This document shows, piece by piece, positions 1-57,012 of a DNA stretch of 57,012 nt (position 1 is the first letter of the stretch; each line of letters opens with the position of its first letter). The notes below the pieces were generated by a model that saw nothing but the letters and a program-made list of their open reading frames with translations, was not told the DNA's origin and made no database searches. The stretch is from Saprospiraceae bacterium (GTDB taxonomy: Bacteria > Bacteroidota > Bacteroidia > Chitinophagales > Saprospiraceae), in the NCBI GenBank assembly GCA_027080725.1, contig JALWRC010000065.1, forward strand, positions 1 through 57,012. The letters run 5' to 3'. Position numbers and translations under genes: made by a program.

Positions 1-1670
1 CCTTTGGGGTTTAATTTGAAATATTCAAAATTGTCCCAACAATCCATTATCAGAAAGACATCTTTTTCAGGACACCAGGGTTTTATCTGTGTTGGTTCGA
101 GTAACCTTGTCCCTCTGCCAATCATTTGCCAGAATTTTGTATAAGAGTAAACAGGTTTTGCAAATACCAGATTTACTAGCTCATGAATATCGATACCGGT
201 ATCCAACATATCTACACTTATTGCCACTCTTGGCATATTATTCTTTTTGAACTGGTCAAGCAAACCGCCTTTTCCGTAAACCCGGGGGTCATCAGAAACA
301 ATAACTTTTGCCAATTCTCCTGCATATTCAGGATACAGAGCATCAAAAATTTTTTCAATTCTGCGAGCGTGAGCTTTGGTCGTGCAAAAGAATATGGATT
401 TTCCGGGCAAAACACCATTTGGGTCCTTAATACATTCTTCCATAAATTCTTTTACGATGGTAACATTAGTGCCTTTGTTGATGACCCTTTTTTCCAAGTC
501 CGTCCCTTCGTAATTTATTTCTTCAATGTCTTTACCTTCAAGAATGAGTGCTTTTTGTTCTTCCAAACTTATTGTTCGTTTGCTAATACCTTCGTCTTGA
601 AATTTGGTTTTAATTTTCATTACTTGAAAACTGCATAAATAAGGCGGAATATTGTTTACCGCTTCTTCGTAGGAATAAGCAAAAGTGGGAATACCATCTT
701 CAGTATCAAAAAGTTTAAATGTATTGTGATCAATAACATCTTTAGGTGTAGCTGTCAGACCAAGTGTTAATGTGTTGAAATAATCAAGAATCTCCTGATA
801 TGTATTATAAATTGAGCGGTGGCTTTCATCAACAACCACCAAATCGAAAAAATGAGGCGAAAGTGTATATTCTTCATCTCTTATGATATTCAGCATTGTT
901 GGATAGGTTGAAACATAAATTCTACGGTCTTTTGCAATTATTTTTTCACCAAGTTTAGGCCATCTTGGCTCATCGGGTAAAAATTCTTTAAACGCATCCA
1001 ACGCTTGATTTCTTAAAGCAATTCTATCTACAAGAAACAAAACTCTTTCTACCCAACCTGCACGCATCATTGCATCTACAAAAGCAATGGTTGTTCTTGT
1101 TTTTCCTGTTCCTGTTGCCATTACAAGCAAAAATCTCTGTTTCTTTTTCTCTATGCCCTCCATTACCGAGCGAATGGCCTGTATTTGATAATCTCTACCG
1201 GCAATTTTTGTGTTAATCAATTCAGCTGCAAGTGGTTTGCGGTTCCTTCTGATATAGCTGTATCTCTCCAAATCATCTCTTGTAGGAAAACCGACGATTT
1301 TTTTCGGAGGATAATTCTCTAAATCCCAAAAATATATTTCGTGTCCATTGGTATAAAAACAAAACGGCAGTTCACCACCTTTTTCTTTTAGTATATTGTA
1401 GCAATACTGTTTTGCTTGTTCTCTTCCAATGGCAGGGTCAACTGAAGTTTTCTTTGCTTCTACTACTGCTAAAACACGCCCGTCTTTCCCATGAAGAACA
1501 TAATCTGAATATTGATGTCCTTGATATGGGGTTTGAGGCTCTCTAACCCCTTCAGGTAATCCCACATTTATATCAAACTCCAAAGAAACTTGTGTATTAT
1601 CGCTGACATTCCAACCTGCTTCGGCGAGTTTCTTATCAATTAGTTTCTTTCTTGTTTGCGCTTCATTCAT
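1..1670 (-). CDS. hsdR: Type I restriction enzyme R subunit / DEAD-box helicase (partial, C-terminus off the left edge)
   Basis: An open frame runs from an ATG at 1668-1670 to the window edge (about 556 codons). I translated it directly. The N-terminal nuclease domain has the PD-(D/E)xK signature: Asp about residue 56 and the EAKK motif about 71-74. The helicase follows: Walker A MATGTGKT about 184-191, a DESH box about 281-284, a GLTATP motif about 304-309, and a late QMIGRGTRL motif VI near the edge. Family knowledge: HsdR cleaves DNA after ATP-driven translocation, in complex with HsdM and HsdS. Those partners are not in the window; on this strand they would lie beyond coordinate 1. The gene is AT-rich compared with the parAB cluster, suggesting an accessory island. 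It could instead be a stand-alone DEAD/DEAH restriction-like helicase. Confidence 0.9.
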   Translation of the reverse strand, partial: MNEAQTRKKLIDKKLAEAGWNVSDNTQVSLEFDINVGLPEGVREPQTPYQGHQYSDYVLHGKDGRVLAVVEAKKTSVDPAIGREQAKQYCYNILKEKGGELPFCFYTNGHEIYFWDLENYPPKKIVGFPTRDDLERYSYIRRNRKPLAAELINTKIAGRDYQIQAIRSVMEGIEKKKQRFLLVMATGTGKTRTTIAFVDAMMRAGWVERVLFLVDRIALRNQALDAFKEFLPDEPRWPKLGEKIIAKDRRIYVSTYPTMLNIIRDEEYTLSPHFFDLVVVDESHRSIYNTYQEILDYFNTLTLGLTATPKDVIDHNTFKLFDTEDGIPTFAYSYEEAVNNIPPYLCSFQVMKIKTKFQDEGISKRTISLEEQKALILEGKDIEEINYEGTDLEKRVINKGTNVTIVKEFMEECIKDPNGVLPGKSIFFCTTKAHARRIEKIFDALYPEYAGELAKVIVSDDPRVYGKGGLLDQFKKNNMPRVAISVDMLDTGIDIHELVNLVFAKPVYSYTKFWQMIGRGTRLLEPTQIKPWCPEKDVFLIMDCWDNFEYFKLNPK

Positions 1671-2644
1671 TCTATTAGTTCTGAATTATTTGTATTTGCT
1701 GGGTGGTAAAAAGTATACTCTACCCGATTTTCGAGATGTGTATGCTTGTACGGTGGTGTTTTTATATGCTAACAAAATTTCTTTCATTCTTGGTTTCCTC
1801 TTTCTTTGCATTGGGCACAACTCTAAGTAAGGCATCCATCACTCATTTCCGAACAGGCCAAATGTTATAGGCGTGGCCTGTGATGCATACATTTCAGTTG
1901 GACAATGATGGAGGTATGGGAAACGCTTCGATGTCTCCTTCCTTTCACTTTCCTATTTAGGGATAAATATACGGCGATTTGAAATATTTTACTGACTCTC
2001 GTAATTTATTGTCTAAATTATTGGGGGCTGAATCAGATGCAATTTTCATTTTGTATTCTTTAGAAATGATTGCAGATGTACTATCACAACGAATAAAATA
2101 GAAGGAATAGAAGCATAATGATACATCCCTCTAAAATAGGCAGCGCGGGACATTCCCCTTTTTTGCCAAAGCGCTACGAGCTTCTTACCAATTTGATTTC
2201 TTGCCATAACTTTTTTGGCTCTAAGGTCCGACTAGTATTCTTTCAGTACAAGATGGGGTTGAGTGGGAGGATACGCATAAAAAGACTTGTCACCACAAAT
2301 TATGACCTCCCCACTAATACGGAAAAATAGGCTGTATGCGGCGGTACCTTACGCGATTAGTTCATTTCGAATTTAAGATTATGACAATAATAACTGAAAA
2401 ACCCATACCCTTTAGCTTTTATCACCTTGTCAGTGAGTTAATCTCTGCACAAAGATGCTAGCGTAATACCATCAAAACATATTCCTCACCGCAGAGCGGG
2501 ACGCCTTGGGATGCGCCGTTATGAGAGGGGTGATTTAAAGATAAGCAATATATAGGCGGGGATTATTTTAAGATTTCTTATCTTTGACTAGATAAATGTC
2601 ATAAAACACTTTGACTCTACATTGCTAAGATAGTCATTAATAAG
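1671..2644. other. Gene-free AT-rich region
   Basis: About 970 bases between the HsdR start and the next gene. No open frame here shows coding character. A 70-codon plus frame at 2118 and a 54-codon minus frame across 2140-2220 overlap a dispersed repeat copy (2153-2230) and look non-coding. The rest is AT-rich with no hairpin or promoter I would defend. Confidence 0.5.
2153..2230 (+). repeat. Dispersed intergenic repeat family C, copy 1
   Basis: This 78-nt stretch aligns with 16377-16453 in the same orientation over its whole length with only one- or two-base gaps; I estimate about three quarters identity by eye. Shared blocks include TTTTTTGCC, GCGCT, CCAATTT, TTCTTnCCAnAACTTTTTT and AAGGnCCG. 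Both copies lie in gene-free DNA. Function is unknown. Confidence 0.6.
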
Positions 2645-3736
2645 ATGATAGCTATAATAATCCTGGCTTTGCTTCCGTCCCTCTTAGTCTTGATTGATTT
2701 TATTGGATACAATGTCACTGGAAAAAGACTTTACAATATTGTATACAGTCGAGCATTAGAAATCATCTCAATACTAATAATCCCCTTGCTTTATTTGATA
2801 GGAGATAATCAAGACACCAATGACTGTTGCACGGAAAGCGCGACTTTCTCTCCCGAACATATATTGATTATTAATGTCGTAATAAGCATCTGTATAATCA
2901 CCTATTTTCTATCCGCCTATAAGAAGACAATAATTAGTCCCATAGTCGAAACCTTAATAAACTCCATTCTACTTGGTGGAATTGTATTTAATGTATTCAT
3001 GGCCATCCACGTACAATTTCCATATTGGATTGTTGGAAATCTTCCTGTTATTCTGCTTTTCGTACTCGAGTTATCCAAGAATCAAAGGATGATATCCGGC
3101 TATAGTTCGAATTTTGACCTTAGCACCATGAATTATGCAGAGAAAATTGCATGGAAAATATTGAATTTCAGACCTATTTTCAAAATACCTGTTTTACTGA
3201 TTATATGCTTACCAATTTTAGTGTTAATATCTGGTTTTATGTTACTTTTTGGACAAAAACCGGATTCCATTATTAGAGCATTTACCGACACTTACAAACA
3301 CGGGTTTTCTCAGCTTGACTACATGTGTGAGAATGTAGATTGTGGCGGCCATTTTTTTTGCTCCGTCGCAGCAAAAGGGCATAAGCGAATTGTAAAACCA
3401 ATAAGATTAGGAGAAAGAGGAGGAAATAGGATAATGTGCAATAGGCAACTCTTAATTGCTAATGCCTTTGAAGAACTGATTGAAGATAATTTTCCGAAAC
3501 TGCATAAGTATATAAGACGAAACTACAACAAGGTCGGCAACGTAATACATCGATACTATTTGGTTTTCAATATAAAAATCATTGCAGACATGGTGTATAT
3601 AATGATGAAGCCCCTAGAGTGGTTTTTCCTTCTTGTGCTTTATACATTTGACCGGAATCCTGAAAATAGAATTGCTAAACAATACCTTAGCCCAATCGAT
3701 CGTGATGATATTAATCAGAAAATTACCACCTTTTAA
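2645..3736 (+). CDS. Polytopic membrane protein of unknown function (DUF6688-like)
   Basis: 363 residues. Hydrophobic segments at about 1-20, 38-55, 75-92, 100-125, 128-142 and 180-205 make it an inner-membrane protein. The soluble C-terminal half contains a Cys-rich stretch (CENVDC, CGGHFFC) followed by a GHKRIVKP motif, a MCNRQLLIANAFEELI segment and a conserved-looking YNKVG. This arrangement resembles the Bacteroidota family I recall as DUF6688, but I cannot confirm the assignment. The gene stands alone between the HsdR gene and the convergent DUF5683 gene, in AT-rich DNA. The start is the first ATG of the frame, preceded by AT-rich sequence without a Shine-Dalgarno. The clustered Cys residues could bind metal or form disulfides; no function can be assigned. 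Confidence 0.75.
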   Translation: MIAIIILALLPSLLVLIDFIGYNVTGKRLYNIVYSRALEIISILIIPLLYLIGDNQDTNDCCTESATFSPEHILIINVVISICIITYFLSAYKKTIISPIVETLINSILLGGIVFNVFMAIHVQFPYWIVGNLPVILLFVLELSKNQRMISGYSSNFDLSTMNYAEKIAWKILNFRPIFKIPVLLIICLPILVLISGFMLLFGQKPDSIIRAFTDTYKHGFSQLDYMCENVDCGGHFFCSVAAKGHKRIVKPIRLGERGGNRIMCNRQLLIANAFEELIEDNFPKLHKYIRRNYNKVGNVIHRYYLVFNIKIIADMVYIMMKPLEWFFLLVLYTFDRNPENRIAKQYLSPIDRDDINQKITTF

Positions 3737-3947
3737 TAAACGGAACTGAATTCGCATTAAAATCCCATCACACTATGCATTACCTGCCGAGCAGTTTCTC
3801 CCCTTGCATTTCAAGCACAGCCGAACTGCATCCGGCCAAAAGGGCTAGGTATATCATCAAGCGTGTTTATTTATTTCGTAATAAGATCCATTCAGCTCAC
3901 CAAGATCGCACTTGTATATTTGCAGGGATTTTTGCCCATTCAGCCCA

Positions 3948-4598
3948 CTAAAAACGATACCTCAACCCAATATTCGCAGAAAATGGAGTCGTCGGGGCAA
4001 CAGTTGCAATCGAGGAATTGGACGGTAAGAGCTCTATGGAAAGGTCATCGCTGATGTCAAATTCCATCAAGTGTCTGTCCACAAAAGCCTCTATCCCCGA
4101 GGCTACGTAAATTAAGCCCAGCCACACATAGCTTTCAAAGAGCGCTTTGTCCGCCTCCCTGCGGAAAGTCTGCAACGTATTGACGTCATAAACCCCTTGA
4201 AACCGGTCTTGTGAATTAACCCCCAGGTCCACACGCATACGGAAGGCCTCGTCATAGATATGGTAATTCTCCCTTCGTCTGGCAATGATATACACAGCAG
4301 CTCCGATACCTGCATATACGATGGGCACCTTCCAGAAGCGCCTGTTGTACACCTGCCCCCCACCGGGGATGGCCGACCACATCAACGCCCTGCCGGGTTT
4401 ACCCCGAAACAATACCTTGAATATGCTCTCTTTTTTCTCCTCTTGTTCAGCAGTTGTGTCTGTCGTAGTCTCTACTACCTGAAGGGTATCCGGCTTCGTG
4501 GGCTGAACCTGGCCTTTCAGTTGCCCCCAATACCCAAACAGAAGCAGAAAAACGGGGACCCAACCCATATTCAACCCTTTCATTTGTTTGCTTTTCAT
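3948..4598 (-). CDS. DUF5683 domain membrane protein downstream of parB
   Basis: I place the start at 4598 (product beginning MKSKQMKGLN), because the longer frame to 4679 would overlap parB and puts non-signal sequence ahead of a clear N-terminal signal or membrane segment (VPVFLLLFGYW). This gives 217 residues. A short linker is followed by the DUF5683 core: LMWSAIPGGGQVYNRRFWK, a hydrophobic YAGIGAAVYIIA segment, and later a YVWLGLIYVASGIEAFVDRHL segment. The family is found in Bacteroidota immediately after parA-parB, as here (52 nt after the parB stop). Its role is unknown; a membrane or cell-envelope partner of the segregation operon is a guess from synteny. Convergent with the membrane-protein gene at 2645-3736. 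Confidence 0.85.
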   Translation of the reverse strand: MKSKQMKGLNMGWVPVFLLLFGYWGQLKGQVQPTKPDTLQVVETTTDTTAEQEEKKESIFKVLFRGKPGRALMWSAIPGGGQVYNRRFWKVPIVYAGIGAAVYIIARRRENYHIYDEAFRMRVDLGVNSQDRFQGVYDVNTLQTFRREADKALFESYVWLGLIYVASGIEAFVDRHLMEFDISDDLSIELLPSNSSIATVAPTTPFSANIGLRYRF

Positions 4599-4650
4599 GT
4601 TTTCAGCAATTTGATGGACTCTTTGATGCTGCGAACGATGGCCCCACAGC

Positions 4651-5532
4651 CTACTGCCCCAATACCTCCAGGATATCATTGAGGTGCTTGGTGTCTTTGA
4701 AGGGGATCACCAACTTGCCCCCGCCCTTAGCATTGGTCGGAATCGACACCTTAGCGCCAAACATCTCCGAAAGCCTGTCCCGGACGGCATTCATCTCCGG
4801 AGAAACCTTTTCTGGGGACGGCGTCTTCTGTGTCGCCGAAGTCTTCGCCCGGCGCTCCAGAGCGCGCACCGACAACCCTTCGTCCAATATGGCGCGATGC
4901 AAATCAAGTTGGAGCATCAACGATTTCACTCCGGCCAAAACCCGTGCGTGCCCCATAGAAATGAGATCCTCCTTCAAGCTTTTTTGTATCTCCGGAGGCA
5001 GGCTGAGCAGTCGAAGGTAGTTGGCCACCGTACTTCGTTTTTTACTCACTCGCTCGGCCATCTGCTCCTGCGTCAGGCCGGCTTCTTCCATCAATTGCTG
5101 GTAGGCAAAGGCCACCTCCAATGGATTGAGATCCTCGCGTTGGATATTCTCTATCAGCGCCATTTCGATCATCCCTTGGTCATCCGCTGTCCGGACATAG
5201 GCCGGTAGCTCCTTCAACTCTGCAAGCTGGGCCGCACGCCATCTGCGTTCTCCCGAGATGAGCTGATATTGGCCGGAGGCCAGGCGCCGTACGGTGATAG
5301 GCTGGATGAGCCCATGGGTGCGAAGCGATTGGGCAAGGGCTTCCAACTCCTCCCGGGCAAATTCCTTTCTCGGTTGAAATGGATTGACCATGATTTTGTC
5401 CACCGGGATATTCGCAACATGGCGTCCCTCCTTGTCGCCCGATTTAGGGGCAGTCTTAGCCGAAAGCTGATCGTAATTGCTAAATATGGCTTTAAGGCCC
5501 TGCCCTAGTTTTTCTTTGCTGTTTTTGCTCAT
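4651..5532 (-). CDS. parB: Chromosome partitioning protein ParB
   Basis: 293 residues, normal for chromosomal ParB. It has the N-terminal ParB/Srx CTPase fold with the GERRWRA motif (about 94-100) and ENIQRE (about 128-133), a central helix-turn-helix region (about 150-180, TQEQMAERVSKKRSTVANYL) that binds parS, and a C-terminal dimerisation segment. ParB loads on parS as a CTP-dependent clamp and stimulates ParA to segregate origins. It follows parA with a 23-nt gap, so the two are co-transcribed. I saw no canonical parS palindrome in the window by eye. Confidence 0.97.
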   Translation of the reverse strand: MSKNSKEKLGQGLKAIFSNYDQLSAKTAPKSGDKEGRHVANIPVDKIMVNPFQPRKEFAREELEALAQSLRTHGLIQPITVRRLASGQYQLISGERRWRAAQLAELKELPAYVRTADDQGMIEMALIENIQREDLNPLEVAFAYQQLMEEAGLTQEQMAERVSKKRSTVANYLRLLSLPPEIQKSLKEDLISMGHARVLAGVKSLMLQLDLHRAILDEGLSVRALERRAKTSATQKTPSPEKVSPEMNAVRDRLSEMFGAKVSIPTNAKGGGKLVIPFKDTKHLNDILEVLGQ

Positions 5533-5555
5533 ATTGCTTTGTGAATAGTTTCAAT

Positions 5556-6341
5556 TTATGGCACAAGGTGTGCTTCTTCCTCCTTGTTGCGATCCAAAAA
5601 CTCCGCCGCAAGTTTCATAAAGTTGTCGCTCCCCTTGCATCCGGCATCGTACATGATGACCGGTTGCCCGACTGAAGGGGCCTCCGTGATTTTTGAATTC
5701 CGGTGAATGATGGTCTCATAGACGAAGTCTGGGACGCTCGATTTAATCTGTTGGACAATCATCTTACCCAACCTCAATCGCCGGTCGTACATCGAGATGA
5801 GTATGCCATCGATATGGAGTTGGGGATTGAGTTGATCGGTGACGAGCTGAATGGTGCTTTTCAACTTGCCGAGGCCTTCGAGTGCGAAGATCTCACACTG
5901 GATGGGGATGATGACTTTTTCCGCTGCGGTCAATGCATTGATCGTGAGTAATCCCAGAGAGGGGGAACAGTCTATGAGTATGAAATCGTAGGCCTCCTCC
6001 AGCCCCTGGAGCAAATCCCGGAGTACAAATTCCCTACGCAACCGGCTTACGAGTTCGATTTCCGCTCCAACTAGATCTATATGCGAAGGGATGATGTCCA
6101 AGTTGGGAGTGTTGGTAGGGCGAATCGCTTCCTCCAACGGCGTATCTCCGGCGATGCATTCGTAGATATTGGGGGAAGTCTCCGGCGAAATCCCCAATCC
6201 GGAGGTCGAATTGGCTTGCGGGTCAAAGTCCACCAAAAGCACTTTGCGCTCCAATACGGCTAACGATGCCGCGAGGTTAATGGCAGTGGTCGTCTTACCG
6301 ACTCCTCCTTTTTGATTGGCGATTGCTATAATTTTCCCCAT
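5556..6341 (-). CDS. parA: Chromosome partitioning ATPase ParA (Soj)
   Basis: 261 residues. Deviant Walker A KGGVGKTT at about 11-18, with the signature lysine of the MinD/ParA class; FDPQANSTSGLG (A' region) around residues 39-50; DFILIDCSPSLGLLT (Walker B) about 115-130. It is a DNA-bound, ATP-dependent dimer that moves ParB-parS complexes. Length and absence of an N-terminal HTH fit the chromosomal type rather than a plasmid type Ia ParA. Only 6 nt separate it from the upstream MBL-fold gene, so the operon probably starts at or before that gene. Confidence 0.97.
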   Translation of the reverse strand: MGKIIAIANQKGGVGKTTTAINLAASLAVLERKVLLVDFDPQANSTSGLGISPETSPNIYECIAGDTPLEEAIRPTNTPNLDIIPSHIDLVGAEIELVSRLRREFVLRDLLQGLEEAYDFILIDCSPSLGLLTINALTAAEKVIIPIQCEIFALEGLGKLKSTIQLVTDQLNPQLHIDGILISMYDRRLRLGKMIVQQIKSSVPDFVYETIIHRNSKITEAPSVGQPVIMYDAGCKGSDNFMKLAAEFLDRNKEEEAHLVP

Positions 6342-6347
6342 ATGATT

Positions 6348-7028
6348 TTATACCTCTAATGATTCTCCAATATCCAAAAGTGCCAACTCTTTGCCGGCCG
6401 ATCCAAATACCTCCTTCGCCTTCGCCTTGTCGATGGCAATGACTTCAAAAGTATCGAAATGATACCCCAACACCCTATCACATCCCACATAATCCGAAGC
6501 ATGAACCGCATCTTCATACCCCATGGTAAAATTGTCCCCGATAGGTAGAACCGCCAAATCCAATGAAGGACAAGATTCCGCGATGAGCTCCATGTCCTTG
6601 GTCAAGGCTGTATCGCCGGCTATGTATACACATCCCTCTTCATTCCACAATACAAAACCAGCCGGATTTCCACCGTAGGTCCCATCCGGAAACGCACTCG
6701 AATGCAAGGCATTGACCATTTTGACCGTACCCCAATCAAACGTAAATTTTCCACCGATGTTCATTCCATGTCCTTTGCAATTCTTCTGTCCAAAATAGGT
6801 TGTAATTTCAAAATTGGACACGATTAAAACCTCCTTTCCCGCCGCCAGGGTCTCTACATCCGCTACATGGTCTCCATGCGCGTGCGTCAAAAGCAGAACA
6901 TCCGGCCGCAGGCTTTCGATATCGATATTTGCAGCCTTGGGGTTGGGAGTGATGAATGGGTCGACGACAATGCGCGTGCCCTTGGTTTCGATGAGGAGGG
7001 AAGCATGTCCCAGGAATGTAATTTTCAT
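6348..7028 (-). CDS. Metal-dependent hydrolase, MBL fold, UPF0173 (YtkL) family
   Basis: 226 residues, typical of UPF0173. Metallo-beta-lactamase features: VDPFITPNP near residue 22-30, the zinc-binding THAHGDH motif at about 48-54, a later His in NALHSSAFPDG, AGDTAL about 136-141 (bridging Asp), and a C-terminal GYHFDTF. Substrate unknown; the family is widely annotated as a probable metal-dependent hydrolase. It is the first gene of the tight cluster MBL - parA - parB - DUF5683. The adjacency to parA may be simple co-transcription. Confidence 0.93.
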   Translation of the reverse strand: MKITFLGHASLLIETKGTRIVVDPFITPNPKAANIDIESLRPDVLLLTHAHGDHVADVETLAAGKEVLIVSNFEITTYFGQKNCKGHGMNIGGKFTFDWGTVKMVNALHSSAFPDGTYGGNPAGFVLWNEEGCVYIAGDTALTKDMELIAESCPSLDLAVLPIGDNFTMGYEDAVHASDYVGCDRVLGYHFDTFEVIAIDKAKAKEVFGSAGKELALLDIGESLEV

Positions 7029-7267
7029 ATCAATAGGTCTTTACTATGTGATGAACAACGTCCAATCTGAAAGCGGATCATTCAAAAGCACTCTTCTCAG
7101 TGCGTCTTTATCAATTTTCTGCAAAGATACGCAAGAAACTGCGGAAATACCCTACTGTTTTTGTATGTATTAGGGTATGGTCAACCTTATAGGGAATTCA
7201 GTTCAACGACAGGCGCCAGACTTCACCATTTACTCGTAGTAAAACGCATTATCAATAAAGCCTATTT

Positions 7268-7804
7268 CTATTCTGAGGCCAATGCCAACAATTTCATAAC
7301 GGTTTTCCAATTCCTCGTTGTGGCCGCGACATTTAGTTTCTTCTCAAAAAAACTATTCGTCAGCTTTGAAAGGTGAAATTTTCCTTCACAATATATAAAT
7401 ACTTCCTTATCGTCAATATGAAATCTGTCAGGCTCGTAATGATACGTGCGGGTCCTTTCTACCTTGTCCGCTGAAGGCCTGCTTTGCAAGAGCGTCAAAT
7501 GCAGTCGATTGATGTCCATGTCCTTGTTAAGAAATGGATTCTTGGTGATGGATATTTGGAGTTCTTCAGGACTTCTTACAATCACCGGAACCTCAAACCC
7601 ATACTTTTCAAGAAGGACCTTTTGAAGCATGTGTTCCAATGAAGCACTCGTTTTATCCGAGTCAAAAATCAAATTGCCACTTTGTATGTAACTTTTCACA
7701 TCACGCCATCCCATCGTTTCGCACAGTGATCTCAAGTCCGCCATTAGGATTTTTTTCCTTCCACCTACATTTATGCCTCTCAATAATGCAATTCGTCTTC
7801 TCAT
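7268..7804 (-). CDS. DUF1697 family protein
   Basis: I start at 7804 (MRRRIALLRGINVGGRKK), because the DUF1697 family begins with exactly this kind of LLRGINVGG segment and the 25 residues upstream look unrelated. The result is 178 residues, usual for the family. Other family features are MADLR, a SYIQSGNLIFDS strand near residue 37-50, and a C-terminal SFFEKKLNVAATTRNWKT stretch. The biochemical function is not established. The gene lies alone between the parAB cluster and a DUF1272 gene on the same strand. Confidence 0.92.
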   Translation of the reverse strand: MRRRIALLRGINVGGRKKILMADLRSLCETMGWRDVKSYIQSGNLIFDSDKTSASLEHMLQKVLLEKYGFEVPVIVRSPEELQISITKNPFLNKDMDINRLHLTLLQSRPSADKVERTRTYHYEPDRFHIDDKEVFIYCEGKFHLSKLTNSFFEKKLNVAATTRNWKTVMKLLALASE

Positions 7805-7909
7805 ATTGGTATTTATTTGTTTACAAGGACTTTGGCTAAAAAAGTACCTGCACTTGCTATACTTACCCCCTCGTATCAAAAGGGAAGATTATTCCATATA
7901 ATAATACAT

Positions 7910-8191
7910 CTACCTATCGCCCGGCTCAATATATCTGTACTTATCCAGGAATTTGTTTTCTATGACCTTCTTGAACACTTTGTTCTCACTTACGGGATGT
8001 TTCATCAATCCCGCTTTTGGTCTTACGGGCCTTTTTTCAAACCCACCTCCACAGTTGGGGCACACATTGAATAATACGGTGTCAACACAGTCCTTACAAA
8101 AGGTACATTCGTAAGAGCATATCATCGCCTCGGCGCTGGTATTTGGCAGTGGTTTTTGACAGTTTTCACATGAAGTTCTAATTTCTAACAT
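7910..8191 (-). CDS. DUF1272 family small zinc-ribbon-like protein
   Basis: 93 residues. Four Cys-pair motifs are visible: CENC near residue 8-11, CSYEC about 25-29, CKDC about 32-35 and CPNCGG about 44-49. This Cys arrangement and the sequence PNTSAEAMICSYECTFC match DUF1272, a short family presumed to bind zinc. It is a little longer than usual because of a C-terminal extension rich in Lys. Function unknown. Its start codon is 106 nt upstream of the DUF1697 start on the same strand, so the two may be co-transcribed. Confidence 0.9.
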   Translation of the reverse strand: MLEIRTSCENCQKPLPNTSAEAMICSYECTFCKDCVDTVLFNVCPNCGGGFEKRPVRPKAGLMKHPVSENKVFKKVIENKFLDKYRYIEPGDR

Positions 8192-8408
8192 TGTGTTTTA
8201 TTTGTTGACCAAAACTCAATACGAAGATGATCAGTTGCCAAAGAATGCATTGCGCTCCCGGGATAAAATAAGCCCGTCGCAACTGTAGCTGCGCTGCAAA
8301 CCAATTTATTGGAATGGGTTTGATTCTATTGTGCTTACAATTCCTCATTAACATTTTCGTCTCTTTTTTGAAGGATTTTATTGCACACGCTATTAAATAC
8401 CTTTTGTA

Positions 8409-8690
8409 TCAATTAATCATTCTCGCTGTTAAGTCTCTTGCAGAATGATGGATTGTTTATATATCAATTTTATTCTCATTTACTATTTTGAGATAATTCT
8501 ATATCTTCCTTCAATGAGTTCTCTAATAGTATCTTGATTTATTTCCGGCACTATCCTTCCTGAACGAGTTTGTACTTTTAATAGTTTTGTCCTGGTTTTT
8601 AGCCTGCATACCTCTTCGAATTTTTTGAGATATATTCTGCAATATTCCTCAAATCGTCTTTGCTTGAAATGTCCAATTTATTCGAACCAT
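8409..8690 (-). pseudogene. Decayed ParE/RelE-type toxin gene
   Basis: Reading the minus strand from an ATG at 8688-8690 gives MVRINWTFQAK, then the frame is lost by an apparent single-base deletion near 8658-8661. In the next frame DDLRNIAEYISKNSKRYAG is legible up to a stop at about 8599-8601. A further shift restores LKTRTKLLKVQTRSGRIVP and then INQDTIRELIEGRYRII. Another lost base near 8483-8490 and an in-frame stop at 8457-8459 interrupt the tail, which would read TIHHSARDL before a stop at 8409-8411. These fragments in order match the ParE plasmid-stabilisation toxin family, about 94 residues when reassembled. The ATG overlaps the end of the antitoxin gene, the normal arrangement of such operons. 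At least four lesions argue against sequencing error and for true decay. Confidence 0.8.
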
Positions 8691-8860
8691 TTTCTGATTT
8701 CATTTGCCAATTCACTCTCCGATAGGATTTGTCCATTCTCCGATTGCTTGTTTCCGGTTTCAATCTTTTCAATTAAGATTAATCTATCAACCAATTCATC
8801 AATTGAAAACTCATCTGGAAGTTTGTCAATCTGTTCTTTTACTCTTTCTTTTGTCAACAT
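8678..8860 (-). CDS. Small antitoxin-like protein, partner of a decayed ParE-type toxin
   Basis: 60 residues: a mostly helical acidic protein containing IDKLPDEFSIDELVDRLILIEKI, a pattern common in Bacteroidota antitoxins that sit ahead of ParE/RelE-family toxins. Its 3' end overlaps the first codons of the toxin remnant at 8409-8690, the expected translational coupling. The reading frame is intact while the toxin is broken. Inference: it is an orphaned antitoxin; it might still neutralise related toxins elsewhere. Without the adjacent toxin remnant the assignment would be weak, because the sequence itself has no strong DNA-binding motif. Confidence 0.65.
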   Translation of the reverse strand: MLTKERVKEQIDKLPDEFSIDELVDRLILIEKIETGNKQSENGQILSESELANEIRKWFE

Positions 8861-9194
8861 AATCGCTTGTTTTACTTATTTGTTAATGGGTCGTGATAAT
8901 AATTTCTATCATTTTCAATTGTGTGTCACTCTTAATATGCGAGATAACATTGGCCTTTGTATCAACAGATTAATTCTTTAAGTCAAACATCCTACCGATT
9001 AGAGCGGCAATGATGAAGTAGGAGTCATTTCCTTAATGATTTCAATATGCGCACACTTATCATCTCCCCATAGAACGGCATGAAAAGTGTTTTTATCGTC
9101 CTTTTCATACCATTCCTCATTTAGCATCCAAGGTCAAAATTTTCTAATTCTCCTCCCAAAGATATGAAATACTTACCAAATAACCTTACTTATT
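8861..9194. other. Gene-poor stretch upstream of the antitoxin
   Basis: 334 bases. The only coding candidate is a 42-codon minus-strand frame at 8999-9127 (listed separately). The remainder, including the probable promoter region of the toxin-antitoxin pair at 8861-8998, shows no motif I can defend. Confidence 0.4.
8999..9127 (-). CDS. Short open frame, possible gene remnant
   Basis: 42 codons, starting MLNEEWYEKDDKNTFHAVLW and ending at a stop at 8999-9001. The amino-acid composition (Trp, Tyr, Asp, Glu, His) looks protein-like and resembles the C-terminal part of a small globular protein rather than random translation. I do not recognise the family. It may be the surviving end of a gene truncated by the repeat elements that begin at 9195, since no matching N-terminal sequence is visible upstream. 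It is as likely to be a fragment as a functional gene. Confidence 0.3.
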   Translation of the reverse strand: MLNEEWYEKDDKNTFHAVLWGDDKCAHIEIIKEMTPTSSLPL

Positions 9195-9203
9195 GATGAG
9201 ATG

Positions 9204-9718
9204 GTGTGTATTAAAAAGTGCACTAATGAGCTTTCATTAAAAAGCATTTGTATTCATAACAGAATTCATTAATGGAATAGCCTTACTTTTTGGCATTGCC
9301 CCAAAAAGTAACAAAAAGGTCTAGGCGAAATTAAGAGCTATGCGTAGTGGGGCGGCCATACCTTCTGTTGAAGGGAACACGGCAACTATGCTTCGAAGTG
9401 AAGACTGTGCCTTAATGGTACTTAGACCATAGAAGATATAATAACACAATCCCGGGTTAGCGCCGGTTCCCGCTTAGAATTTCGCCGGAATAGGCCATAT
9501 AATACATCTGCCCTGTATAGTAGCCTCTCTTAATCTTGATTGAAGAGTGGACATCTGCTAAAGAGCTACCAAAAGACTTATCTAAACCATAAACATTTAC
9601 ATGTCAATTGTTCTTGTGGAGCAGTCAGGTACCTAAAGCTATTTTCACTCCTGAAGTGACGTATTCCACCTGTGTTTTTCTCATAATTTTTCAAAAAAGT
9701 GCATTTTGTAATACACAC
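9204..9718. mobile_element. MITE-like non-coding element with terminal inverted repeats and flanking 9-bp direct repeat
   Basis: The left end (9204-9224) and the reverse complement of the right end (9698-9718) match at 19 of 21 positions (GTGTGTATTAnAAAnTGCACT). Immediately outside both ends is the same 9-mer, GATGAGATG (9195-9203 and 9719-9727), as expected for a target-site duplication. The 515-bp interior has no open frame of note. It contains a perfect 11-bp hairpin TTACTTTTTGG / CCAAAAAGTAA (9283-9293 / 9301-9311) and a GGCGAAATT / AATTTCGCC pair (9324-9332 / 9478-9486). Its size, ends and lack of coding capacity fit a non-autonomous miniature element. The transposase that would mobilise it is not in the window. 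Confidence 0.6.
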
Positions 9719-9748
9719 GATGAGATGGTGTGTATTACAAAATGCATA
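9698..9748. repeat. Head-to-head junction of two repeat-unit ends (perfect 19-bp inverted repeat)
   Basis: TGCATTTTGTAATACACAC at 9700-9718 is the exact reverse complement of 9728-9746; the 9-nt spacer is GATGAGATG. The left arm is the right end of the element at 9204-9718. The right arm begins a second related unit that ends near 9960 with AGTGTACTTTGTAATACAC. Confidence 0.75.
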
Positions 9749-9773
9749 TAAATGAACAAATGCGTCGTTTTGT

Positions 9774-9964
9774 CACCATTTTTGCATACAACACTTCTCA
9801 AGCATTTAGTCTACTGAACTGGGCAAAAATATCGCCAAAACGGTTTTGGGTGTTTTTATTTACCCTGCACCTCGCAATCGCTCGTACAGGGCTACAAAGA
9901 TGGTATCCCTACGGGATTATTTCAGTTTCTCCAATCAAAAAAGTGTACTTTGTAATACACCATC
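9774..9964 (+). repeat. Dispersed intergenic repeat family A, copy 1
   Basis: This 191-nt stretch aligns collinearly with 39392-39581. Conserved blocks include ATTTTTGCAT, GGGCAAAA, TATCGCCAA, TCGCTCGTA, AAGATGG, GGGATTATTTCAGTTTCTC and AATCAAAAAAGTG followed by TTTGTAATACAC. Its final 25 nt are the same terminal sequence that bounds the MITE-like element to the left. The segment ends about 70 nt before the glycosyltransferase start, so it may carry that gene's promoter. Confidence 0.7.
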
Positions 9965-10032
9965 AATAAAAGCACATCAAAACGAAGTGGACACCTGTTT
10001 GTATATTTGCACATCACAAAACCAGTTCAGCG

Positions 10033-10785
10033 GTGTACCAATCCAAAAAAGTAATCGTCGTCATGCCCGCCTACAACGCGGCAAAAACCATCGAAAAGAC
10101 ATTCCGGGAAATTCCCAGACCGCTTGTGGATGAAGTGATCCTGTGTGATGACGCGAGTAAGGACAATACCGTGGAAGTGGCCCAATCCCTCCACATCAAA
10201 CACATCATCGTGCACGAATCCAACAAGGGATACGGTGCCAATCAAAAATCGCTTTATGACAGGGCATTAAAAGAAGGAGCCGACATCATCATCATGCTCC
10301 ACCCCGACTACCAATACACCCCCAAGCTCATCCCGGCCATGTGCAACGTCATCGGCGAAGGGCTCTACCCCGTCGTCCTCGGCTCCAGAATCTTGGGCAA
10401 GGGAGCACTAAAAGGAGGCATGCCCCTCTATAAATATGTAGCCAATCGCTTCCTGACATTTTTCCAAAATCTATTGATAGGGAGTAAGCTTTCGGAGTTC
10501 CATACCGGGTACCGCGCCTTTAGCAGTGAGGTTTTGCAAAGTATCCCTTACCAACGCAATTCGAATGATTTCGTCTTTGACAATGAGATGCTCTCCCAGA
10601 TTATTTTTAAGGGGTATGAAATTGCTGAAATCACTACTCCGACAAAATATTTTGAAGAAGCCTCTTCCATCAATTTCAAAAGAAGCGCACAATACGGCCT
10701 GGGAGTATTACGCGTCTCCCTTGTTCACTTTTTAGCAAAACGGGGCCTTTGGAATTCTAAGTTGTATTCACAAAGCCCTCCTTAA
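10033..10785 (+). CDS. Family 2 glycosyltransferase (dolichyl-phosphate mannose synthase-like)
   Basis: 250 residues. GT-A fold signature: VIVVMPAYNAAKTI near the N-terminus, EVILCDDASKDNT about 34-46, and IIIMLHPDYQYTPKL about 85-99, where HPDYQY is the metal/substrate segment characteristic of the DPM/DPG-synthase-like subgroup. Then LGSRILGKGALKGGMP and a hydrophobic FLTFFQNLLIGSKLS segment. It probably transfers a sugar from a nucleotide donor to a lipid or glycan carrier at the membrane. The frame opens with GTG at 10033; the next in-frame ATG (Met of MPAYN) would cut the first beta strand, so GTG is preferred. It is a single gene, next to repeat DNA on its 5' side. Confidence 0.88.
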   Translation: MYQSKKVIVVMPAYNAAKTIEKTFREIPRPLVDEVILCDDASKDNTVEVAQSLHIKHIIVHESNKGYGANQKSLYDRALKEGADIIIMLHPDYQYTPKLIPAMCNVIGEGLYPVVLGSRILGKGALKGGMPLYKYVANRFLTFFQNLLIGSKLSEFHTGYRAFSSEVLQSIPYQRNSNDFVFDNEMLSQIIFKGYEIAEITTPTKYFEEASSINFKRSAQYGLGVLRVSLVHFLAKRGLWNSKLYSQSPP

Positions 10786-11015
10786 AGTAAATGTAACTGC
10801 ATGTGTCATATTTTATTCGAAGACTCCCGAAAGGATCTTACATTAATAATAACATGAGGTATAATTTGAATATTTCAGAGGTTGCATAGAGGCAGTATCC
10901 CGCTTCGGGAATCCACCATTTCATACCATAAAACACCTCCCATTATCCACAATAAAAGCAAATTCACTGCAAGGATTCTTTTGATAATGGAAGAGCATTT
11001 GGCATCAATTGTCCA

Positions 11016-12326
11016 CTAAAAGAAGTACGTCACATTGCCGCCCCCGCCGGAGAAGCGCGAGTTGACCACATTGTTGTACTTGGAGCCGAAGGTGTAGCGG
11101 ATATTCGCAAATCCGAAGAGCGAGTAATTGGTCGCGAACAAGCGATTGCGCAGCAACACGTCTTGGATCTGAGCCTGAGACTTGGGTAGATTAATCTGAT
11201 CGCTGATGAAGGAGAGGTAGCCCCCGAGTCCGAAGGTAAGCCCCTTGGCCACCTTCCAATCTACGTTCGTATTGAATGTCAACCGGTTCAACTTCACATC
11301 TTGCAGATACTGGCTATATCCCGCTCCAATCCCGACATTGCCCCAGTTTTGCTTCTGATACAAGTAGGCATCCAAGCTGTGAAAGAACACCAATTCCTTC
11401 TTCTTATTGAAGACCGTTTTCTCCACATACACGTTGTGCTTAGGGCCGATTTTGTAGGTAAGGGTCAGCTGGTTTCTATCGGACTCATCATACTTAAAAA
11501 GGTTGTATTCCGCACCCAAGACCACCGTGTTGGACAACCGGTAGTTATTGGTGATATTCTGAAAAATACTGTAAAAAACCCCCAGTGAAAAATGGTCCGT
11601 GATGGATTTGACATAAGAAGCGTCAACATACTTATTTCTCCGGATGGAAGTAATCGTGCTCGTATCTATAATTTCGTTGAGAGAGTCTCGAAAATAAAAA
11701 TTGGACTCCCGATAATTCAGCCCCGCCGAAAAGCGTACCTTACTCTCCTTGGTAACGCGATTGGCCCGAAGATTGCCGCGCAGGTTGAAGTTATTGTAAT
11801 TGGATTCGCCGGAGAAAAAACCACCTGTCCCCAGGGAAAACACCCAACTGTTCCAAGGATCTACAGGGAGGTCTTCTTCCGTTACCTGTTTGGGGATATT
11901 TACGCTGTACTCGATCTTATCCTTCAGCGAAGAGCGCAACAGGTATTGGAGCATTCCTTCCTTAAATGCGCTCATGATGGCATCATTGACCAATTTATCC
12001 GTATCGTCACTTGCCGTCACGGTGGATATCGTATCCGTTATCCCATCATATTCGTTCAGCCCGGTGAAGTACAAGGTCAACTTATCCCCTCCGGATCCCA
12101 CTCCCTGGCTGGTGACCAATACATGGATGTCTGCTGATTGGGGGTCACGAACGAAATTGACGTAATCGATGGTGTTGCGTATCGCGTCAAAATCGCACTG
12201 CCATCGACAATCCAAAAAGACGTTGGGCGCCCCTTCGACGAAGGTGGCTTCGGTCGTTTGAGCTGTTATGGGATGTAAAATGATTAACCACACAAAAAAC
12301 ACAACAAAAGAGTAAGGTAAGCGCAT
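11016..12326 (-). CDS. Outer-membrane beta-barrel protein of unknown function
   Basis: I favour the start at 12326 (MRLPYSFVVFFVWLIILHPITAQ, a good signal peptide); an upstream Met at 12353 would add nine residues. About 436 residues. The N-terminal periplasmic part includes NVFLDCRWQCDFDAIRNTI, with two Cys, followed by strands rich in Asp and Ser (VLVTSQGVGSGGDKLTLYF). The C-terminal two thirds are alternating amphipathic strands typical of a beta-barrel (YTFGSKYNNVVNSRF, ending in NVTYFF, an aromatic terminal strand). Related proteins are common and uncharacterised in Bacteroidota. It lies on the same strand as the lipoprotein gene 12575-13096, separated by about 250 nt. Confidence 0.75.
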   Translation of the reverse strand: MRLPYSFVVFFVWLIILHPITAQTTEATFVEGAPNVFLDCRWQCDFDAIRNTIDYVNFVRDPQSADIHVLVTSQGVGSGGDKLTLYFTGLNEYDGITDTISTVTASDDTDKLVNDAIMSAFKEGMLQYLLRSSLKDKIEYSVNIPKQVTEEDLPVDPWNSWVFSLGTGGFFSGESNYNNFNLRGNLRANRVTKESKVRFSAGLNYRESNFYFRDSLNEIIDTSTITSIRRNKYVDASYVKSITDHFSLGVFYSIFQNITNNYRLSNTVVLGAEYNLFKYDESDRNQLTLTYKIGPKHNVYVEKTVFNKKKELVFFHSLDAYLYQKQNWGNVGIGAGYSQYLQDVKLNRLTFNTNVDWKVAKGLTFGLGGYLSFISDQINLPKSQAQIQDVLLRNRLFATNYSLFGFANIRYTFGSKYNNVVNSRFSGGGGNVTYFF

Positions 12327-12574
12327 TGGATTAGGTTTTGTCAGAAATGTCATAAAAAAGCAATGCTATGTGAAGGGGCACCCTTCCTTCGGGCATGGCA
12401 CATAAAGAACAAACGCCATCCAACGGATTTTGTTATATATCCTTTACAAAAGTAAGGGAACTACTCCACCTCATCGCGCAATGAGTGCGTATTACATCCC
12501 CTGGTATGAAATGGTTGAATTGCAGTTCATACAACATCCGGAGTGTAGGGCCAAAACGCCATTCTGCATTCTAT

Positions 12575-13096
12575 CTATCCTTCCGTAAATCCGGCAAATT
12601 TCAAGAACATATGCTGCTGACTGTACACGGAGATATTTCGAAGGGTAAGCACAATTTCGATATTAAAAAACGGTTCCTTCATATATTTGAGGACATTGGC
12701 CGTGCCCGGAATCAGCCGTATGAGGCGTCCTTTTTCGTTGACAACAGGCTGAACATAGGCGATTTCAATTCGCTTATTGGGATCATTGGTATCACTTATA
12801 TAGACATTTATCTCCGAGAATCGTCCGAAATCATACACCGACCCGTCAGCGGTCTCCAGCCACATATCGTGTGATAGCACTTCTGTTACCTGATCCCGGG
12901 AAATATTGCTGGACTGTAGAGCGGCATCCAGAGAAGATGCGACCCTAAAAACTTTAGAGTACCTTTTGAAAGTGCTCAGCCCACCGGGCACCTCGTAGTT
13001 GAAGGGGTACTCCATGGTAAAAACTGGTGCCGGTGGCTTCTTACACCCGGACAAAAGGAGCGAAAGAGGCAAAATGACTATCAAGATTCTTTTCAT
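12575..13096 (-). CDS. Hypothetical lipoprotein
   Basis: I start at the second Met (MKRILIVILPLSLLLSGCKK), which gives a standard signal peptide and a LLSGC lipobox with the lipidated Cys at about residue 18; the frame begins three codons earlier. About 173 residues. The mature protein has PAPVFTMEYPFNYEVPGG followed by mixed alpha/beta sequence, with no family I recognise. The predicted location is the periplasmic face of a membrane. It is divergently oriented to the GCS2-CBS gene at 13180 with 83 nt between the two starts, so they share a promoter region. Confidence 0.75.
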   Translation of the reverse strand: MKRILIVILPLSLLLSGCKKPPAPVFTMEYPFNYEVPGGLSTFKRYSKVFRVASSLDAALQSSNISRDQVTEVLSHDMWLETADGSVYDFGRFSEINVYISDTNDPNKRIEIAYVQPVVNEKGRLIRLIPGTANVLKYMKEPFFNIEIVLTLRNISVYSQQHMFLKFAGFTEG

Positions 13097-13179
13097 TGGC
13101 AACATAACGCCTTAATTATTAAAATATTTTCTTAATTTGGCAGATTAATTGATAGTAATACATAAATCAACAGGTCAAT

Positions 13180-15114
13180 ATGGGAGAGCAAAAAGTCAGT
13201 TTATTGTCGAGTGAAAAGGACATGCAAAAGTTTGTGCAACATCTATTAGACGATGTAGAGGCATTGGACTACATGTTAAAAAATGATTGGTTTGAGAACG
13301 ATATCGTCCGTATCGGGGCAGAACAAGAGATGTGTTTGGTCGACAATGAGACTTATCGCCCTGCCCTTGTAGCCATGGAAGCCTTAGAAAAACTGAAAGA
13401 CTACGACTGGGTAGAAACCGAGTTGGCAAAATTCAATCTCGAAATAGGGATGACTCCGCGCAAATTTGCCGCCTCTTGCCTAAGAGAAATGGAGGAAGAG
13501 ACCTTGGAGCGCTTGCACATTATTCAAGAAGCCCTTGAAGAGCTCAATACAAGCCTCATTTTGACCGGCATCTTGCCCACCTTAAAAAAATATCATCTCG
13601 AACTGGAGAACCTTACTCCCAAGCGACGCTATTTCGCACTCATGGAAGCACTTAAGCAACAAATGATTAGCGGTACTTTTGAGTTGTACATGGAGGGAAT
13701 TGATGAGTTGAAGATAAAACACAACTCCCCCTTGTTGGAAGCGTGCAATACGAGCTTTCAGTTGCACCTGCAAGTTGCACCGGACAACTTTGTCAAGATG
13801 TACAACATCGCTCAGGCGCTCACGGGCCCCATTCTAGCAGTTGCTGCCAATTCTCCGATTGTGTTTGGACGCAGATTGTGGCACGAATCCAGGATTGCCC
13901 TCTTCCAACAAAGTCTCGACACCCGTTCCTCCCACGAGCATATGCGTGAGCGCTCTCCCAGGGTGCATTTTGGCAAGGATTGGATCAATGACTCTATTCT
14001 GGAAATCTACCGCGAAGATATTGCGCGCTTCCGCACACTCATCGCTCCGGACCAAAGTGAAAACTCTTTGGAACTGATTAAGAAAGGGAAAGTACCCAAA
14101 CTCATCGCTCTGCAAGTCCACAATTCGACCATCTATCGCTGGAACCGGCCCTGCTACGGGATATCAGACACCGGAAAACCCCACTTGAGAATTGAAGCGA
14201 GGGTATTTCCTTCCGGGCCTTCTGTCCTGGACGAGATGGCTGTCGCCGCCTTCTGGCTCGGCTGCATGCAAGGCCTGGCCAATGAGACTGATGATGTCCG
14301 CAAGCATATGTCCTTTGCAGATGTCCGGGATAACTTCATGAAGGCCACCCAATATAGTCTGGATTCTAAATTCACTTGGTTTGAAGATGAAAAGATATCC
14401 GCTATTGACCTCCTACGCACCAAACTCTTACCCTTGGCTCAAAGAGGCCTAAAGTCGGTCGGTATTGCCGAGGCAGATATCGAGCGGTATCTCGGGGTCA
14501 TAGAGGCTCGGATCAATACCCACCGCAATGGAGCCCGGTGGCAACTGAGGGGATATACCCACCTTCTGGAGAAGACCGTGCAAGATGAAGCATTGACTTG
14601 CCTCACTGCCTCCATAATCAAACATCAACGCCAAAACCTGCCGGTGCACGAATGGGCAGAACCCAAACTCGGGGACTTACCCAATTATGTCTCTTCCGAA
14701 TTGCACGTCATGGAGTGCATGCAGACCGACCTAATCACCGTCCAAAAAGATGATATTGTCGAATTTGTCGCCGACCTCATGGATTGGAATAAAATCCGCT
14801 ATGCTCCGGTAGAAGACACCAAGGGTAATCTTGTCGGACTGATCACAGCCCGTATGCTGCTCCGCCATTTTGTCAAACGCTGTAAACTCAAAGACAACAA
14901 GCCGGTCAAAGTCGAAAAAATCATGATAAAAAACCCGGAAACCATAGATTCGATGGCGTCAATTTTTGATGCCCTCAGGATTATGCGAGAAAAAGGCATT
15001 GGCGCCCTTCCTGTAGTCACGGACGATAACCAACTCGTCGGCATCCTCACCGAACACGATTTCCTCAACCTCTCTGTCCGGTTGTTGGAGCGACAGGCAA
15101 AACGGAAAATGTAA
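13180..15114 (+). CDS. Glutamate-cysteine ligase (GCS2) family protein fused to a C-terminal CBS pair
   Basis: 644 residues. The N-terminal two thirds (to about residue 470) resemble the GCS2/YbdK carboxylate-amine ligase fold: RIGAEQEMCLVD near residue 45-56, LEIGMTPRKF, SFQLHLQV about 193-200, and GPILAVAANSPIVFGRRLW about 212-230, followed by RIEARVFPSGPSVLDEMAVAAFW. The C-terminal part from about 505 carries two CBS motifs (MQTDLITVQKDD...GLITARMLLRHF and IMIKNPETI...GILTEHDFLNL), which usually bind adenine nucleotides. Family knowledge: GCS2 proteins ligate glutamate to an amine. Inference: a ligase regulated by adenylate charge. Whether it makes gamma-glutamylcysteine or another product cannot be read here. 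It is a single-gene transcript from the divergent region. Confidence 0.85.
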   Translation: MGEQKVSLLSSEKDMQKFVQHLLDDVEALDYMLKNDWFENDIVRIGAEQEMCLVDNETYRPALVAMEALEKLKDYDWVETELAKFNLEIGMTPRKFAASCLREMEEETLERLHIIQEALEELNTSLILTGILPTLKKYHLELENLTPKRRYFALMEALKQQMISGTFELYMEGIDELKIKHNSPLLEACNTSFQLHLQVAPDNFVKMYNIAQALTGPILAVAANSPIVFGRRLWHESRIALFQQSLDTRSSHEHMRERSPRVHFGKDWINDSILEIYREDIARFRTLIAPDQSENSLELIKKGKVPKLIALQVHNSTIYRWNRPCYGISDTGKPHLRIEARVFPSGPSVLDEMAVAAFWLGCMQGLANETDDVRKHMSFADVRDNFMKATQYSLDSKFTWFEDEKISAIDLLRTKLLPLAQRGLKSVGIAEADIERYLGVIEARINTHRNGARWQLRGYTHLLEKTVQDEALTCLTASIIKHQRQNLPVHEWAEPKLGDLPNYVSSELHVMECMQTDLITVQKDDIVEFVADLMDWNKIRYAPVEDTKGNLVGLITARMLLRHFVKRCKLKDNKPVKVEKIMIKNPETIDSMASIFDALRIMREKGIGALPVVTDDNQLVGILTEHDFLNLSVRLLERQAKRKM

Positions 15115-15196
15115 TTGCTCCATCCCACAATTGCTCCCATCATAAAAGAAAGCAAATGCAGGATGGGTGGTATGATCCTAACAAACGGATGAAGCA

Positions 15197-16144
15197 TTAT
15201 GCATCCTCCTCCGGTGTACTCGGCGTGATATCTTCTATTTCGACATCCTTGGTGGCCCGGTCATTGCCTTCTGCCATTTTTTTAGCTTTGTCAAAGAAGC
15301 TATCCTTGCCTTCAAAGAGGCTTCCCCCGACGGACATATCATCATCTGCAAATCCGTCCTTGTTCTTGTCCTTAGCCGCTTCCTCTGCTGCGATGGCATC
15401 TTCTCTCTTTATGAAATCGTCGATTTTTTCGTTGGTCGTTTCGATGACCTGCTTTGCTTTTTCCACTAAGGCTTCTTTTCCCTCAGAAAGCTTTTCCCCG
15501 AGTTTTTCAGAGACTTTACCGCCCTCATCCAAAATGGGTTTGCCGACGTCACCTGCCGTCTCCGCCACCTTATCCACTAAATCCGCCCCTTTATCCAATA
15601 CCGTTTTCCCGACATTCTCTGCTACACTTGCGACGGAACCCAACACACTTCCAGCCGTAGATACCCCATCTCCAAAGTCTTCTTTCACCTTATGAGCGCC
15701 TTCTGTAAAAGCATCTGTCAAGTCTCCGGCTACATCCTTGTTGGTTTCCACGGCGCTCGATGCGACATCCACCGTTTTATCTACTACCTCCGAGGTGACC
15801 TCCTTCGTTTTGTCATACACTTTGCCCGCTACATCCTTGGTGGTTTCCACGGCACTCGATGCGACATCCACCGTTTTATCTACTACCTCCGAGGTTATTT
15901 CCTTAGCCTTATCAAAAGCCTCTCCGGCAACATCCTTGGTAACCTCCATGGCATCTGAAGCCATATCCATGGTTTTATCTGCTACCTCCGAAGCCACCTC
16001 CTTGGTTTTATCATATATGTCCGCAGTCGTTTCTTTTGCGGCATCCAGCAAGTCTCCTGCACTGTCTACCGCTTTATTCAATCCTGATTTTGCTAAAGAT
16101 TCCGCTCCAAATAGCAATCGTTTTAATCCACTAAAAAGTCCCAT
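15197..16144 (-). CDS. LEA/apolipoprotein-like repetitive helical protein
   Basis: I place the start at 16144 (MGLFSGLKRLLFGAES); the longer frame to 16249 prepends atypical sequence. 315 residues, almost entirely Lys, Asp, Glu, Ala, Val and Thr, with heptad/11-mer periodicity (TKEVASEVADKTMDMAS-type segments). Three 33-residue repeats each contain a VDKTVDVASSAVET-like core, matching 99-nt DNA repeats at 15733-16029. Later segments LVDKVAETAGDVGK and EKLGEKLSEGKEALVEKAKQ continue the pattern, and the C-terminus is acidic. Such proteins resemble late-embryogenesis-abundant or YtxH-type proteins that protect proteins or membranes under desiccation or stress. It lacks a signal peptide, so it is probably cytoplasmic. 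Function is by analogy only. Confidence 0.75.
   Translation of the reverse strand: MGLFSGLKRLLFGAESLAKSGLNKAVDSAGDLLDAAKETTADIYDKTKEVASEVADKTMDMASDAMEVTKDVAGEAFDKAKEITSEVVDKTVDVASSAVETTKDVAGKVYDKTKEVTSEVVDKTVDVASSAVETNKDVAGDLTDAFTEGAHKVKEDFGDGVSTAGSVLGSVASVAENVGKTVLDKGADLVDKVAETAGDVGKPILDEGGKVSEKLGEKLSEGKEALVEKAKQVIETTNEKIDDFIKREDAIAAEEAAKDKNKDGFADDDMSVGGSLFEGKDSFFDKAKKMAEGNDRATKDVEIEDITPSTPEEDA
15733..16029 (-). repeat. 99-nt tandem repeats inside the LEA-like gene
   Basis: Units start at 15733, 15832 and 15931. The first two differ at only a few positions over more than 60 nt; the third is more diverged. They encode 33-residue units, so unit gain or loss would keep the frame. Confidence 0.8.
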
Positions 16145-16260
16145 TATTACAATTTTTACATGAAAAATACAGCCAATAACGTCCGATGTTCGCCGGCAAA
16201 AAGCGCACACCTGACCGGCTGCAAGGTACGACAAAAACCTTTTTAACACTTATATTACAA

Positions 16261-16292
16261 GACAAAAAATAACGCTACATCACTATTAGCGT
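16261..16292 (-). terminator. Putative Rho-independent terminator
   Basis: On the minus strand ACGCTA (16292-16287) pairs with TAGCGT (16277-16272) across a 9-nt loop and is followed by TATTTTTT. It lies about 215 nt past the stop of the T9SS operon (16508) and ahead of the LEA-like gene, so it would separate the two transcripts. The stem is short (6 bp), so strength is uncertain. Confidence 0.5.
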
Positions 16293-16376
16293 GCAAAGGG
16301 GATTTTTGACGCTTCAGAAAAAGATTGTTATTTATGGCATTTGGATTACGAAACCTCCTCTATGTTATACTTTAAT

Positions 16377-16453
16377 TTCACTTTTTTGCCTCGGCGCTGC
16401 CTGCTGTATCCAATTTTGAGTTCTTACCACAACTTTTTTACATCAAAGGCCCG
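16377..16453 (+). repeat. Dispersed intergenic repeat family C, copy 2
   Basis: Aligns with 2153-2230 in the same orientation, with shared blocks TTTTTTGCC, GCGCT, CCAATTT, TTCTT, CCA, AACTTTTTT and AAGG. It lies just past the stop of the minus-strand T9SS gene. Confidence 0.6.
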
Positions 16454-16507
16454 GCAAAACAAAATTTTTCACGTACCTGCATGCCGGGAAATATTTCCAA
16501 ATAAAAT

Positions 16508-18115
16508 TCAATCTTTTACTATTTGTTGCGTCGTGGTATTATTATTCTCATCCACTATTTTTAAGATATAAATCCCTTTTTCAAATGTGGATAAAGAAAT
16601 GGAATTGACGTTATTTTGCGAATGCATTTTCTCTCCTGACAAATTGTAAATTTCAACGGTTTTGACGGTTGTGTTTTGAGGTAATGAAATGTTGATGATG
16701 TCTGTGGTTGGGTTTGGGTATATGTTTAATTGTTGTTGACTTAAAGTGGTTGCTCCAAGTGTTTGATTGGTGGTAAAAATATACACGGACCCAGCATTGG
16801 GTAAAGTGTTGTGACCTTGAGCGTCTTCGTCTTCAGCAAAAGCCCCTGCAAAGCAAGTGGTGTTGTCAATAGCCACTGAAAAACCCAACCAATCTCCCGC
16901 TCTGCGATCCGAATGCGTCAACTTATCCGTCTGAAGCCATTGATTATTCTTGAGTTGATAAATATATGCGGCACCTGCATCCGGCATATTATTAGAGCTA
17001 TTCTCATCTAAATCTTGCTTTCTTGCACCAACCACAATGTTTTGATTATTAATGGCAACCGAATATCCGAATTCATCACCCGCAGTTCTATCAGAAGCCA
17101 CTATTTTTGTTTGTTCCGTCCAATTTCCTGCATTATCGCGCTTGAATATATAAGCCGCCCCGGCATTGGATAGGTTCGTCAGCCCGTTTTCATCCGGGTC
17201 TTCCTGATGAGCGCCGACGACTATATAATCTCCCCAATTACTTACCGAGTAGCCAAACCAATCTCCTGCAGAACGGTCGGAAGCGGTAAGTTTTGATGTT
17301 TGGCCCCAGTTTCCCGAAGCGTTATCCCGTTCAAAAACATAAGCGGCACCGGCATCTTTTTTTGAATTATGTCCATTGTTATCTTTGTCTTGCTTATAAG
17401 CCCCTACCACAGCTATGTCTCCTTCGATAGATACCGACCAACCAAATATATCAAATGGAGCGAGATCAGAAGCGATCAACTTTTGTTTTTCTATCCATAC
17501 ACCATTTGCATTTCGCTCAAAAATATACGCCACACCGGCTTGTATTTGGAGGTGGTTTTGGGTATCATATTCATTTCTATATGCAGCTCCCACGATTAGA
17601 TGATCGACACTAATACTCACAGACTTTCCAAAATAGTTTAGAGAATCAAAATCTGATGCAAATAATTGTTGCTTTTGTTGCCAATGGTCATTTTCGTCTT
17701 TTTCAAAGAGATAGACCGTGCCTGTTTGATAATAAAAAACATCATTAAGGGTGGTATCTTTTTTATAAGCTGCAATGGCTGCATAATTTCCACTTATCGA
17801 AACGGCAGTACCGAAATTGTCATCTTCGGCTCTGTCGGCAGGTACCACTTTCTGGTGAAAATTCCAATTTCCGGAATTATCCCTTTTGAAAAAATAAGCT
17901 CCACCGGATTTTAATATTTGATTATTGCCGTTTTCATCTCTATTTTCGCGGTGCGCGCCGATTACTGCAAAATCACCACTTATAGCAATGGACTTTGAAA
18001 AACGGTCTTCCCGGTCTCTATCCGGAGCGACAATTTTTAGATGTTCCATCCAATTTTGTGCAGACAAATGTATGCCATACAAAAGACACAACAAGAGTAG
18101 AGCGAATGATTTCAT
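16508..18115 (-). CDS. Secreted FG-GAP repeat protein with T9SS type A sorting domain
   Basis: 535 residues. An N-terminal signal peptide (MKSFALLLLCLLYGIHLSAQ) is followed by about seven repeats of roughly 55-60 residues, each with a FGxSVxI...VGA core (for example DEFGYSVAINNQNIVVGAR), which is the FG-GAP/integrin-alpha-like beta-propeller pattern. The C-terminal about 75 residues hold the T9SS sorting tail: IYPNPTTDIINISLPQ, then VEIYNLSGEK and GIYILKI. The protein is predicted to cross the outer membrane through T9SS and be surface-anchored or released. It starts 3 nt after the stop of the preceding gene (18119-19384), so the two form an operon. AT-rich compared with neighbours. Confidence 0.9.
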   Translation of the reverse strand: MKSFALLLLCLLYGIHLSAQNWMEHLKIVAPDRDREDRFSKSIAISGDFAVIGAHRENRDENGNNQILKSGGAYFFKRDNSGNWNFHQKVVPADRAEDDNFGTAVSISGNYAAIAAYKKDTTLNDVFYYQTGTVYLFEKDENDHWQQKQQLFASDFDSLNYFGKSVSISVDHLIVGAAYRNEYDTQNHLQIQAGVAYIFERNANGVWIEKQKLIASDLAPFDIFGWSVSIEGDIAVVGAYKQDKDNNGHNSKKDAGAAYVFERDNASGNWGQTSKLTASDRSAGDWFGYSVSNWGDYIVVGAHQEDPDENGLTNLSNAGAAYIFKRDNAGNWTEQTKIVASDRTAGDEFGYSVAINNQNIVVGARKQDLDENSSNNMPDAGAAYIYQLKNNQWLQTDKLTHSDRRAGDWLGFSVAIDNTTCFAGAFAEDEDAQGHNTLPNAGSVYIFTTNQTLGATTLSQQQLNIYPNPTTDIINISLPQNTTVKTVEIYNLSGEKMHSQNNVNSISLSTFEKGIYILKIVDENNNTTTQQIVKD

Positions 18116-18118
18116 TAG

Positions 18119-19384
18119 TTATTCTTTAATTATTTTTTTGATTAAATTGCTTCCTTTATCATTTTCAATTTTTATGAGATAAATCCCGTTTTCAAAACCG
18201 GACAAAGAGAGGGAATGGAGATGGTTTTGACTGTAAATTTTCTCACCCAACAAATTAAATATTTCAACACCACGGATGGTGGTATTTTGAGGTAAAGAAA
18301 AATGGATTTCATCTGTTGTAGGGTTGGGATAAATGGCTATACTTTCTTCATTAGGAATTGTTTCGTCCACTCCTAAGGTCACACCTTCGCAATCATAATT
18401 AAAATAGTCTTCCGGGTCGGTGTGTTGCGCATACCATAAATCGTATTTTTCTGCGAGAGTAGCCCAAATGATTTTGCCTTGGTCCACATAATCTTGCAGC
18501 CCGTCAATAATCACCCCAATGCTATCTGCAAAATGAGGTATTTTGGGCATATCTCTAAAATTTATCAACATATTCATAGTGTAAAAATCATTGGGACCGG
18601 AGGGGAGCGTTTGTATATAATCAACAATGCTTTTGATATTGGCGATTACTTCATCTGTTGTTCTTACTAATTGACCTGTCCGAAAATTAATAGTATAGCT
18701 TATATCTCCATTGCATCCGCCACCTATTGCAGTGAGCACCCCATCAGGGTTATGTTGCAAAAAAAGCTCTAAAGAATTGGATGATGTGGGTTTCCAAATT
18801 CCAAATACGTTTAAATCATTTACATGACCCGGACTTGCCATTCCCCAGATAATCTCGGGTTGCCAATAAAAGTTTTTAAATGTGAATCCGGCTTTGGGCG
18901 TTTGATATTGTGTCCATATTTCGGTTGATTTAGCCCAATTGCTCCCCAATACTTTTCTTGTCATTGTGACTCCGCAAGAATCCAAGAGTTTAGCTAAATC
19001 CGAATAATTATAGGGATTGACTCTTTTGTCAAAATGATTGTGTCCGTCAATATCAATATAAGGAGAGTTGTTGGCCCATTCCAAAATATCGTTCGGATTA
19101 GTAGCGGCATTTTCCCATTTTAAAACCGCTTTTATAAAGTTTGCATCTAATTGCATATTGTATTTGGCGTGTTTAGCAATAATAGTATCGCATACTTCCT
19201 TAACGATGGGCCTTATCGTATTGTAATCAACCGACGAACTTTCATACTTTAACGCATCGGTAATTTCATTATGGGACACTATATTAAAGTACACCGGCGT
19301 TTGTGCTTCAACAAATACACTGAAAAACAGCCCTACAACAAACGAAATCACCTTGAATGAATCAACCATATCATTACATTTCAT
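18119..19384 (-). CDS. Secreted T9SS protein, possible polysaccharide-deacetylase-like fold
   Basis: I start at 19384 (MKCNDMVDSFKVISFVVGLFFSVFVEAQ), which supplies a signal peptide; the frame extends another 38 codons upstream without support. About 421 residues. The catalytic-like part has YIDIDGHNHFDKRVNPYNYSDLAKLLDSCGV, where a His-rich strand followed by NYSDLAKLL resembles (beta/alpha) barrel deacetylase-like proteins, and a WQPEIIWGMASPGHVND segment. The match is from memory and weak. The C-terminal tail IYPNPTTDEIHFSLPQ...GIYLIKI is a T9SS type A sorting domain, very similar to that of the next gene. First gene of the two-gene operon. Confidence 0.8.
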   Translation of the reverse strand: MKCNDMVDSFKVISFVVGLFFSVFVEAQTPVYFNIVSHNEITDALKYESSSVDYNTIRPIVKEVCDTIIAKHAKYNMQLDANFIKAVLKWENAATNPNDILEWANNSPYIDIDGHNHFDKRVNPYNYSDLAKLLDSCGVTMTRKVLGSNWAKSTEIWTQYQTPKAGFTFKNFYWQPEIIWGMASPGHVNDLNVFGIWKPTSSNSLELFLQHNPDGVLTAIGGGCNGDISYTINFRTGQLVRTTDEVIANIKSIVDYIQTLPSGPNDFYTMNMLINFRDMPKIPHFADSIGVIIDGLQDYVDQGKIIWATLAEKYDLWYAQHTDPEDYFNYDCEGVTLGVDETIPNEESIAIYPNPTTDEIHFSLPQNTTIRGVEIFNLLGEKIYSQNHLHSLSLSGFENGIYLIKIENDKGSNLIKKIIKE

Positions 19385-19568
19385 AATTATACTATTGATA
19401 GTGTTTTTTTTTAAAAAAGAACTGCCATCTTGGCGTATGAATAACGCTTTGACTACACTATTATCAAAAGGTTTAACATAAGCTGATAGCAATCGCAAAG
19501 CGATTTTTTTGGGGTTGACCGGTTTTTGATACTATTAACTAATAACCTTCAATAAAATATTATAAGTA

Positions 19569-20183
19569 ATGAGAAAGAACATTATCATGCTGTTTGCCAT
19601 CGGGCTTTTTGCTTTGCCTCTTTTGGGTCAAAAAAGCTATGGTATAACCGGCACACAAGGTTTTGTTTTTTGGGATTACTTTGGAAAAGAGCAGGGCAAT
19701 ACACGGATATTTCAGGCCTATGGCACACAGACGGAATTAAGCGTTTGGATACACGACCAAATCGTGGACCATACTTTAGAATACGAGTTGCATCTCGGCT
19801 ATACTAATTTCGTTGTGTTATATCACGAATTTGGTTTTTTTTCGAATTACAGTAATACAAAGGGCTATTTCTCCTATCTTTCCTTTAAATCCGGCCTATT
19901 GTATTCCCCTCTTGGAAAAAAACTTTCATTTACGGCATTTTGGTCACAATATGTACTTCTTGAAAGAAAGGATCACAGAAGTCAGAACCGGTGGTTTTGC
20001 ACCTTGTATTTGGGTTTGAAATATAAGATTAGTAGCCGATTTGGTCTTAGCCTATCTTCTCCGGTTTTAACTCTTTTCTCGCCTTATAACGGTTACAAAA
20101 TATCGAAACCATTGCATTATGAATTCGATCCCTTCTTCGAAATAACAGGCGCCAACCTTGGGTTGTCGTATCGGATAAAATAA
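19569..20183 (+). CDS. Hypothetical outer-membrane beta-barrel protein
   Basis: 204 residues. The signal peptide is MRKNIIMLFAIGLFALPLLGQ. The mature protein alternates hydrophobic and polar residues with many aromatics (YFSYLSFKSGLLYSP, FTAFWSQYVLLE, CTLYLGLKYKI) and ends in NLGLSYRIK, consistent with a small 8-10 strand barrel. I recognise no family. It is divergent from the T9SS operon (184 nt between starts) and 147 nt before the M16-like gene. Confidence 0.7.
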   Translation: MRKNIIMLFAIGLFALPLLGQKSYGITGTQGFVFWDYFGKEQGNTRIFQAYGTQTELSVWIHDQIVDHTLEYELHLGYTNFVVLYHEFGFFSNYSNTKGYFSYLSFKSGLLYSPLGKKLSFTAFWSQYVLLERKDHRSQNRWFCTLYLGLKYKISSRFGLSLSSPVLTLFSPYNGYKISKPLHYEFDPFFEITGANLGLSYRIK

Positions 20184-20330
20184 AGGGGGTTAAGGGCATA
20201 CTTCCTATTCGAGTGTGGAAAAATGCAGCACTTTACCGCTTTAGCACAAAGCCGGATTAGGACAAATCAGCTGCAAGCACAAAACATCCAAGGGCGATTC
20301 GCGTTGATTAAGGCGTAATAAAGTAAACAT

Positions 20331-21824
20331 ATGAGGTATCGATTTGTCCTTCTTACGGTCCTTCTGTCAGGGGCCTTCTTTTCTTGCAAATCCTGGATGA
20401 CGGTGGAGCGCTCGGATGACGCGGGGAAAAACTCCCATATAAAGGCAGATAAGGTCTCCCGTCAGGCTAAGCCTTCTGAAATTGTCAGAATGAGGCCTGA
20501 CCGATCCCTGCGGGGCAAAATGACATTTGCGGCTCCGGTGGATCCGTCCATAATACAGGGAGCTCTTGACAATGGCGTGCATTACTACCTCGCGAACCCG
20601 TCCTCCGGCACCACCGGCAATACCCTAGCGCTTGTCGTCCGTCACGGTTCGGCCCATGAGCCGGCTGCTTATCCCGGACTTGCTCATGTACTCGCTCATG
20701 TTATGGAGGACAATTATCACCGGATTATAAGTGGAGATGCCGGGCCCTTCACCCATGTTTCCTACGATGCGTTGCAGTGCCTCACCTCATATAAAAGCAA
20801 AAGGGAGGCGGAGAATATATTACACTTTCTACACCTGACCGCATCGGACCTCCCTCTTGAGACCGCGACCATCGATCGGGCAAAGCGGGAGGCCATGCAC
20901 TGCTCCATTCATCCGGGCACCACCCAAGACAGTTTGATTGCCCGGACACTTTATCAAGGCTCCCCATATGCTTCCCACCTCCCTTACTATCGCCACTCTT
21001 CGATACGGACCATCCCGGACGACACCATCAGGCAGCACTACAAAGTGTGGTTTTCTCCAGGGAGTATCGCTATTATAGCCACCGGCTCTTTTAGCAGGTA
21101 TGAAATGGTTGAATCCCTGCAAAAAAACTTTAAAATGGATGCCCATCGTCCTACCCTATTGTCTCCATCAAAACCCCATATCCCTTTTCATACCAAGCCG
21201 AGAATACGTTCTATCATCGACCCGGAAGCTGCGCCCGGCATTCAAATCATACAATTCCGGCCACAAATAAAGCACAATACCTTCGACGGTTACATCAAGA
21301 CCATCCAATGGGATTTTTTCGAATACCTTTGGCTGGAAGAAATAAAAAAGGTTCTGCCCTCAGGGGCTAATCCAAGTATCCATTTTGACAAAGGGGTAGA
21401 TGGATTGGACCAATGTGTCATACAAATAACGGTACCCCAAAGCGGAGAAATGGAGAACGCATTAAGGCAAGTGTTCTCTGTGCACAGGAAAATAAAACAA
21501 AAGGGATTTCCACAGGAGGAATTCGAGACTTTAAAATCGTCTTTTCTCTCCGACAAAAAAGCCCGACTCTCCGACAAAAATCGGGCCTCCGGGCGAATCA
21601 TGGCCTACAGGTTAGCCCGGCATTTCCTCACCGGAGAGGCAGTCCCCGACGCGGCACAAGCATGGAGCGCTATAGAGGGAAGTGTGTTGCCCCTTTCGCC
21701 GAAGGAAATGCAGGGATTGGCTAAAATTTGGTTGACCAAGCGCAATAGAACCATCCTCGTGCGTGGTCCTAAGGATAGCCTTCCCGCTGAATCAGCTCTA
21801 CAGCAACTTGCTAACGAACAATAA
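20331..21824 (+). CDS. M16 (insulinase-type) peptidase homologue lacking the catalytic Glu; lipoprotein
   Basis: 497 residues. The N-terminus MRYRFVLLTVLLSGAFFSCKS has a lipoprotein-like signal with Cys at 19. The M16 fold is recognisable: DNGVHYYLANPSSG, LALVVRHGSAHEP, GLAHVLAHVMEDN about 116-128, a R-SPYASHLPYYRHSSIRTI-like segment, then WFSPGSIAIIATGSF about 242-256 and a C-terminal half-domain. In active M16 enzymes the zinc site is HxxEH; here it reads H119-V-L-A122-H123, the codon being gct, so the catalytic Glu is Ala. It is therefore predicted inactive as a protease, like the non-catalytic partner of two-subunit M16 complexes. No active M16 gene is adjacent. Confidence 0.85.
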   Translation: MRYRFVLLTVLLSGAFFSCKSWMTVERSDDAGKNSHIKADKVSRQAKPSEIVRMRPDRSLRGKMTFAAPVDPSIIQGALDNGVHYYLANPSSGTTGNTLALVVRHGSAHEPAAYPGLAHVLAHVMEDNYHRIISGDAGPFTHVSYDALQCLTSYKSKREAENILHFLHLTASDLPLETATIDRAKREAMHCSIHPGTTQDSLIARTLYQGSPYASHLPYYRHSSIRTIPDDTIRQHYKVWFSPGSIAIIATGSFSRYEMVESLQKNFKMDAHRPTLLSPSKPHIPFHTKPRIRSIIDPEAAPGIQIIQFRPQIKHNTFDGYIKTIQWDFFEYLWLEEIKKVLPSGANPSIHFDKGVDGLDQCVIQITVPQSGEMENALRQVFSVHRKIKQKGFPQEEFETLKSSFLSDKKARLSDKNRASGRIMAYRLARHFLTGEAVPDAAQAWSAIEGSVLPLSPKEMQGLAKIWLTKRNRTILVRGPKDSLPAESALQQLANEQ

Positions 21825-21930
21825 ATAGTTAATGTGCTCCATATTTCAGATACAACTCCTTTTCGGAGTGCGCTCAAAATGCATTATCAAAAAATTATCC
21901 ACCATTTCATACCTCAAATAAAACAAAGAC

Positions 21931-22452
21931 ATGTCCACCAAAGCCATCATTTTTCTAGTTGTCATCGCATTTATCCTCGGATACTTTTACCTCATGAAGA
22001 AACCCAAGTACAACAAGGGAATTGCGGCTCCCAATTTCCGCGGCAAGGACCTCGACGGCAACACCTTCCAACTGAGTGATTTTAGAGGGAAATACGTATA
22101 TCTGGATTTTTGGGGCAGCTGGTGCGGTCCATGCCGCGCGATACGCCCCCATCTCGTGAAAGTATATCGACAATTTCATACCTCCAAGTTCAAAGACGCC
22201 TCCGGTTTTGACATCATAAGTGTTGCGATGGAGCGAAGACCCGGCCAATGGAAATCGGTAGCGGAATCTGAGGGAATGACCTGGGGCCACCAATGCTCCA
22301 CCCTCATAAAAGAAGGGCAACAAATCGCCGGCTTGTTTGGGGTGAAGAGCATCCCCTCCGGGTATTTTATCGGGCCGGATGGACTTATTCTTCTCAACCG
22401 ACCCCAAATGAGCGAAATGGCGGATTTTCTTGCCAAAAAACTGTCAAAATGA
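21931..22452 (+). CDS. TlpA/ResA-family thioredoxin-like protein
   Basis: 173 residues. An N-terminal membrane anchor (about residues 5-22, AIIFLVVIAFILGYFYL) precedes a periplasmic thioredoxin domain: APNFRGKDLDGNTFQLSDFRGKYVYLDFW, redox motif WCGPC with Cys at about 65 and 68, and the cis-Pro region GVKSIPSGYFIGPDG about 132-146. It probably reduces or exchanges disulfides of exported proteins, as in cytochrome c maturation or envelope protein folding. The gene stands 74 nt ahead of grpE; the spacing suggests possible but not certain co-transcription. Confidence 0.92.
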   Translation: MSTKAIIFLVVIAFILGYFYLMKKPKYNKGIAAPNFRGKDLDGNTFQLSDFRGKYVYLDFWGSWCGPCRAIRPHLVKVYRQFHTSKFKDASGFDIISVAMERRPGQWKSVAESEGMTWGHQCSTLIKEGQQIAGLFGVKSIPSGYFIGPDGLILLNRPQMSEMADFLAKKLSK

Positions 22453-22525
22453 CACCTATACCACTATGGCAACATAGTTGATATACCATATTGACGGAAT
22501 TAATAGACATAAAAAGCATAGCATT

Positions 22526-23038
22526 ATGGCAGAAAAGAAGGAGAAAAAGAAGACGACGAAAAGAAGTACAAAATCGAGCAAGGTTCAGCAGGAACTCCAA
22601 GCAGCTAAAGACGAATTGCAAGAGTTAAAAGAAAAATACATCCGGCTCATGGCGGAGTTTGACAACTTCAGAAAGCGTTCGGCGAAGGAGGCCTTAGAAT
22701 TGCGTAAGACCGCAGCGGGAGAAGTTCTTTCAAAATTGTTAGCCGTCCTCGATGATTTTGATCGAGCGAAAAAGCTTTCGGACGATGAGCAAAGTCCCGA
22801 ATCTTTTACAGAAGGGGTAGAGCTTGTTTACAACAAACTGCACGCCATCCTACAACAATTGGGGTTGGAACATGTAGAGCCTACAGGGACCCTTTTTGAT
22901 CCGGAAGAACACGAGGCGGTGACGCGTATCCCCGTGCAAGATGAGGAGCAAAAAGGCAAAGTGGTGGATACCATTGAGAAAGGCTACAAGCTCCATGAAA
23001 AGGTCCTCAGGCATCCCAAAGTCGTTGTCGGGCATTAA
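22526..23038 (+). CDS. grpE: Nucleotide exchange factor GrpE
   Basis: The start at 22526 (MAEKKEKKKTTKRSTK) is preferred over an in-frame Met 16 codons earlier, because GrpE proteins begin with a charged low-complexity tail and the upstream residues look non-coding. 170 residues. After the basic tail comes a long coiled coil (LQAAKDELQELKEKYIRLMAEFDNFRKRS), then the beta domain with DDFDRAKK and a HEAVTRIPVQDEEQKGKVVDTIEKGYKL segment near the C-terminus. GrpE releases ADP from DnaK. dnaJ follows 57 nt later on the same strand; dnaK is not in the window. Confidence 0.96.
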   Translation: MAEKKEKKKTTKRSTKSSKVQQELQAAKDELQELKEKYIRLMAEFDNFRKRSAKEALELRKTAAGEVLSKLLAVLDDFDRAKKLSDDEQSPESFTEGVELVYNKLHAILQQLGLEHVEPTGTLFDPEEHEAVTRIPVQDEEQKGKVVDTIEKGYKLHEKVLRHPKVVVGH

Positions 23039-23095
23039 CAGAAGACAGATACACAGAAAACTACTTTATATTATTCATTAGTTGACCACGAGTTC

Positions 23096-24235
23096 ATGAC
23101 AAAAAGAGATTATTACGAGGTGTTGGAAGTTTCGCGCGATGCGGACGGAAGTGTAATAAAGAAAGCCTACCGGAGGCTTGCCATCAAGTATCATCCGGAC
23201 AAAAACCCCGGAGATCCTGAGGCGGAAGAGAAGTTCAAAGAAGCGGCTGAAGCCTACGAAGTGCTCAGTGACCCGCAGAAAAGGCAACGCTACGACGCCT
23301 ATGGACATGCTGGAGTAGATCACGGTGGGCACTCGGGCGGATGGACCATGGAAGATATTTTTGCGCAGTTTGGCGATGTATTTGGTGGTGGCGGTAGCCC
23401 CTTCGAATCGTTCTTCGGGGGGCGTAGAAGTGGCAATGGACCACAGCGCGGCAAGCATATTCGCATCAAGTTGAAGTTGACCCTCGAGGAGATAGAGACC
23501 GGTGTTGTTAAGAAGGTTAAACTCAAGAAAGAGCACGCCTGCTCGTCTTGTCATGGTTCGGGAGCTAGAAGTAGTGGCGATGTCACCACTTGTTCTACCT
23601 GTCGTGGAAGCGGATATGTGGCACAAATAAGAGACACGTTCTTAGGGCGGATGCAGACGACCTCCACTTGCCCGAGCTGCAATGGCAGTGGACAAACCAT
23701 CCGCGCTGTATGCGATACTTGCCGGGGGAGCGGGGTCGAATTGAAGGAGAGCATTGTTCAAATCGAGATTCCCGCCGGAGTCGAAGATGGCATGCAGCTC
23801 TCGATGAGAGGACAAGGTCACGCGGGCAAGAAAGGGGGACCTGCCGGAGACTTACTCATCGAAATACAAGAAAAAGAGCATCCCATCTACCAACGCGATG
23901 AGAATGACCTTTACATGGACCTGGTGGTGAATTTTGCGGAAGCTGCCCTCGGAGTAAAAAAGGTCATCCCCACTCTACATAGTCAGGTGAGCATAAAGAT
24001 ACCCTCCGGGACGCAATCGGGCACCATCATGACACTTAAGGGCAAAGGCTTGCCCTCTGTCCGGGGGTACGGCCGTGGTAATTTGCATGTAAGAGTAAAA
24101 GTGTGGACACCTACCAAACTCTCGGCGGAGGAAAGGGCCTTAATCGAAAAAATGCAAGAGATGGAGGGATTCGAACCGAAAAAATCAAGAGAAGAAAAGA
24201 GCTTCTTTGAGCGCATCAAACAGCATTTCTCTTAG
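23096..24235 (+). CDS. dnaJ: Chaperone protein DnaJ
   Basis: 379 residues, full length type I Hsp40. J domain with HPD at 33-35, a Gly/Phe-rich linker about 70-110, four zinc-binding CxxCxGxG repeats (Cys at about 149/152, 166/169, 192/195, 206/209), then the substrate-binding C-terminal domains ([21 protein letters not shown]). It delivers unfolded clients to DnaK and stimulates its ATPase. It is co-oriented with grpE upstream and gldH only 4 nt downstream, indicating a grpE-dnaJ-gldH transcript. Confidence 0.97.
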
Positions 24236-24239
24236 TCCT

Positions 24240-24758
24240 ATGAAAAAAAACTACTTCCGCCAAATATCCTTTATCTCAATAATACTAGCTCTATTGATGA
24301 GCTGTACGGACAGTGTTCTTTACCAGTCGGAGGTCTCTTTGCCCGGTTCGGGATGGAGTTATGACCAGCCGGCGAGTTTTGAGTTCGAAATAAAGGATAC
24401 CTCCCAGCAGGTCAACATGCTGCTCAACGTCTCCCATTCCGATGCTTACCAATGGCAAAATCTTTACTTGAAATTGTACACGGACTTTCCCGGCGACAGA
24501 AAAGACACCCAAATACTATCGGTAGAATTGGCCGATAAAACGGGCCGGTGGTATGGCGAGCGAAGCGGCACCACCATTACCGCTCCTATCCTTCTTCAAG
24601 ACCACATCCGCTTCGAATTGCCGGGCACTTACCGGCTCCGGATCGAGCAAAATATGCGGGTTAATCCCGTGCCGGATGTCTCAGGGCTAGAACTCGTTCT
24701 CGAAAAATCTGAAGCTCTCCCGGCCGCTCCTAAAGACAAAGAGAAGAAAACGAAATAA
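24240..24758 (+). CDS. gldH: Gliding motility lipoprotein GldH
   Basis: I start at 24240 (MKKNYFRQISFISIILALLMSC), which yields a proper lipobox with the Cys at about residue 22; the longer frame beginning inside dnaJ is a shadow. 172 residues. GldH features: VLYQSEVSLPGSGWSYDQPASFEF, DAYQWQNLYLKLYTDFP and a C-terminal GTYRLRIEQNMRVNPVPDVSG segment. In Flavobacterium GldH is needed for gliding and for T9SS function, located in the outer or cytoplasmic membrane. It is consistent with the T9SS cargo encoded in this window. Many non-gliding Bacteroidota also have it, so motility is not proved. Confidence 0.9.
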   Translation: MKKNYFRQISFISIILALLMSCTDSVLYQSEVSLPGSGWSYDQPASFEFEIKDTSQQVNMLLNVSHSDAYQWQNLYLKLYTDFPGDRKDTQILSVELADKTGRWYGERSGTTITAPILLQDHIRFELPGTYRLRIEQNMRVNPVPDVSGLELVLEKSEALPAAPKDKEKKTK

Positions 24759-24971
24759 GAGGAAGAAAAACCGATGATACAGTAGAAGTACAATATTTTT
24801 TCTCCACACCTCCTATAATATCGTCTAAACCTCTTTATATTTATACCAAAATACAACAGTATAGATAATTGCAAGACATTATAATAGTCCTATTGATGAA
24901 TTTGACTAATTTAAAAGTTGCATTTGCACTTGATTTCAGGTAGTATATTAGCCTACAAAAGAACATAAATA

Positions 24972-25250
24972 ATGAATATCAAAGATCTTCCATTAAATGA
25001 TTTACTGACGGTAGAGATGACGTATCTCTCAAACGAAAGGTCGATGCTGTCCTATATGAGAACTTTCATGGTTTTTTTGAGTTCCGGAATTGCCATTTTA
25101 AAAATAGAACTATTAAACCCTTTAATGCTTTTAGGATATATATCGATAGCATTGTCTGTTGTTATATTAATCATAGGTATCTATCGATTTTTTACGGTCA
25201 AAAAAAATGTAAAACGCATTCTTAAAAATATTAGTAAAAAACAATTGTAA
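24972..25250 (+). CDS. DUF202 family membrane protein
   Basis: 92 residues. It begins with a soluble segment carrying LSNERSMLSYMRTFMVFLSSGIAIL, the conserved E-R-(S/T)-x-L-x-x-x-R-T pattern of DUF202, and has two predicted membrane helices (about 33-50 and 53-75) followed by a basic tail. Related eukaryotic domains occur in VTC/SPX proteins; bacterial function is unknown. Single gene in AT-rich DNA, about 210 nt after gldH. Confidence 0.85.
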   Translation: MNIKDLPLNDLLTVEMTYLSNERSMLSYMRTFMVFLSSGIAILKIELLNPLMLLGYISIALSVVILIIGIYRFFTVKKNVKRILKNISKKQL

Positions 25251-25629
25251 TCCAAAATATGTAGTAAGAACATATTCAAAAATAAAATAGTAATAGGCAA
25301 CTTTGGCATAAATCAAAGTGATTCAGCCACCTATAAACGAAAATGCTTTTTTTGCGGCACAAAAAATGAAAAATTTTAACAATAAATATGTTTCGTACAA
25401 CTCATGTGAAGTCGAATTGACTATCGCACACGCAGGGGGCCAACAATCAGGCGGAGAAATGAGATTTGAAAAGCAAAAATGACATTGAAGGAACTACAGA
25501 TGGGGGCAACATATTATCAAATAGAACAACACAGATAGATAGGGTAAAGAAAAACAGCATTTCATGCCTTAGTATTGGATAATTTGTTCGATTTTTGATG
25601 GCGCATAGCGGATTAAGTTCGTAGATGTA
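25251..25629. other. Gene-free AT-rich spacer
   Basis: 379 bases between the DUF202 gene and the next plus-strand gene. No repeat, strong hairpin or coding frame seen. It presumably holds the promoter of the downstream gene, but no clean -33/-7 pair was found. Confidence 0.4.
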
Positions 25630-27054
25630 ATGAATAGGATTTGGATACATATTTCTCTATTTTTGTGCCTGACCATTGGGGATATCCGGGGTCAGGAGAT
25701 CTTTGTGTCGCCATCGATTAGCACCCGGAATGACTTCGGTTATGAAGTCCTCACGGGGTGGGCGCACGATGATGTACTGCTGTTCCGGGATAAGATATTA
25801 AAGTATTCCGTCGAGCGGTACGATTCGGTTATGCAACTCAAATGGTCGAAGGAGCTGGACTTCAAACGGGGGTTTACCGCCATCGTCAGTGTCGAAAAGG
25901 TAGATACCCTTTTCGCAGTAATCTACTCATACCGGCACGAAGGATCGGTCTATGTCGCCGCCGATTATTTTGATCAAAGGGCGGAATCCGTACGGCAAAC
26001 GACCCTGTTTTCTACTACGAAAGGCCTGGATTTGACCGCTTTCAAATGGGCTGTTTCAGAGAATAAGCAGCGGGGTGTAATATTCTACAGTAGTGGGTCA
26101 AAACCCCTCTTTGCCATCCCGGTGGATTTACAAAATCCAAGGATGACCCGTGCCATAAAATTGGAGTTTGAAGAGAAGAATTGGAAGAAGCATTTCGAAG
26201 GGGTCGTGGTCAATAACCGGGGAGTGATGGCCTTTGTATTCAATTTTCCCAAGCATTGGTATTCGGCGAAAGACAAAGAACTCAATGTCTTCTTTGTCAC
26301 TCCGGATGGAGCGGTGGAAAGGGTCTCTTTCATCCCAAAGGATGCGAAATTCTTAAATATTGCCCTGAAGGTCGATGAGTCCCATAACCGGTTGATAGCG
26401 GCCGGCAGCTATTCGAACAAAGGCGATCAGGCTGTCGGCTTCTGGATGCTGCGATTGGACTATCAGAATACCGGTAAGGACAGCTTGCTGTACTTGCCTT
26501 TTTCGAAGGAGCTCGTTCGTAAGTTGACCGGCAAACGAACCTCCAAGGGCAAAGGCAACCTTCAAGTCACCGATATCCAATTGCGCACGGATGGAGGTGT
26601 CGTGCTCTTCGGGGAAGTGCGCAAAAAGTACCGTAGGCGACCGGAGTTGGCGCGCAATTTTGATATCACCGGACCCGGGACCAGCGGATGGATGGATTAC
26701 TATTACGAGGATATCGTGGCGATGTCTATCCACCCCAACGGGCTCAAGCACTGGGAGGAAGTCATGTATAAACACCAATACTCCCAAGATGACGAAGCGA
26801 TATTCTCCTCCTATGTGATTATGTCCAATCCCGCCGTCCTGAGAATCCTGTACAACGACGAGATAAGTGGCAGTAATACCGTCTCGGAGTACCTGGTATC
26901 CAGCGAAGGGGTCATCGACAGAAGAACCGTCATCAATACCACCCGGCAAAAACTGTGGCTGCGCTGGCGGGACGCCTACCAGACCAAATACAATGAAATC
27001 ATCGTGCCGAGCCAGGGCTACAATACCCTTAGTATTGTGAAGATACGGTTTTAG
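25630..27054 (+). CDS. Hypothetical secreted protein, beta-propeller-like
   Basis: 474 residues. Signal peptide MNRIWIHISLFLCLTIGDIRGQ. The mature protein is rich in repeated strand-turn patterns (DDVLLFRDKILKYSVERYDS, GVVLFGEVRKKY, RVVIM-like stretches), suggesting a periplasmic or surface beta-propeller, but I do not recognise the family. There is no T9SS tail, so it is most likely periplasmic or outer-membrane associated. The M1 aminopeptidase follows 82 nt downstream on the same strand. Confidence 0.65.
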   Translation: MNRIWIHISLFLCLTIGDIRGQEIFVSPSISTRNDFGYEVLTGWAHDDVLLFRDKILKYSVERYDSVMQLKWSKELDFKRGFTAIVSVEKVDTLFAVIYSYRHEGSVYVAADYFDQRAESVRQTTLFSTTKGLDLTAFKWAVSENKQRGVIFYSSGSKPLFAIPVDLQNPRMTRAIKLEFEEKNWKKHFEGVVVNNRGVMAFVFNFPKHWYSAKDKELNVFFVTPDGAVERVSFIPKDAKFLNIALKVDESHNRLIAAGSYSNKGDQAVGFWMLRLDYQNTGKDSLLYLPFSKELVRKLTGKRTSKGKGNLQVTDIQLRTDGGVVLFGEVRKKYRRRPELARNFDITGPGTSGWMDYYYEDIVAMSIHPNGLKHWEEVMYKHQYSQDDEAIFSSYVIMSNPAVLRILYNDEISGSNTVSEYLVSSEGVIDRRTVINTTRQKLWLRWRDAYQTKYNEIIVPSQGYNTLSIVKIRF

Positions 27055-27136
27055 GGGTCGCCGGCCACCTCCGCCATCCCCTCCCCGTTATTCTAAAATC
27101 CCCTATCTTGCAGCCCTAACAGAAAATATCTAAATT

Positions 27137-28996
27137 ATGCGACGATTTACCACGTGTGTGATGTTATTTTTAGGGCTTGGGATAGGAAGTGCACAGACGA
27201 GCTTATTCCTGCCTGCTGAATTTAAGCGAGCCTATATGAATCATAGCCGGAGCATGACCGGAGCGCCCGGCAAAAACTATTGGCAAAACAAGCCTTCTTA
27301 TAAGATGAGGGTCGAACTCGATCCCGCTACTTACACGATTAGTGGTGAGCTGGATGTCCGGTACGAGAACCGTTCTCCCGATACCCTTCAGGAGATTGTC
27401 TGGAGCATGCTGGGCAACATTTATGCCAGGAACAGTCTGAGGGATTTTCCCGTAAATGTAGAGAAGTTGGGGGAAGGTATGAAATGGTTGGCCCTTTCTG
27501 TCTCGGGACAAACGGTGGACCTCGAAAAAGATATCGTACGCCGGGGGACCAACGGGATACTTAAACTCACGGCTCCGCTGTTGCCCGGGCATTCGATAGA
27601 GATGTCGGCAAGATGGACATTTACTTATCCGAAGGATGTCACCATCCGCAATGGGCATTATGGAGATAGTACCTTCCTCATCGGGCACTGCTACCCTAAA
27701 ATCGCCGTGTATGATGATATCGATGGCTGGGATAAGACCGACTATCGCGGATATGCGGAGTTTTATGGGGAGCAAGGGGATTATGATGTTTCGGTCGTCG
27801 TCCCGGGAGACTTTAAGGTTTGGGCGACCGGGGAGTTGCAAAATGCTTCGGAGGTGCTGGCACAGCCCTATTTGCAGCGCTGGCAAAAGGCGCAATCCTC
27901 CAAGGAGGTGGTGCATATCGTCTCCAAAGAAGAAGCGGAGAGCCGTGTGACTGTCCCGGGGGAGAAAATCACCTGGCATTTCAAGGCGGAGAACGTTCCG
28001 GATTTCGCCTTTGGCAGTTCGCATCGTTTTTGCTGGGATGCGCGCAAGGTAGTGGTTGACTCAAGTAATGGTAGGGAGACGCTCGTTCAGACGGCTTATC
28101 CACCGGAGCGCGTGTATTATCCCCGTTTGATTTATATGATGGACACCTTGATGCATCATTACTCCCGCCAAATTCCCGGCATTCCCTACCCCTATCCGGT
28201 CATGACCATCTTCAACGGCAACGATGGGATGGAGTACCCGATGATGTGCAACAATGGAGAGGGAAAGACCTGGTCTTCGTCTGTGGGGTTGGCCTATCAC
28301 GAAGTAGCCCATACTTACTTCCCGTTTTTTGTCGGGACCAACGAACGTAAATACGCATGGATGGATGAAGGTTGGGCTTCGTTTTTCCCCCAGTTTTATT
28401 GGGGCTTGCACATCCCGGAATTCAATTACTTCCAATCGCGGATGGACCGGTATTACAAGATAGCAGGCACCTATGACGAAGTACCCTTGATGACCTCTAC
28501 AAGGTTATTGCACGACCGGCCACCTTACCGTCAAGCGAGCTACAATAAGCCTTTTTTCGCTTACTCCTATCTCCAACACCTTTTGGGGCAAGAGTTGTTT
28601 GTAAAGGCACTGCGCACCTACATGCGACGATGGGCGGGCAAGCATCCGACGCCGTATGACTTCTTCAATACCTTTAACGAAGTGGCCAAAATGGATCTGA
28701 GCTGGTATTGGGAGGCGTGGTTTTTTAGGACGGGGTATGCAGATATGGCTTTGGAACTCGGTGCCAACAACACCTTGGTGGTCGTCAATAAAGGGGGACT
28801 GCCACTACCGATAAAGGTAGAGGTGCTCTTTAAAGATGGCACCAAGAAAATAATAACCCTTTCCTTAGATACCTGGCAAGATGGCGGCAATGCTTTCGAG
28901 TTGCCTATGCCAAACAAAAAGGGAATAAAATCAATAACTTTGGGGGATGATTGGATTTTGGATGTCAATCCGGAGAATAATGTTTTAAAGTATTAG
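27137..28996 (+). CDS. M1 family aminopeptidase (gluzincin)
   Basis: 619 residues. Signal peptide MRRFTTCVMLFLGLGIGSAQ. The N-terminal beta-sandwich starts after residue about 50 (YKMRVELDPATYTISGELDV). The catalytic domain has a GMEYPMM exopeptidase-like motif about 364-370 (GxMEN equivalent), the zinc site HEVAH about 388-392, and the third ligand Glu in DEGWASFF about 410-417. A terminal domain follows. It removes N-terminal residues from peptides in the periplasm or at the surface. The usual GAMEN Asn is not present in the same form, so substrate preference may differ. Possibly co-transcribed with the preceding unknown secreted protein. Confidence 0.93.
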   Translation: MRRFTTCVMLFLGLGIGSAQTSLFLPAEFKRAYMNHSRSMTGAPGKNYWQNKPSYKMRVELDPATYTISGELDVRYENRSPDTLQEIVWSMLGNIYARNSLRDFPVNVEKLGEGMKWLALSVSGQTVDLEKDIVRRGTNGILKLTAPLLPGHSIEMSARWTFTYPKDVTIRNGHYGDSTFLIGHCYPKIAVYDDIDGWDKTDYRGYAEFYGEQGDYDVSVVVPGDFKVWATGELQNASEVLAQPYLQRWQKAQSSKEVVHIVSKEEAESRVTVPGEKITWHFKAENVPDFAFGSSHRFCWDARKVVVDSSNGRETLVQTAYPPERVYYPRLIYMMDTLMHHYSRQIPGIPYPYPVMTIFNGNDGMEYPMMCNNGEGKTWSSSVGLAYHEVAHTYFPFFVGTNERKYAWMDEGWASFFPQFYWGLHIPEFNYFQSRMDRYYKIAGTYDEVPLMTSTRLLHDRPPYRQASYNKPFFAYSYLQHLLGQELFVKALRTYMRRWAGKHPTPYDFFNTFNEVAKMDLSWYWEAWFFRTGYADMALELGANNTLVVVNKGGLPLPIKVEVLFKDGTKKIITLSLDTWQDGGNAFELPMPNKKGIKSITLGDDWILDVNPENNVLKY

Positions 28997-29123
28997 GAAT
29001 TACTGCGGAACTTTATACATTTGCCGCTCGAAACGATTGGGATGCTGCGATTTGTTTAGCTTAGATGTCCATAACCCAATGGTTACTTCGTTATTATGGT
29101 ATGTGATAAATCATTAAAGTAAG

Positions 29124-31166
29124 ATGCTCTACGTATTGAAATCACAATTGGACAGGCTCCGGCATGCAGAGCATACTTTTATGATTATCGTAGCCATGAT
29201 TATTGGAGTAATTGGAGGGTATGGGGCGATCGTCTTTAGATATCTTATAAGCCTGTTCAAAAAAATATTTTTTGGAGATTTTCAACTCTCTTTGGCTTAT
29301 CTCGAAGGGTTGCCATGGTATGTCAAATTGTTCGTTCCGGCCATAGGTGGATTAATCGTCGGGCCCATTATTTATTTCTTTGCTCGTGAGGCTAAAGGAC
29401 ATGGCGTCCCTGAAGTGATGGAATCTATGATTTTGAAAGGGGGAGTGATTCGACCACGGGTCGTCTTGGCAAAGATTATTGCCTCTGCGATATCCATTGG
29501 TACAGGGGGGTCAGTCGGACGAGAGGGGCCGATTGTGCAGATTGGTTCAGCCTCGGGCTCCGCTCTTGGGCAGTTAATTAAGGTGCGCAGCTCCCAGTTG
29601 CGAACAATGGTCGCCTGTGGGGCTGCAGCGGGTATTGCCGGAACTTTTAATGCTCCAATTGCCGGGGCCATTTTCTCACTCGAGATTTTACTAGGCGACT
29701 TTGCCATACCACAGTTTAGTCCCATCGTGATATCCTCTGTTGTGTCAACAGTCATTTCGAGGCATTATCTCGGAGATTATCCTGCGTTTATTATTCCTAA
29801 GTATGAATTGACAAGTATCTATGAGTTTGTGCCTTACCTTATTTTGGGAGTATTGTCCGCCATCATTGCCATCGTGTTTACTAAAGTGGTATACAAAAGT
29901 GAAGATTTATTTGAGAAACTTCCGGTTCCGGAGTGGCTGACACCGGCTATAGGCGGCTTAATCGTCGGGGCGACAGGTATCTTTTTCCCACAAATATTTG
30001 GGGTAGGATATGAGACGATGGATTTGGCTTTGGCCGGAAAACTCACCTGGTCCTTTTTGTTGGTACTGGTGTTCTTGAAGTTATTCGCTACCTCTATTAC
30101 CATTGGCTCCGGTGGTTCCGGAGGGATCTTTGCCCCCTCGTTGTTTCTCGGGGCCGCCTTAGGGGGTGTTGTCGGGACTTTGGGCCATGCTTGGTTTCCC
30201 GAGGTGATTGGGAGCCCGGGGGCATACACTTTGGTAGGGATGGGGGCCGTTGCTGCAGCTACCATGCACGCCCCGATAACCTCTATATTGATATTGTTTG
30301 AGCTGACCAATGACTATCGAATCATCTTGCCTTTGATGGTTTCGATTATCCTCAGTGTCGTGATTAAGATGAATTTGATGGGAGACTCCATCTATACTCT
30401 TAAACTGAAGAGAAGGGGATTGGATTTGAAGAAAGAAGTGACGGCCAACTTGTTATCGACCACTATTGTCGCCGATGTGCTTAAGGATAATTTTATCGCC
30501 GTTCAAAGGAACACTCCCTTCAAGCGCTTGTACGAGTTGACCATGGAAACCCACCACCTCAACTATTTTGTAATCGATGAACACACGCACCTCTTAGGCA
30601 TTTTATCCCCGTACAAAATACGTGAAATCGCTCGACTGCACGATCCGGATGAAGTGCACATGCAGGCCAAGGATTTGATTGTTAAGGAGGGAATTTTCTT
30701 TACGCCGGAGGACACGCTGGATAAAATTGTGCCCTTATTCCACGATTTCATACTGGATCAAGTGCCTATCGTCAATAATGCGGAAGAGCGGATTCTTATC
30801 GGGCAAGTTACAAAGACGGACCTCCTCGATGCGTACAATAAATTGGTAACAAAGAGGGATATGGCCGGTGCGATCTCCACCAGTATTACCTCGGCTGAGA
30901 AGTACAAGGAGATTCCCCTTTCGGATGGCGAATTGATGTGCGAAGTCGAAGTGCCCGGCAATTTTGTGGGCCGGAGTCTTATGGAGTTGGATTTGAGGAA
31001 TAAGCACAAGATAGAGGTCATTCTCATTAAGCAAAATTATGATCCCAAGGACAAAGAAGCAGGGAAGATTGTCACTCCCGAACCCCATTATAAGTTCCAG
31101 TATGGTGATCGCATCTTAGTTCTGGGGCATCAAGAAGATGTTATCCGGTTTAAGACCCTTTCCTGA
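29124..31166 (+). CDS. ClC family chloride channel/transporter with CBS and RCK_C domains
   Basis: 680 residues. About ten or more membrane helices to residue about 430. The selectivity-filter motifs are GTGGSVGREGPIVQIG about 126-141, including the gating Glu in GREGP, and GSGGSGGIFAP about 327-337. Residues about 450-570 are a CBS pair (for example FVIDEHTHLLGILS), and about 605-678 are a TrkA-C/RCK_C-like domain (EVEVPGNFVGRSLMELDLR ... YGDRILVLGH). Fusion of ClC with both CBS and RCK_C occurs in Bacteroidota. It moves chloride, possibly with proton exchange, under ligand control. Single gene, with 245 nt before the next plus-strand gene. Confidence 0.93.
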   Translation: MLYVLKSQLDRLRHAEHTFMIIVAMIIGVIGGYGAIVFRYLISLFKKIFFGDFQLSLAYLEGLPWYVKLFVPAIGGLIVGPIIYFFAREAKGHGVPEVMESMILKGGVIRPRVVLAKIIASAISIGTGGSVGREGPIVQIGSASGSALGQLIKVRSSQLRTMVACGAAAGIAGTFNAPIAGAIFSLEILLGDFAIPQFSPIVISSVVSTVISRHYLGDYPAFIIPKYELTSIYEFVPYLILGVLSAIIAIVFTKVVYKSEDLFEKLPVPEWLTPAIGGLIVGATGIFFPQIFGVGYETMDLALAGKLTWSFLLVLVFLKLFATSITIGSGGSGGIFAPSLFLGAALGGVVGTLGHAWFPEVIGSPGAYTLVGMGAVAAATMHAPITSILILFELTNDYRIILPLMVSIILSVVIKMNLMGDSIYTLKLKRRGLDLKKEVTANLLSTTIVADVLKDNFIAVQRNTPFKRLYELTMETHHLNYFVIDEHTHLLGILSPYKIREIARLHDPDEVHMQAKDLIVKEGIFFTPEDTLDKIVPLFHDFILDQVPIVNNAEERILIGQVTKTDLLDAYNKLVTKRDMAGAISTSITSAEKYKEIPLSDGELMCEVEVPGNFVGRSLMELDLRNKHKIEVILIKQNYDPKDKEAGKIVTPEPHYKFQYGDRILVLGHQEDVIRFKTLS

Positions 31167-31412
31167 CCGTGCTGCATTGGGGAGGTGGTTTTGGCGTTCA
31201 CGAGTGGATTTCCCCTCTTTAAATGTCTTTTCCATTACAGATTGGTATGAAATTGTAAATTGTTGTGGTCACATTGGCCCTTGGTGTGTTATCCAAGTGT
31301 AGTTCATGCAGAAATAGCGCCATTTACTTTCTTGCTTATTTCCGGAATTTCAAAGCACACATATTCGTAGCGCGGTAATTGTTTGTATTCTAACCTATCA
31401 AACAGCATAAAA

Positions 31413-32207
31413 ATGAAAAATGCATTAGTGCTTTTATCGGTTTTTACCCTTTTTGCTTCCTGTAATAAACGAACATCCCTTTCGGGGGCGGACTCTTCCG
31501 GAAACAAGACATCCGAATCCCTTTCCTGTATGGCTAAGGCAGAGCGACAGGGATTTATCAAGACATCGGAACATGGCAAGTTGCTGTTATACGGAGGCAA
31601 TAGCAAGACAGAGCGGGATTTTGACATCAGTGGTTGGTTGTTGAAACCGTGTCAACTCAAATACGGATTGGGGCGAGAATCCTTTGATGCGTTGATTCAC
31701 CCGGAGTTTATTACTGTCCGGGAAGCTGGGGAATTTTTTCCTGACAGGGAGCGATTTTTAGTGGCGACATCTCCTACGGAAGTGAAGGCGTACTCGATTT
31801 CGCTATTGACCCGTCATGAAGTCGTCAACGACGTCATTAACGGGCGCCCTATCATGGCGGCATATTGTGTTTTGGCGGATTTGGGGGCCATCTATAGCCG
31901 GGAGTACTGTGAGAAGATATTTACCTTTGGCTTATCCGGCTATACCTATTCTGATCCACAGGTGTGGGGAGGGACGGATGCCTTTGTCCTTTGGGATAGA
32001 GAGACGGAGAGCTTATGGTGGCCTTTGATTGATAAGGCCGTGTCAGGGGATATGCAGGAAGTTGCACTTGAAAAATACAGCGGAATCTGGTTTGAGACGA
32101 CGTTGGATGTGATAAAGAAGAAGTACCCTGAAGCCCTTGTTCTTAAGCCGGGACAATCGTTAAATCCCCCGACATCGTGGAGGCGTTATAGGAGGCCATG
32201 TAAGTAG
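31413..32207 (+). CDS. DUF3179 family lipoprotein
   Basis: I start at 31413 (MKNALVLLSVFTLFASC), giving a lipobox with Cys17; the longer frame adds ten non-signal residues. 264 residues. DUF3179 features: FDALIHPEFITV about 91-102, EVKAYSISLLTRHEVVNDVINGRPIMAAYC about 123-152, TFGLSGYTY about 171-179, and VLWDRETESLWW about 192-203. In typical members the YCPxC-like segment carries two Cys; here it reads YCVLAD, so one is missing. Function of the family is unknown. Convergent with dnaA, with only 25 nt between the stops. Confidence 0.82.
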   Translation: MKNALVLLSVFTLFASCNKRTSLSGADSSGNKTSESLSCMAKAERQGFIKTSEHGKLLLYGGNSKTERDFDISGWLLKPCQLKYGLGRESFDALIHPEFITVREAGEFFPDRERFLVATSPTEVKAYSISLLTRHEVVNDVINGRPIMAAYCVLADLGAIYSREYCEKIFTFGLSGYTYSDPQVWGGTDAFVLWDRETESLWWPLIDKAVSGDMQEVALEKYSGIWFETTLDVIKKKYPEALVLKPGQSLNPPTSWRRYRRPCK

Positions 32208-32232
32208 CTTTTACTTGTTATTCTCCCCTGAA

Positions 32233-33678
32233 CTACCCCGCATGCAGGCTCATCCTGATTTTCTTCTCGAGGCTGAAGACCGTATCTTTAAATATTTGGT
32301 CGGTGTCCATAAGATTTTGGACACTCCTGCAAGCATACAAAACAGTCGTGTGGTCTTTGCCTCCGAGGTTATTGCCGATTTGTTTGAGGGATTTATTGGT
32401 CATTTGTTTGGCCAAATACATGGACAATTGCCGTGCGATGACGATGGAGCGTTTGCGGGTCTTGCTGTGCAACTTTTCTAAGGGAACATTAAAATGCTCC
32501 GCCACCAGTCTCGAAATACTCTCCACCGTCACCTCATCGCTCATATGCGTGATAAAGTGCTTAATGACCTCCTTGGTAAGGGGAATGTCAATCTCTTTGT
32601 TGTTGAGCGCAGATTGGGCAATGAGCGTAATTAAGACGCCTTCCAATTCGCGGATGCTATTCTTAATGTTGTAGCAGATAAATTCGAGCACATCATCGGG
32701 CAATTCGATGGCATCGTCCTTTATCTTCGCCCTTGCGATGGCCATTTTGGTCTCAAAGTCGGGTGCGAGGAGGTCCGCCGAAATTCCCCATTTGAAGCGG
32801 GAAATCAAACGCTCTTGCATCCCATTGAGTGACTTCGGTGGGCAATCCGATGTGAGAATTATTTGTTTGCCTATTTGGTGGAGGTGATTGAAGATGTGAA
32901 AGAATATTTCCTGTGTCTTGGGCCGGTTGGCAAGGAACTGAATGTCATCTACAATGAGTACGTCAATCATTTGGTAAAAATTGACCAATTCGTCGATCGA
33001 ATTATTCCTGAGGGCGTGTACAATCTGATTGGTCAACTTCTCCGAAGAGACAAATATGACGTTCTTGTCGTCATGCCTGGAGATAATCTCATTGCCAATG
33101 GCTTGTGCCAGGTGGGTCTTGCCCAGTCCGACATCACCAAATATGAAAAGGGGATTGAAGGCATTGCCGCCGGGTTTTTTGGCCACAGCGAGGCCTGCAG
33201 AACGCGCCAGGCGATTGCAGTTGCCTTCTATGAAATTGTCAAATGTATAGGAGGGTTTGAGCTGCGGGTCAACCAACTGACGCTTTAACCCCGGGATGAC
33301 AAAAGGGTTCTTGATTTTTTTGGAAGCGATATCAATTACGCTGTCATTGGCCTTTTTGTCGAGTGATTCGGAGGCGCGTACCTTTTTGTAGTCATCGACG
33401 ACGATTTGGTATTCCAATTGGCCCCCGGGGCCTAATGCGATGCGCATGCCTTCCCGAATGATCGTGATATAGTGTTCTTCCAACCATTCGTAAAAGAACT
33501 TATTGGGGACTTGTATCGTGAGAACGTTCTTTGAAAGCTTTATCGGTTTGATGGGTTCAAACCAAGTCTTATAACTCCTTGGATTTATCTTTGTGGCTAT
33601 ATGGCGGAGGCAAATAGTCCAGACCTCCAAATGGTCTTTTGATGTCAAGGCACAAGAGTTAATAGGTTCGCAATACAT
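32233..33678 (-). CDS. dnaA: Chromosomal replication initiator protein DnaA
   Basis: 481 residues. Domain I starts near residue 16 (LEVWTICLRHIATKINPRSYKTWF). The AAA+ domain has Walker A GDVGLGKT about 181-188, Walker B LIVDDIQFL about 241-249, and sensor region ILTSDCPPKSL. Domain IV ends in the DnaA-box binding signature GGKDHTTVLYACR about 439-451. The ATG at 33678 is the only plausible Met before domain I, so the first 15 residues are an extension. DnaA melts oriC and regulates its own gene. dnaN and rpmH are not adjacent, which is usual in Bacteroidota. No DnaA-box cluster was found in the 570-nt upstream region. Confidence 0.97.
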   Translation of the reverse strand: MYCEPINSCALTSKDHLEVWTICLRHIATKINPRSYKTWFEPIKPIKLSKNVLTIQVPNKFFYEWLEEHYITIIREGMRIALGPGGQLEYQIVVDDYKKVRASESLDKKANDSVIDIASKKIKNPFVIPGLKRQLVDPQLKPSYTFDNFIEGNCNRLARSAGLAVAKKPGGNAFNPLFIFGDVGLGKTHLAQAIGNEIISRHDDKNVIFVSSEKLTNQIVHALRNNSIDELVNFYQMIDVLIVDDIQFLANRPKTQEIFFHIFNHLHQIGKQIILTSDCPPKSLNGMQERLISRFKWGISADLLAPDFETKMAIARAKIKDDAIELPDDVLEFICYNIKNSIRELEGVLITLIAQSALNNKEIDIPLTKEVIKHFITHMSDEVTVESISRLVAEHFNVPLEKLHSKTRKRSIVIARQLSMYLAKQMTNKSLKQIGNNLGGKDHTTVLYACRSVQNLMDTDQIFKDTVFSLEKKIRMSLHAG

Positions 33679-34247
33679 TCATAAGAACACCGGTTCCGGG
33701 AGTGGCTACAACAAGTTGGAGTGGCCGGCATTTCATACTGCAAAATTGTCCAAAATTTATGAGTTGGACCTCATTTTTGAATAAAAAAAAGACGCCAAAA
33801 ATAAGATTATTTCATATGAAAAAATAATTTAATAGGTAAACTGTTTGACTTGATTGAAGTTAGTGGAATTTAATCGAAATGAGTTTTTTCAAAAAACAAA
33901 CGGTTTGAGATTGTTTACTGTATTTGGAGGTAGTTCTTTTGCCTTCAATGAGTTATATTTTTGACATTTCCGTTCTAACATCCATAGTATTCATGTTTTA
34001 CAGATTAGAATCTTTCGTATACTTTCCACCTCAATGCACATATGAGCGATAGTAGTGTTTGGTGTTATGATGGATTGTACATCTGTAGATTTGATTGGGG
34101 GGGGTGTGAATATTGGTTCACCAAAGTTCTGCCATTTCATATATAAAAAATATGCGTTGGTCTAATAACATGATGAAGACATAAACGATATGGGTACTTT
34201 TGAAGTTTATTAAGAAAAAGCAATAAAGCGTACCGGGAATACCTTGT
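33679..34247. other. Divergent intergenic region between dnaA and the TonB receptor gene
   Basis: 569 bases, AT-rich, holding the promoters of two divergent genes. I looked for DnaA boxes (TTATCCACA and close variants) and found none. A run of eight G at about 34098 and poly-A tracts are the only notable low-complexity features. Two copies of the short ATGAAATG motif on the minus strand occur near 33730 and 34132. Confidence 0.45.
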
Positions 34248-36770
34248 ATGAAAAGTAAAATGAAGGATATGCAACGAACAATTACTGTATTATTTATCGT
34301 ATTGACGGCCCTAACAGCCGGATTTTCCCAAGGCCATGGTAAAGGGGGATGGAAGGGGCGACAAAAGCCAAAATTTATGGGCAGCCTCAAAGGTAAAGTA
34401 ATAGACAAGACGAGCGGGAAGCCGGTAGAGTTTGCGAGTGTCGTCTTGATAGAAAGCCGTTCGGGCAAGGAAAAAGACGGACAAATCACCAGCGAATCGG
34501 GTAAATTTAAGTTTAATGAAGTACCGGTAGGCCATTACAAATTGGCCATCAGTTTTATAGGATATGCAGACACTTCCTTGGAAGTATCCCTAACGCGAAA
34601 AGATCCTTATTTGGATGTCGGAAAAATCGGGATTGCTCCTACGGCGGTCCTGCTTGGGCAAGCAGAGGTGAAAGGGGAGAAGGTGTTGATAGAGCAAAGT
34701 ATTGACAAAATCAGCTTCAATGCCGAAAAGGACCGGACGCTTATCGGAGGGGACGGTACGGATGTCCTCCGCAAGGTGCCTCTCCTTACGGTCGATCAAG
34801 ATGGCAATGTCTCTTTAGGGGGATCCAAGGATGTAAAGATTCTGATTAATGGCAAGCCTTCGACTTTGTTTTCGACCAACCCGGGCGACGCCCTCAAAAT
34901 GCTTCCTGCGGATCAGGTGAAAAGGGTGGAGGTCCTCACCTCCCCGGGCGCCAAGTACGACGCAGAAGGGACTGCGGGGATTATCAATATCGTGACGAAG
35001 AAAAACCGTTTGGACGGTATCAGTGGCCGGGTCAACGGGCGTGGCGGCTACCCACAAAACAGATTTGGAGTAAATGTTAACGCCGCTCAAGGGCGACTGG
35101 GAGGAAGTGTGAATGGTTCACTGTATTACGGCATTCCGCGTGCGGGAAATACCTATTTTTATCGAGAAAAGAGCCTTGGGGCTTCCAAGGAGACCTTTCT
35201 CAAAGAAGGGACGTTTAAAGGGGGATATTTCGGATATTGGGGACAAGGAGAACTGATTTACGAACTCAACGGCTACAATTCTATCGGGACTTCTCTGAGT
35301 TGGGGGGGACATAATCACGATAGAGAAGGCAATACACATGTCGACTTCGAAAACCCCATTCGCGCGTTGGTGGAGCAATATGACCGGGAAGAATCCACTG
35401 CCAGCGGTAGAGGGAGACTCAATTGGGCGACGGAATACACCCGTTCTTTCGATAATGAGCAAAGACTGTTCACCTGTGGAGTACAGCTCGAGAACGTCAA
35501 TAGCAACACGCACAATATCCTAAAGCAAAACCCCAAAGACCCGTCGCAGGAATATCTCGTCATCAACGAAAACGAAGACAATATCGGGAATAGTATCGAG
35601 CTCACCGGTCAGGTGGATTATAAACACCCTCTCAATCCAAAATGGTTTGTGGAAACCGGAGCCAAAGCGATCCTTCGTAATATCGTAAGTGATTTTAGTG
35701 CCGAATCTTTGGATGCCGGCTCATCAAAATACAATGAGATTCCCGATCGGACGGATATTTTCTTTTATCGCCAATCGGTTTATGCAGGGTATCTGAGCAG
35801 CACCTATCAATTGGATAAATGGGGATTTATGGCCGGGGTGCGCTACGAAGACACACAAATCGAAGGGCATTTTGACAGGTTCAGCTCTTCTGTGGATAAT
35901 AAGTACAACAATATCGTCCCCAATGTAGCCATCTCCAGAAAACTGAGTATAACTCAAACCATCAAGTTGAGTTACAATCAACGCATCAGACGGCCTTCTC
36001 TATTTCATATCAACCCATATATTAACCAAATTGATAGGCGAAACATCCAATTCGGAAATCCGGACCTCAAACCGGCCAAAAGTGATAAAATCGAACTCTC
36101 CTACACTAATTTTATAATGGGAAGTTCGATTCTCGCGAAGTTGTTTTACCGAAACACTTCGGATGTCGTGAGCCCATACACGAATGTGGACTCCCTTGGA
36201 GTGGCCAGTAGGACCTTTTACAATATTGGATTGCGCCAAGAGTTGGGTCTCAATTTGTTTACCAGCCTGCGTCTGGGGAAGAAATTTACCGTACGGTTAG
36301 GAGGTAACATTATCAACGCACGCATATCTTCTACATCGGATATCGCGCAGGGTCTGTCCAATACCGGTTTTGAGTTTGGGGGGCATATGGGTGCCACTTA
36401 TAATCTCCCCAACGATTACAGCCTTGAGGTAATGGCCTTTGGGCGTTCTCCACGCGTGACCGTCCAGGGATTTGAAGCGACCTTTTGGATGACCAGCTTT
36501 TCGTTTCAAAAGTCTTTTTGGAACCGGAAGGCCTCATTAGGGTTAGCGGTCATTGATCCTTTCTGGGACCAGAAGGTATTCAGTTCAAAGTTGGAGGAGC
36601 CCGGTTTTTACCAAGAGAGTAGATATGCTGTCCCCTTTCGCTCGATTGGGCTCAAGTTCAGCTACAGTTTTGGTAAGCTCAAAGTCAAAAAGCGATTCAA
36701 ATCCCACATCAAGAATGATGATTTGCTCGAAGGGGGTGGCGATGGCAACGGTGGTGGAGGCATGAAGTAA
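34248..36770 (+). CDS. TonB-dependent outer-membrane receptor with carboxypeptidase-D-like N-terminus
   Basis: 840 residues. A signal peptide is followed by a CarboxypepD_reg-like domain about residues 45-130 (GKVIDKTSGKPVEFASVVL, GYADTSLEVSL), then a TonB plug (VLRKVPLLTVDQDGNVSLGGSKDVKILING) and an Asp/Tyr-rich barrel (for example ISRKLSITQTIKLSYNQRIRRPS). The extreme C-terminus is unusual: a Gly/Asp-rich tail (GGGDGNGGGGMK) after the last strand. No SusD partner is adjacent, so substrate cannot be inferred. Three alternative Met codons exist within the first 8 residues; I used the first, which has GGGA 7-11 nt upstream. Confidence 0.9.
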   Translation: MKSKMKDMQRTITVLFIVLTALTAGFSQGHGKGGWKGRQKPKFMGSLKGKVIDKTSGKPVEFASVVLIESRSGKEKDGQITSESGKFKFNEVPVGHYKLAISFIGYADTSLEVSLTRKDPYLDVGKIGIAPTAVLLGQAEVKGEKVLIEQSIDKISFNAEKDRTLIGGDGTDVLRKVPLLTVDQDGNVSLGGSKDVKILINGKPSTLFSTNPGDALKMLPADQVKRVEVLTSPGAKYDAEGTAGIINIVTKKNRLDGISGRVNGRGGYPQNRFGVNVNAAQGRLGGSVNGSLYYGIPRAGNTYFYREKSLGASKETFLKEGTFKGGYFGYWGQGELIYELNGYNSIGTSLSWGGHNHDREGNTHVDFENPIRALVEQYDREESTASGRGRLNWATEYTRSFDNEQRLFTCGVQLENVNSNTHNILKQNPKDPSQEYLVINENEDNIGNSIELTGQVDYKHPLNPKWFVETGAKAILRNIVSDFSAESLDAGSSKYNEIPDRTDIFFYRQSVYAGYLSSTYQLDKWGFMAGVRYEDTQIEGHFDRFSSSVDNKYNNIVPNVAISRKLSITQTIKLSYNQRIRRPSLFHINPYINQIDRRNIQFGNPDLKPAKSDKIELSYTNFIMGSSILAKLFYRNTSDVVSPYTNVDSLGVASRTFYNIGLRQELGLNLFTSLRLGKKFTVRLGGNIINARISSTSDIAQGLSNTGFEFGGHMGATYNLPNDYSLEVMAFGRSPRVTVQGFEATFWMTSFSFQKSFWNRKASLGLAVIDPFWDQKVFSSKLEEPGFYQESRYAVPFRSIGLKFSYSFGKLKVKKRFKSHIKNDDLLEGGGDGNGGGGMK

Positions 36771-36877
36771 AGGGGCGGTATTGGCGTTCTCAACAAGTTT
36801 GCTTATTTTCGCGCTTCACATTGTACGGCATGCCTGTGCGATGAAGGAAGTATATTAGAAGATAACCAATCCATAAA

Positions 36878-38020
36878 ATGAAGTTTAATACCAAGACCAT
36901 TCATGCCGGAGTACATCCGGACCCAAGCACAGGTGCCATTATGACACCGATATTCCAGACCTCCACCTATGTGCAAAATGCCCCGGGGGATCACAAAGGT
37001 TACGAGTATGCCCGCACTCAAAATCCAACCCGCCAAGTTTTAGAGGCCAATGTCGCAGCCTTGGAAGAGGGCAAATATGGCATTGCGTTTGGCAGTGGTC
37101 TGGCCGCATTGGATGCTATTATGAAATTGTTGGAAGCGGGGGACGAAGTCATCGCCACCAACGATTTGTACGGCGGTTCGTACCGTTTGATGACCGCGAT
37201 TTATGGAAAATTGGGCATCAAAAGCACCTTTGTGGACCTGACGGATCCGGAAGTACTCAAAGAGCACCTCAATGAAAAAACAAAGTTGGTTTGGCTGGAG
37301 ACTCCTACCAATCCATTGTTGCGCATATTGGACATCAGGCGACTGGTGGATATCGCACATGAGGCGGGGGTGATGGTATGTGTAGACAATACTTTTGCCT
37401 CTCCGTATCTGCAACAACCCTTGACCCTTGGAAGTGATCTTGTATTGCATTCTGCCACCAAGTATCTGGGAGGGCATTCGGATGTCGTATTGGGGATTGT
37501 TGCGACGTCTTCAGAGGCATTGGCCGAGCGGCTTTATTACATTCAGAATGCCTCCGGAGGAGTGCCGGGGCCACAAGATTGTTTTTTGGTAATTAGAGGG
37601 ATTAAAACCCTTCATGTGCGCATGCAGCGCGCATGTGAAAATGCGGCAAAAATCGTAGCCTTCCTTCAAGAGCATCCCAATGTGGACCGAATCATATACC
37701 CGGGATTGCCTTCCCACCCCAATCACGATATCGCCAAACGACAAATGAAGGACTTTGGAGCGATGGTTTCTTTTGACCTAAAGGGCGAAGATCCTGAGGC
37801 GGGTTTAAGAGTGTTGCAAAACACCAAGCTCTTTGCATTGGCAGAATCCCTCGGAGGAGTGGAGTCGTTGATTAGCTTGCCGGCGGCCATGACACATGCG
37901 TCTATTCCAAGAGAAGACCGGTTGGCCTCCGGGTTGACGGATACCTTAATCCGGATGAGTGTCGGTATTGAGGACGTGGAAGATTTGATTGCAGATCTGA
38001 AGCAAGCGCTATCCCATTAA
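36878..38020 (+). CDS. Cystathionine gamma-synthase / gamma-lyase family PLP enzyme
   Basis: 380 residues, full length for the Cys/Met metabolism PLP family. Key features: TKTIHAGVHPDPSTGAI, YEYARTQNPTR about 48-58, FGSGLAALDA, ETPTNPLL about 141-148, DNTFASPY about 168-175, and the PLP Schiff-base region HSATKYLGGHSD with Lys about 195. The C-terminus LASGLTDTLIRMSVGIEDVEDL is typical. It catalyses gamma-replacement or gamma-elimination in methionine or cysteine metabolism. The family cannot be resolved into synthase versus lyase by eye. A small membrane protein follows 20 nt later, perhaps in the same operon. Confidence 0.9.
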   Translation: MKFNTKTIHAGVHPDPSTGAIMTPIFQTSTYVQNAPGDHKGYEYARTQNPTRQVLEANVAALEEGKYGIAFGSGLAALDAIMKLLEAGDEVIATNDLYGGSYRLMTAIYGKLGIKSTFVDLTDPEVLKEHLNEKTKLVWLETPTNPLLRILDIRRLVDIAHEAGVMVCVDNTFASPYLQQPLTLGSDLVLHSATKYLGGHSDVVLGIVATSSEALAERLYYIQNASGGVPGPQDCFLVIRGIKTLHVRMQRACENAAKIVAFLQEHPNVDRIIYPGLPSHPNHDIAKRQMKDFGAMVSFDLKGEDPEAGLRVLQNTKLFALAESLGGVESLISLPAAMTHASIPREDRLASGLTDTLIRMSVGIEDVEDLIADLKQALSH

Positions 38021-38040
38021 CAACAGCAATAAGATGTGAT

Positions 38041-38568
38041 ATGCAAAAATCCAAGAAGCAAAAATTTCATATTCGCCCGAGATTCAAAGTCGAAACACCT
38101 TTGTCTAAGGAAGAGATTCGCGCATTGTTCTCAAAACGGCTGAAGGCCCCTGATGCGCCTTGTAGCGGGAAGATACGGGGGGATTATATCGCATTGTTCC
38201 CTAAGGCAAAAGACAAACACTACTGGTCTCCACACCTTTCCATAACAATAGATGATAATGAGATCGAAGGGAAGCATTTGCTACGGGGATTGTACGGCCC
38301 CAGTCCTTCCGTGTGGTCCATGTTTATGTTGTTTTATGTCTTTTTGAGTGTCATGCTCCTCATCGTGATGGTCGTGGGATTTGGCAATAGGTCTCTTGGA
38401 CTTTCTTCCGTTATTTTGTGGCTGGTGCCTGTTATTCTTATTGTCATCTTGTCGCTTTATTTAATTGCTTACTTTGGACAAAAGAAAGGGCACGATCAGA
38501 TTGAGATGATTCATGGGTTTTTGGAAGAGGTACTCGGTCACAAAGTCGGAGACCCACCCGTAGTGTAA
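38041..38568 (+). CDS. Small membrane protein, function unknown
   Basis: 175 residues. A basic N-terminus (MQKSKKQKFHIRPRFKVETPLSKEEI) precedes a folded soluble segment of about 70 residues, then two strongly predicted transmembrane helices at about 96-116 and 120-142, and a short charged C-terminus with EMIHGFLEEVLGHKVGDPPVV. I do not recognise the family. It starts 20 nt after the cystathionine-type gene stop, with rsmG 78 nt later, so all three may be one transcript. Confidence 0.65.
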   Translation: MQKSKKQKFHIRPRFKVETPLSKEEIRALFSKRLKAPDAPCSGKIRGDYIALFPKAKDKHYWSPHLSITIDDNEIEGKHLLRGLYGPSPSVWSMFMLFYVFLSVMLLIVMVVGFGNRSLGLSSVILWLVPVILIVILSLYLIAYFGQKKGHDQIEMIHGFLEEVLGHKVGDPPVV

Positions 38569-38646
38569 TGCAAAGCTCTTCCGACAATGTCCGACAATAT
38601 ACACCAATACACTACCTTTGCGGCAATTAACGCAGCACAATAAATT

Positions 38647-39285
38647 ATGACTCAAAGCATAAAATGCATTCTCAAATACTTCCCCGACCTCTCTGATCAA
38701 CAGTTTCATCAGATGGCGGCTCTCTATGAACTGTATAGGGACTGGAATAGTAAGATCAATGTCATTTCTCGTAAGGATTTTGAGCATTTTTATGAGCGGC
38801 ATGTGCTGCACAGTCTCTCGATATCCAAATTTTTAGATTTTACTCCCGGAACACAGGTGTTGGATTTGGGCACCGGAGGGGGATTCCCCGGTGTGCCTTT
38901 GGCCATTTTATACCCGGACGTAATGTTTCATTTGGTCGATGGGACGCGCAAGAAAATTCATGTAGTCAACGAAGTACTCACAGAGTTGGGGATCAATAAT
39001 GCCATGGGACAGCAGATTCGAGCAGAAGAGCTCAAGACCACCTATGATTTTGTCGTTACACGTGCCGTGGCTTCCATCGACAAATTGTACAGTTGGAGCG
39101 AACGACTTTTGGCAGAGCACGAGAAAAACCCCATACCCAATGGACTGATTGCACTGAAAGGAGGGCAGTTGAACGAAGAATTGAAGACCCTGCCGAAAGG
39201 AAGCTACTTTGAGAAAGTTCCTCTTAGCACGTTCTTCGATGAGCCCTGGTTCGAAGAGAAGTTTTTGATTTATGTCCAAGGGTGA
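38647..39285 (+). CDS. rsmG: 16S rRNA (guanine527-N7)-methyltransferase RsmG (GidB)
   Basis: 212 residues, normal length. N-terminal helical region with LYELYRDWNSKINVISRKDFEHFYERHVLHSL, then the SAM-binding loop LDLGTGGGFPGVPLAILYP about 76-94, and VTRAVASIDKLYSW about 138-151. It methylates G527 of 16S rRNA; loss gives low-level streptomycin resistance in other bacteria. rsmG often lies near oriC with parAB and dnaA, as in this window. A hairpin (39293-39334) follows the stop. Confidence 0.96.
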   Translation: MTQSIKCILKYFPDLSDQQFHQMAALYELYRDWNSKINVISRKDFEHFYERHVLHSLSISKFLDFTPGTQVLDLGTGGGFPGVPLAILYPDVMFHLVDGTRKKIHVVNEVLTELGINNAMGQQIRAEELKTTYDFVVTRAVASIDKLYSWSERLLAEHEKNPIPNGLIALKGGQLNEELKTLPKGSYFEKVPLSTFFDEPWFEEKFLIYVQG

Positions 39286-39292
39286 TTTTGTT

Positions 39293-39334
39293 GCTCAAAC
39301 AGTCACTATACTACGGCATAGCTCCTGTTTGAGC
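39293..39334 (+). terminator. Hairpin just after rsmG
   Basis: GCTCAAACAG (39293-39302) is a perfect 10-bp complement of CTGTTTGAGC (39325-39334), with a 22-nt loop that itself contains CTAT/ATAG. It starts 8 nt after the rsmG stop. There is no following T-run, so it may be an RNA-stability structure or part of the repeat rather than a Rho-independent terminator. Confidence 0.45.
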
Positions 39335-39384
39335 GCCTCGATTCAGTGAAAAATAGCGGCGTTTAATACTGGTTGAACTTTGTT
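39325..39384 (+). repeat. Dispersed intergenic repeat family B, copy 1
   Basis: Aligns with 56507-56566 over about 60 nt in the same orientation: shared blocks TTTGAGC, CCTCGATTCAG, GAAAAATAGC, TTAATACT and TGAACT. It abuts repeat family A on its right. Confidence 0.6.
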
Positions 39385-39402
39385 CCTGGCGCACTATTTT
39401 TG
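39373..39402 (+). promoter_or_regulatory. Bacteroidota-type promoter-like sequence inside repeats
   Basis: TTG (39373-39375), then 19 nt, then TATTTTTG (39395-39402), matching the -33/-7 pattern TTG-N19-TAnnTTTG. It straddles the junction of repeat families B and A and would drive transcription toward the gene at 39707. In the other family B copy the TTG reads ATG, so it is not a conserved part of the repeat. Confidence 0.35.
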
Positions 39403-39581
39403 CATGTCAATTACCGGAAAATCAATCCATCCGGACCGGGCAAAATATCGCCAATACGGCCTTGGGTATTCATATTTACGCTGAACTTTGCTGTCGCTCG
39501 TAATGGCTATTAAGATGGCATCCCTATGGGATTATTTCAGTTTCTCAAATCAAAAAAGTGCAGTTTGTAATACACCCCATC
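39392..39581 (+). repeat. Dispersed intergenic repeat family A, copy 2
   Basis: Collinear with 9774-9964 over 190 nt in the same orientation, roughly three quarters identical by eye. The right end reads AATCAAAAAAGTG then TTTGTAATACAC, the same end sequence as the elements at 9.2-10 kb. Confidence 0.7.
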
Positions 39582-39706
39582 ACCTAAGACAACCTCCACA
39601 TCCAAACTTTTTGCGTACCTTTATCATCGACTTTAGCCTAGTACACTACAAGAGTTTTGGTGATATGATGAGAAGTTAAAGCGCTAATAATGTACGCAGA
39701 TCAGGT

Positions 39707-42700
39707 ATGAAACGGTTGATTTTTATTCTAATAGGATACATCATAGGGTGCTCTCCGGGAGCCCCCCGGATATCGGCACAGGTCAATGGCGATTTGTTCT
39801 GGAAGAATCGCGTGCAGTACAGCGATGATTTCGATAGCAAATGGATCTATGACACGGAGCACTTCACTGTGTATTGGTACGGCAAGTCCCGTGCGAGTGC
39901 CCTTAAGGCGATATCCTTCTCCGAAATCGATTTTGAGTCCATCCGGAGAATATTGGAGCATCGCATTAGCCGCCCCATCGAAATCCTGGCATTTGCAGAC
40001 ATTGCGGATCTCAAGCAATCCAATCTCGGCAATGAGGAAGCCTTCACCAAAACCTTGCCCATCACGAAAGTTTACGGCAACAAAATATTAGTGCATTACG
40101 ACGGAGATTCCCGTGGGCTCCGTCGCCAAATCCGGGAGGGCATCGCTCAGGTCATCCTTCGATCCATGCTCTACGGGGACTTCCTCAAAGAGGTATTCCA
40201 AAAGACCTACCTTAAAAGAATGCCTTTGTGGTTTGAAAATGGCCTTGCGAGTTATTGCGGAGAACGTTGGAGTCCGCGCATCGAAACTGCGATCCACTCT
40301 TCCTATAAAAACGGATATTTGGACGAACCGTTTGAGCGATGGGCGCAAGAGGAACCCGTACTAGCGGGACATGCGCTTTGGTACTTTATCGGCAAACAAT
40401 ACGGGGAGAACAGCATTTCGGATTTTCTGTACCTCATTCGGATCAATAAAGAAATCTACCAATCCGCCTTCTTTGCCTTTGGCGACGAATGGGAAGATTT
40501 GATCGCCAAAATGACAAAGTATTACAAAGATCACTTCGGCAGGATAGACCCCTTATTCGAAGATCTGTCGGATGATGCTGCCTCTCCATTCATAAACATC
40601 AAACATCACCCTCCACTTACCGCAATTGACCTAAACCCCAACACTTCACAATGGACTTTGGCGACCAATGACAAGGGGAAGCGAAGCGTATTTCTCGGGG
40701 GCAGTGCAAACAGGAGTTTGCACCTGAAGAGGCTTTTCCGGTCGGGTTCACGGAATTTCCTACAACCTCCCGACCTCGAATACCCCAAGGTAGCTTGGTC
40801 GCCGGATGGTAGTTGGGTAGCGCTCATCAACGAAAAACGGGATGTACTCTACCTCAAGCGATACCATTCTGACGGCACCTTACTGGACGAGCAGGAACTG
40901 CGGCCGGAGATCAGACGCGTATATGATATGGACGTCACCCGGGAGGGCCTCTTGCTCCTCACGGTGGATTTGCATGGATTTTCGGATTTGATTTTATACC
41001 ACCCCAATACGCGCAATATCTCCTTGCTGCTCCAGGACTTTTGGGATGATCCCGATGTGTGCTATTACGACGACGGCCGGCGCGAAGGAGCAATTATCTC
41101 CTCCAACCGCAAGGGAGACCTATCCCTGACCACCAAACTCCGGACCGACACCATCTTACCGGGAGGTCCCATGGATTTGTATTTCATCACATGGAATAAG
41201 GAGTATCAGGCGACACATATCCGGCGCCTTACCCATACCCCACACATTGACGAGGGCGCCCCACAACAGATTGGAACGGACAAAATCGCCTTTCGCAGTG
41301 ACCGGTATGGACGTTATAACATACACACCGCCACTATAGATTGGTCTGCAGATTCCCTCGACGAGCAGTTGACCGGTTTGTTTTTCCCTTCTGCCGAAAC
41401 CCACTATTGGGATACAATGACGAAAGCACTCGTGCTGGATGTACCGGTCAAAGCCGGCCATTTCATACTAAAAAAGAAGCCCTCCTATCCTTCTCTCTCC
41501 GCATTCACACCACTCATGAAAAAAGATGCACGGCCGGTTGCTAATGTCGATGACACCTTGAAGAGCGAAGAACCCAGGCGATATGATCCCTTGCATTTTT
41601 TTGAATCCCGCTTTGCCCTTCCGCCTTCGATTCATAGCATCATTCCGAAATCGTCAGAGGCGACCTCCACAGACTTACTCCATTGGATAACAGGAGAAGA
41701 GCAACGCACCGCCACTCGTCCCCAACCCTTTAAGTCCTCGCTGGCTTATGCCTACTTCAAGCAATTCAGTCTGTACGACCTCAGCACCAAGCTCGATAAC
41801 AGTCCGCTTTTTGACGGACTCATCGCCTACGAAAATGTGGCGGGCAATGATCTTTCAAACAGCCCCATACGGGCTCCGTCCGGCGTACTGATGAAGATGC
41901 ATTTGAAGGAGCTCTTTGAAGACTATTCCTTGATCGCCGGGATGCGGGTCACTTCCGGACTGAATAGCTGGGAGGAATACGTGCAGTGGATCGACAAAAA
42001 ACACCTCATCGACAAAACCTGGACGTTTTACCGGCATGCCAGGAGACACACCCGTCAAACGCCCAGTTTAGACCCCATTTTTTCGAAGGATGTCGCTCTT
42101 GTCGGTCAATACCAACTCAAATACCCTTTTGATGTGTATCGGAGTGTTCGTGCCTCTGCCACCTTCAGGCAAGAGCGCTCCTTCGATCTGATTAGCGACC
42201 GGCAAACCGCATTAAGCCCCAGCCTTGACCGGCAGCGTATCGGAATAAAAATGGAATACGTCATGGACAATACGATGATCATGGATCTCAACCTGCTTCG
42301 GGGCACCCGCTACAATATCGGCATCGAATGGCTCAAACGATTTACCGTTGACCTTTCTCCCTGGACGTTTAAACTCGGTGACCCATGGATGATGGTTGGC
42401 AGTTGGGATTTCCGTCATTATATCCCCGTGCTTCGACACAGTGTCCTGGCTTTCCGCTGGGCGGGAGCTCTGTCCTTTGGCCCCGAAAAAATCCTGTACT
42501 TGTTGGGAGGGACGAGTGACGAACTCAACTATAGCATCAATCCCGGGTACCCCGTCCCTCCGGATATCGCTTTTGGGTATAAGACAGTGGCACCACCATT
42601 GCGGGGATTCAGCTACAATGCGCGCAATGGCAGCGCCTACAGCATCGCCAATGCAGAATGGCGGATTCCGGTCACCAAATACCTGATGCATCGCCCCTCC

Positions 42701-42991
42701 AAGTGGTCCTTTGTACGACATCTCCAGCTGGTCCCCTTTGCCGATGCCGGATTGGGATGGTATGGGTGGAATCCACTGGACCCGGACAGCAATCAAAATG
42801 TCCGGGACTTCGAGAATCCGGCGGTCAAGCTACGCGTCAAATTCTATACCGAGCCCCTTCTCATCGGGTATGGATTGGGACTCCGTACCTCCGTTTTGGG
42901 GTATTTCTTCCGGATAGATTATGGCTGGGGTTATACCAACGGAGTGACCCAAAAACCCAAATTGCATCTGTCGATGGGACTCGATTTTTAA
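39707..42991 (+). CDS. Large envelope protein: peptidase-MA-like, TolB-like propeller and BamA-like barrel
   Basis: 1094 residues. A signal peptide with a possible CS near residue 15 precedes a region to about 290 that resembles peptidase-MA/basic-secretory-type proteins (MPLWFENGLASYCGERW), although the expected HExxH zinc motif is not seen. A central segment about 300-560 has repeated propeller strands like TolB (WSPDGSWVALI, GTDKIAFRSDRYG). The C-terminal about 400 residues are barrel-like with FLGGT-like LLGGTSDELNY, PLRGFSYN and terminal LHLSMGLDF, typical of BamA/Omp85-type surface barrels. This three-part architecture occurs in Bacteroidota. Probably an outer-membrane protein that handles envelope substrates; exact role unknown. 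Confidence 0.75.
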   Translation: MKRLIFILIGYIIGCSPGAPRISAQVNGDLFWKNRVQYSDDFDSKWIYDTEHFTVYWYGKSRASALKAISFSEIDFESIRRILEHRISRPIEILAFADIADLKQSNLGNEEAFTKTLPITKVYGNKILVHYDGDSRGLRRQIREGIAQVILRSMLYGDFLKEVFQKTYLKRMPLWFENGLASYCGERWSPRIETAIHSSYKNGYLDEPFERWAQEEPVLAGHALWYFIGKQYGENSISDFLYLIRINKEIYQSAFFAFGDEWEDLIAKMTKYYKDHFGRIDPLFEDLSDDAASPFINIKHHPPLTAIDLNPNTSQWTLATNDKGKRSVFLGGSANRSLHLKRLFRSGSRNFLQPPDLEYPKVAWSPDGSWVALINEKRDVLYLKRYHSDGTLLDEQELRPEIRRVYDMDVTREGLLLLTVDLHGFSDLILYHPNTRNISLLLQDFWDDPDVCYYDDGRREGAIISSNRKGDLSLTTKLRTDTILPGGPMDLYFITWNKEYQATHIRRLTHTPHIDEGAPQQIGTDKIAFRSDRYGRYNIHTATIDWSADSLDEQLTGLFFPSAETHYWDTMTKALVLDVPVKAGHFILKKKPSYPSLSAFTPLMKKDARPVANVDDTLKSEEPRRYDPLHFFESRFALPPSIHSIIPKSSEATSTDLLHWITGEEQRTATRPQPFKSSLAYAYFKQFSLYDLSTKLDNSPLFDGLIAYENVAGNDLSNSPIRAPSGVLMKMHLKELFEDYSLIAGMRVTSGLNSWEEYVQWIDKKHLIDKTWTFYRHARRHTRQTPSLDPIFSKDVALVGQYQLKYPFDVYRSVRASATFRQERSFDLISDRQTALSPSLDRQRIGIKMEYVMDNTMIMDLNLLRGTRYNIGIEWLKRFTVDLSPWTFKLGDPWMMVGSWDFRHYIPVLRHSVLAFRWAGALSFGPEKILYLLGGTSDELNYSINPGYPVPPDIAFGYKTVAPPLRGFSYNARNGSAYSIANAEWRIPVTKYLMHRPSKWSFVRHLQLVPFADAGLGWYGWNPLDPDSNQNVRDFENPAVKLRVKFYTEPLLIGYGLGLRTSVLGYFFRIDYGWGYTNGVTQKPKLHLSMGLDF

Positions 42992-43043
42992 TCTTCAAAG
43001 GTTCCATCTGACCATAACAGATGAATTCGCGGAGTCTATGCCC

Positions 43044-44450
43044 TTATCGAGGCGACCCGGCGACCCATTTGACGATTTTTGCCCTTTGATTAGGCGCCTC
43101 CCTTATGAAAATGAAATACACGCCCGGGGGCAAAACACTTACATCCGCTCGGACATCCCCTCCCACTCTTAAGCATGAAATGTTCGAGGTGACCTCTGCC
43201 CCTAAGGCATTATAAAATCGCAGAGCACTGTCAGCGGTCGCCTTGGAGCCCAATCGAATATGGAGTATATCGCCTGACGGGTTGGGGTAGATCACTATAT
43301 CGCTATCCTCTTTGCGGTCAATATTCGAAGTGACCGGCTCGCAGGACATGAGTCGCTCAATGACGGGAACATATCGAGTGCCGTAAAGGCTATCCATATC
43401 CCAGTAATTGAATTCCGGCCCGTCATTGAATCCCCAAAAAGCATAGTGCCAACCGTGGATACAAGCGATGGATGAGATGTCACGGAGAAATTTCATCGCC
43501 CCGTGTTGCGGCCTCGAAACACCCATTTCTCCGACAAAAACCGGCACTTGATATCGATTCTGAAATTCCAGTACGGGCCGGTACACCTCTTGCTCCAAAA
43601 AGGATCTGTCAAACCGCCTTTCCTCCTGCAACCTGATACTAAAGTACGTCCCGGGATAGGTCACGCTCCAGTTCTCCTCCGCATGGGTAAACTCCGCAGG
43701 GTTGTACAAATGCACCTTGTACACGATATATGGATCTTCTTGCTTGTCCACAAAACCAAAATACTCGGGATCCGAAAAGTAAGGACCTTCTACCATTATG
43801 GGTAAGTCTTCACTCACCGTGCGTATAGAGTCGATCAGCAGGGTATAGAGTGCATTGACATCGATGCCCGCATCCTCAAATGCCTGCTTTGCCGCCGGAA
43901 TAGTGGGTTCGCCATCATCCAATAAGAACAGAGGATTGGGCTCTATCAAGGGGTCCACCCCTACAAAAAGCGAGTCTTCGACGAAAGGAGTAATCATGCG
44001 TTTGACCATGGAGGCATAGAGCAATTGTTCCTCGCGATTTGTCCAGATACTCGATTCATTTTCCTCGTCGGAGACATCGATTCTGCCCGGTCCGGTGCGT
44101 ATGGTGATGACATACATCAACCCTGCACTCCTCGCATACCGCACCATATTATCCAAAATCTCGATGTAAAACGTGGTGTCTCCGTCTTCCGCCCACCAAA
44201 TATGTTTCCGGTAAGGAGGGTCCACCTCCCAAAGGCCTTCGATTTGGATATCGACGAGGTTGGCCCCGATGGATTTCAGTTTTACGAAGTCACTCGGATA
44301 GACATCCCGCTCGTCTTGGTTGTCCCAATCCGTCATGTTGTACCCGTGAAAAAATCCGGGTGTTTGCCATTTGTCAAACTTGCTACTTTGGGCATTCAGC
44401 TTCCCACAAAGGAGCAATAGCATTAATGTGATAATCCTTGCAGTTTTCAT
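43044..44450 (-). CDS. Secreted GH5-like glycoside hydrolase with T9SS type A sorting domain
   Basis: Start at 44450 (MKTARIITLMLLLLCGKLNAQ), three codons inside the longest frame. 468 residues. After the signal peptide a (beta/alpha)8-type region has GFFHGYNMTDWD, VDIQIEGLWEVDP, YVITIRTGPGRID, and IEPNPLF about 174-180, where GH5 enzymes usually have NEP. YQVPVFVGEMGV about 303-314 fits the nucleophile strand. The last about 75 residues carry IYPNPSGDILHIRLG and GVYFIFI, a T9SS tail. It is probably secreted to the surface to cleave a beta-glucan or related glycan; the Asn-to-Ile change at the acid/base motif leaves activity in doubt. Convergent with the 1094-residue protein gene. Confidence 0.8.
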   Translation of the reverse strand: MKTARIITLMLLLLCGKLNAQSSKFDKWQTPGFFHGYNMTDWDNQDERDVYPSDFVKLKSIGANLVDIQIEGLWEVDPPYRKHIWWAEDGDTTFYIEILDNMVRYARSAGLMYVITIRTGPGRIDVSDEENESSIWTNREEQLLYASMVKRMITPFVEDSLFVGVDPLIEPNPLFLLDDGEPTIPAAKQAFEDAGIDVNALYTLLIDSIRTVSEDLPIMVEGPYFSDPEYFGFVDKQEDPYIVYKVHLYNPAEFTHAEENWSVTYPGTYFSIRLQEERRFDRSFLEQEVYRPVLEFQNRYQVPVFVGEMGVSRPQHGAMKFLRDISSIACIHGWHYAFWGFNDGPEFNYWDMDSLYGTRYVPVIERLMSCEPVTSNIDRKEDSDIVIYPNPSGDILHIRLGSKATADSALRFYNALGAEVTSNISCLRVGGDVRADVSVLPPGVYFIFIREAPNQRAKIVKWVAGSPR

Positions 44451-44624
44451 GACAACCATATTTTTTTATAAAAAAAAGCGGAGCTATGGATATGAAATGG
44501 TTGAATTTTAGCCGGAAGATTCTCGGAGAGTGGGAGCCTAAACCCACACCATCAAAGATAAAAGTCAAAGGTAACAAATTTGCACAAAACATAAGCGCAA
44601 ATAATACACACGAAACACCTATTA

Positions 44625-44658
44625 TTTGTTTACCTGTGTTCTCCATTTTGTATATTTG
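44625..44658 (+). promoter_or_regulatory. Putative Bacteroidota promoter for the 44775-46738 operon
   Basis: TTTG (44625-44628), 22 nt, TATATTTG (44651-44658), close to the -33/-7 consensus but with a slightly long spacer. It would start transcription about 115 nt before the ATG at 44775. Confidence 0.4.
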
Positions 44659-44774
44659 TGTCTTAGTCACCGCTATTTCACCAAATTTCGGGTTCAAAAT
44701 AAAATGCAATTGAAAGGGGAAGTAATCTAACTTGTCCAAAAACTTTACACCAACCAACCAACCAAAGTGTAACC

Positions 44775-45356
44775 ATGAAAAAGAACAGAAAAAAGACTCC
44801 TTCAAGAAAGACTCAGAAGGCTGTATCAAAAGCAAGAAAAGGGTTTACTCTCCCGCTTTTCCTCCGGAAAATTATTGTGTTTACATCTACGGTAATAATG
44901 CTATTCGCTCTTTACAGATTCAATGTCGGCTACAAGTGGTTTTACGATCATCTGATAGTAGAAAACCTCAAAAAAACCTACAAATACCTGGATTATTCCC
45001 CCGAGCAAAAAATGGAGCTGAAGCTGGGATTCTCGAGTAAATACATGAATTTTCTAAAGAAAGAAACCCCGGAAGATGCCATCATCATCATGCCCCCTGA
45101 TAGTGCATTTCACCCGAAGGGAAAGAAAAATCATTTTAACAATTTCATTACACGAAGGACCTGGGGCCATTATTTCGTTTACCCTAGAAAACTAGTATTT
45201 GAAAAGGAGAAAGAAAAGTTTCCCGAGCTGTATAAAAATGCCACGCATATCGCGGTAGTCGATTACTGGGGGTATCAAAAACTACCGTTTAAAGTCAAGA
45301 AAAAAGAAGAGTTCTCTATCATTAATTTAACAGCACTTAAAACATCTAAGAAATGA
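44775..45356 (+). CDS. Single-pass membrane protein paired with a GT-C type protein
   Basis: 193 residues. A very basic N-terminus (MKKNRKKTPSRKTQKAVSKARK) precedes one hydrophobic segment about 30-48 (IVFTSTVIMLFALYRF) and a soluble domain with EDAIIIMPPDSAFHP and an HYFVYPRKLVFEKEKEKF segment. I do not recognise the family. Its stop overlaps the start of the next gene (ATGA at 45353-45356), so the two are translationally coupled. It probably acts with that polytopic protein in assembling a glycan or lipid-linked sugar. Confidence 0.65.
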   Translation: MKKNRKKTPSRKTQKAVSKARKGFTLPLFLRKIIVFTSTVIMLFALYRFNVGYKWFYDHLIVENLKKTYKYLDYSPEQKMELKLGFSSKYMNFLKKETPEDAIIIMPPDSAFHPKGKKNHFNNFITRRTWGHYFVYPRKLVFEKEKEKFPELYKNATHIAVVDYWGYQKLPFKVKKKEEFSIINLTALKTSKK

Positions 45357-46738
45357 TTATTCTCTCATGGCTAGTGGTCTTTCTGCTTGGATTATCGTTT
45401 GTATCGCTTATTGCCCAAGAGATTGGGGCCGCAGAAAAGATTGGGTTTTCCTTCCCAATGGGAATGGGAATTCAGTCGATTATTATGTTCCTTTTAGACG
45501 TGTTGCACTTTCCTGTAAACAACAATTGGACGCTGCTTGTCTTCCAACTCTTGCTCATCGCACTGTTTGAATGGATCAAATACAAGAAACAGGATGCCCC
45601 TTCTCTATCCGGTTTGACTGTGCCGAAAATATCTGTCAAGTGGGATACCATTAGAGCCTTAAACTTCACCTGGCTATTGCTCATAAGCATCACCCTTTTT
45701 GTAGTATTTGCTATTGTCTTTAAGACGCTCGCCTGGCCGGTATTCATCTACGACAGCCTCACCGGCTACGACTTCCTCGCAAAGGCCATCGCCAGAGAGG
45801 GGACGATACACAATAGTATATTCGACCCCGATTACCCGCTCTATACGGTAAGATGCCTTTATCCCCCATTGGTTCCGTACAATTTTGCCTATGCCCACAT
45901 CACTGGGTTGGCCTCATCCAAAATTGTAGATGTGTTTTATTACCTGTCCATTTACCTGGTTTTCTATGCCTATCTTAAGCGGCATACGACACATTTGGCT
46001 GCTGCGTTTTTCTCTCTTTTATTGGCGGTCACCCCGGAGTTTGCCGCCTTCTCAGCCTTATCCTCGCCCAATCCTCCGACCACCTTTTATGTAGCAATCG
46101 GGATATTGAGCCTGATTATCTGGTACAACGAAGACCAGAAGAGTTACTTGCATCTGGGGATAGTACTCATCGCATTTGGGCTTTGGACCCGGACGGAATC
46201 GATTATTTTCGCCATCCCGGGCGGAGTGCTCATCCTTCTAAAAAGCTTGCACCAGAAGGAATATCAACCTCTCATTGCTTACAGTGTCATCACCGTGTTT
46301 TCACTTTTCATATGGCAATGGTACACGAGTGCCGTATTGGATGTGCACGAAGGGTTGCCCCTCGTTAAAACACTTTATTGGGATCCGGGCAAGTTGAGCC
46401 GCATGATGAAGCAGGTTCGTTGGGTGACCTTTAAACCCAATTACTACGGCATCACCGTGTTTTTATTCTTAGTATTGATCGCCCTCAACGCTATCAACAT
46501 TATTAAAAAGAAGGACCAATTGGTGCTTTTATCCGTCATATTCTCTGCCTGGGGGCTCTACATGATCATCTTTTACCAAATCAAGACCGACTACATGCCC
46601 AACCAGACCACTTGGATTACGAGCGGGTACCGAAGGGGGTTCTTTTACTTTTTGCCTCCGATCCTCTACTATTGCGCCAACAACCGGCTGGTTCGCTCTC
46701 TATTTAGGAGAATTGATGTGTTTAATGGCAGCCGCTAA
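45353..46738 (+). CDS. Polytopic membrane protein, probable GT-C glycosyltransferase
   Basis: 461 residues with about ten to twelve predicted helices. A loop near residues 125-165 has VFIYDSLTGYDFLAKAIAREG and YTVRCLYPPLVPYNFAYAHITG, an acidic-loop arrangement like the lipid-linked-sugar transferases of the GT-C fold. Residues about 265-285 have LWTRTESIIFAIPGGVL. It would transfer sugar from a polyprenyl-phosphate donor in the inner membrane, facing the periplasm. Specific substrate cannot be read. Coupled to the preceding small membrane protein by a 4-nt overlap. Confidence 0.7.
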   Translation: MIILSWLVVFLLGLSFVSLIAQEIGAAEKIGFSFPMGMGIQSIIMFLLDVLHFPVNNNWTLLVFQLLLIALFEWIKYKKQDAPSLSGLTVPKISVKWDTIRALNFTWLLLISITLFVVFAIVFKTLAWPVFIYDSLTGYDFLAKAIAREGTIHNSIFDPDYPLYTVRCLYPPLVPYNFAYAHITGLASSKIVDVFYYLSIYLVFYAYLKRHTTHLAAAFFSLLLAVTPEFAAFSALSSPNPPTTFYVAIGILSLIIWYNEDQKSYLHLGIVLIAFGLWTRTESIIFAIPGGVLILLKSLHQKEYQPLIAYSVITVFSLFIWQWYTSAVLDVHEGLPLVKTLYWDPGKLSRMMKQVRWVTFKPNYYGITVFLFLVLIALNAINIIKKKDQLVLLSVIFSAWGLYMIIFYQIKTDYMPNQTTWITSGYRRGFFYFLPPILYYCANNRLVRSLFRRIDVFNGSR

Positions 46739-46789
46739 CACGCTTGTAAGCCAATATAAAGCATTGGGGAATATCTATTTTCCGGCACA

Positions 46790-47110
46790 TCACTCCCGCT
46801 TAAAAGGCGTCGAACGGAAGACAATCTCCCCGGGAGTAAATCCTCCATCGACAATTACCGCTTCGATTTGTTCCCGGGTAGGTTTCTGTGCTGCAGGAAC
46901 CGATAGAAATGCCAGTCCCTCCTTCAGCTCGATGTCCACATGCTCTACTCCGGCCAACTTACTCAGGTCTTTCTCCATACCATATGCGCAGTAAGGACAA
47001 GCCAGGCCCTTCACTTCTATTTTGATATACACCCGCTCCGGTTCTGTCGGGGTTTGGGCTTCAAGCGCCACCGAGATGTGGAATATAAATATTGCAATCA
47101 ACCATTTCAT
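46790..47110 (-). CDS. Exported HMA-domain metal-binding protein
   Basis: 106 residues. Signal peptide MKWLIAIFIFHISVALEAQ, then an HMA ferredoxin-like domain: YIKIEVKGLACPYCAYGMEKDLSKL with Cys about 38 and 41, and VEHVDIELKEGLAFLSV. The CxxC motif reads CPYC, close to mercury and copper-binding proteins. It probably binds copper, mercury or another soft metal in the periplasm. It follows the outer-membrane protein gene 47169-47939 by 58 nt and the CsoR-like gene, so the three look like a metal-responsive cassette. The typical efflux ATPase is not beside it. Confidence 0.85.
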   Translation of the reverse strand: MKWLIAIFIFHISVALEAQTPTEPERVYIKIEVKGLACPYCAYGMEKDLSKLAGVEHVDIELKEGLAFLSVPAAQKPTREQIEAVIVDGGFTPGEIVFRSTPFKRE

Positions 47111-47168
47111 ATATAAATAATTTTAAATGTATTATTTAATCCAATAGACTTCACAATAAACACTTTCT

Positions 47169-47939
47169 TTAGTTAAACAAGAATCTCGTCCCCAACAAAA
47201 ACGTGTAATTGGTTTGATTGGATAAGACATTTTGTTGTAAGACGGGGAGCTGAACACTCGTCTCAAACAGGATACGCCTTCCCGGAATGAATTGCAGGCC
47301 GGGTGAGATAAAAATCGTGTGTATCTCCGGTGAGATGATATAATTTCCATTGCACTCGAGGAGAACATTGAGTTGCTTCTGGGGATATATTTGTGGCAAT
47401 AACGGCACGCTGACCGAAAAGTTGTATATGAAATGGTCGGCTGCAGGACCCGGAATGAAATTGTAGCCCACATCCGCATACAACCCGACCTTGGAAGAAA
47501 TTTTACCGACAACTATACCTGCATAGGTTTGAAAATGCCCTGAGCCAATCTTCGGCGAAGAAGCCGTCCCTCCGGTCGGTATGCCCTGTTTAACCTGGCC
47601 CAATATCCTAAAAGTCTTCGCTTTGCCGTCCCTCTTATAAAGCTGGTACTTGGCAAAGAGCACCATGTCAGCCAGCCCACCGGAAGTCTCACTTCCCTTA
47701 GGGGTAATCCACTTGAACGGCACTATTCCTCCGACTTGAAATTTGGGGCTTATATTGTAGGGAATCCCAAAAGGATGCACATAGATACTGGCGTTTTCCT
47801 TTGAGATAAACTTCCCAAATGTACGAATGCCGCTTCCCGCCAGACCCAACATGACCGGTGTCCCGGTCGTAATCGGTGGACCTTGTGCCCGAAGGTAAAT
47901 CACCGGCAGGAGCAGTAAAAGCACAAATATATTCTTCAT
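47169..47939 (-). CDS. Outer-membrane beta-barrel protein of a metal cassette
   Basis: 256 residues. Signal peptide MKNIFVLLLLLPVIYLRAQ. The mature protein has long amphipathic strands typical of a barrel (for example FQVGGIVPFKWITPKG, ADMVLFAKYQLYKRD, FLLGTRFLFN at the end). It resembles the MetA/phenol-degradation-type or copper-cassette outer-membrane proteins that Bacteroidota place next to CsoR-like repressors and HMA proteins, but I cannot name a family. Its likely function is in metal efflux or outer-membrane transport. It lies between the regulator gene and the HMA gene on one strand. Confidence 0.7.
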   Translation of the reverse strand: MKNIFVLLLLLPVIYLRAQGPPITTGTPVMLGLAGSGIRTFGKFISKENASIYVHPFGIPYNISPKFQVGGIVPFKWITPKGSETSGGLADMVLFAKYQLYKRDGKAKTFRILGQVKQGIPTGGTASSPKIGSGHFQTYAGIVVGKISSKVGLYADVGYNFIPGPAADHFIYNFSVSVPLLPQIYPQKQLNVLLECNGNYIISPEIHTIFISPGLQFIPGRRILFETSVQLPVLQQNVLSNQTNYTFLLGTRFLFN

Positions 47940-48112
47940 AACGATTTACATTTAGGTTACTAAGTGGCCGTAGGAGACAAGTCTTACCTGTCGCATATCA
48001 TGCCGGCCCGCTTACAAAACCCAAAGGTACTTCCGGCGCCGGGGGGGGTAACCAAATGTTTTTCAACTTTTCTTTTAAAAAATCCGGAATGGAGGAATAC
48101 CTCCTACCTATT

Positions 48113-48484
48113 TCACCCTTCCAATGCTTCCAAACGCTGTTTTATCAGCTGAATCTCCTTGAGTTTATGAGTGATGTCTGAGAGGGTCAGGGTCGGGAAG
48201 CTCTGCCGTAGGTATTCGATCTGTTCCTCCATACCGCAATTGCCGGGACAGGAATCCACGGCCTTGACAATACCGATGGCAAGCGCCTTGCGATAGACCT
48301 CATCCAATAGGAGCAGGTGGGCTTTCTGAAGCCCCTTGTCAATGGATTTAAACTGCACATTGATCGCTTCCGGGTCCCGCTCTTCATCCAGCATTTTGAC
48401 AATACCTTGCAATTGGCCACTGAGGGTCTTGAGGCGGGACTTTATATCTGTTATCAGTTCCGGAGGAAGGTCGTATGCCGGCAT
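48113..48484 (-). CDS. CsoR/RcnR family metal-sensing repressor without canonical Cys ligands
   Basis: 123 residues, longer than standard CsoR (about 90). The DUF156 helical core is visible: IKSRLKTLSGQLQGIVKMLDEERD about 14-37 and INVQFKSIDKGLQKAHLLLLDEVY about 41-64. In copper CsoR the ligands are Cys-x(n)-His-x3-Cys; here His56 remains but the first Cys position is Asp/Pro and the second is Leu60. Instead a CPGNC motif occurs at about 79-83. This variant form is common in Bacteroidota as a metal-sensing repressor. It probably controls the outer-membrane and HMA genes immediately downstream. The different ligand set suggests a different metal or redox signal. Confidence 0.82.
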   Translation of the reverse strand: MPAYDLPPELITDIKSRLKTLSGQLQGIVKMLDEERDPEAINVQFKSIDKGLQKAHLLLLDEVYRKALAIGIVKAVDSCPGNCGMEEQIEYLRQSFPTLTLSDITHKLKEIQLIKQRLEALEG

Positions 48485-48578
48485 AGGAGGATGATTATAT
48501 GGTGAAGAGGTCTATGTATTGCCTGTCGTGGTAGTAACTAAGCTACTCATCTCTTTTTGCATGATGTTAATTTGTTTT

Positions 48579-49160
48579 TTACAACTCCATTAAAAATTTA
48601 ACAAGTACATATACGTCAGAATAGGGGTTCAATTTGCACTTAGCCACCCCGTTTGTGTCTTCGTATGCCCAATGTGTTTCTAACAACCATTCGTTATTAC
48701 GGACTGCGTCTTCGATTTTATCTTTCAAAGTAAGGTATTGATTCTTATTCTTTTGATAATCTTTATCCAACCTATTCCTTATGTATCTGATTATTTCATC
48801 ACAACTTGCAAATGGCCTTGTACATTTTTCGTAATGTAAAACTATAAAATATTCGAAGCAAACACTTGAAAAGCCAACGTAAATATCATTATCAAATGCC
48901 ATCTGAATTGCATTTTCGAGATTTGGGTGCCTATCCCTATCAAATACTGCCCAAACATGGATGTCTTTTTTGGGGATTTGGGCGCTTACACCTTTTTTTG
49001 CCTCATTTATTGCTTCTCTGACAACCCCCATTGGAGAATTGTCTCTTGGCTTAACTATCCTAACCCCGTGCAAACGTTTTGATTTAATAATTCCACGGAA
49101 ATATGTAGGTTCTGTTTCTTCTCCTTCGGTGACAATTCTAATATATTTGTTGGGCTTCAT
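48579..49160 (-). CDS. RloB-family TOPRIM protein of an AbiL-like pair
   Basis: 193 residues. TOPRIM-like signature: VTEGEETEP about 10-18, with acidic residues, and VWAVFDRDRHPNLEN about 69-83, containing DxD at about 74-76. RloB proteins pair with an AAA ATPase in the RloAB/AbiL class of phage-resistance systems. The gene overlaps the ATPase gene by 23 nt (49138-49160), so translation is coupled. The TOPRIM Glu and DxD suggest a metal-dependent nuclease that acts when the ATPase senses infection; this is by analogy with AbiL, OLD and PARIS. Both genes are AT-rich compared with neighbours, a sign of transfer. Confidence 0.85.
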   Translation of the reverse strand: MKPNKYIRIVTEGEETEPTYFRGIIKSKRLHGVRIVKPRDNSPMGVVREAINEAKKGVSAQIPKKDIHVWAVFDRDRHPNLENAIQMAFDNDIYVGFSSVCFEYFIVLHYEKCTRPFASCDEIIRYIRNRLDKDYQKNKNQYLTLKDKIEDAVRNNEWLLETHWAYEDTNGVAKCKLNPYSDVYVLVKFLMEL

Positions 49161-50469
49161 ATTGTTCCTTCTTAATATTCAATGAAAGCGCGAATTCATC
49201 TAACATTGGAGTCCCACCAAATCGCCCAAACATATACCATTTTTCAAGAGGTGTGACCTTTGATATATCTGTAAAACTTGAGAGTTTCTGACATGTCGTC
49301 ACCCCCTCAATGTCTTTATTTGTAATGATGATTTGGTCTAATCGAAAAATATCACGATCCAATAAAGATACATCGTGGGTCGCAATTATTAATTGTGCAT
49401 TATTGGGGTTATTCTCCGTACTGTTAAATAAGCCTATTAGCATTCGCGTTAAAATCGGATGTAGGCTCTTATCTAATTCGTCGATTACTAATGTTGATCC
49501 ATCTTCTAATGCATCTAAAATTAACCCACCAACAACTATCAGTTTAATAGTTCCTGTTGACTCTTCATTCAAATCAAAAGCTTCCGTGCCGGACAACTCA
49601 CCATCATCATATGTATTGTGTATTGTGTTTAATCTAAGCCTAAATTTCTTAACGATTTCATCCTTGGTTTTTTGAGGAATATTTTCAGGAAATTTGAATT
49701 TCGTTTCATCATACTCTTTAACAATGATTTCCTCTACTCCGGCATCAGCTGCTCTTATTATTTTATTTAAGTTTTCTCTGAAAGTGGAAGAGCCTTGAGA
49801 CAGCATGATTCCAAATGAATTTATTAAAGCATCATCATATCTGCTGTCATGAAAAGTGGAGCAATAAATATACTTTGAAAAAAACTTATATGGCTCTATT
49901 AAACTGGCAATTGGTCTATTACCCGCTTGGGATAACACCAATTGGTTTGGATACAAATCAAATTTTCTACTCCCTTTGTAATGTGTTCCGAACTTAATAC
50001 TAATATTTTCATCTCGTAAAAAAAGCAAGGTTTTCCTGCTTTTGGGAGAGTCCGGGTAGTAGTATAGCTCTTCCCTAATTACTTTTACCTTGTCAAACGC
50101 TATTTTGTAAACATATCGCGTTTTATTCTTAGCAGCAAAATCAATTTCAAATTCAGTCGGTTCAGTTTTAGATTTTGAACATAATGAAAAAGGTTTATAG
50201 AAATGAATAGGTTGATCCAATCTAAAATCACTTGAATATTCCACAAGGTACTCTAATGCTCTGAGGGCCCTTAATAAATTACTCTTACCCGAAGCATTTG
50301 CACCATATATAACCATTGACTTAAGTGCCTGTAGCTTTAAGTTATCACTATTTTCTTCTATAATATTTTCGTTTAAATCACCAGAAGAAAACTTGCTTGA
50401 TGGTCTAAAATCTAAAGTAACTTTCTCCTTAATTGATCTAAAATTGGTTACAGAAAACTGCAGAATCAT
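49138..50469 (-). CDS. AAA family ATPase of a RloAB/AbiL-like defence pair
   Basis: 443 residues. It opens MILQFSVTNFRSIKEKVTLDF, the usual start of OLD/RecF-like AAA_15 ATPases. Walker A YGANASGKS about 55-63, Walker B STLVIDELDKSLHP about 325-338, and an H-loop LIIATHDVSLLD about 360-371. The C-terminus carries WYMFGRFGGTPML, a tail typical of AbiL-type ATPases. It probably senses phage or damaged DNA and licenses the downstream RloB nuclease. First gene of the coupled pair, preceded by a 190-nt gap after the PLP-enzyme gene. Ordinary structure-specific ATPase functions cannot be excluded. Confidence 0.9.
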   Translation of the reverse strand: MILQFSVTNFRSIKEKVTLDFRPSSKFSSGDLNENIIEENSDNLKLQALKSMVIYGANASGKSNLLRALRALEYLVEYSSDFRLDQPIHFYKPFSLCSKSKTEPTEFEIDFAAKNKTRYVYKIAFDKVKVIREELYYYPDSPKSRKTLLFLRDENISIKFGTHYKGSRKFDLYPNQLVLSQAGNRPIASLIEPYKFFSKYIYCSTFHDSRYDDALINSFGIMLSQGSSTFRENLNKIIRAADAGVEEIIVKEYDETKFKFPENIPQKTKDEIVKKFRLRLNTIHNTYDDGELSGTEAFDLNEESTGTIKLIVVGGLILDALEDGSTLVIDELDKSLHPILTRMLIGLFNSTENNPNNAQLIIATHDVSLLDRDIFRLDQIIITNKDIEGVTTCQKLSSFTDISKVTPLEKWYMFGRFGGTPMLDEFALSLNIKKEQYEAQQIY

Positions 50470-50659
50470 GCTGTTATTGTTTTAATGAAAAGCAATAATA
50501 TGACTTTTTTATACAAAAACGCACGTTTCCATGAGAAAATTATACAATAAATAATTATAATCTTAGTGAACTTTTCTATTGCAACTCATATAAAGACCAT
50601 AAATACCTCCTTTCTCCAATATGTACGGCACTCATTGATGACATTAAGCTTCTTTAGCA

Positions 50660-51907
50660 CTACCCCGCTTCGAGCGCCCTTTTCAGGTCGGCGATAAGGT
50701 CCTCATGATGCTCCACACCGATGGATAAGCGAATCAACCCGGGGGTGATACCAATTCGCTGCTTCATCTCATTCGGCAGGCCCACATGTGTCATCGTTGC
50801 CGGGTGCTGTACCAGGCTCTCCGTACTCCCAAGGCTCACCGCCAATTTGATCAGTTTCAAGTGGTTTAAAAACCGGAAGGCTGCCGGTTCCCCACCTTTA
50901 ATCTCGAAGGAAAGCATCGCTCCCCCCGAGGAGTATTGCCGCCGGTAAATCGCATAGTCGGGAGAGGTCTCCTCCAGGAATCCCAAATAATGCAAATGCT
51001 CTACCTCTTCCCTTTCAGACAGGAATTCCGCCACCTTGCGGGCACTTCGGGCCTGCTGCTCCATCCTCACTTTCAGTGTCTCCAAGCTCCTCATAAGCAA
51101 CCAACAGGTATGGGGGCTCGGCATATTTCCCAAAAAGGTGCGCAACACTTTTATTCGTTGCATCACCTCACACCCTCCCAATATTGCACCCGCGATAAGA
51201 TCGCTGTGGCCTCCGATATACTTGGTTGCAGAATATAAAACGAGGTCGGCACCCAACTGTAAGGGGTGGGACCACAGAGGCCCCATATAGGTATTGTCTG
51301 CCGCCAAGTAAACCTTCCGTTCGGAAGTGGAATACGCCTCGGCAATCTCCTTGCACATAGCGATGTCTATGAGGTCATTGGTCGGGTTGGCCGGAGTCTC
51401 AACATATATCAGCGCGAGCTTATCCCCGGCCTTTTGGGCATCCAAGCGGGCCATTACCTCTTCCTTGGTCTCTCCGGGATAAAACCCGATACACCGTACC
51501 CCGATTTCCGTAAGAAAATGATTGATAAAATGCTCTGTCCCACCATAAAGTGGCAGGCTGTAGAGCAATGTATCTCCCGGCTTGAGAAATTCCAGAAACA
51601 AGGTGCTTATGGCTGACATCCCGCTCTCGAAGACAGCGCAATCCTCTGCCTCGTCCCAAAGGCATAGGCGATCTTCTAAAATCTCCAGGTTGGGGTTGTT
51701 GATTCTGCTATAAATCAATCCCAACTTTTCGTCTTCCCCTTGCTCCCGAAGGCCATAAGCCACTTCGAAGAAGGCCTTACCTTCCTCGGCCGTTTTGAAG
51801 GCGAAGGTGGAGGTCATAAAAACCGGTGGTTTGACGGAGCCTTCGGACCACTCGGGACGGTATCCGAAGCTCATCATTTGACTTTCCGGATGCTTAGGTC
51901 GTGCCAT
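50660..51907 (-). CDS. Methionine gamma-lyase / cystathionine family PLP enzyme
   Basis: 415 residues, longer than the other copy (380). PLP features: VYSRINNPN-like IYSRINNPN about 65-73, FESGMSAIST about 93-102, ETPANPTNDL about 170-179, ADNTYMGPL about 203-211, and Schiff-base SATKYIGGHSD with Lys about 229. The N-terminal extension and insertion around residues 50-62 distinguish it. It probably degrades methionine or homocysteine to a keto acid, ammonia and a thiol, or makes cystathionine. Divergent from an Lrp/AsnC-type regulator gene (start 52071), a common pairing for amino-acid control. Confidence 0.9.
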   Translation of the reverse strand: MARPKHPESQMMSFGYRPEWSEGSVKPPVFMTSTFAFKTAEEGKAFFEVAYGLREQGEDEKLGLIYSRINNPNLEILEDRLCLWDEAEDCAVFESGMSAISTLFLEFLKPGDTLLYSLPLYGGTEHFINHFLTEIGVRCIGFYPGETKEEVMARLDAQKAGDKLALIYVETPANPTNDLIDIAMCKEIAEAYSTSERKVYLAADNTYMGPLWSHPLQLGADLVLYSATKYIGGHSDLIAGAILGGCEVMQRIKVLRTFLGNMPSPHTCWLLMRSLETLKVRMEQQARSARKVAEFLSEREEVEHLHYLGFLEETSPDYAIYRRQYSSGGAMLSFEIKGGEPAAFRFLNHLKLIKLAVSLGSTESLVQHPATMTHVGLPNEMKQRIGITPGLIRLSIGVEHHEDLIADLKRALEAG

Positions 51908-52070
51908 ATCTTATTGTGTTTTGATGCTTAATTACCGCAAAACTACATCACAAAAGGATAAATCCCGTATATTTGCTGATGAAGAAGAGTATATTCCTGC
52001 ATATATACATATACACAGGAATTAACCCATGTATTGTAATCCAATTTCGGCCGTAAAAGGAATAATTCCT

Positions 52071-52535
52071 ATGATTAAAATAGACCCCACGGACAAGCGA
52101 TTAATCGAATTGCTCCAAGCAGATGCAAAGCAAAGCATAAAGGAAATATCCACTGCTCTACGCCTCACAAAAACCCCGGTTTATGACCGTATCAAACGAT
52201 TAGAGCGAGCGGGGGTAATTCAGAAATACGTCGCGGTGGTCGATCCCAAAAAAATCACCCATACGATTGTCGTTTTCTGCTCGGTATCACTGGAAAGTCA
52301 GCGTTTGAAAGATATCACCTCTTTTAGCCGGGCAATAGAAAAGATTCCGGAAGTCATCGAGTGTTACCTGATGGGAGGTGCCAATGATTTTTTACTGAAA
52401 GTAATGGTGGAAGACCTGGAGGCGTATCACCGTTTTTCCTCCGGCAAGCTCGCTGCCCTGCCCAATGTGTCACAGATAAAAAGCACGTTTGTCCTCGATG
52501 TCATCAAGCGCTCCACCGTCATCCCGATGTATTAA
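52071..52535 (+). CDS. Lrp/AsnC family transcriptional regulator
   Basis: Start at 52071 (MIKIDPTDKRLIELLQADAKQS); the longer frame adds 14 residues with no helix-turn-helix. 154 residues. N-terminal HTH about 16-60 (AKQSIKEISTALRLTKTPVYDRIKRLERAGVIQKY), then the RAM/AsnC effector domain (VVFCSVSLESQ, CYLMGGANDFLLKVMVEDL). It binds DNA as octamers and senses an amino acid. Divergent to the PLP lyase gene with 163 nt between starts, so it likely regulates that gene and itself, sensing methionine or a related amino acid. Confidence 0.93.
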   Translation: MIKIDPTDKRLIELLQADAKQSIKEISTALRLTKTPVYDRIKRLERAGVIQKYVAVVDPKKITHTIVVFCSVSLESQRLKDITSFSRAIEKIPEVIECYLMGGANDFLLKVMVEDLEAYHRFSSGKLAALPNVSQIKSTFVLDVIKRSTVIPMY

Positions 52536-52766
52536 TGGGGGGAAGGGCTTTTCTATGAGGTGATTTTCTTGTAGGATGGTAGAGGAAATACCGACGTGTC
52601 CATTGCAGAATACACTAATCCTTCTATGTAATTTATGGTAATTATGATTGGCAAATTGACACATCCCATTTATTACTAATATCACTCACAATTTAGCTCT
52701 TTTCACCATCATTATCCGTTTATTTAACACTTAATTTTAATAAATAAAGATATATACACATTTTAT

Positions 52767-52821
52767 GCATTCATAACTTGTTGATTTTCTATATATATAT
52801 ATATCAATCCGTTATGAATCC
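52767..52821. repeat. Imperfect inverted repeat around an AT tract
   Basis: GCATTCATAACTTGTTGAT (52767-52785) matches the reverse complement of 52803-52821 at 15 of 19 positions, with a mostly (AT)n centre. It lies 22 nt upstream of the -33 element, so it could be an operator, a cruciform or a terminator of the upstream regulator gene. Confidence 0.5.
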
Positions 52822-52842
52822 AAAAATACCGGTTTTTGGGTA

Positions 52843-52874
52843 TTGACATTCGGTATTAGGCGGTAGTATATTTG
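52843..52874 (+). promoter_or_regulatory. Bacteroidota promoter upstream of the unknown lipoprotein
   Basis: TTG (52843-52845), 21 nt, TATATTTG (52867-52874), a good fit to the -33/-7 pattern. Transcription from about 52880 would give a leader of about 200 nt before the ATG at 53081. Confidence 0.6.
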
Positions 52875-53007
52875 TGGAGTTTTTCACTTATAATGAATCA
52901 ATTTACATCTTAATAACACAAAGTCTGAGCACGAATATCTCAACTGACCGGTTAGGCACATAAAAAGAAGAACAGAGACATTCATAAAATTGAAGGCAAA
53001 TAGATGT

Positions 53008-53037
53008 AGGCGGGAGAATAACCCGAAGTACTCGCCT
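53008..53037 (+). promoter_or_regulatory. Possible alternative-hairpin element in the 5' leader
   Basis: AGGCGGG (53008-53014) can pair with CTCGCCT (53031-53037, one G-U), or CGGG (53011-53014) with CCCG (53022-53025); the two foldings are mutually exclusive. It lies in the leader 44 nt before the start codon. Attenuation is only a possibility. Confidence 0.3.
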
Positions 53038-53080
53038 TAAAAATATCGAAGTAGGGATTTGTTAACTAAAAATTTAAGCC

Positions 53081-54640
53081 ATGAAATCTACACTATCTAT
53101 TCTTCTTGCAATTGGATTAATTACTGCATGGTACAGTTGCTCAAAAGAACCGGAACGAATAATTCACAACTCAAAGGGTGTGCTTAACGTTCGTTCAAAT
53201 AGTATTGACTCGAACGTTCTGATCTTCTCATTAGGATTATCTAGAGCTCTAACAATGGAAGATTCTTTAAGATTATTTATTAAAGATAAAAGTAATCCAA
53301 ACTGTAATGATTGTGGTTATAATGACTTGTTGCTCAACTGCATAAAAGGGGAACAAGTCACTCCAAGCAAAACATTTGAAGAAATATTAATTCCATATAT
53401 GAATATTTATTGTCCTGATAATATTATTGTTGAGAATATTATCACATACATCCTCAATAATTTTCCTTCCGTATCACTAAAAATACCTGACAAGTTTCTA
53501 TATGTTAATTGGAATCCTCAGGACCTTGGTCAAACACCTGCAATAGTTTTCTACACAACAGATGAAACCATTGTGTGTTATAACGGGGGCATTATATCCC
53601 CAAACTCAATAATTGATGAAAACAGTACAACATTTTACTTAAATTTTTCTGTTTCCGAGTTTACGGTTGCTTTAGATAATCAAGGAAATATCAATAATTC
53701 ATCATTAAATATATCACAATTGTTAGGAGGACTCACGCCTGAATGTGAAACTGCACTGTCTGACTATTTTGATGAAGTCGGAGCTGAAAACTCATGCCTA
53801 GTTACTCCAACAAACAAATTAGTTTCAATAGATTCAATTTATGCTATTGTTAACGAATGTAATGAGCCGACGATAATACCACCATCTGATCCAATAATAG
53901 AATCACCACCTCCACCTCTTTGCCTTACAACTCCACTGAGGGATGTCGATGATAACCACTATACTTGGAATTATTTTGATGGATTTAAAGTTCCTTTAGA
54001 TCAAATACCATACATTAATAATCAGCCCGGAGGGGAAGATAAGTTTAGTTTTGTTTTTGTCTGGGTTCATGCAAAGAATGGAGCAGCTAGTGAGCATGAA
54101 TGGCATGTAAATGTTCCAGCATTCAAATTGGTTAAACCTGCAGTATATCACTGGGATTTATCGGATTGTGATGATGATGACATTCTCGCTGGTGATACCG
54201 ATGATTGCGCTAAACTAACTGTTGAATCTGCCAAGGAATCATTATATTATAAAACTGAAGATAGAAATGAGTTCTTTCACTTTAAGGATTCAAGGTGGTA
54301 CTTAGATGACGAGGGGAAGTTCTTTACTTTGAGTATAGTAGAATTTGATGAAACAACCAAACAACTCTCGACCAATTCAACAAATGGCTCCTCTACCACT
54401 CACACAACAAACATAGGTATTACTGTACCATTTTATGAAAAAGTTAAAGCTAATGGAGGATACACATATAAGTATACATCTTCAAGAAGTATTTCGACAT
54501 CAGTCACAATTAAAGGAGCATCCATAGTCCCAATTGGTAAACATCCAATTGACTGGTGTGATCAAGAATCACAATTCTTAACCTATCCTTGGGGAACAAT
54601 AATGCTTCTAACAACTGGTTGCGATGTAAGGTCATATTAA
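53081..54640 (+). CDS. Unknown lipoprotein, AT-rich gene
   Basis: 519 residues. Lipoprotein signal MKSTLSILLAIGLITAWYSCSK with Cys at about 20. The N-terminal region (to about 230) has a KTFEEILIPYMN segment followed by PSVSLKIPDKFLYV and TPAIVFYTTDE, an order that recurs in the next gene. A Pro-rich linker (PPSDPIIESPPPP about 265-277) precedes a second domain with FVWVHAKNGAASEHEWHV, an acidic SDCDDDDILAGDTDDCAK stretch and C-terminal SSTTHTTNIGITVPF. No known family. It is predicted to sit on a membrane facing outward. AT-rich codon use differs from housekeeping genes here. Confidence 0.7.
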   Translation: MKSTLSILLAIGLITAWYSCSKEPERIIHNSKGVLNVRSNSIDSNVLIFSLGLSRALTMEDSLRLFIKDKSNPNCNDCGYNDLLLNCIKGEQVTPSKTFEEILIPYMNIYCPDNIIVENIITYILNNFPSVSLKIPDKFLYVNWNPQDLGQTPAIVFYTTDETIVCYNGGIISPNSIIDENSTTFYLNFSVSEFTVALDNQGNINNSSLNISQLLGGLTPECETALSDYFDEVGAENSCLVTPTNKLVSIDSIYAIVNECNEPTIIPPSDPIIESPPPPLCLTTPLRDVDDNHYTWNYFDGFKVPLDQIPYINNQPGGEDKFSFVFVWVHAKNGAASEHEWHVNVPAFKLVKPAVYHWDLSDCDDDDILAGDTDDCAKLTVESAKESLYYKTEDRNEFFHFKDSRWYLDDEGKFFTLSIVEFDETTKQLSTNSTNGSSTTHTTNIGITVPFYEKVKANGGYTYKYTSSRSISTSVTIKGASIVPIGKHPIDWCDQESQFLTYPWGTIMLLTTGCDVRSY

Positions 54641-54709
54641 TCGAAACAATAATGTTTGTAAATGCGTTCATTTTTTTAAGACCTATTCCCACTAATTACG
54701 ATCATCTAT

Positions 54710-54768
54710 TCCGCATGAATGTTTAGAGATATGAATGAATCTTTTCTTTCTCAAATCATTCATGCGGA
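54710..54768. promoter_or_regulatory. Strong inverted repeat between the two lipoprotein genes
   Basis: TCCGCATGAATG (54710-54721) and CATTCATGCGGA (54757-54768) are perfect 12-bp complements with a 35-nt loop containing ATGAATGAAT, which could form an alternative pairing. It lies between the stop at 54640 and start at 54796. There is no run of T after it; it may be an operator, an RNA-stability hairpin or a terminator with weak tail. Confidence 0.5.
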
Positions 54769-54795
54769 TTATTAGCACAAATAAAATCACCACCC

Positions 54796-56247
54796 ATGAT
54801 TCCCCGCACTCTCCTTCTCGCGCTGTGTTTCTTCAGTCTTCTGGCGTGCTGCAAAACAAAAAACGAAAAGCCCTTCGAATATGTCCGGATAGATGAATTA
54901 GTGCGATTCATCGAAAACGAAAGCGAAAAAAATCTGGCTATCTTACGCCTTGCTGTGGCGAAAACCGTAGCACGAAGCCTTAGGGATACAGAGGTACGCC
55001 ACTTTATCTATGACAGATTAACGGAGAATACAGACAAATACTTCAACGAACTCTTGCTGTCGGATTTGATAAGTGCGAAGGTCACTTCCGAAAAGACGTT
55101 TGGAGATTATCTAAATGAAGCCATAGATGACGAAATAAAGTCTCTTTTTGGAGAAGACCTCATTAGCAAGGCCATAGCCGAGGACCCGATGTTGGTCATC
55201 AAGATTCCGGATGTATATTATCACACTTCTTTCCAATTGGATGATTATGCCCCTCTGGTTTATGCAGAGACCTACTCACCGATTAAGACGACAAACACCG
55301 AACATTTAAGTTGGGTAGGCTATCATTATTCCGGTTTCCAAGACTTGCAGACCATCTGGGAAAAGCCTAAATATTTTCCCATTGTTGTCAAGTACAGTCG
55401 AGATTATTTGCTTATTAACACCCAAACGGCAAAGACATACCGGGACTTTGCCATCCATCAAATGATCCCACAAATCAAAGACAAGTGTCTATCTGAGATT
55501 CGCAAGAAGTTATTTGCGACTGGAATACAATACACGAAGGATCAAGAGTTTCGATATATCAAACGCAAAACTATTTTTGATTTGGCGACAACCAATTGCG
55601 AACAACAAAGAGGAGTGGATTCCTATGATTTTTCCTCGTGCCACTTGCCTTGTGAAAGGGATTGTTTTCCAGCAGATTCCTTAGGCATTTCTCTAAAGGG
55701 AATGTACGCCTCCCAGCCAATATGGCGGCTTGGCAGATCCAGTATCAACTATTTCATATTTAGAGACAATATCGACTTGCTCCTCATCAACTATGTTATT
55801 AAGATTGACTCTCCTGCTAAAGTGTTTGACGCCCATATGATCACCGGATATCGAGTCAATGACTTTCTGGCTTCGCCGGAATACAAGGTAACGATCGGGC
55901 AAAATGAACATTGCATTGAGCAAATCGGAAAGGTTACATTAGCCTATTCGCATTTTATCGCACTCGAGCCCACTTATTCTAAAATTTCTCTCCGGCATGT
56001 GGTCGAGAACCGTATGGATACGAGCTATCTTAAATGGAGAAGCATGCGGCTTTTATTAATAGAGCAATCCGACTTTGCAAAATATCTTCCCATAACACAA
56101 ATAACACTTGGCAACCGGGTTGTCAATCTCACACACCTTACATGGAATGCTTATAATTCTCTTGGAACTGCCCCCTATGATTATTGCATGCCTCATGATT
56201 TTGACTTTCATTTTGGCAATATTTTCACTCTTAACTTCTCCTATTGA
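54796..56247 (+). CDS. Unknown lipoprotein, distant relative of the preceding gene product
   Basis: 483 residues. Signal MIPRTLLLALCFFSLLACCK, with lipidation Cys at about 18. The N-terminal region has LLLSDLISAKVTSEKTFGDYLNEA, then AEDPMLVIKIPDVYYHTSFQLDDYAPLVYAE, whose order and spacing resemble the other gene's KTFEEIL ... VSLKIPDKFLYV ... TPAIVFY. After this the two proteins diverge; this one has a Cys-rich segment (FSSCHLPCERDCF about 285-297) and a barrel-like C-terminus ending FGNIFTLNFSY. No family recognised. Possibly surface-exposed and paired with the preceding lipoprotein. Confidence 0.7.
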   Translation: MIPRTLLLALCFFSLLACCKTKNEKPFEYVRIDELVRFIENESEKNLAILRLAVAKTVARSLRDTEVRHFIYDRLTENTDKYFNELLLSDLISAKVTSEKTFGDYLNEAIDDEIKSLFGEDLISKAIAEDPMLVIKIPDVYYHTSFQLDDYAPLVYAETYSPIKTTNTEHLSWVGYHYSGFQDLQTIWEKPKYFPIVVKYSRDYLLINTQTAKTYRDFAIHQMIPQIKDKCLSEIRKKLFATGIQYTKDQEFRYIKRKTIFDLATTNCEQQRGVDSYDFSSCHLPCERDCFPADSLGISLKGMYASQPIWRLGRSSINYFIFRDNIDLLLINYVIKIDSPAKVFDAHMITGYRVNDFLASPEYKVTIGQNEHCIEQIGKVTLAYSHFIALEPTYSKISLRHVVENRMDTSYLKWRSMRLLLIEQSDFAKYLPITQITLGNRVVNLTHLTWNAYNSLGTAPYDYCMPHDFDFHFGNIFTLNFSY

Positions 56248-56555
56248 TGGCTGCAATTAAGTGCCAAGAACTCGACGTTGATGTTATAAATTCATAGCAC
56301 AAGAAGAAAGTATATCCCATAAAAGCTCGATCTTTTTATCGGACTCATTGTTGCTATTGGACTTATGCTACTCTTTCACCCTAGTGCCTCAAGAACAGAA
56401 TAGAACCAGTATAATCTTACTCTTATGTATATACATGCTAAAAATGGTTAAAACCATTACAAGAGGTAGGTTGTATTCTCCATCACACGGTTAAAACCGT
56501 GGGCTATCCCTTTTGAGCCCTCGATTCAGAGAAAAATAGCTGTGCTTAATACTAG
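56248..56555. other. Gene-free region with palindromes and a repeat copy
   Basis: 308 bases. It holds palindromes with a GGTTAAAACC core (56443-56458, 56486-56501), an ATGTATATACAT palindrome (56425-56436), and most of repeat family B copy 2 (56507-56566). No protein-coding sequence. Confidence 0.5.
56425..56501. repeat. REP-like palindrome cluster
   Basis: ATGTATATACAT (56425-56436), AATGGTTAAAACCATT (56443-56458) and CACGGTTAAAACCGTG (56486-56501) are perfect palindromes. The second and third share GGTTAAAACC and are 43 nt apart. The CGGTTAAAACCG core with flanking GGGCTA is common in Bacteroidota intergenic DNA in my memory; function unknown. Confidence 0.6.
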
Positions 56556-56566
56556 ATGAACTATGT
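56507..56566 (+). repeat. Dispersed intergenic repeat family B, copy 2
   Basis: Same orientation and order as 39325-39384. Its 3' end contains the ATG of the short frame at 56556, which makes that frame's start doubtful. Confidence 0.6.
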
Positions 56567-56762
56567 TTCTTACACCCTAGCGAAGTACTTCCACATTTAT
56601 GCCTTCTATCAGGCAAAGTACGGGTTCTCTGACTATGCGGCGTGGAGGTTTCACATTCGACAGGACAACGAGGTGGTCAAGACATTGGAGGTGCGAATCA
56701 ATGGCACAGGCATCACCTCCGGCATCGGCATCAAAGCGGATTTGGTGGATCTTATGAAATGA
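56556..56762 (+). CDS. Short open frame, possible C-terminal gene remnant
   Basis: 68 codons. The first codons lie inside repeat family B. The later part, AAWRFHIRQDNEVVKTLEVRINGTG and GIKADLVDLMK, looks protein-like and could be the end of a longer protein whose 5' part is gone. No family recognised; no Shine-Dalgarno or promoter seen. Treat as a doubtful gene. Confidence 0.25.
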   Translation: MNYVSYTLAKYFHIYAFYQAKYGFSDYAAWRFHIRQDNEVVKTLEVRINGTGITSGIGIKADLVDLMK

Positions 56763-56957
56763 GTGCGGTGAGATAAACAAATTTTGGAATTTAGGGGAGT
56801 ACTGGGGGTGATGCAGTTGCAAAATTCTTGTTAAAACCACTATATGTTGAGTTTTAAGAACGAAAAAATCGACTTCAACGTTTTATAATGACAAGATAGA
56901 GAACAAAGTACAATTAGTTTCTTATTTTTGTGACAATTAACTTGATATGAAACCGAC

Positions 56958-57006
56958 ATGATTAAAACAAGCATTAAACCATTCTTGTAATGATTGTTTT
57001 AATCAT
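56958..57006. repeat. Strong hairpin at the right edge
   Basis: ATGATTAAAACAAGCATTA (56958-56976) pairs with 56988-57006 over 19 bp with one mismatch; the loop is 11 nt. It could be a terminator for an adjacent gene, or the end of an element that continues outside the window. Confidence 0.6.
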
Positions 57007-57012
57007 CAAAGG

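Follow-up and report, generated by a model that had tools for sequence, protein, structure and literature searches.

A large family of gene-less MITEs with tandem arrays in a Saprospiraceae bacterium, most likely moved by ISKra4-like transposases

Results

The stretch of DNA analysed here (the window, 57,012 nucleotides of contig JALWRC010000065.1, assembly GCA_027080725.1) comes from a Saprospiraceae bacterium and carries a 515-bp MITE with an interior of family A at 9204..9718 on the forward strand, as delimited by family matches, end alignment, and the duplication and clustering analyses. The left terminal inverted repeat, GTGTGTATTAAAAAGTGCACT, occupies 9204..9224 (+) and the right one, whose reverse complement is GTGTGTATTACAAAATGCACT, occupies 9698..9718 (-); both were read from the sequence and placed in an alignment of 118 ends. 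The first-pass annotation had described inverted 21-bp ends, a 9-mer on both sides and a non-coding interior, and each of these was read in its place. The two ends agree at 19 of 21 positions. The 9-mer GATGAGATG stands at 9195..9203 (from the sequence, with the boundary seen family-wide) and again at 9719..9727, where it doubles as the spacer to a neighbouring element (from the sequence and the junction analysis); neither copy is assigned a strand. No open reading frame of at least 60 amino acids with an ATG, GTG or TTG start overlaps 9204-9718.

The proposal of a mobile element also stood, but the limits given for it, 9195-9727, did not. In the 118-end alignment, conservation starts at GTGTGTATTAC, the first conserved base being the G of GTGTGTATTA (G 86%, T 80%), and the base just outside is free, the commonest one reaching only 39%. 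Since nothing beyond the first base of the terminal repeat is conserved, the 9-mers are external and the element proper is 9204-9718. The end motif of the family is GTGTGTATTACAAARTGCACT. The fold of the 515-bp element was more stable than that of shuffled sequences on both strands (z -2.8 and -3.4), partly because the inverted ends pair.

A 235-bp MITE with an interior of family B follows in tandem at 9728..9962 (+), and the last two bases of its right end have diverged (family matches, pairing, clustering). It had been noticed before that a second unit starts at 9728 with the same end sequence, and the shared ends were indeed seen: counted from the 9-mer onward, the first 28 bp of the two units are 93% alike. 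The interior of this unit falls in a different BLAST cluster from that of the 515-bp element, and its right flank, TCAATAAAA, does not repeat GATGAGATG. The suggestion of a nested insertion was not upheld, as the relative is a different element in tandem with the 9-mer between the two. A partial family-B copy with a single terminal repeat lies at 39435..39577 (+) (family matches, end alignment). The tandem pair sits in a divergent spacer, upstream of the gene at 10033, which appears glycosyltransferase-like from its sequence. The pair is bracketed by TTATTGATG (9190-9198) and its reverse complement CATCAATAA (9961-9969), which overlaps the diverged final two bases of the right-hand element; these flanking sequences could be a matter of chance or the trace of an inversion.

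Copies of the ends are abundant in the genome. With at most three mismatches, the 19-base end motif gave 165 forward and 156 reverse matches (321 in the 3.80-Mb genome), compared with 3 + 6 = 9 for the reversed control in the same genome, and the 21-base motif with at most two mismatches gave 97 + 89 matches against 0 for the control. The 515-bp element has at least 46 matches in the genome (40 of 162 candidates scored) and the B region at least 42 (40 of 176 candidates scored), partial matches counted in both cases. The 515-bp element is probably one of well over a hundred relatives in its own genome. The fetched DNA yielded 76 distinct paired elements, namely 75 MITE-like elements and the transposase-bearing L126; they were drawn from the places listed by the searches and from 56 fetched stretches, so the sample is biased towards well-kept copies. 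The pairs account for only a part of the 224 distinct ends seen with at most five mismatches.

When the interiors were clustered by BLAST links of at least 80 bp, cluster B had 38 members (mostly about 235 bp), C had 22 (mostly 370-580 bp) and A had 12 (mostly about 515 bp), and the remaining clusters consisted of two members, one member, and the insertion sequence L126 alone. At least three interiors without a mutual BLAST link are therefore carried on one common end sequence. L126, the sole insertion sequence so compared, had no such link to any other extracted element, and by this comparison the interiors of the MITEs do not seem to come from insertion sequences. The median length of the 75 paired elements, L126 excluded, was 236 bp. 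Nearest identities among copies ranged from 97% down to 73% (with the partner covering at least 80% of the shorter length), and since even the best pairs have diverged to 97%, the bulk of the family does not seem to have been amplified very recently. By eye, six loci (L019, L020, L169, L171, L177, L195) follow the left part of family A to just past its first hairpin and then continue in other DNA; they appear to be one-ended or truncated family-A copies with varying points of divergence. Elements were also seen at some contig ends (C31, C108, C63), where some nearly identical copies may have been collapsed in assembly, which is a caution for assemblies.

A search for the ends elsewhere and for empty sites had been proposed as a check of the first reading. 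Boundaries were found to be common to copies across the genome, many of which have copy-specific duplications of 8-10 bp. Among the 76 paired elements, exact flanking repeats of 8 bp occurred in 8 (L126 among them), of 9 bp in 7 and of 10 bp in 1, where shuffled pairings expect 0.12, 0.04 and 0.02, respectively; in all, 16 of 76 were observed against about 0.2 expected. With one mismatch allowed, a duplication of 8-10 bp was found in 26 of the 76 and not in the other 50. The search for empty sites gave a mixed outcome. At L057, a 235-bp copy interrupts another repeat and has CTCCGCGCT on both sides; this repeat is uninterrupted in six other copies, each with a single site, and the junction aligns to them over 20 bases leftward and up to 111 rightward. 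At the window locus, no alignable empty site was found in G001, the sole genus relative, in which the glycosyltransferase gene beside the locus is conserved (75%) and the upstream DNA is unalignable. Neither the 515-bp element nor, at E<=1e-20, the transposase had a match in G001. The family-wide ends, the duplications and the interrupted repeat agree with the original proposal of a non-autonomous element that ends in inverted repeats and duplicates 9 bp of its target.

Tandem placement recurs in the family. At 11 junctions in the fetched DNA, a left end begins after a right end and a spacer of only 6-10 bp; four further junctions have spacers of 17, 20, 55 and 149 bp, and the two longest depend on an end with six mismatches. 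Eleven negative gaps were set aside, namely ten overlapping matches in which at least one side had 5-6 mismatches and one gap of -1 in L156. With the strict motif, the whole genome has six junctions at gaps of 0-30, five with spacers of 6-10 bp and one with 20, and none at gaps of 31-60. The spacer repeats an outer flank in 7 of the 11 junctions (at least 7/7, 7/8, 8/9 or 9/10, small offsets allowed), compared with 0.28 expected with random flanks; a single outer flank is known in five of the 11, and two share one array (L069). The plainest array is that of the window, GATGAGATG-element-GATGAGATG-element, while the 9-mers of the L130 array are CCTCCAATC, CCTCCATTC and CCTCCATTC, and the L069 array repeats GGTATTGGGG. 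Six junctions have both partners delimited, and in each of these the neighbouring elements are unequal in length.

The interior of the 515-bp element contains three stems. Stem H1 (TTACTTTTTGG / CCAAAAAGTAA, 9283..9311, +; sequence and alignment) has a 7-nt loop and is invariant in 13 aligned copies. Stem P1 pairs GGCGAAATT at 9324..9332 (+) with AATTTCGCC at 9478..9486 (+) (sequence and alignment), and within it stem P2 pairs GGGAACACGGC at 9373..9383 (+) with GCCGGTTCCC at 9462..9471 (+) (alignment). The inner palindromes listed earlier, an 11-bp hairpin at 9283-9293/9301-9311 and the repeat at 9324-9332/9478-9486, are exact. The stem alignment (A3) comprises 13 family-A copies picked for near-full length, with other partial copies omitted. 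Over these copies, the 30 pairs of the three stems are held in 389 of 390 cells (99.7%). In P1, two pairs have had both bases replaced, A-U by C-G in L010 and U-A by A-U in L015; two such compensatory changes were reached by 2 of 500 shuffles, a count uncorrected for relatedness, and the other 28 pairs are invariant across the 13 copies and hence uninformative on structure. In 9 copies, identity was 95.5-100% for the columns around the three stems and 78.3% for the remaining columns. When 9 copies were folded to a consensus without constraints, the covariation term was +3.88, which is unfavourable as a whole. No Rfam family matched the 515-bp element at gathering score; sub-threshold matches at E<=1, mostly microRNA models on the palindrome of two facing ends, were rejected as chance.

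Four longer family-A copies (L127, L128, L130, L131) contain a palindromic module B of about 163 bp, and two of them also contain a module C of about 160 bp (GGTGCTCT...AGAGCACC). The modules in these four copies are 96-99% identical and at the same position, and their backbones are 72-84% identical; in a fifth copy, L133, the modules are 89-92% and the backbone 72-81% identical. In L131, the P1 5' arm of one sublineage is combined with the 3' arm of the other into a hybrid stem, a break that would be expected after gene conversion. Site-specific insertion of the inner modules was also considered and is held less likely, because the hybrid P1 of L131 fits gene conversion. Module C was found at 68-82% identity at five places without a listed family-A match (L134, L135, L136, L140, L142; 40 of 162 candidates scored). 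Places with module C also stand under the locus labels L203-L207.

A transposase with matching ends had been named as a further check, and it was found on insertion sequences in related genomes (L212, L109/L208, L211). The 21-base motif occurred in 15 of 396 genomes of the order, and a two-protein transposase profile at E<=1e-20 found 27 of 298 genomes of the family, the host included in both cases. The cleanest partner is L212, of 1282 bp, with GTGTGTATAACAAATTGCACA at both ends and a 9-bp duplication, GCGTTGGAT. L109 is an insertion sequence in a related genome with two motif-type ends, and the Saprospiraceae MAG contig SLDF01000334.1 has the same ends as those on the L109 contig. With position 15 left free, the ends of L109/L208, L211 and L212 are 1-2 mismatches from the MITE motif and those of L210 are 3. 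L109/L208 and L210 have two good ends and no clear duplication within the flanks examined, and L211 terminates at a contig edge. One genome, G004, has 6 + 6 end matches and no transposase match at E<=1e-20, so the ends and the enzyme are not together in every genome. In the host, the only transposase relative found was L126, of 1280 bp with an 8-bp duplication; its ends are 4 scored mismatches from the MITE motif.

The best NCBIfam match of the L109 protein was the ISKra4 transposase model, with 178 bits against a cut-off of 205. Four ORF2 proteins had the ISKra4 model NF033572 as their best match at 178-189 bits; these scores do not reach the curated cut-off of 205, the matches starting at profile positions 66-114 with ORF1 not included. 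As the scores lie below 205, the partner transposases are called ISKra4-like only. In a survey of slippery runs at 10 loci, eight (L126, L109, L209, L210, L211, L212, L241, L245) had two open frames meeting at an A8-A9 run followed by G, and L242 and L246 had no such run at a frame boundary. The frame relation at the run is -1 in five of the eight and +1 (or -2) in three (L209, L210, L211); in L126, the frames of the two-ORF gene meet at an A9 run. Slippage at the A8-A9 run appears likely. D105, D175 and E287 of L126 ORF2 are invariant in the two-protein alignment and are presumably the catalytic triad. PDB sequences gave no match to the transposase pair.

Sixty elements have 700 bp or more of flanking DNA on each side, and in 10 of them an ORF of at least 120 aa runs across a boundary. 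For 53 elements an ORF was found on both sides; by crude ORF calls uncorrected for spacer length, these pairs were divergent in 23 cases, co-directional in 24 and convergent in 6. A scan of named genomes, in which the records nearest the host may be absent, gave no match to a 26-base end pattern; viral contigs had no exact match to the 21-base end pattern or the core pattern, and plasmids and phages had none to the 515-bp element.

Discussion

Bacterial MITEs are described as non-autonomous IS derivatives (PMC10969869). The present elements agree with that description in being short and gene-less, with inverted ends, target duplications, many dispersed copies and ends shared with insertion sequences, that is, with autonomous elements. 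They differ from it in having at least three BLAST-unlinked interiors on one end sequence, in forming tandem arrays with duplication-length spacers, and in having palindromic inner modules of about 160 bp and, in family A, a conserved stem core. No title among the open-access literature matches listed dealt with a MITE of such kind in Saprospiraceae. We regard these elements as a real and large family of MITEs that ISKra4-like transposases most likely mobilise, and as a new family of a known kind. It is ordinary in kind; landing end-to-end beside relatives is unusual, and the arrays and the conserved core are the points of interest.

According to PMC3942029, ISKra4, ISMich2 and ISAzba1 elements form p-MULT 4 in the Mutator superfamily, and prokaryotic elements of the Mutator type have ends of 18-39 bp with a terminal cytosine and generate repeats of 8 or 9 bp. 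The MITE ends (21 bp) lie within this range, their 5' G is a terminal C on the other strand, and the duplications of the family are 8-9 bp, with 9 bp in L212 and 8 bp in L126. The partners also encode ISKra4-like transposases, mostly as two ORFs meeting at the A8-A9 run. Unlike ISKra4-type elements, the MITE has no transposase, and the ORF2 proteins of the partners fall short of the NCBIfam cut-off. For the ISMich2 group, a two-ORF transposase with a -1 frameshift is reported in the same source, whereas the ten loci surveyed here show -1 in five, +1 (or -2) in three and no run in two.

Our best explanation, to which we give a probability of roughly 0.86, is that the 515-bp unit is a gene-less MITE moved in trans by a Mutator-type ISKra4-like transposase, with arrays that re-use flanking 9-mers and a close partner that was lost or unassembled. 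An ISKra4-like (p-MULT 4) DDE transposase of the Mutator type would recognise the 21-bp ends in trans and join them to the target with an 8-9 bp stagger, and repair of the staggered target would leave the 9-mer duplicated. Elements with unrelated interiors and common ends could have been amplified by one enzyme. A new element would often insert exactly next to an existing copy and re-use its flanking 9-mer, giving element-9-mer-element arrays such as that at 9204-9962. The close autonomous partner would have been lost from the host genome, or left unassembled in it, with one diverged ISKra4-like element present. By a rough estimate, if every end were paired, the family would comprise about 150 elements and take up roughly 1.4% of the 3.8-Mb genome. 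It represents a heavy amplification, apparently by a little-studied transposase group, in a Saprospiraceae bacterium in whose genome no closely matching partner was found.

The enzyme need not have come from a lost partner: L126, the single ISKra4-like element found in the host genome, might itself drive the family at present. It is 1280 bp long and has an 8-bp duplication and a two-ORF gene meeting at an A9 run. We consider this unlikely, as the ends of L126 are 4 scored mismatches from the motif, against 1-2 for L109/L208, L211 and L212 elsewhere, and the best identity of 97% between paired copies speaks against a very recent bulk amplification. That the direct 9-mer belongs to a larger duplicated unit instead of being a target duplication is extremely improbable. 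The adjoining second unit and its agreement over the first 28 bp could be read in that way, but the flanking repeats vary from copy to copy, conservation ends at the first base of the terminal repeat, and the related empty site of L057 has a single copy of its 9-mer; the flank, boundary and empty-site results already contradict it.

The arrays allow two routes. The duplication-length spacers make a testable prediction on how Mutator-type transposases choose their targets. Some groups of these enzymes are reported in PMC3942029 to leave 6-10 bp between the ends in circles; these are other groups than the present one, and its authors suggest that all five groups do so. The spacers seen here are in the same range, so the arrays could have come from circular or dimer intermediates instead of repeated insertion into one 9-mer, a route that is possible and at clearly less than even odds. 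The partners differ in length in all six fully delimited junctions and hence cannot be dimers of a single element, and an outer flank recurs in 7 of the 11 spacers, as would be expected from repeated insertion. The 4 junctions without a repeated flank are compatible with circles; they may be old, or come from circle-like joining. We infer that repeated insertion at the flanking 9-mer explains the spacer-flank repeats. Tentatively, the transposase may treat element ends as a preferred landing place and so build mixed arrays, and the H1-P1-P2 core of family A may be constrained, maintained and exchanged between copies while the rest drifts.

The same core could be read as a functional structured RNA or DNA signal, mobility being merely its means of spread. 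The retention of the stems in nearly all cells, the two pairs changed on both sides and the high identity of the core columns relative to the rest point in this direction. However, 28 of the 30 pairs do not vary, so that most of the structure is not probed by variation, the shuffle count is uncorrected for relatedness, the covariation term of the consensus fold is unfavourable, no Rfam family reached its gathering score, and gene conversion could hold the core uniform. Families B and C have other interiors, so the family-A core is not needed for mobility. Taken together, we judge a functional core to be quite improbable. The H1 hairpin was found with at most three mismatches in 3 of 395 genomes of the phylum, so it is not phylum-wide at this threshold, and H1-like matches by DNA similarity occurred in 6 of 60 relatives, the host included in both counts. 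H1-like hairpins with a tail like AACAAAAAG were seen in five other genomes of the order (L080-L084, L086-L089, L091, L092), and by eye the palindromes after them differ. Short palindromes, for example GCCTGTGCCGC..GCGGTA and AACGCC..GGCGTCACAGG, were also seen by eye to be variably present at the same place in the family-C copies L050, L153, L190 and L178, where they resemble REP-type insertions.
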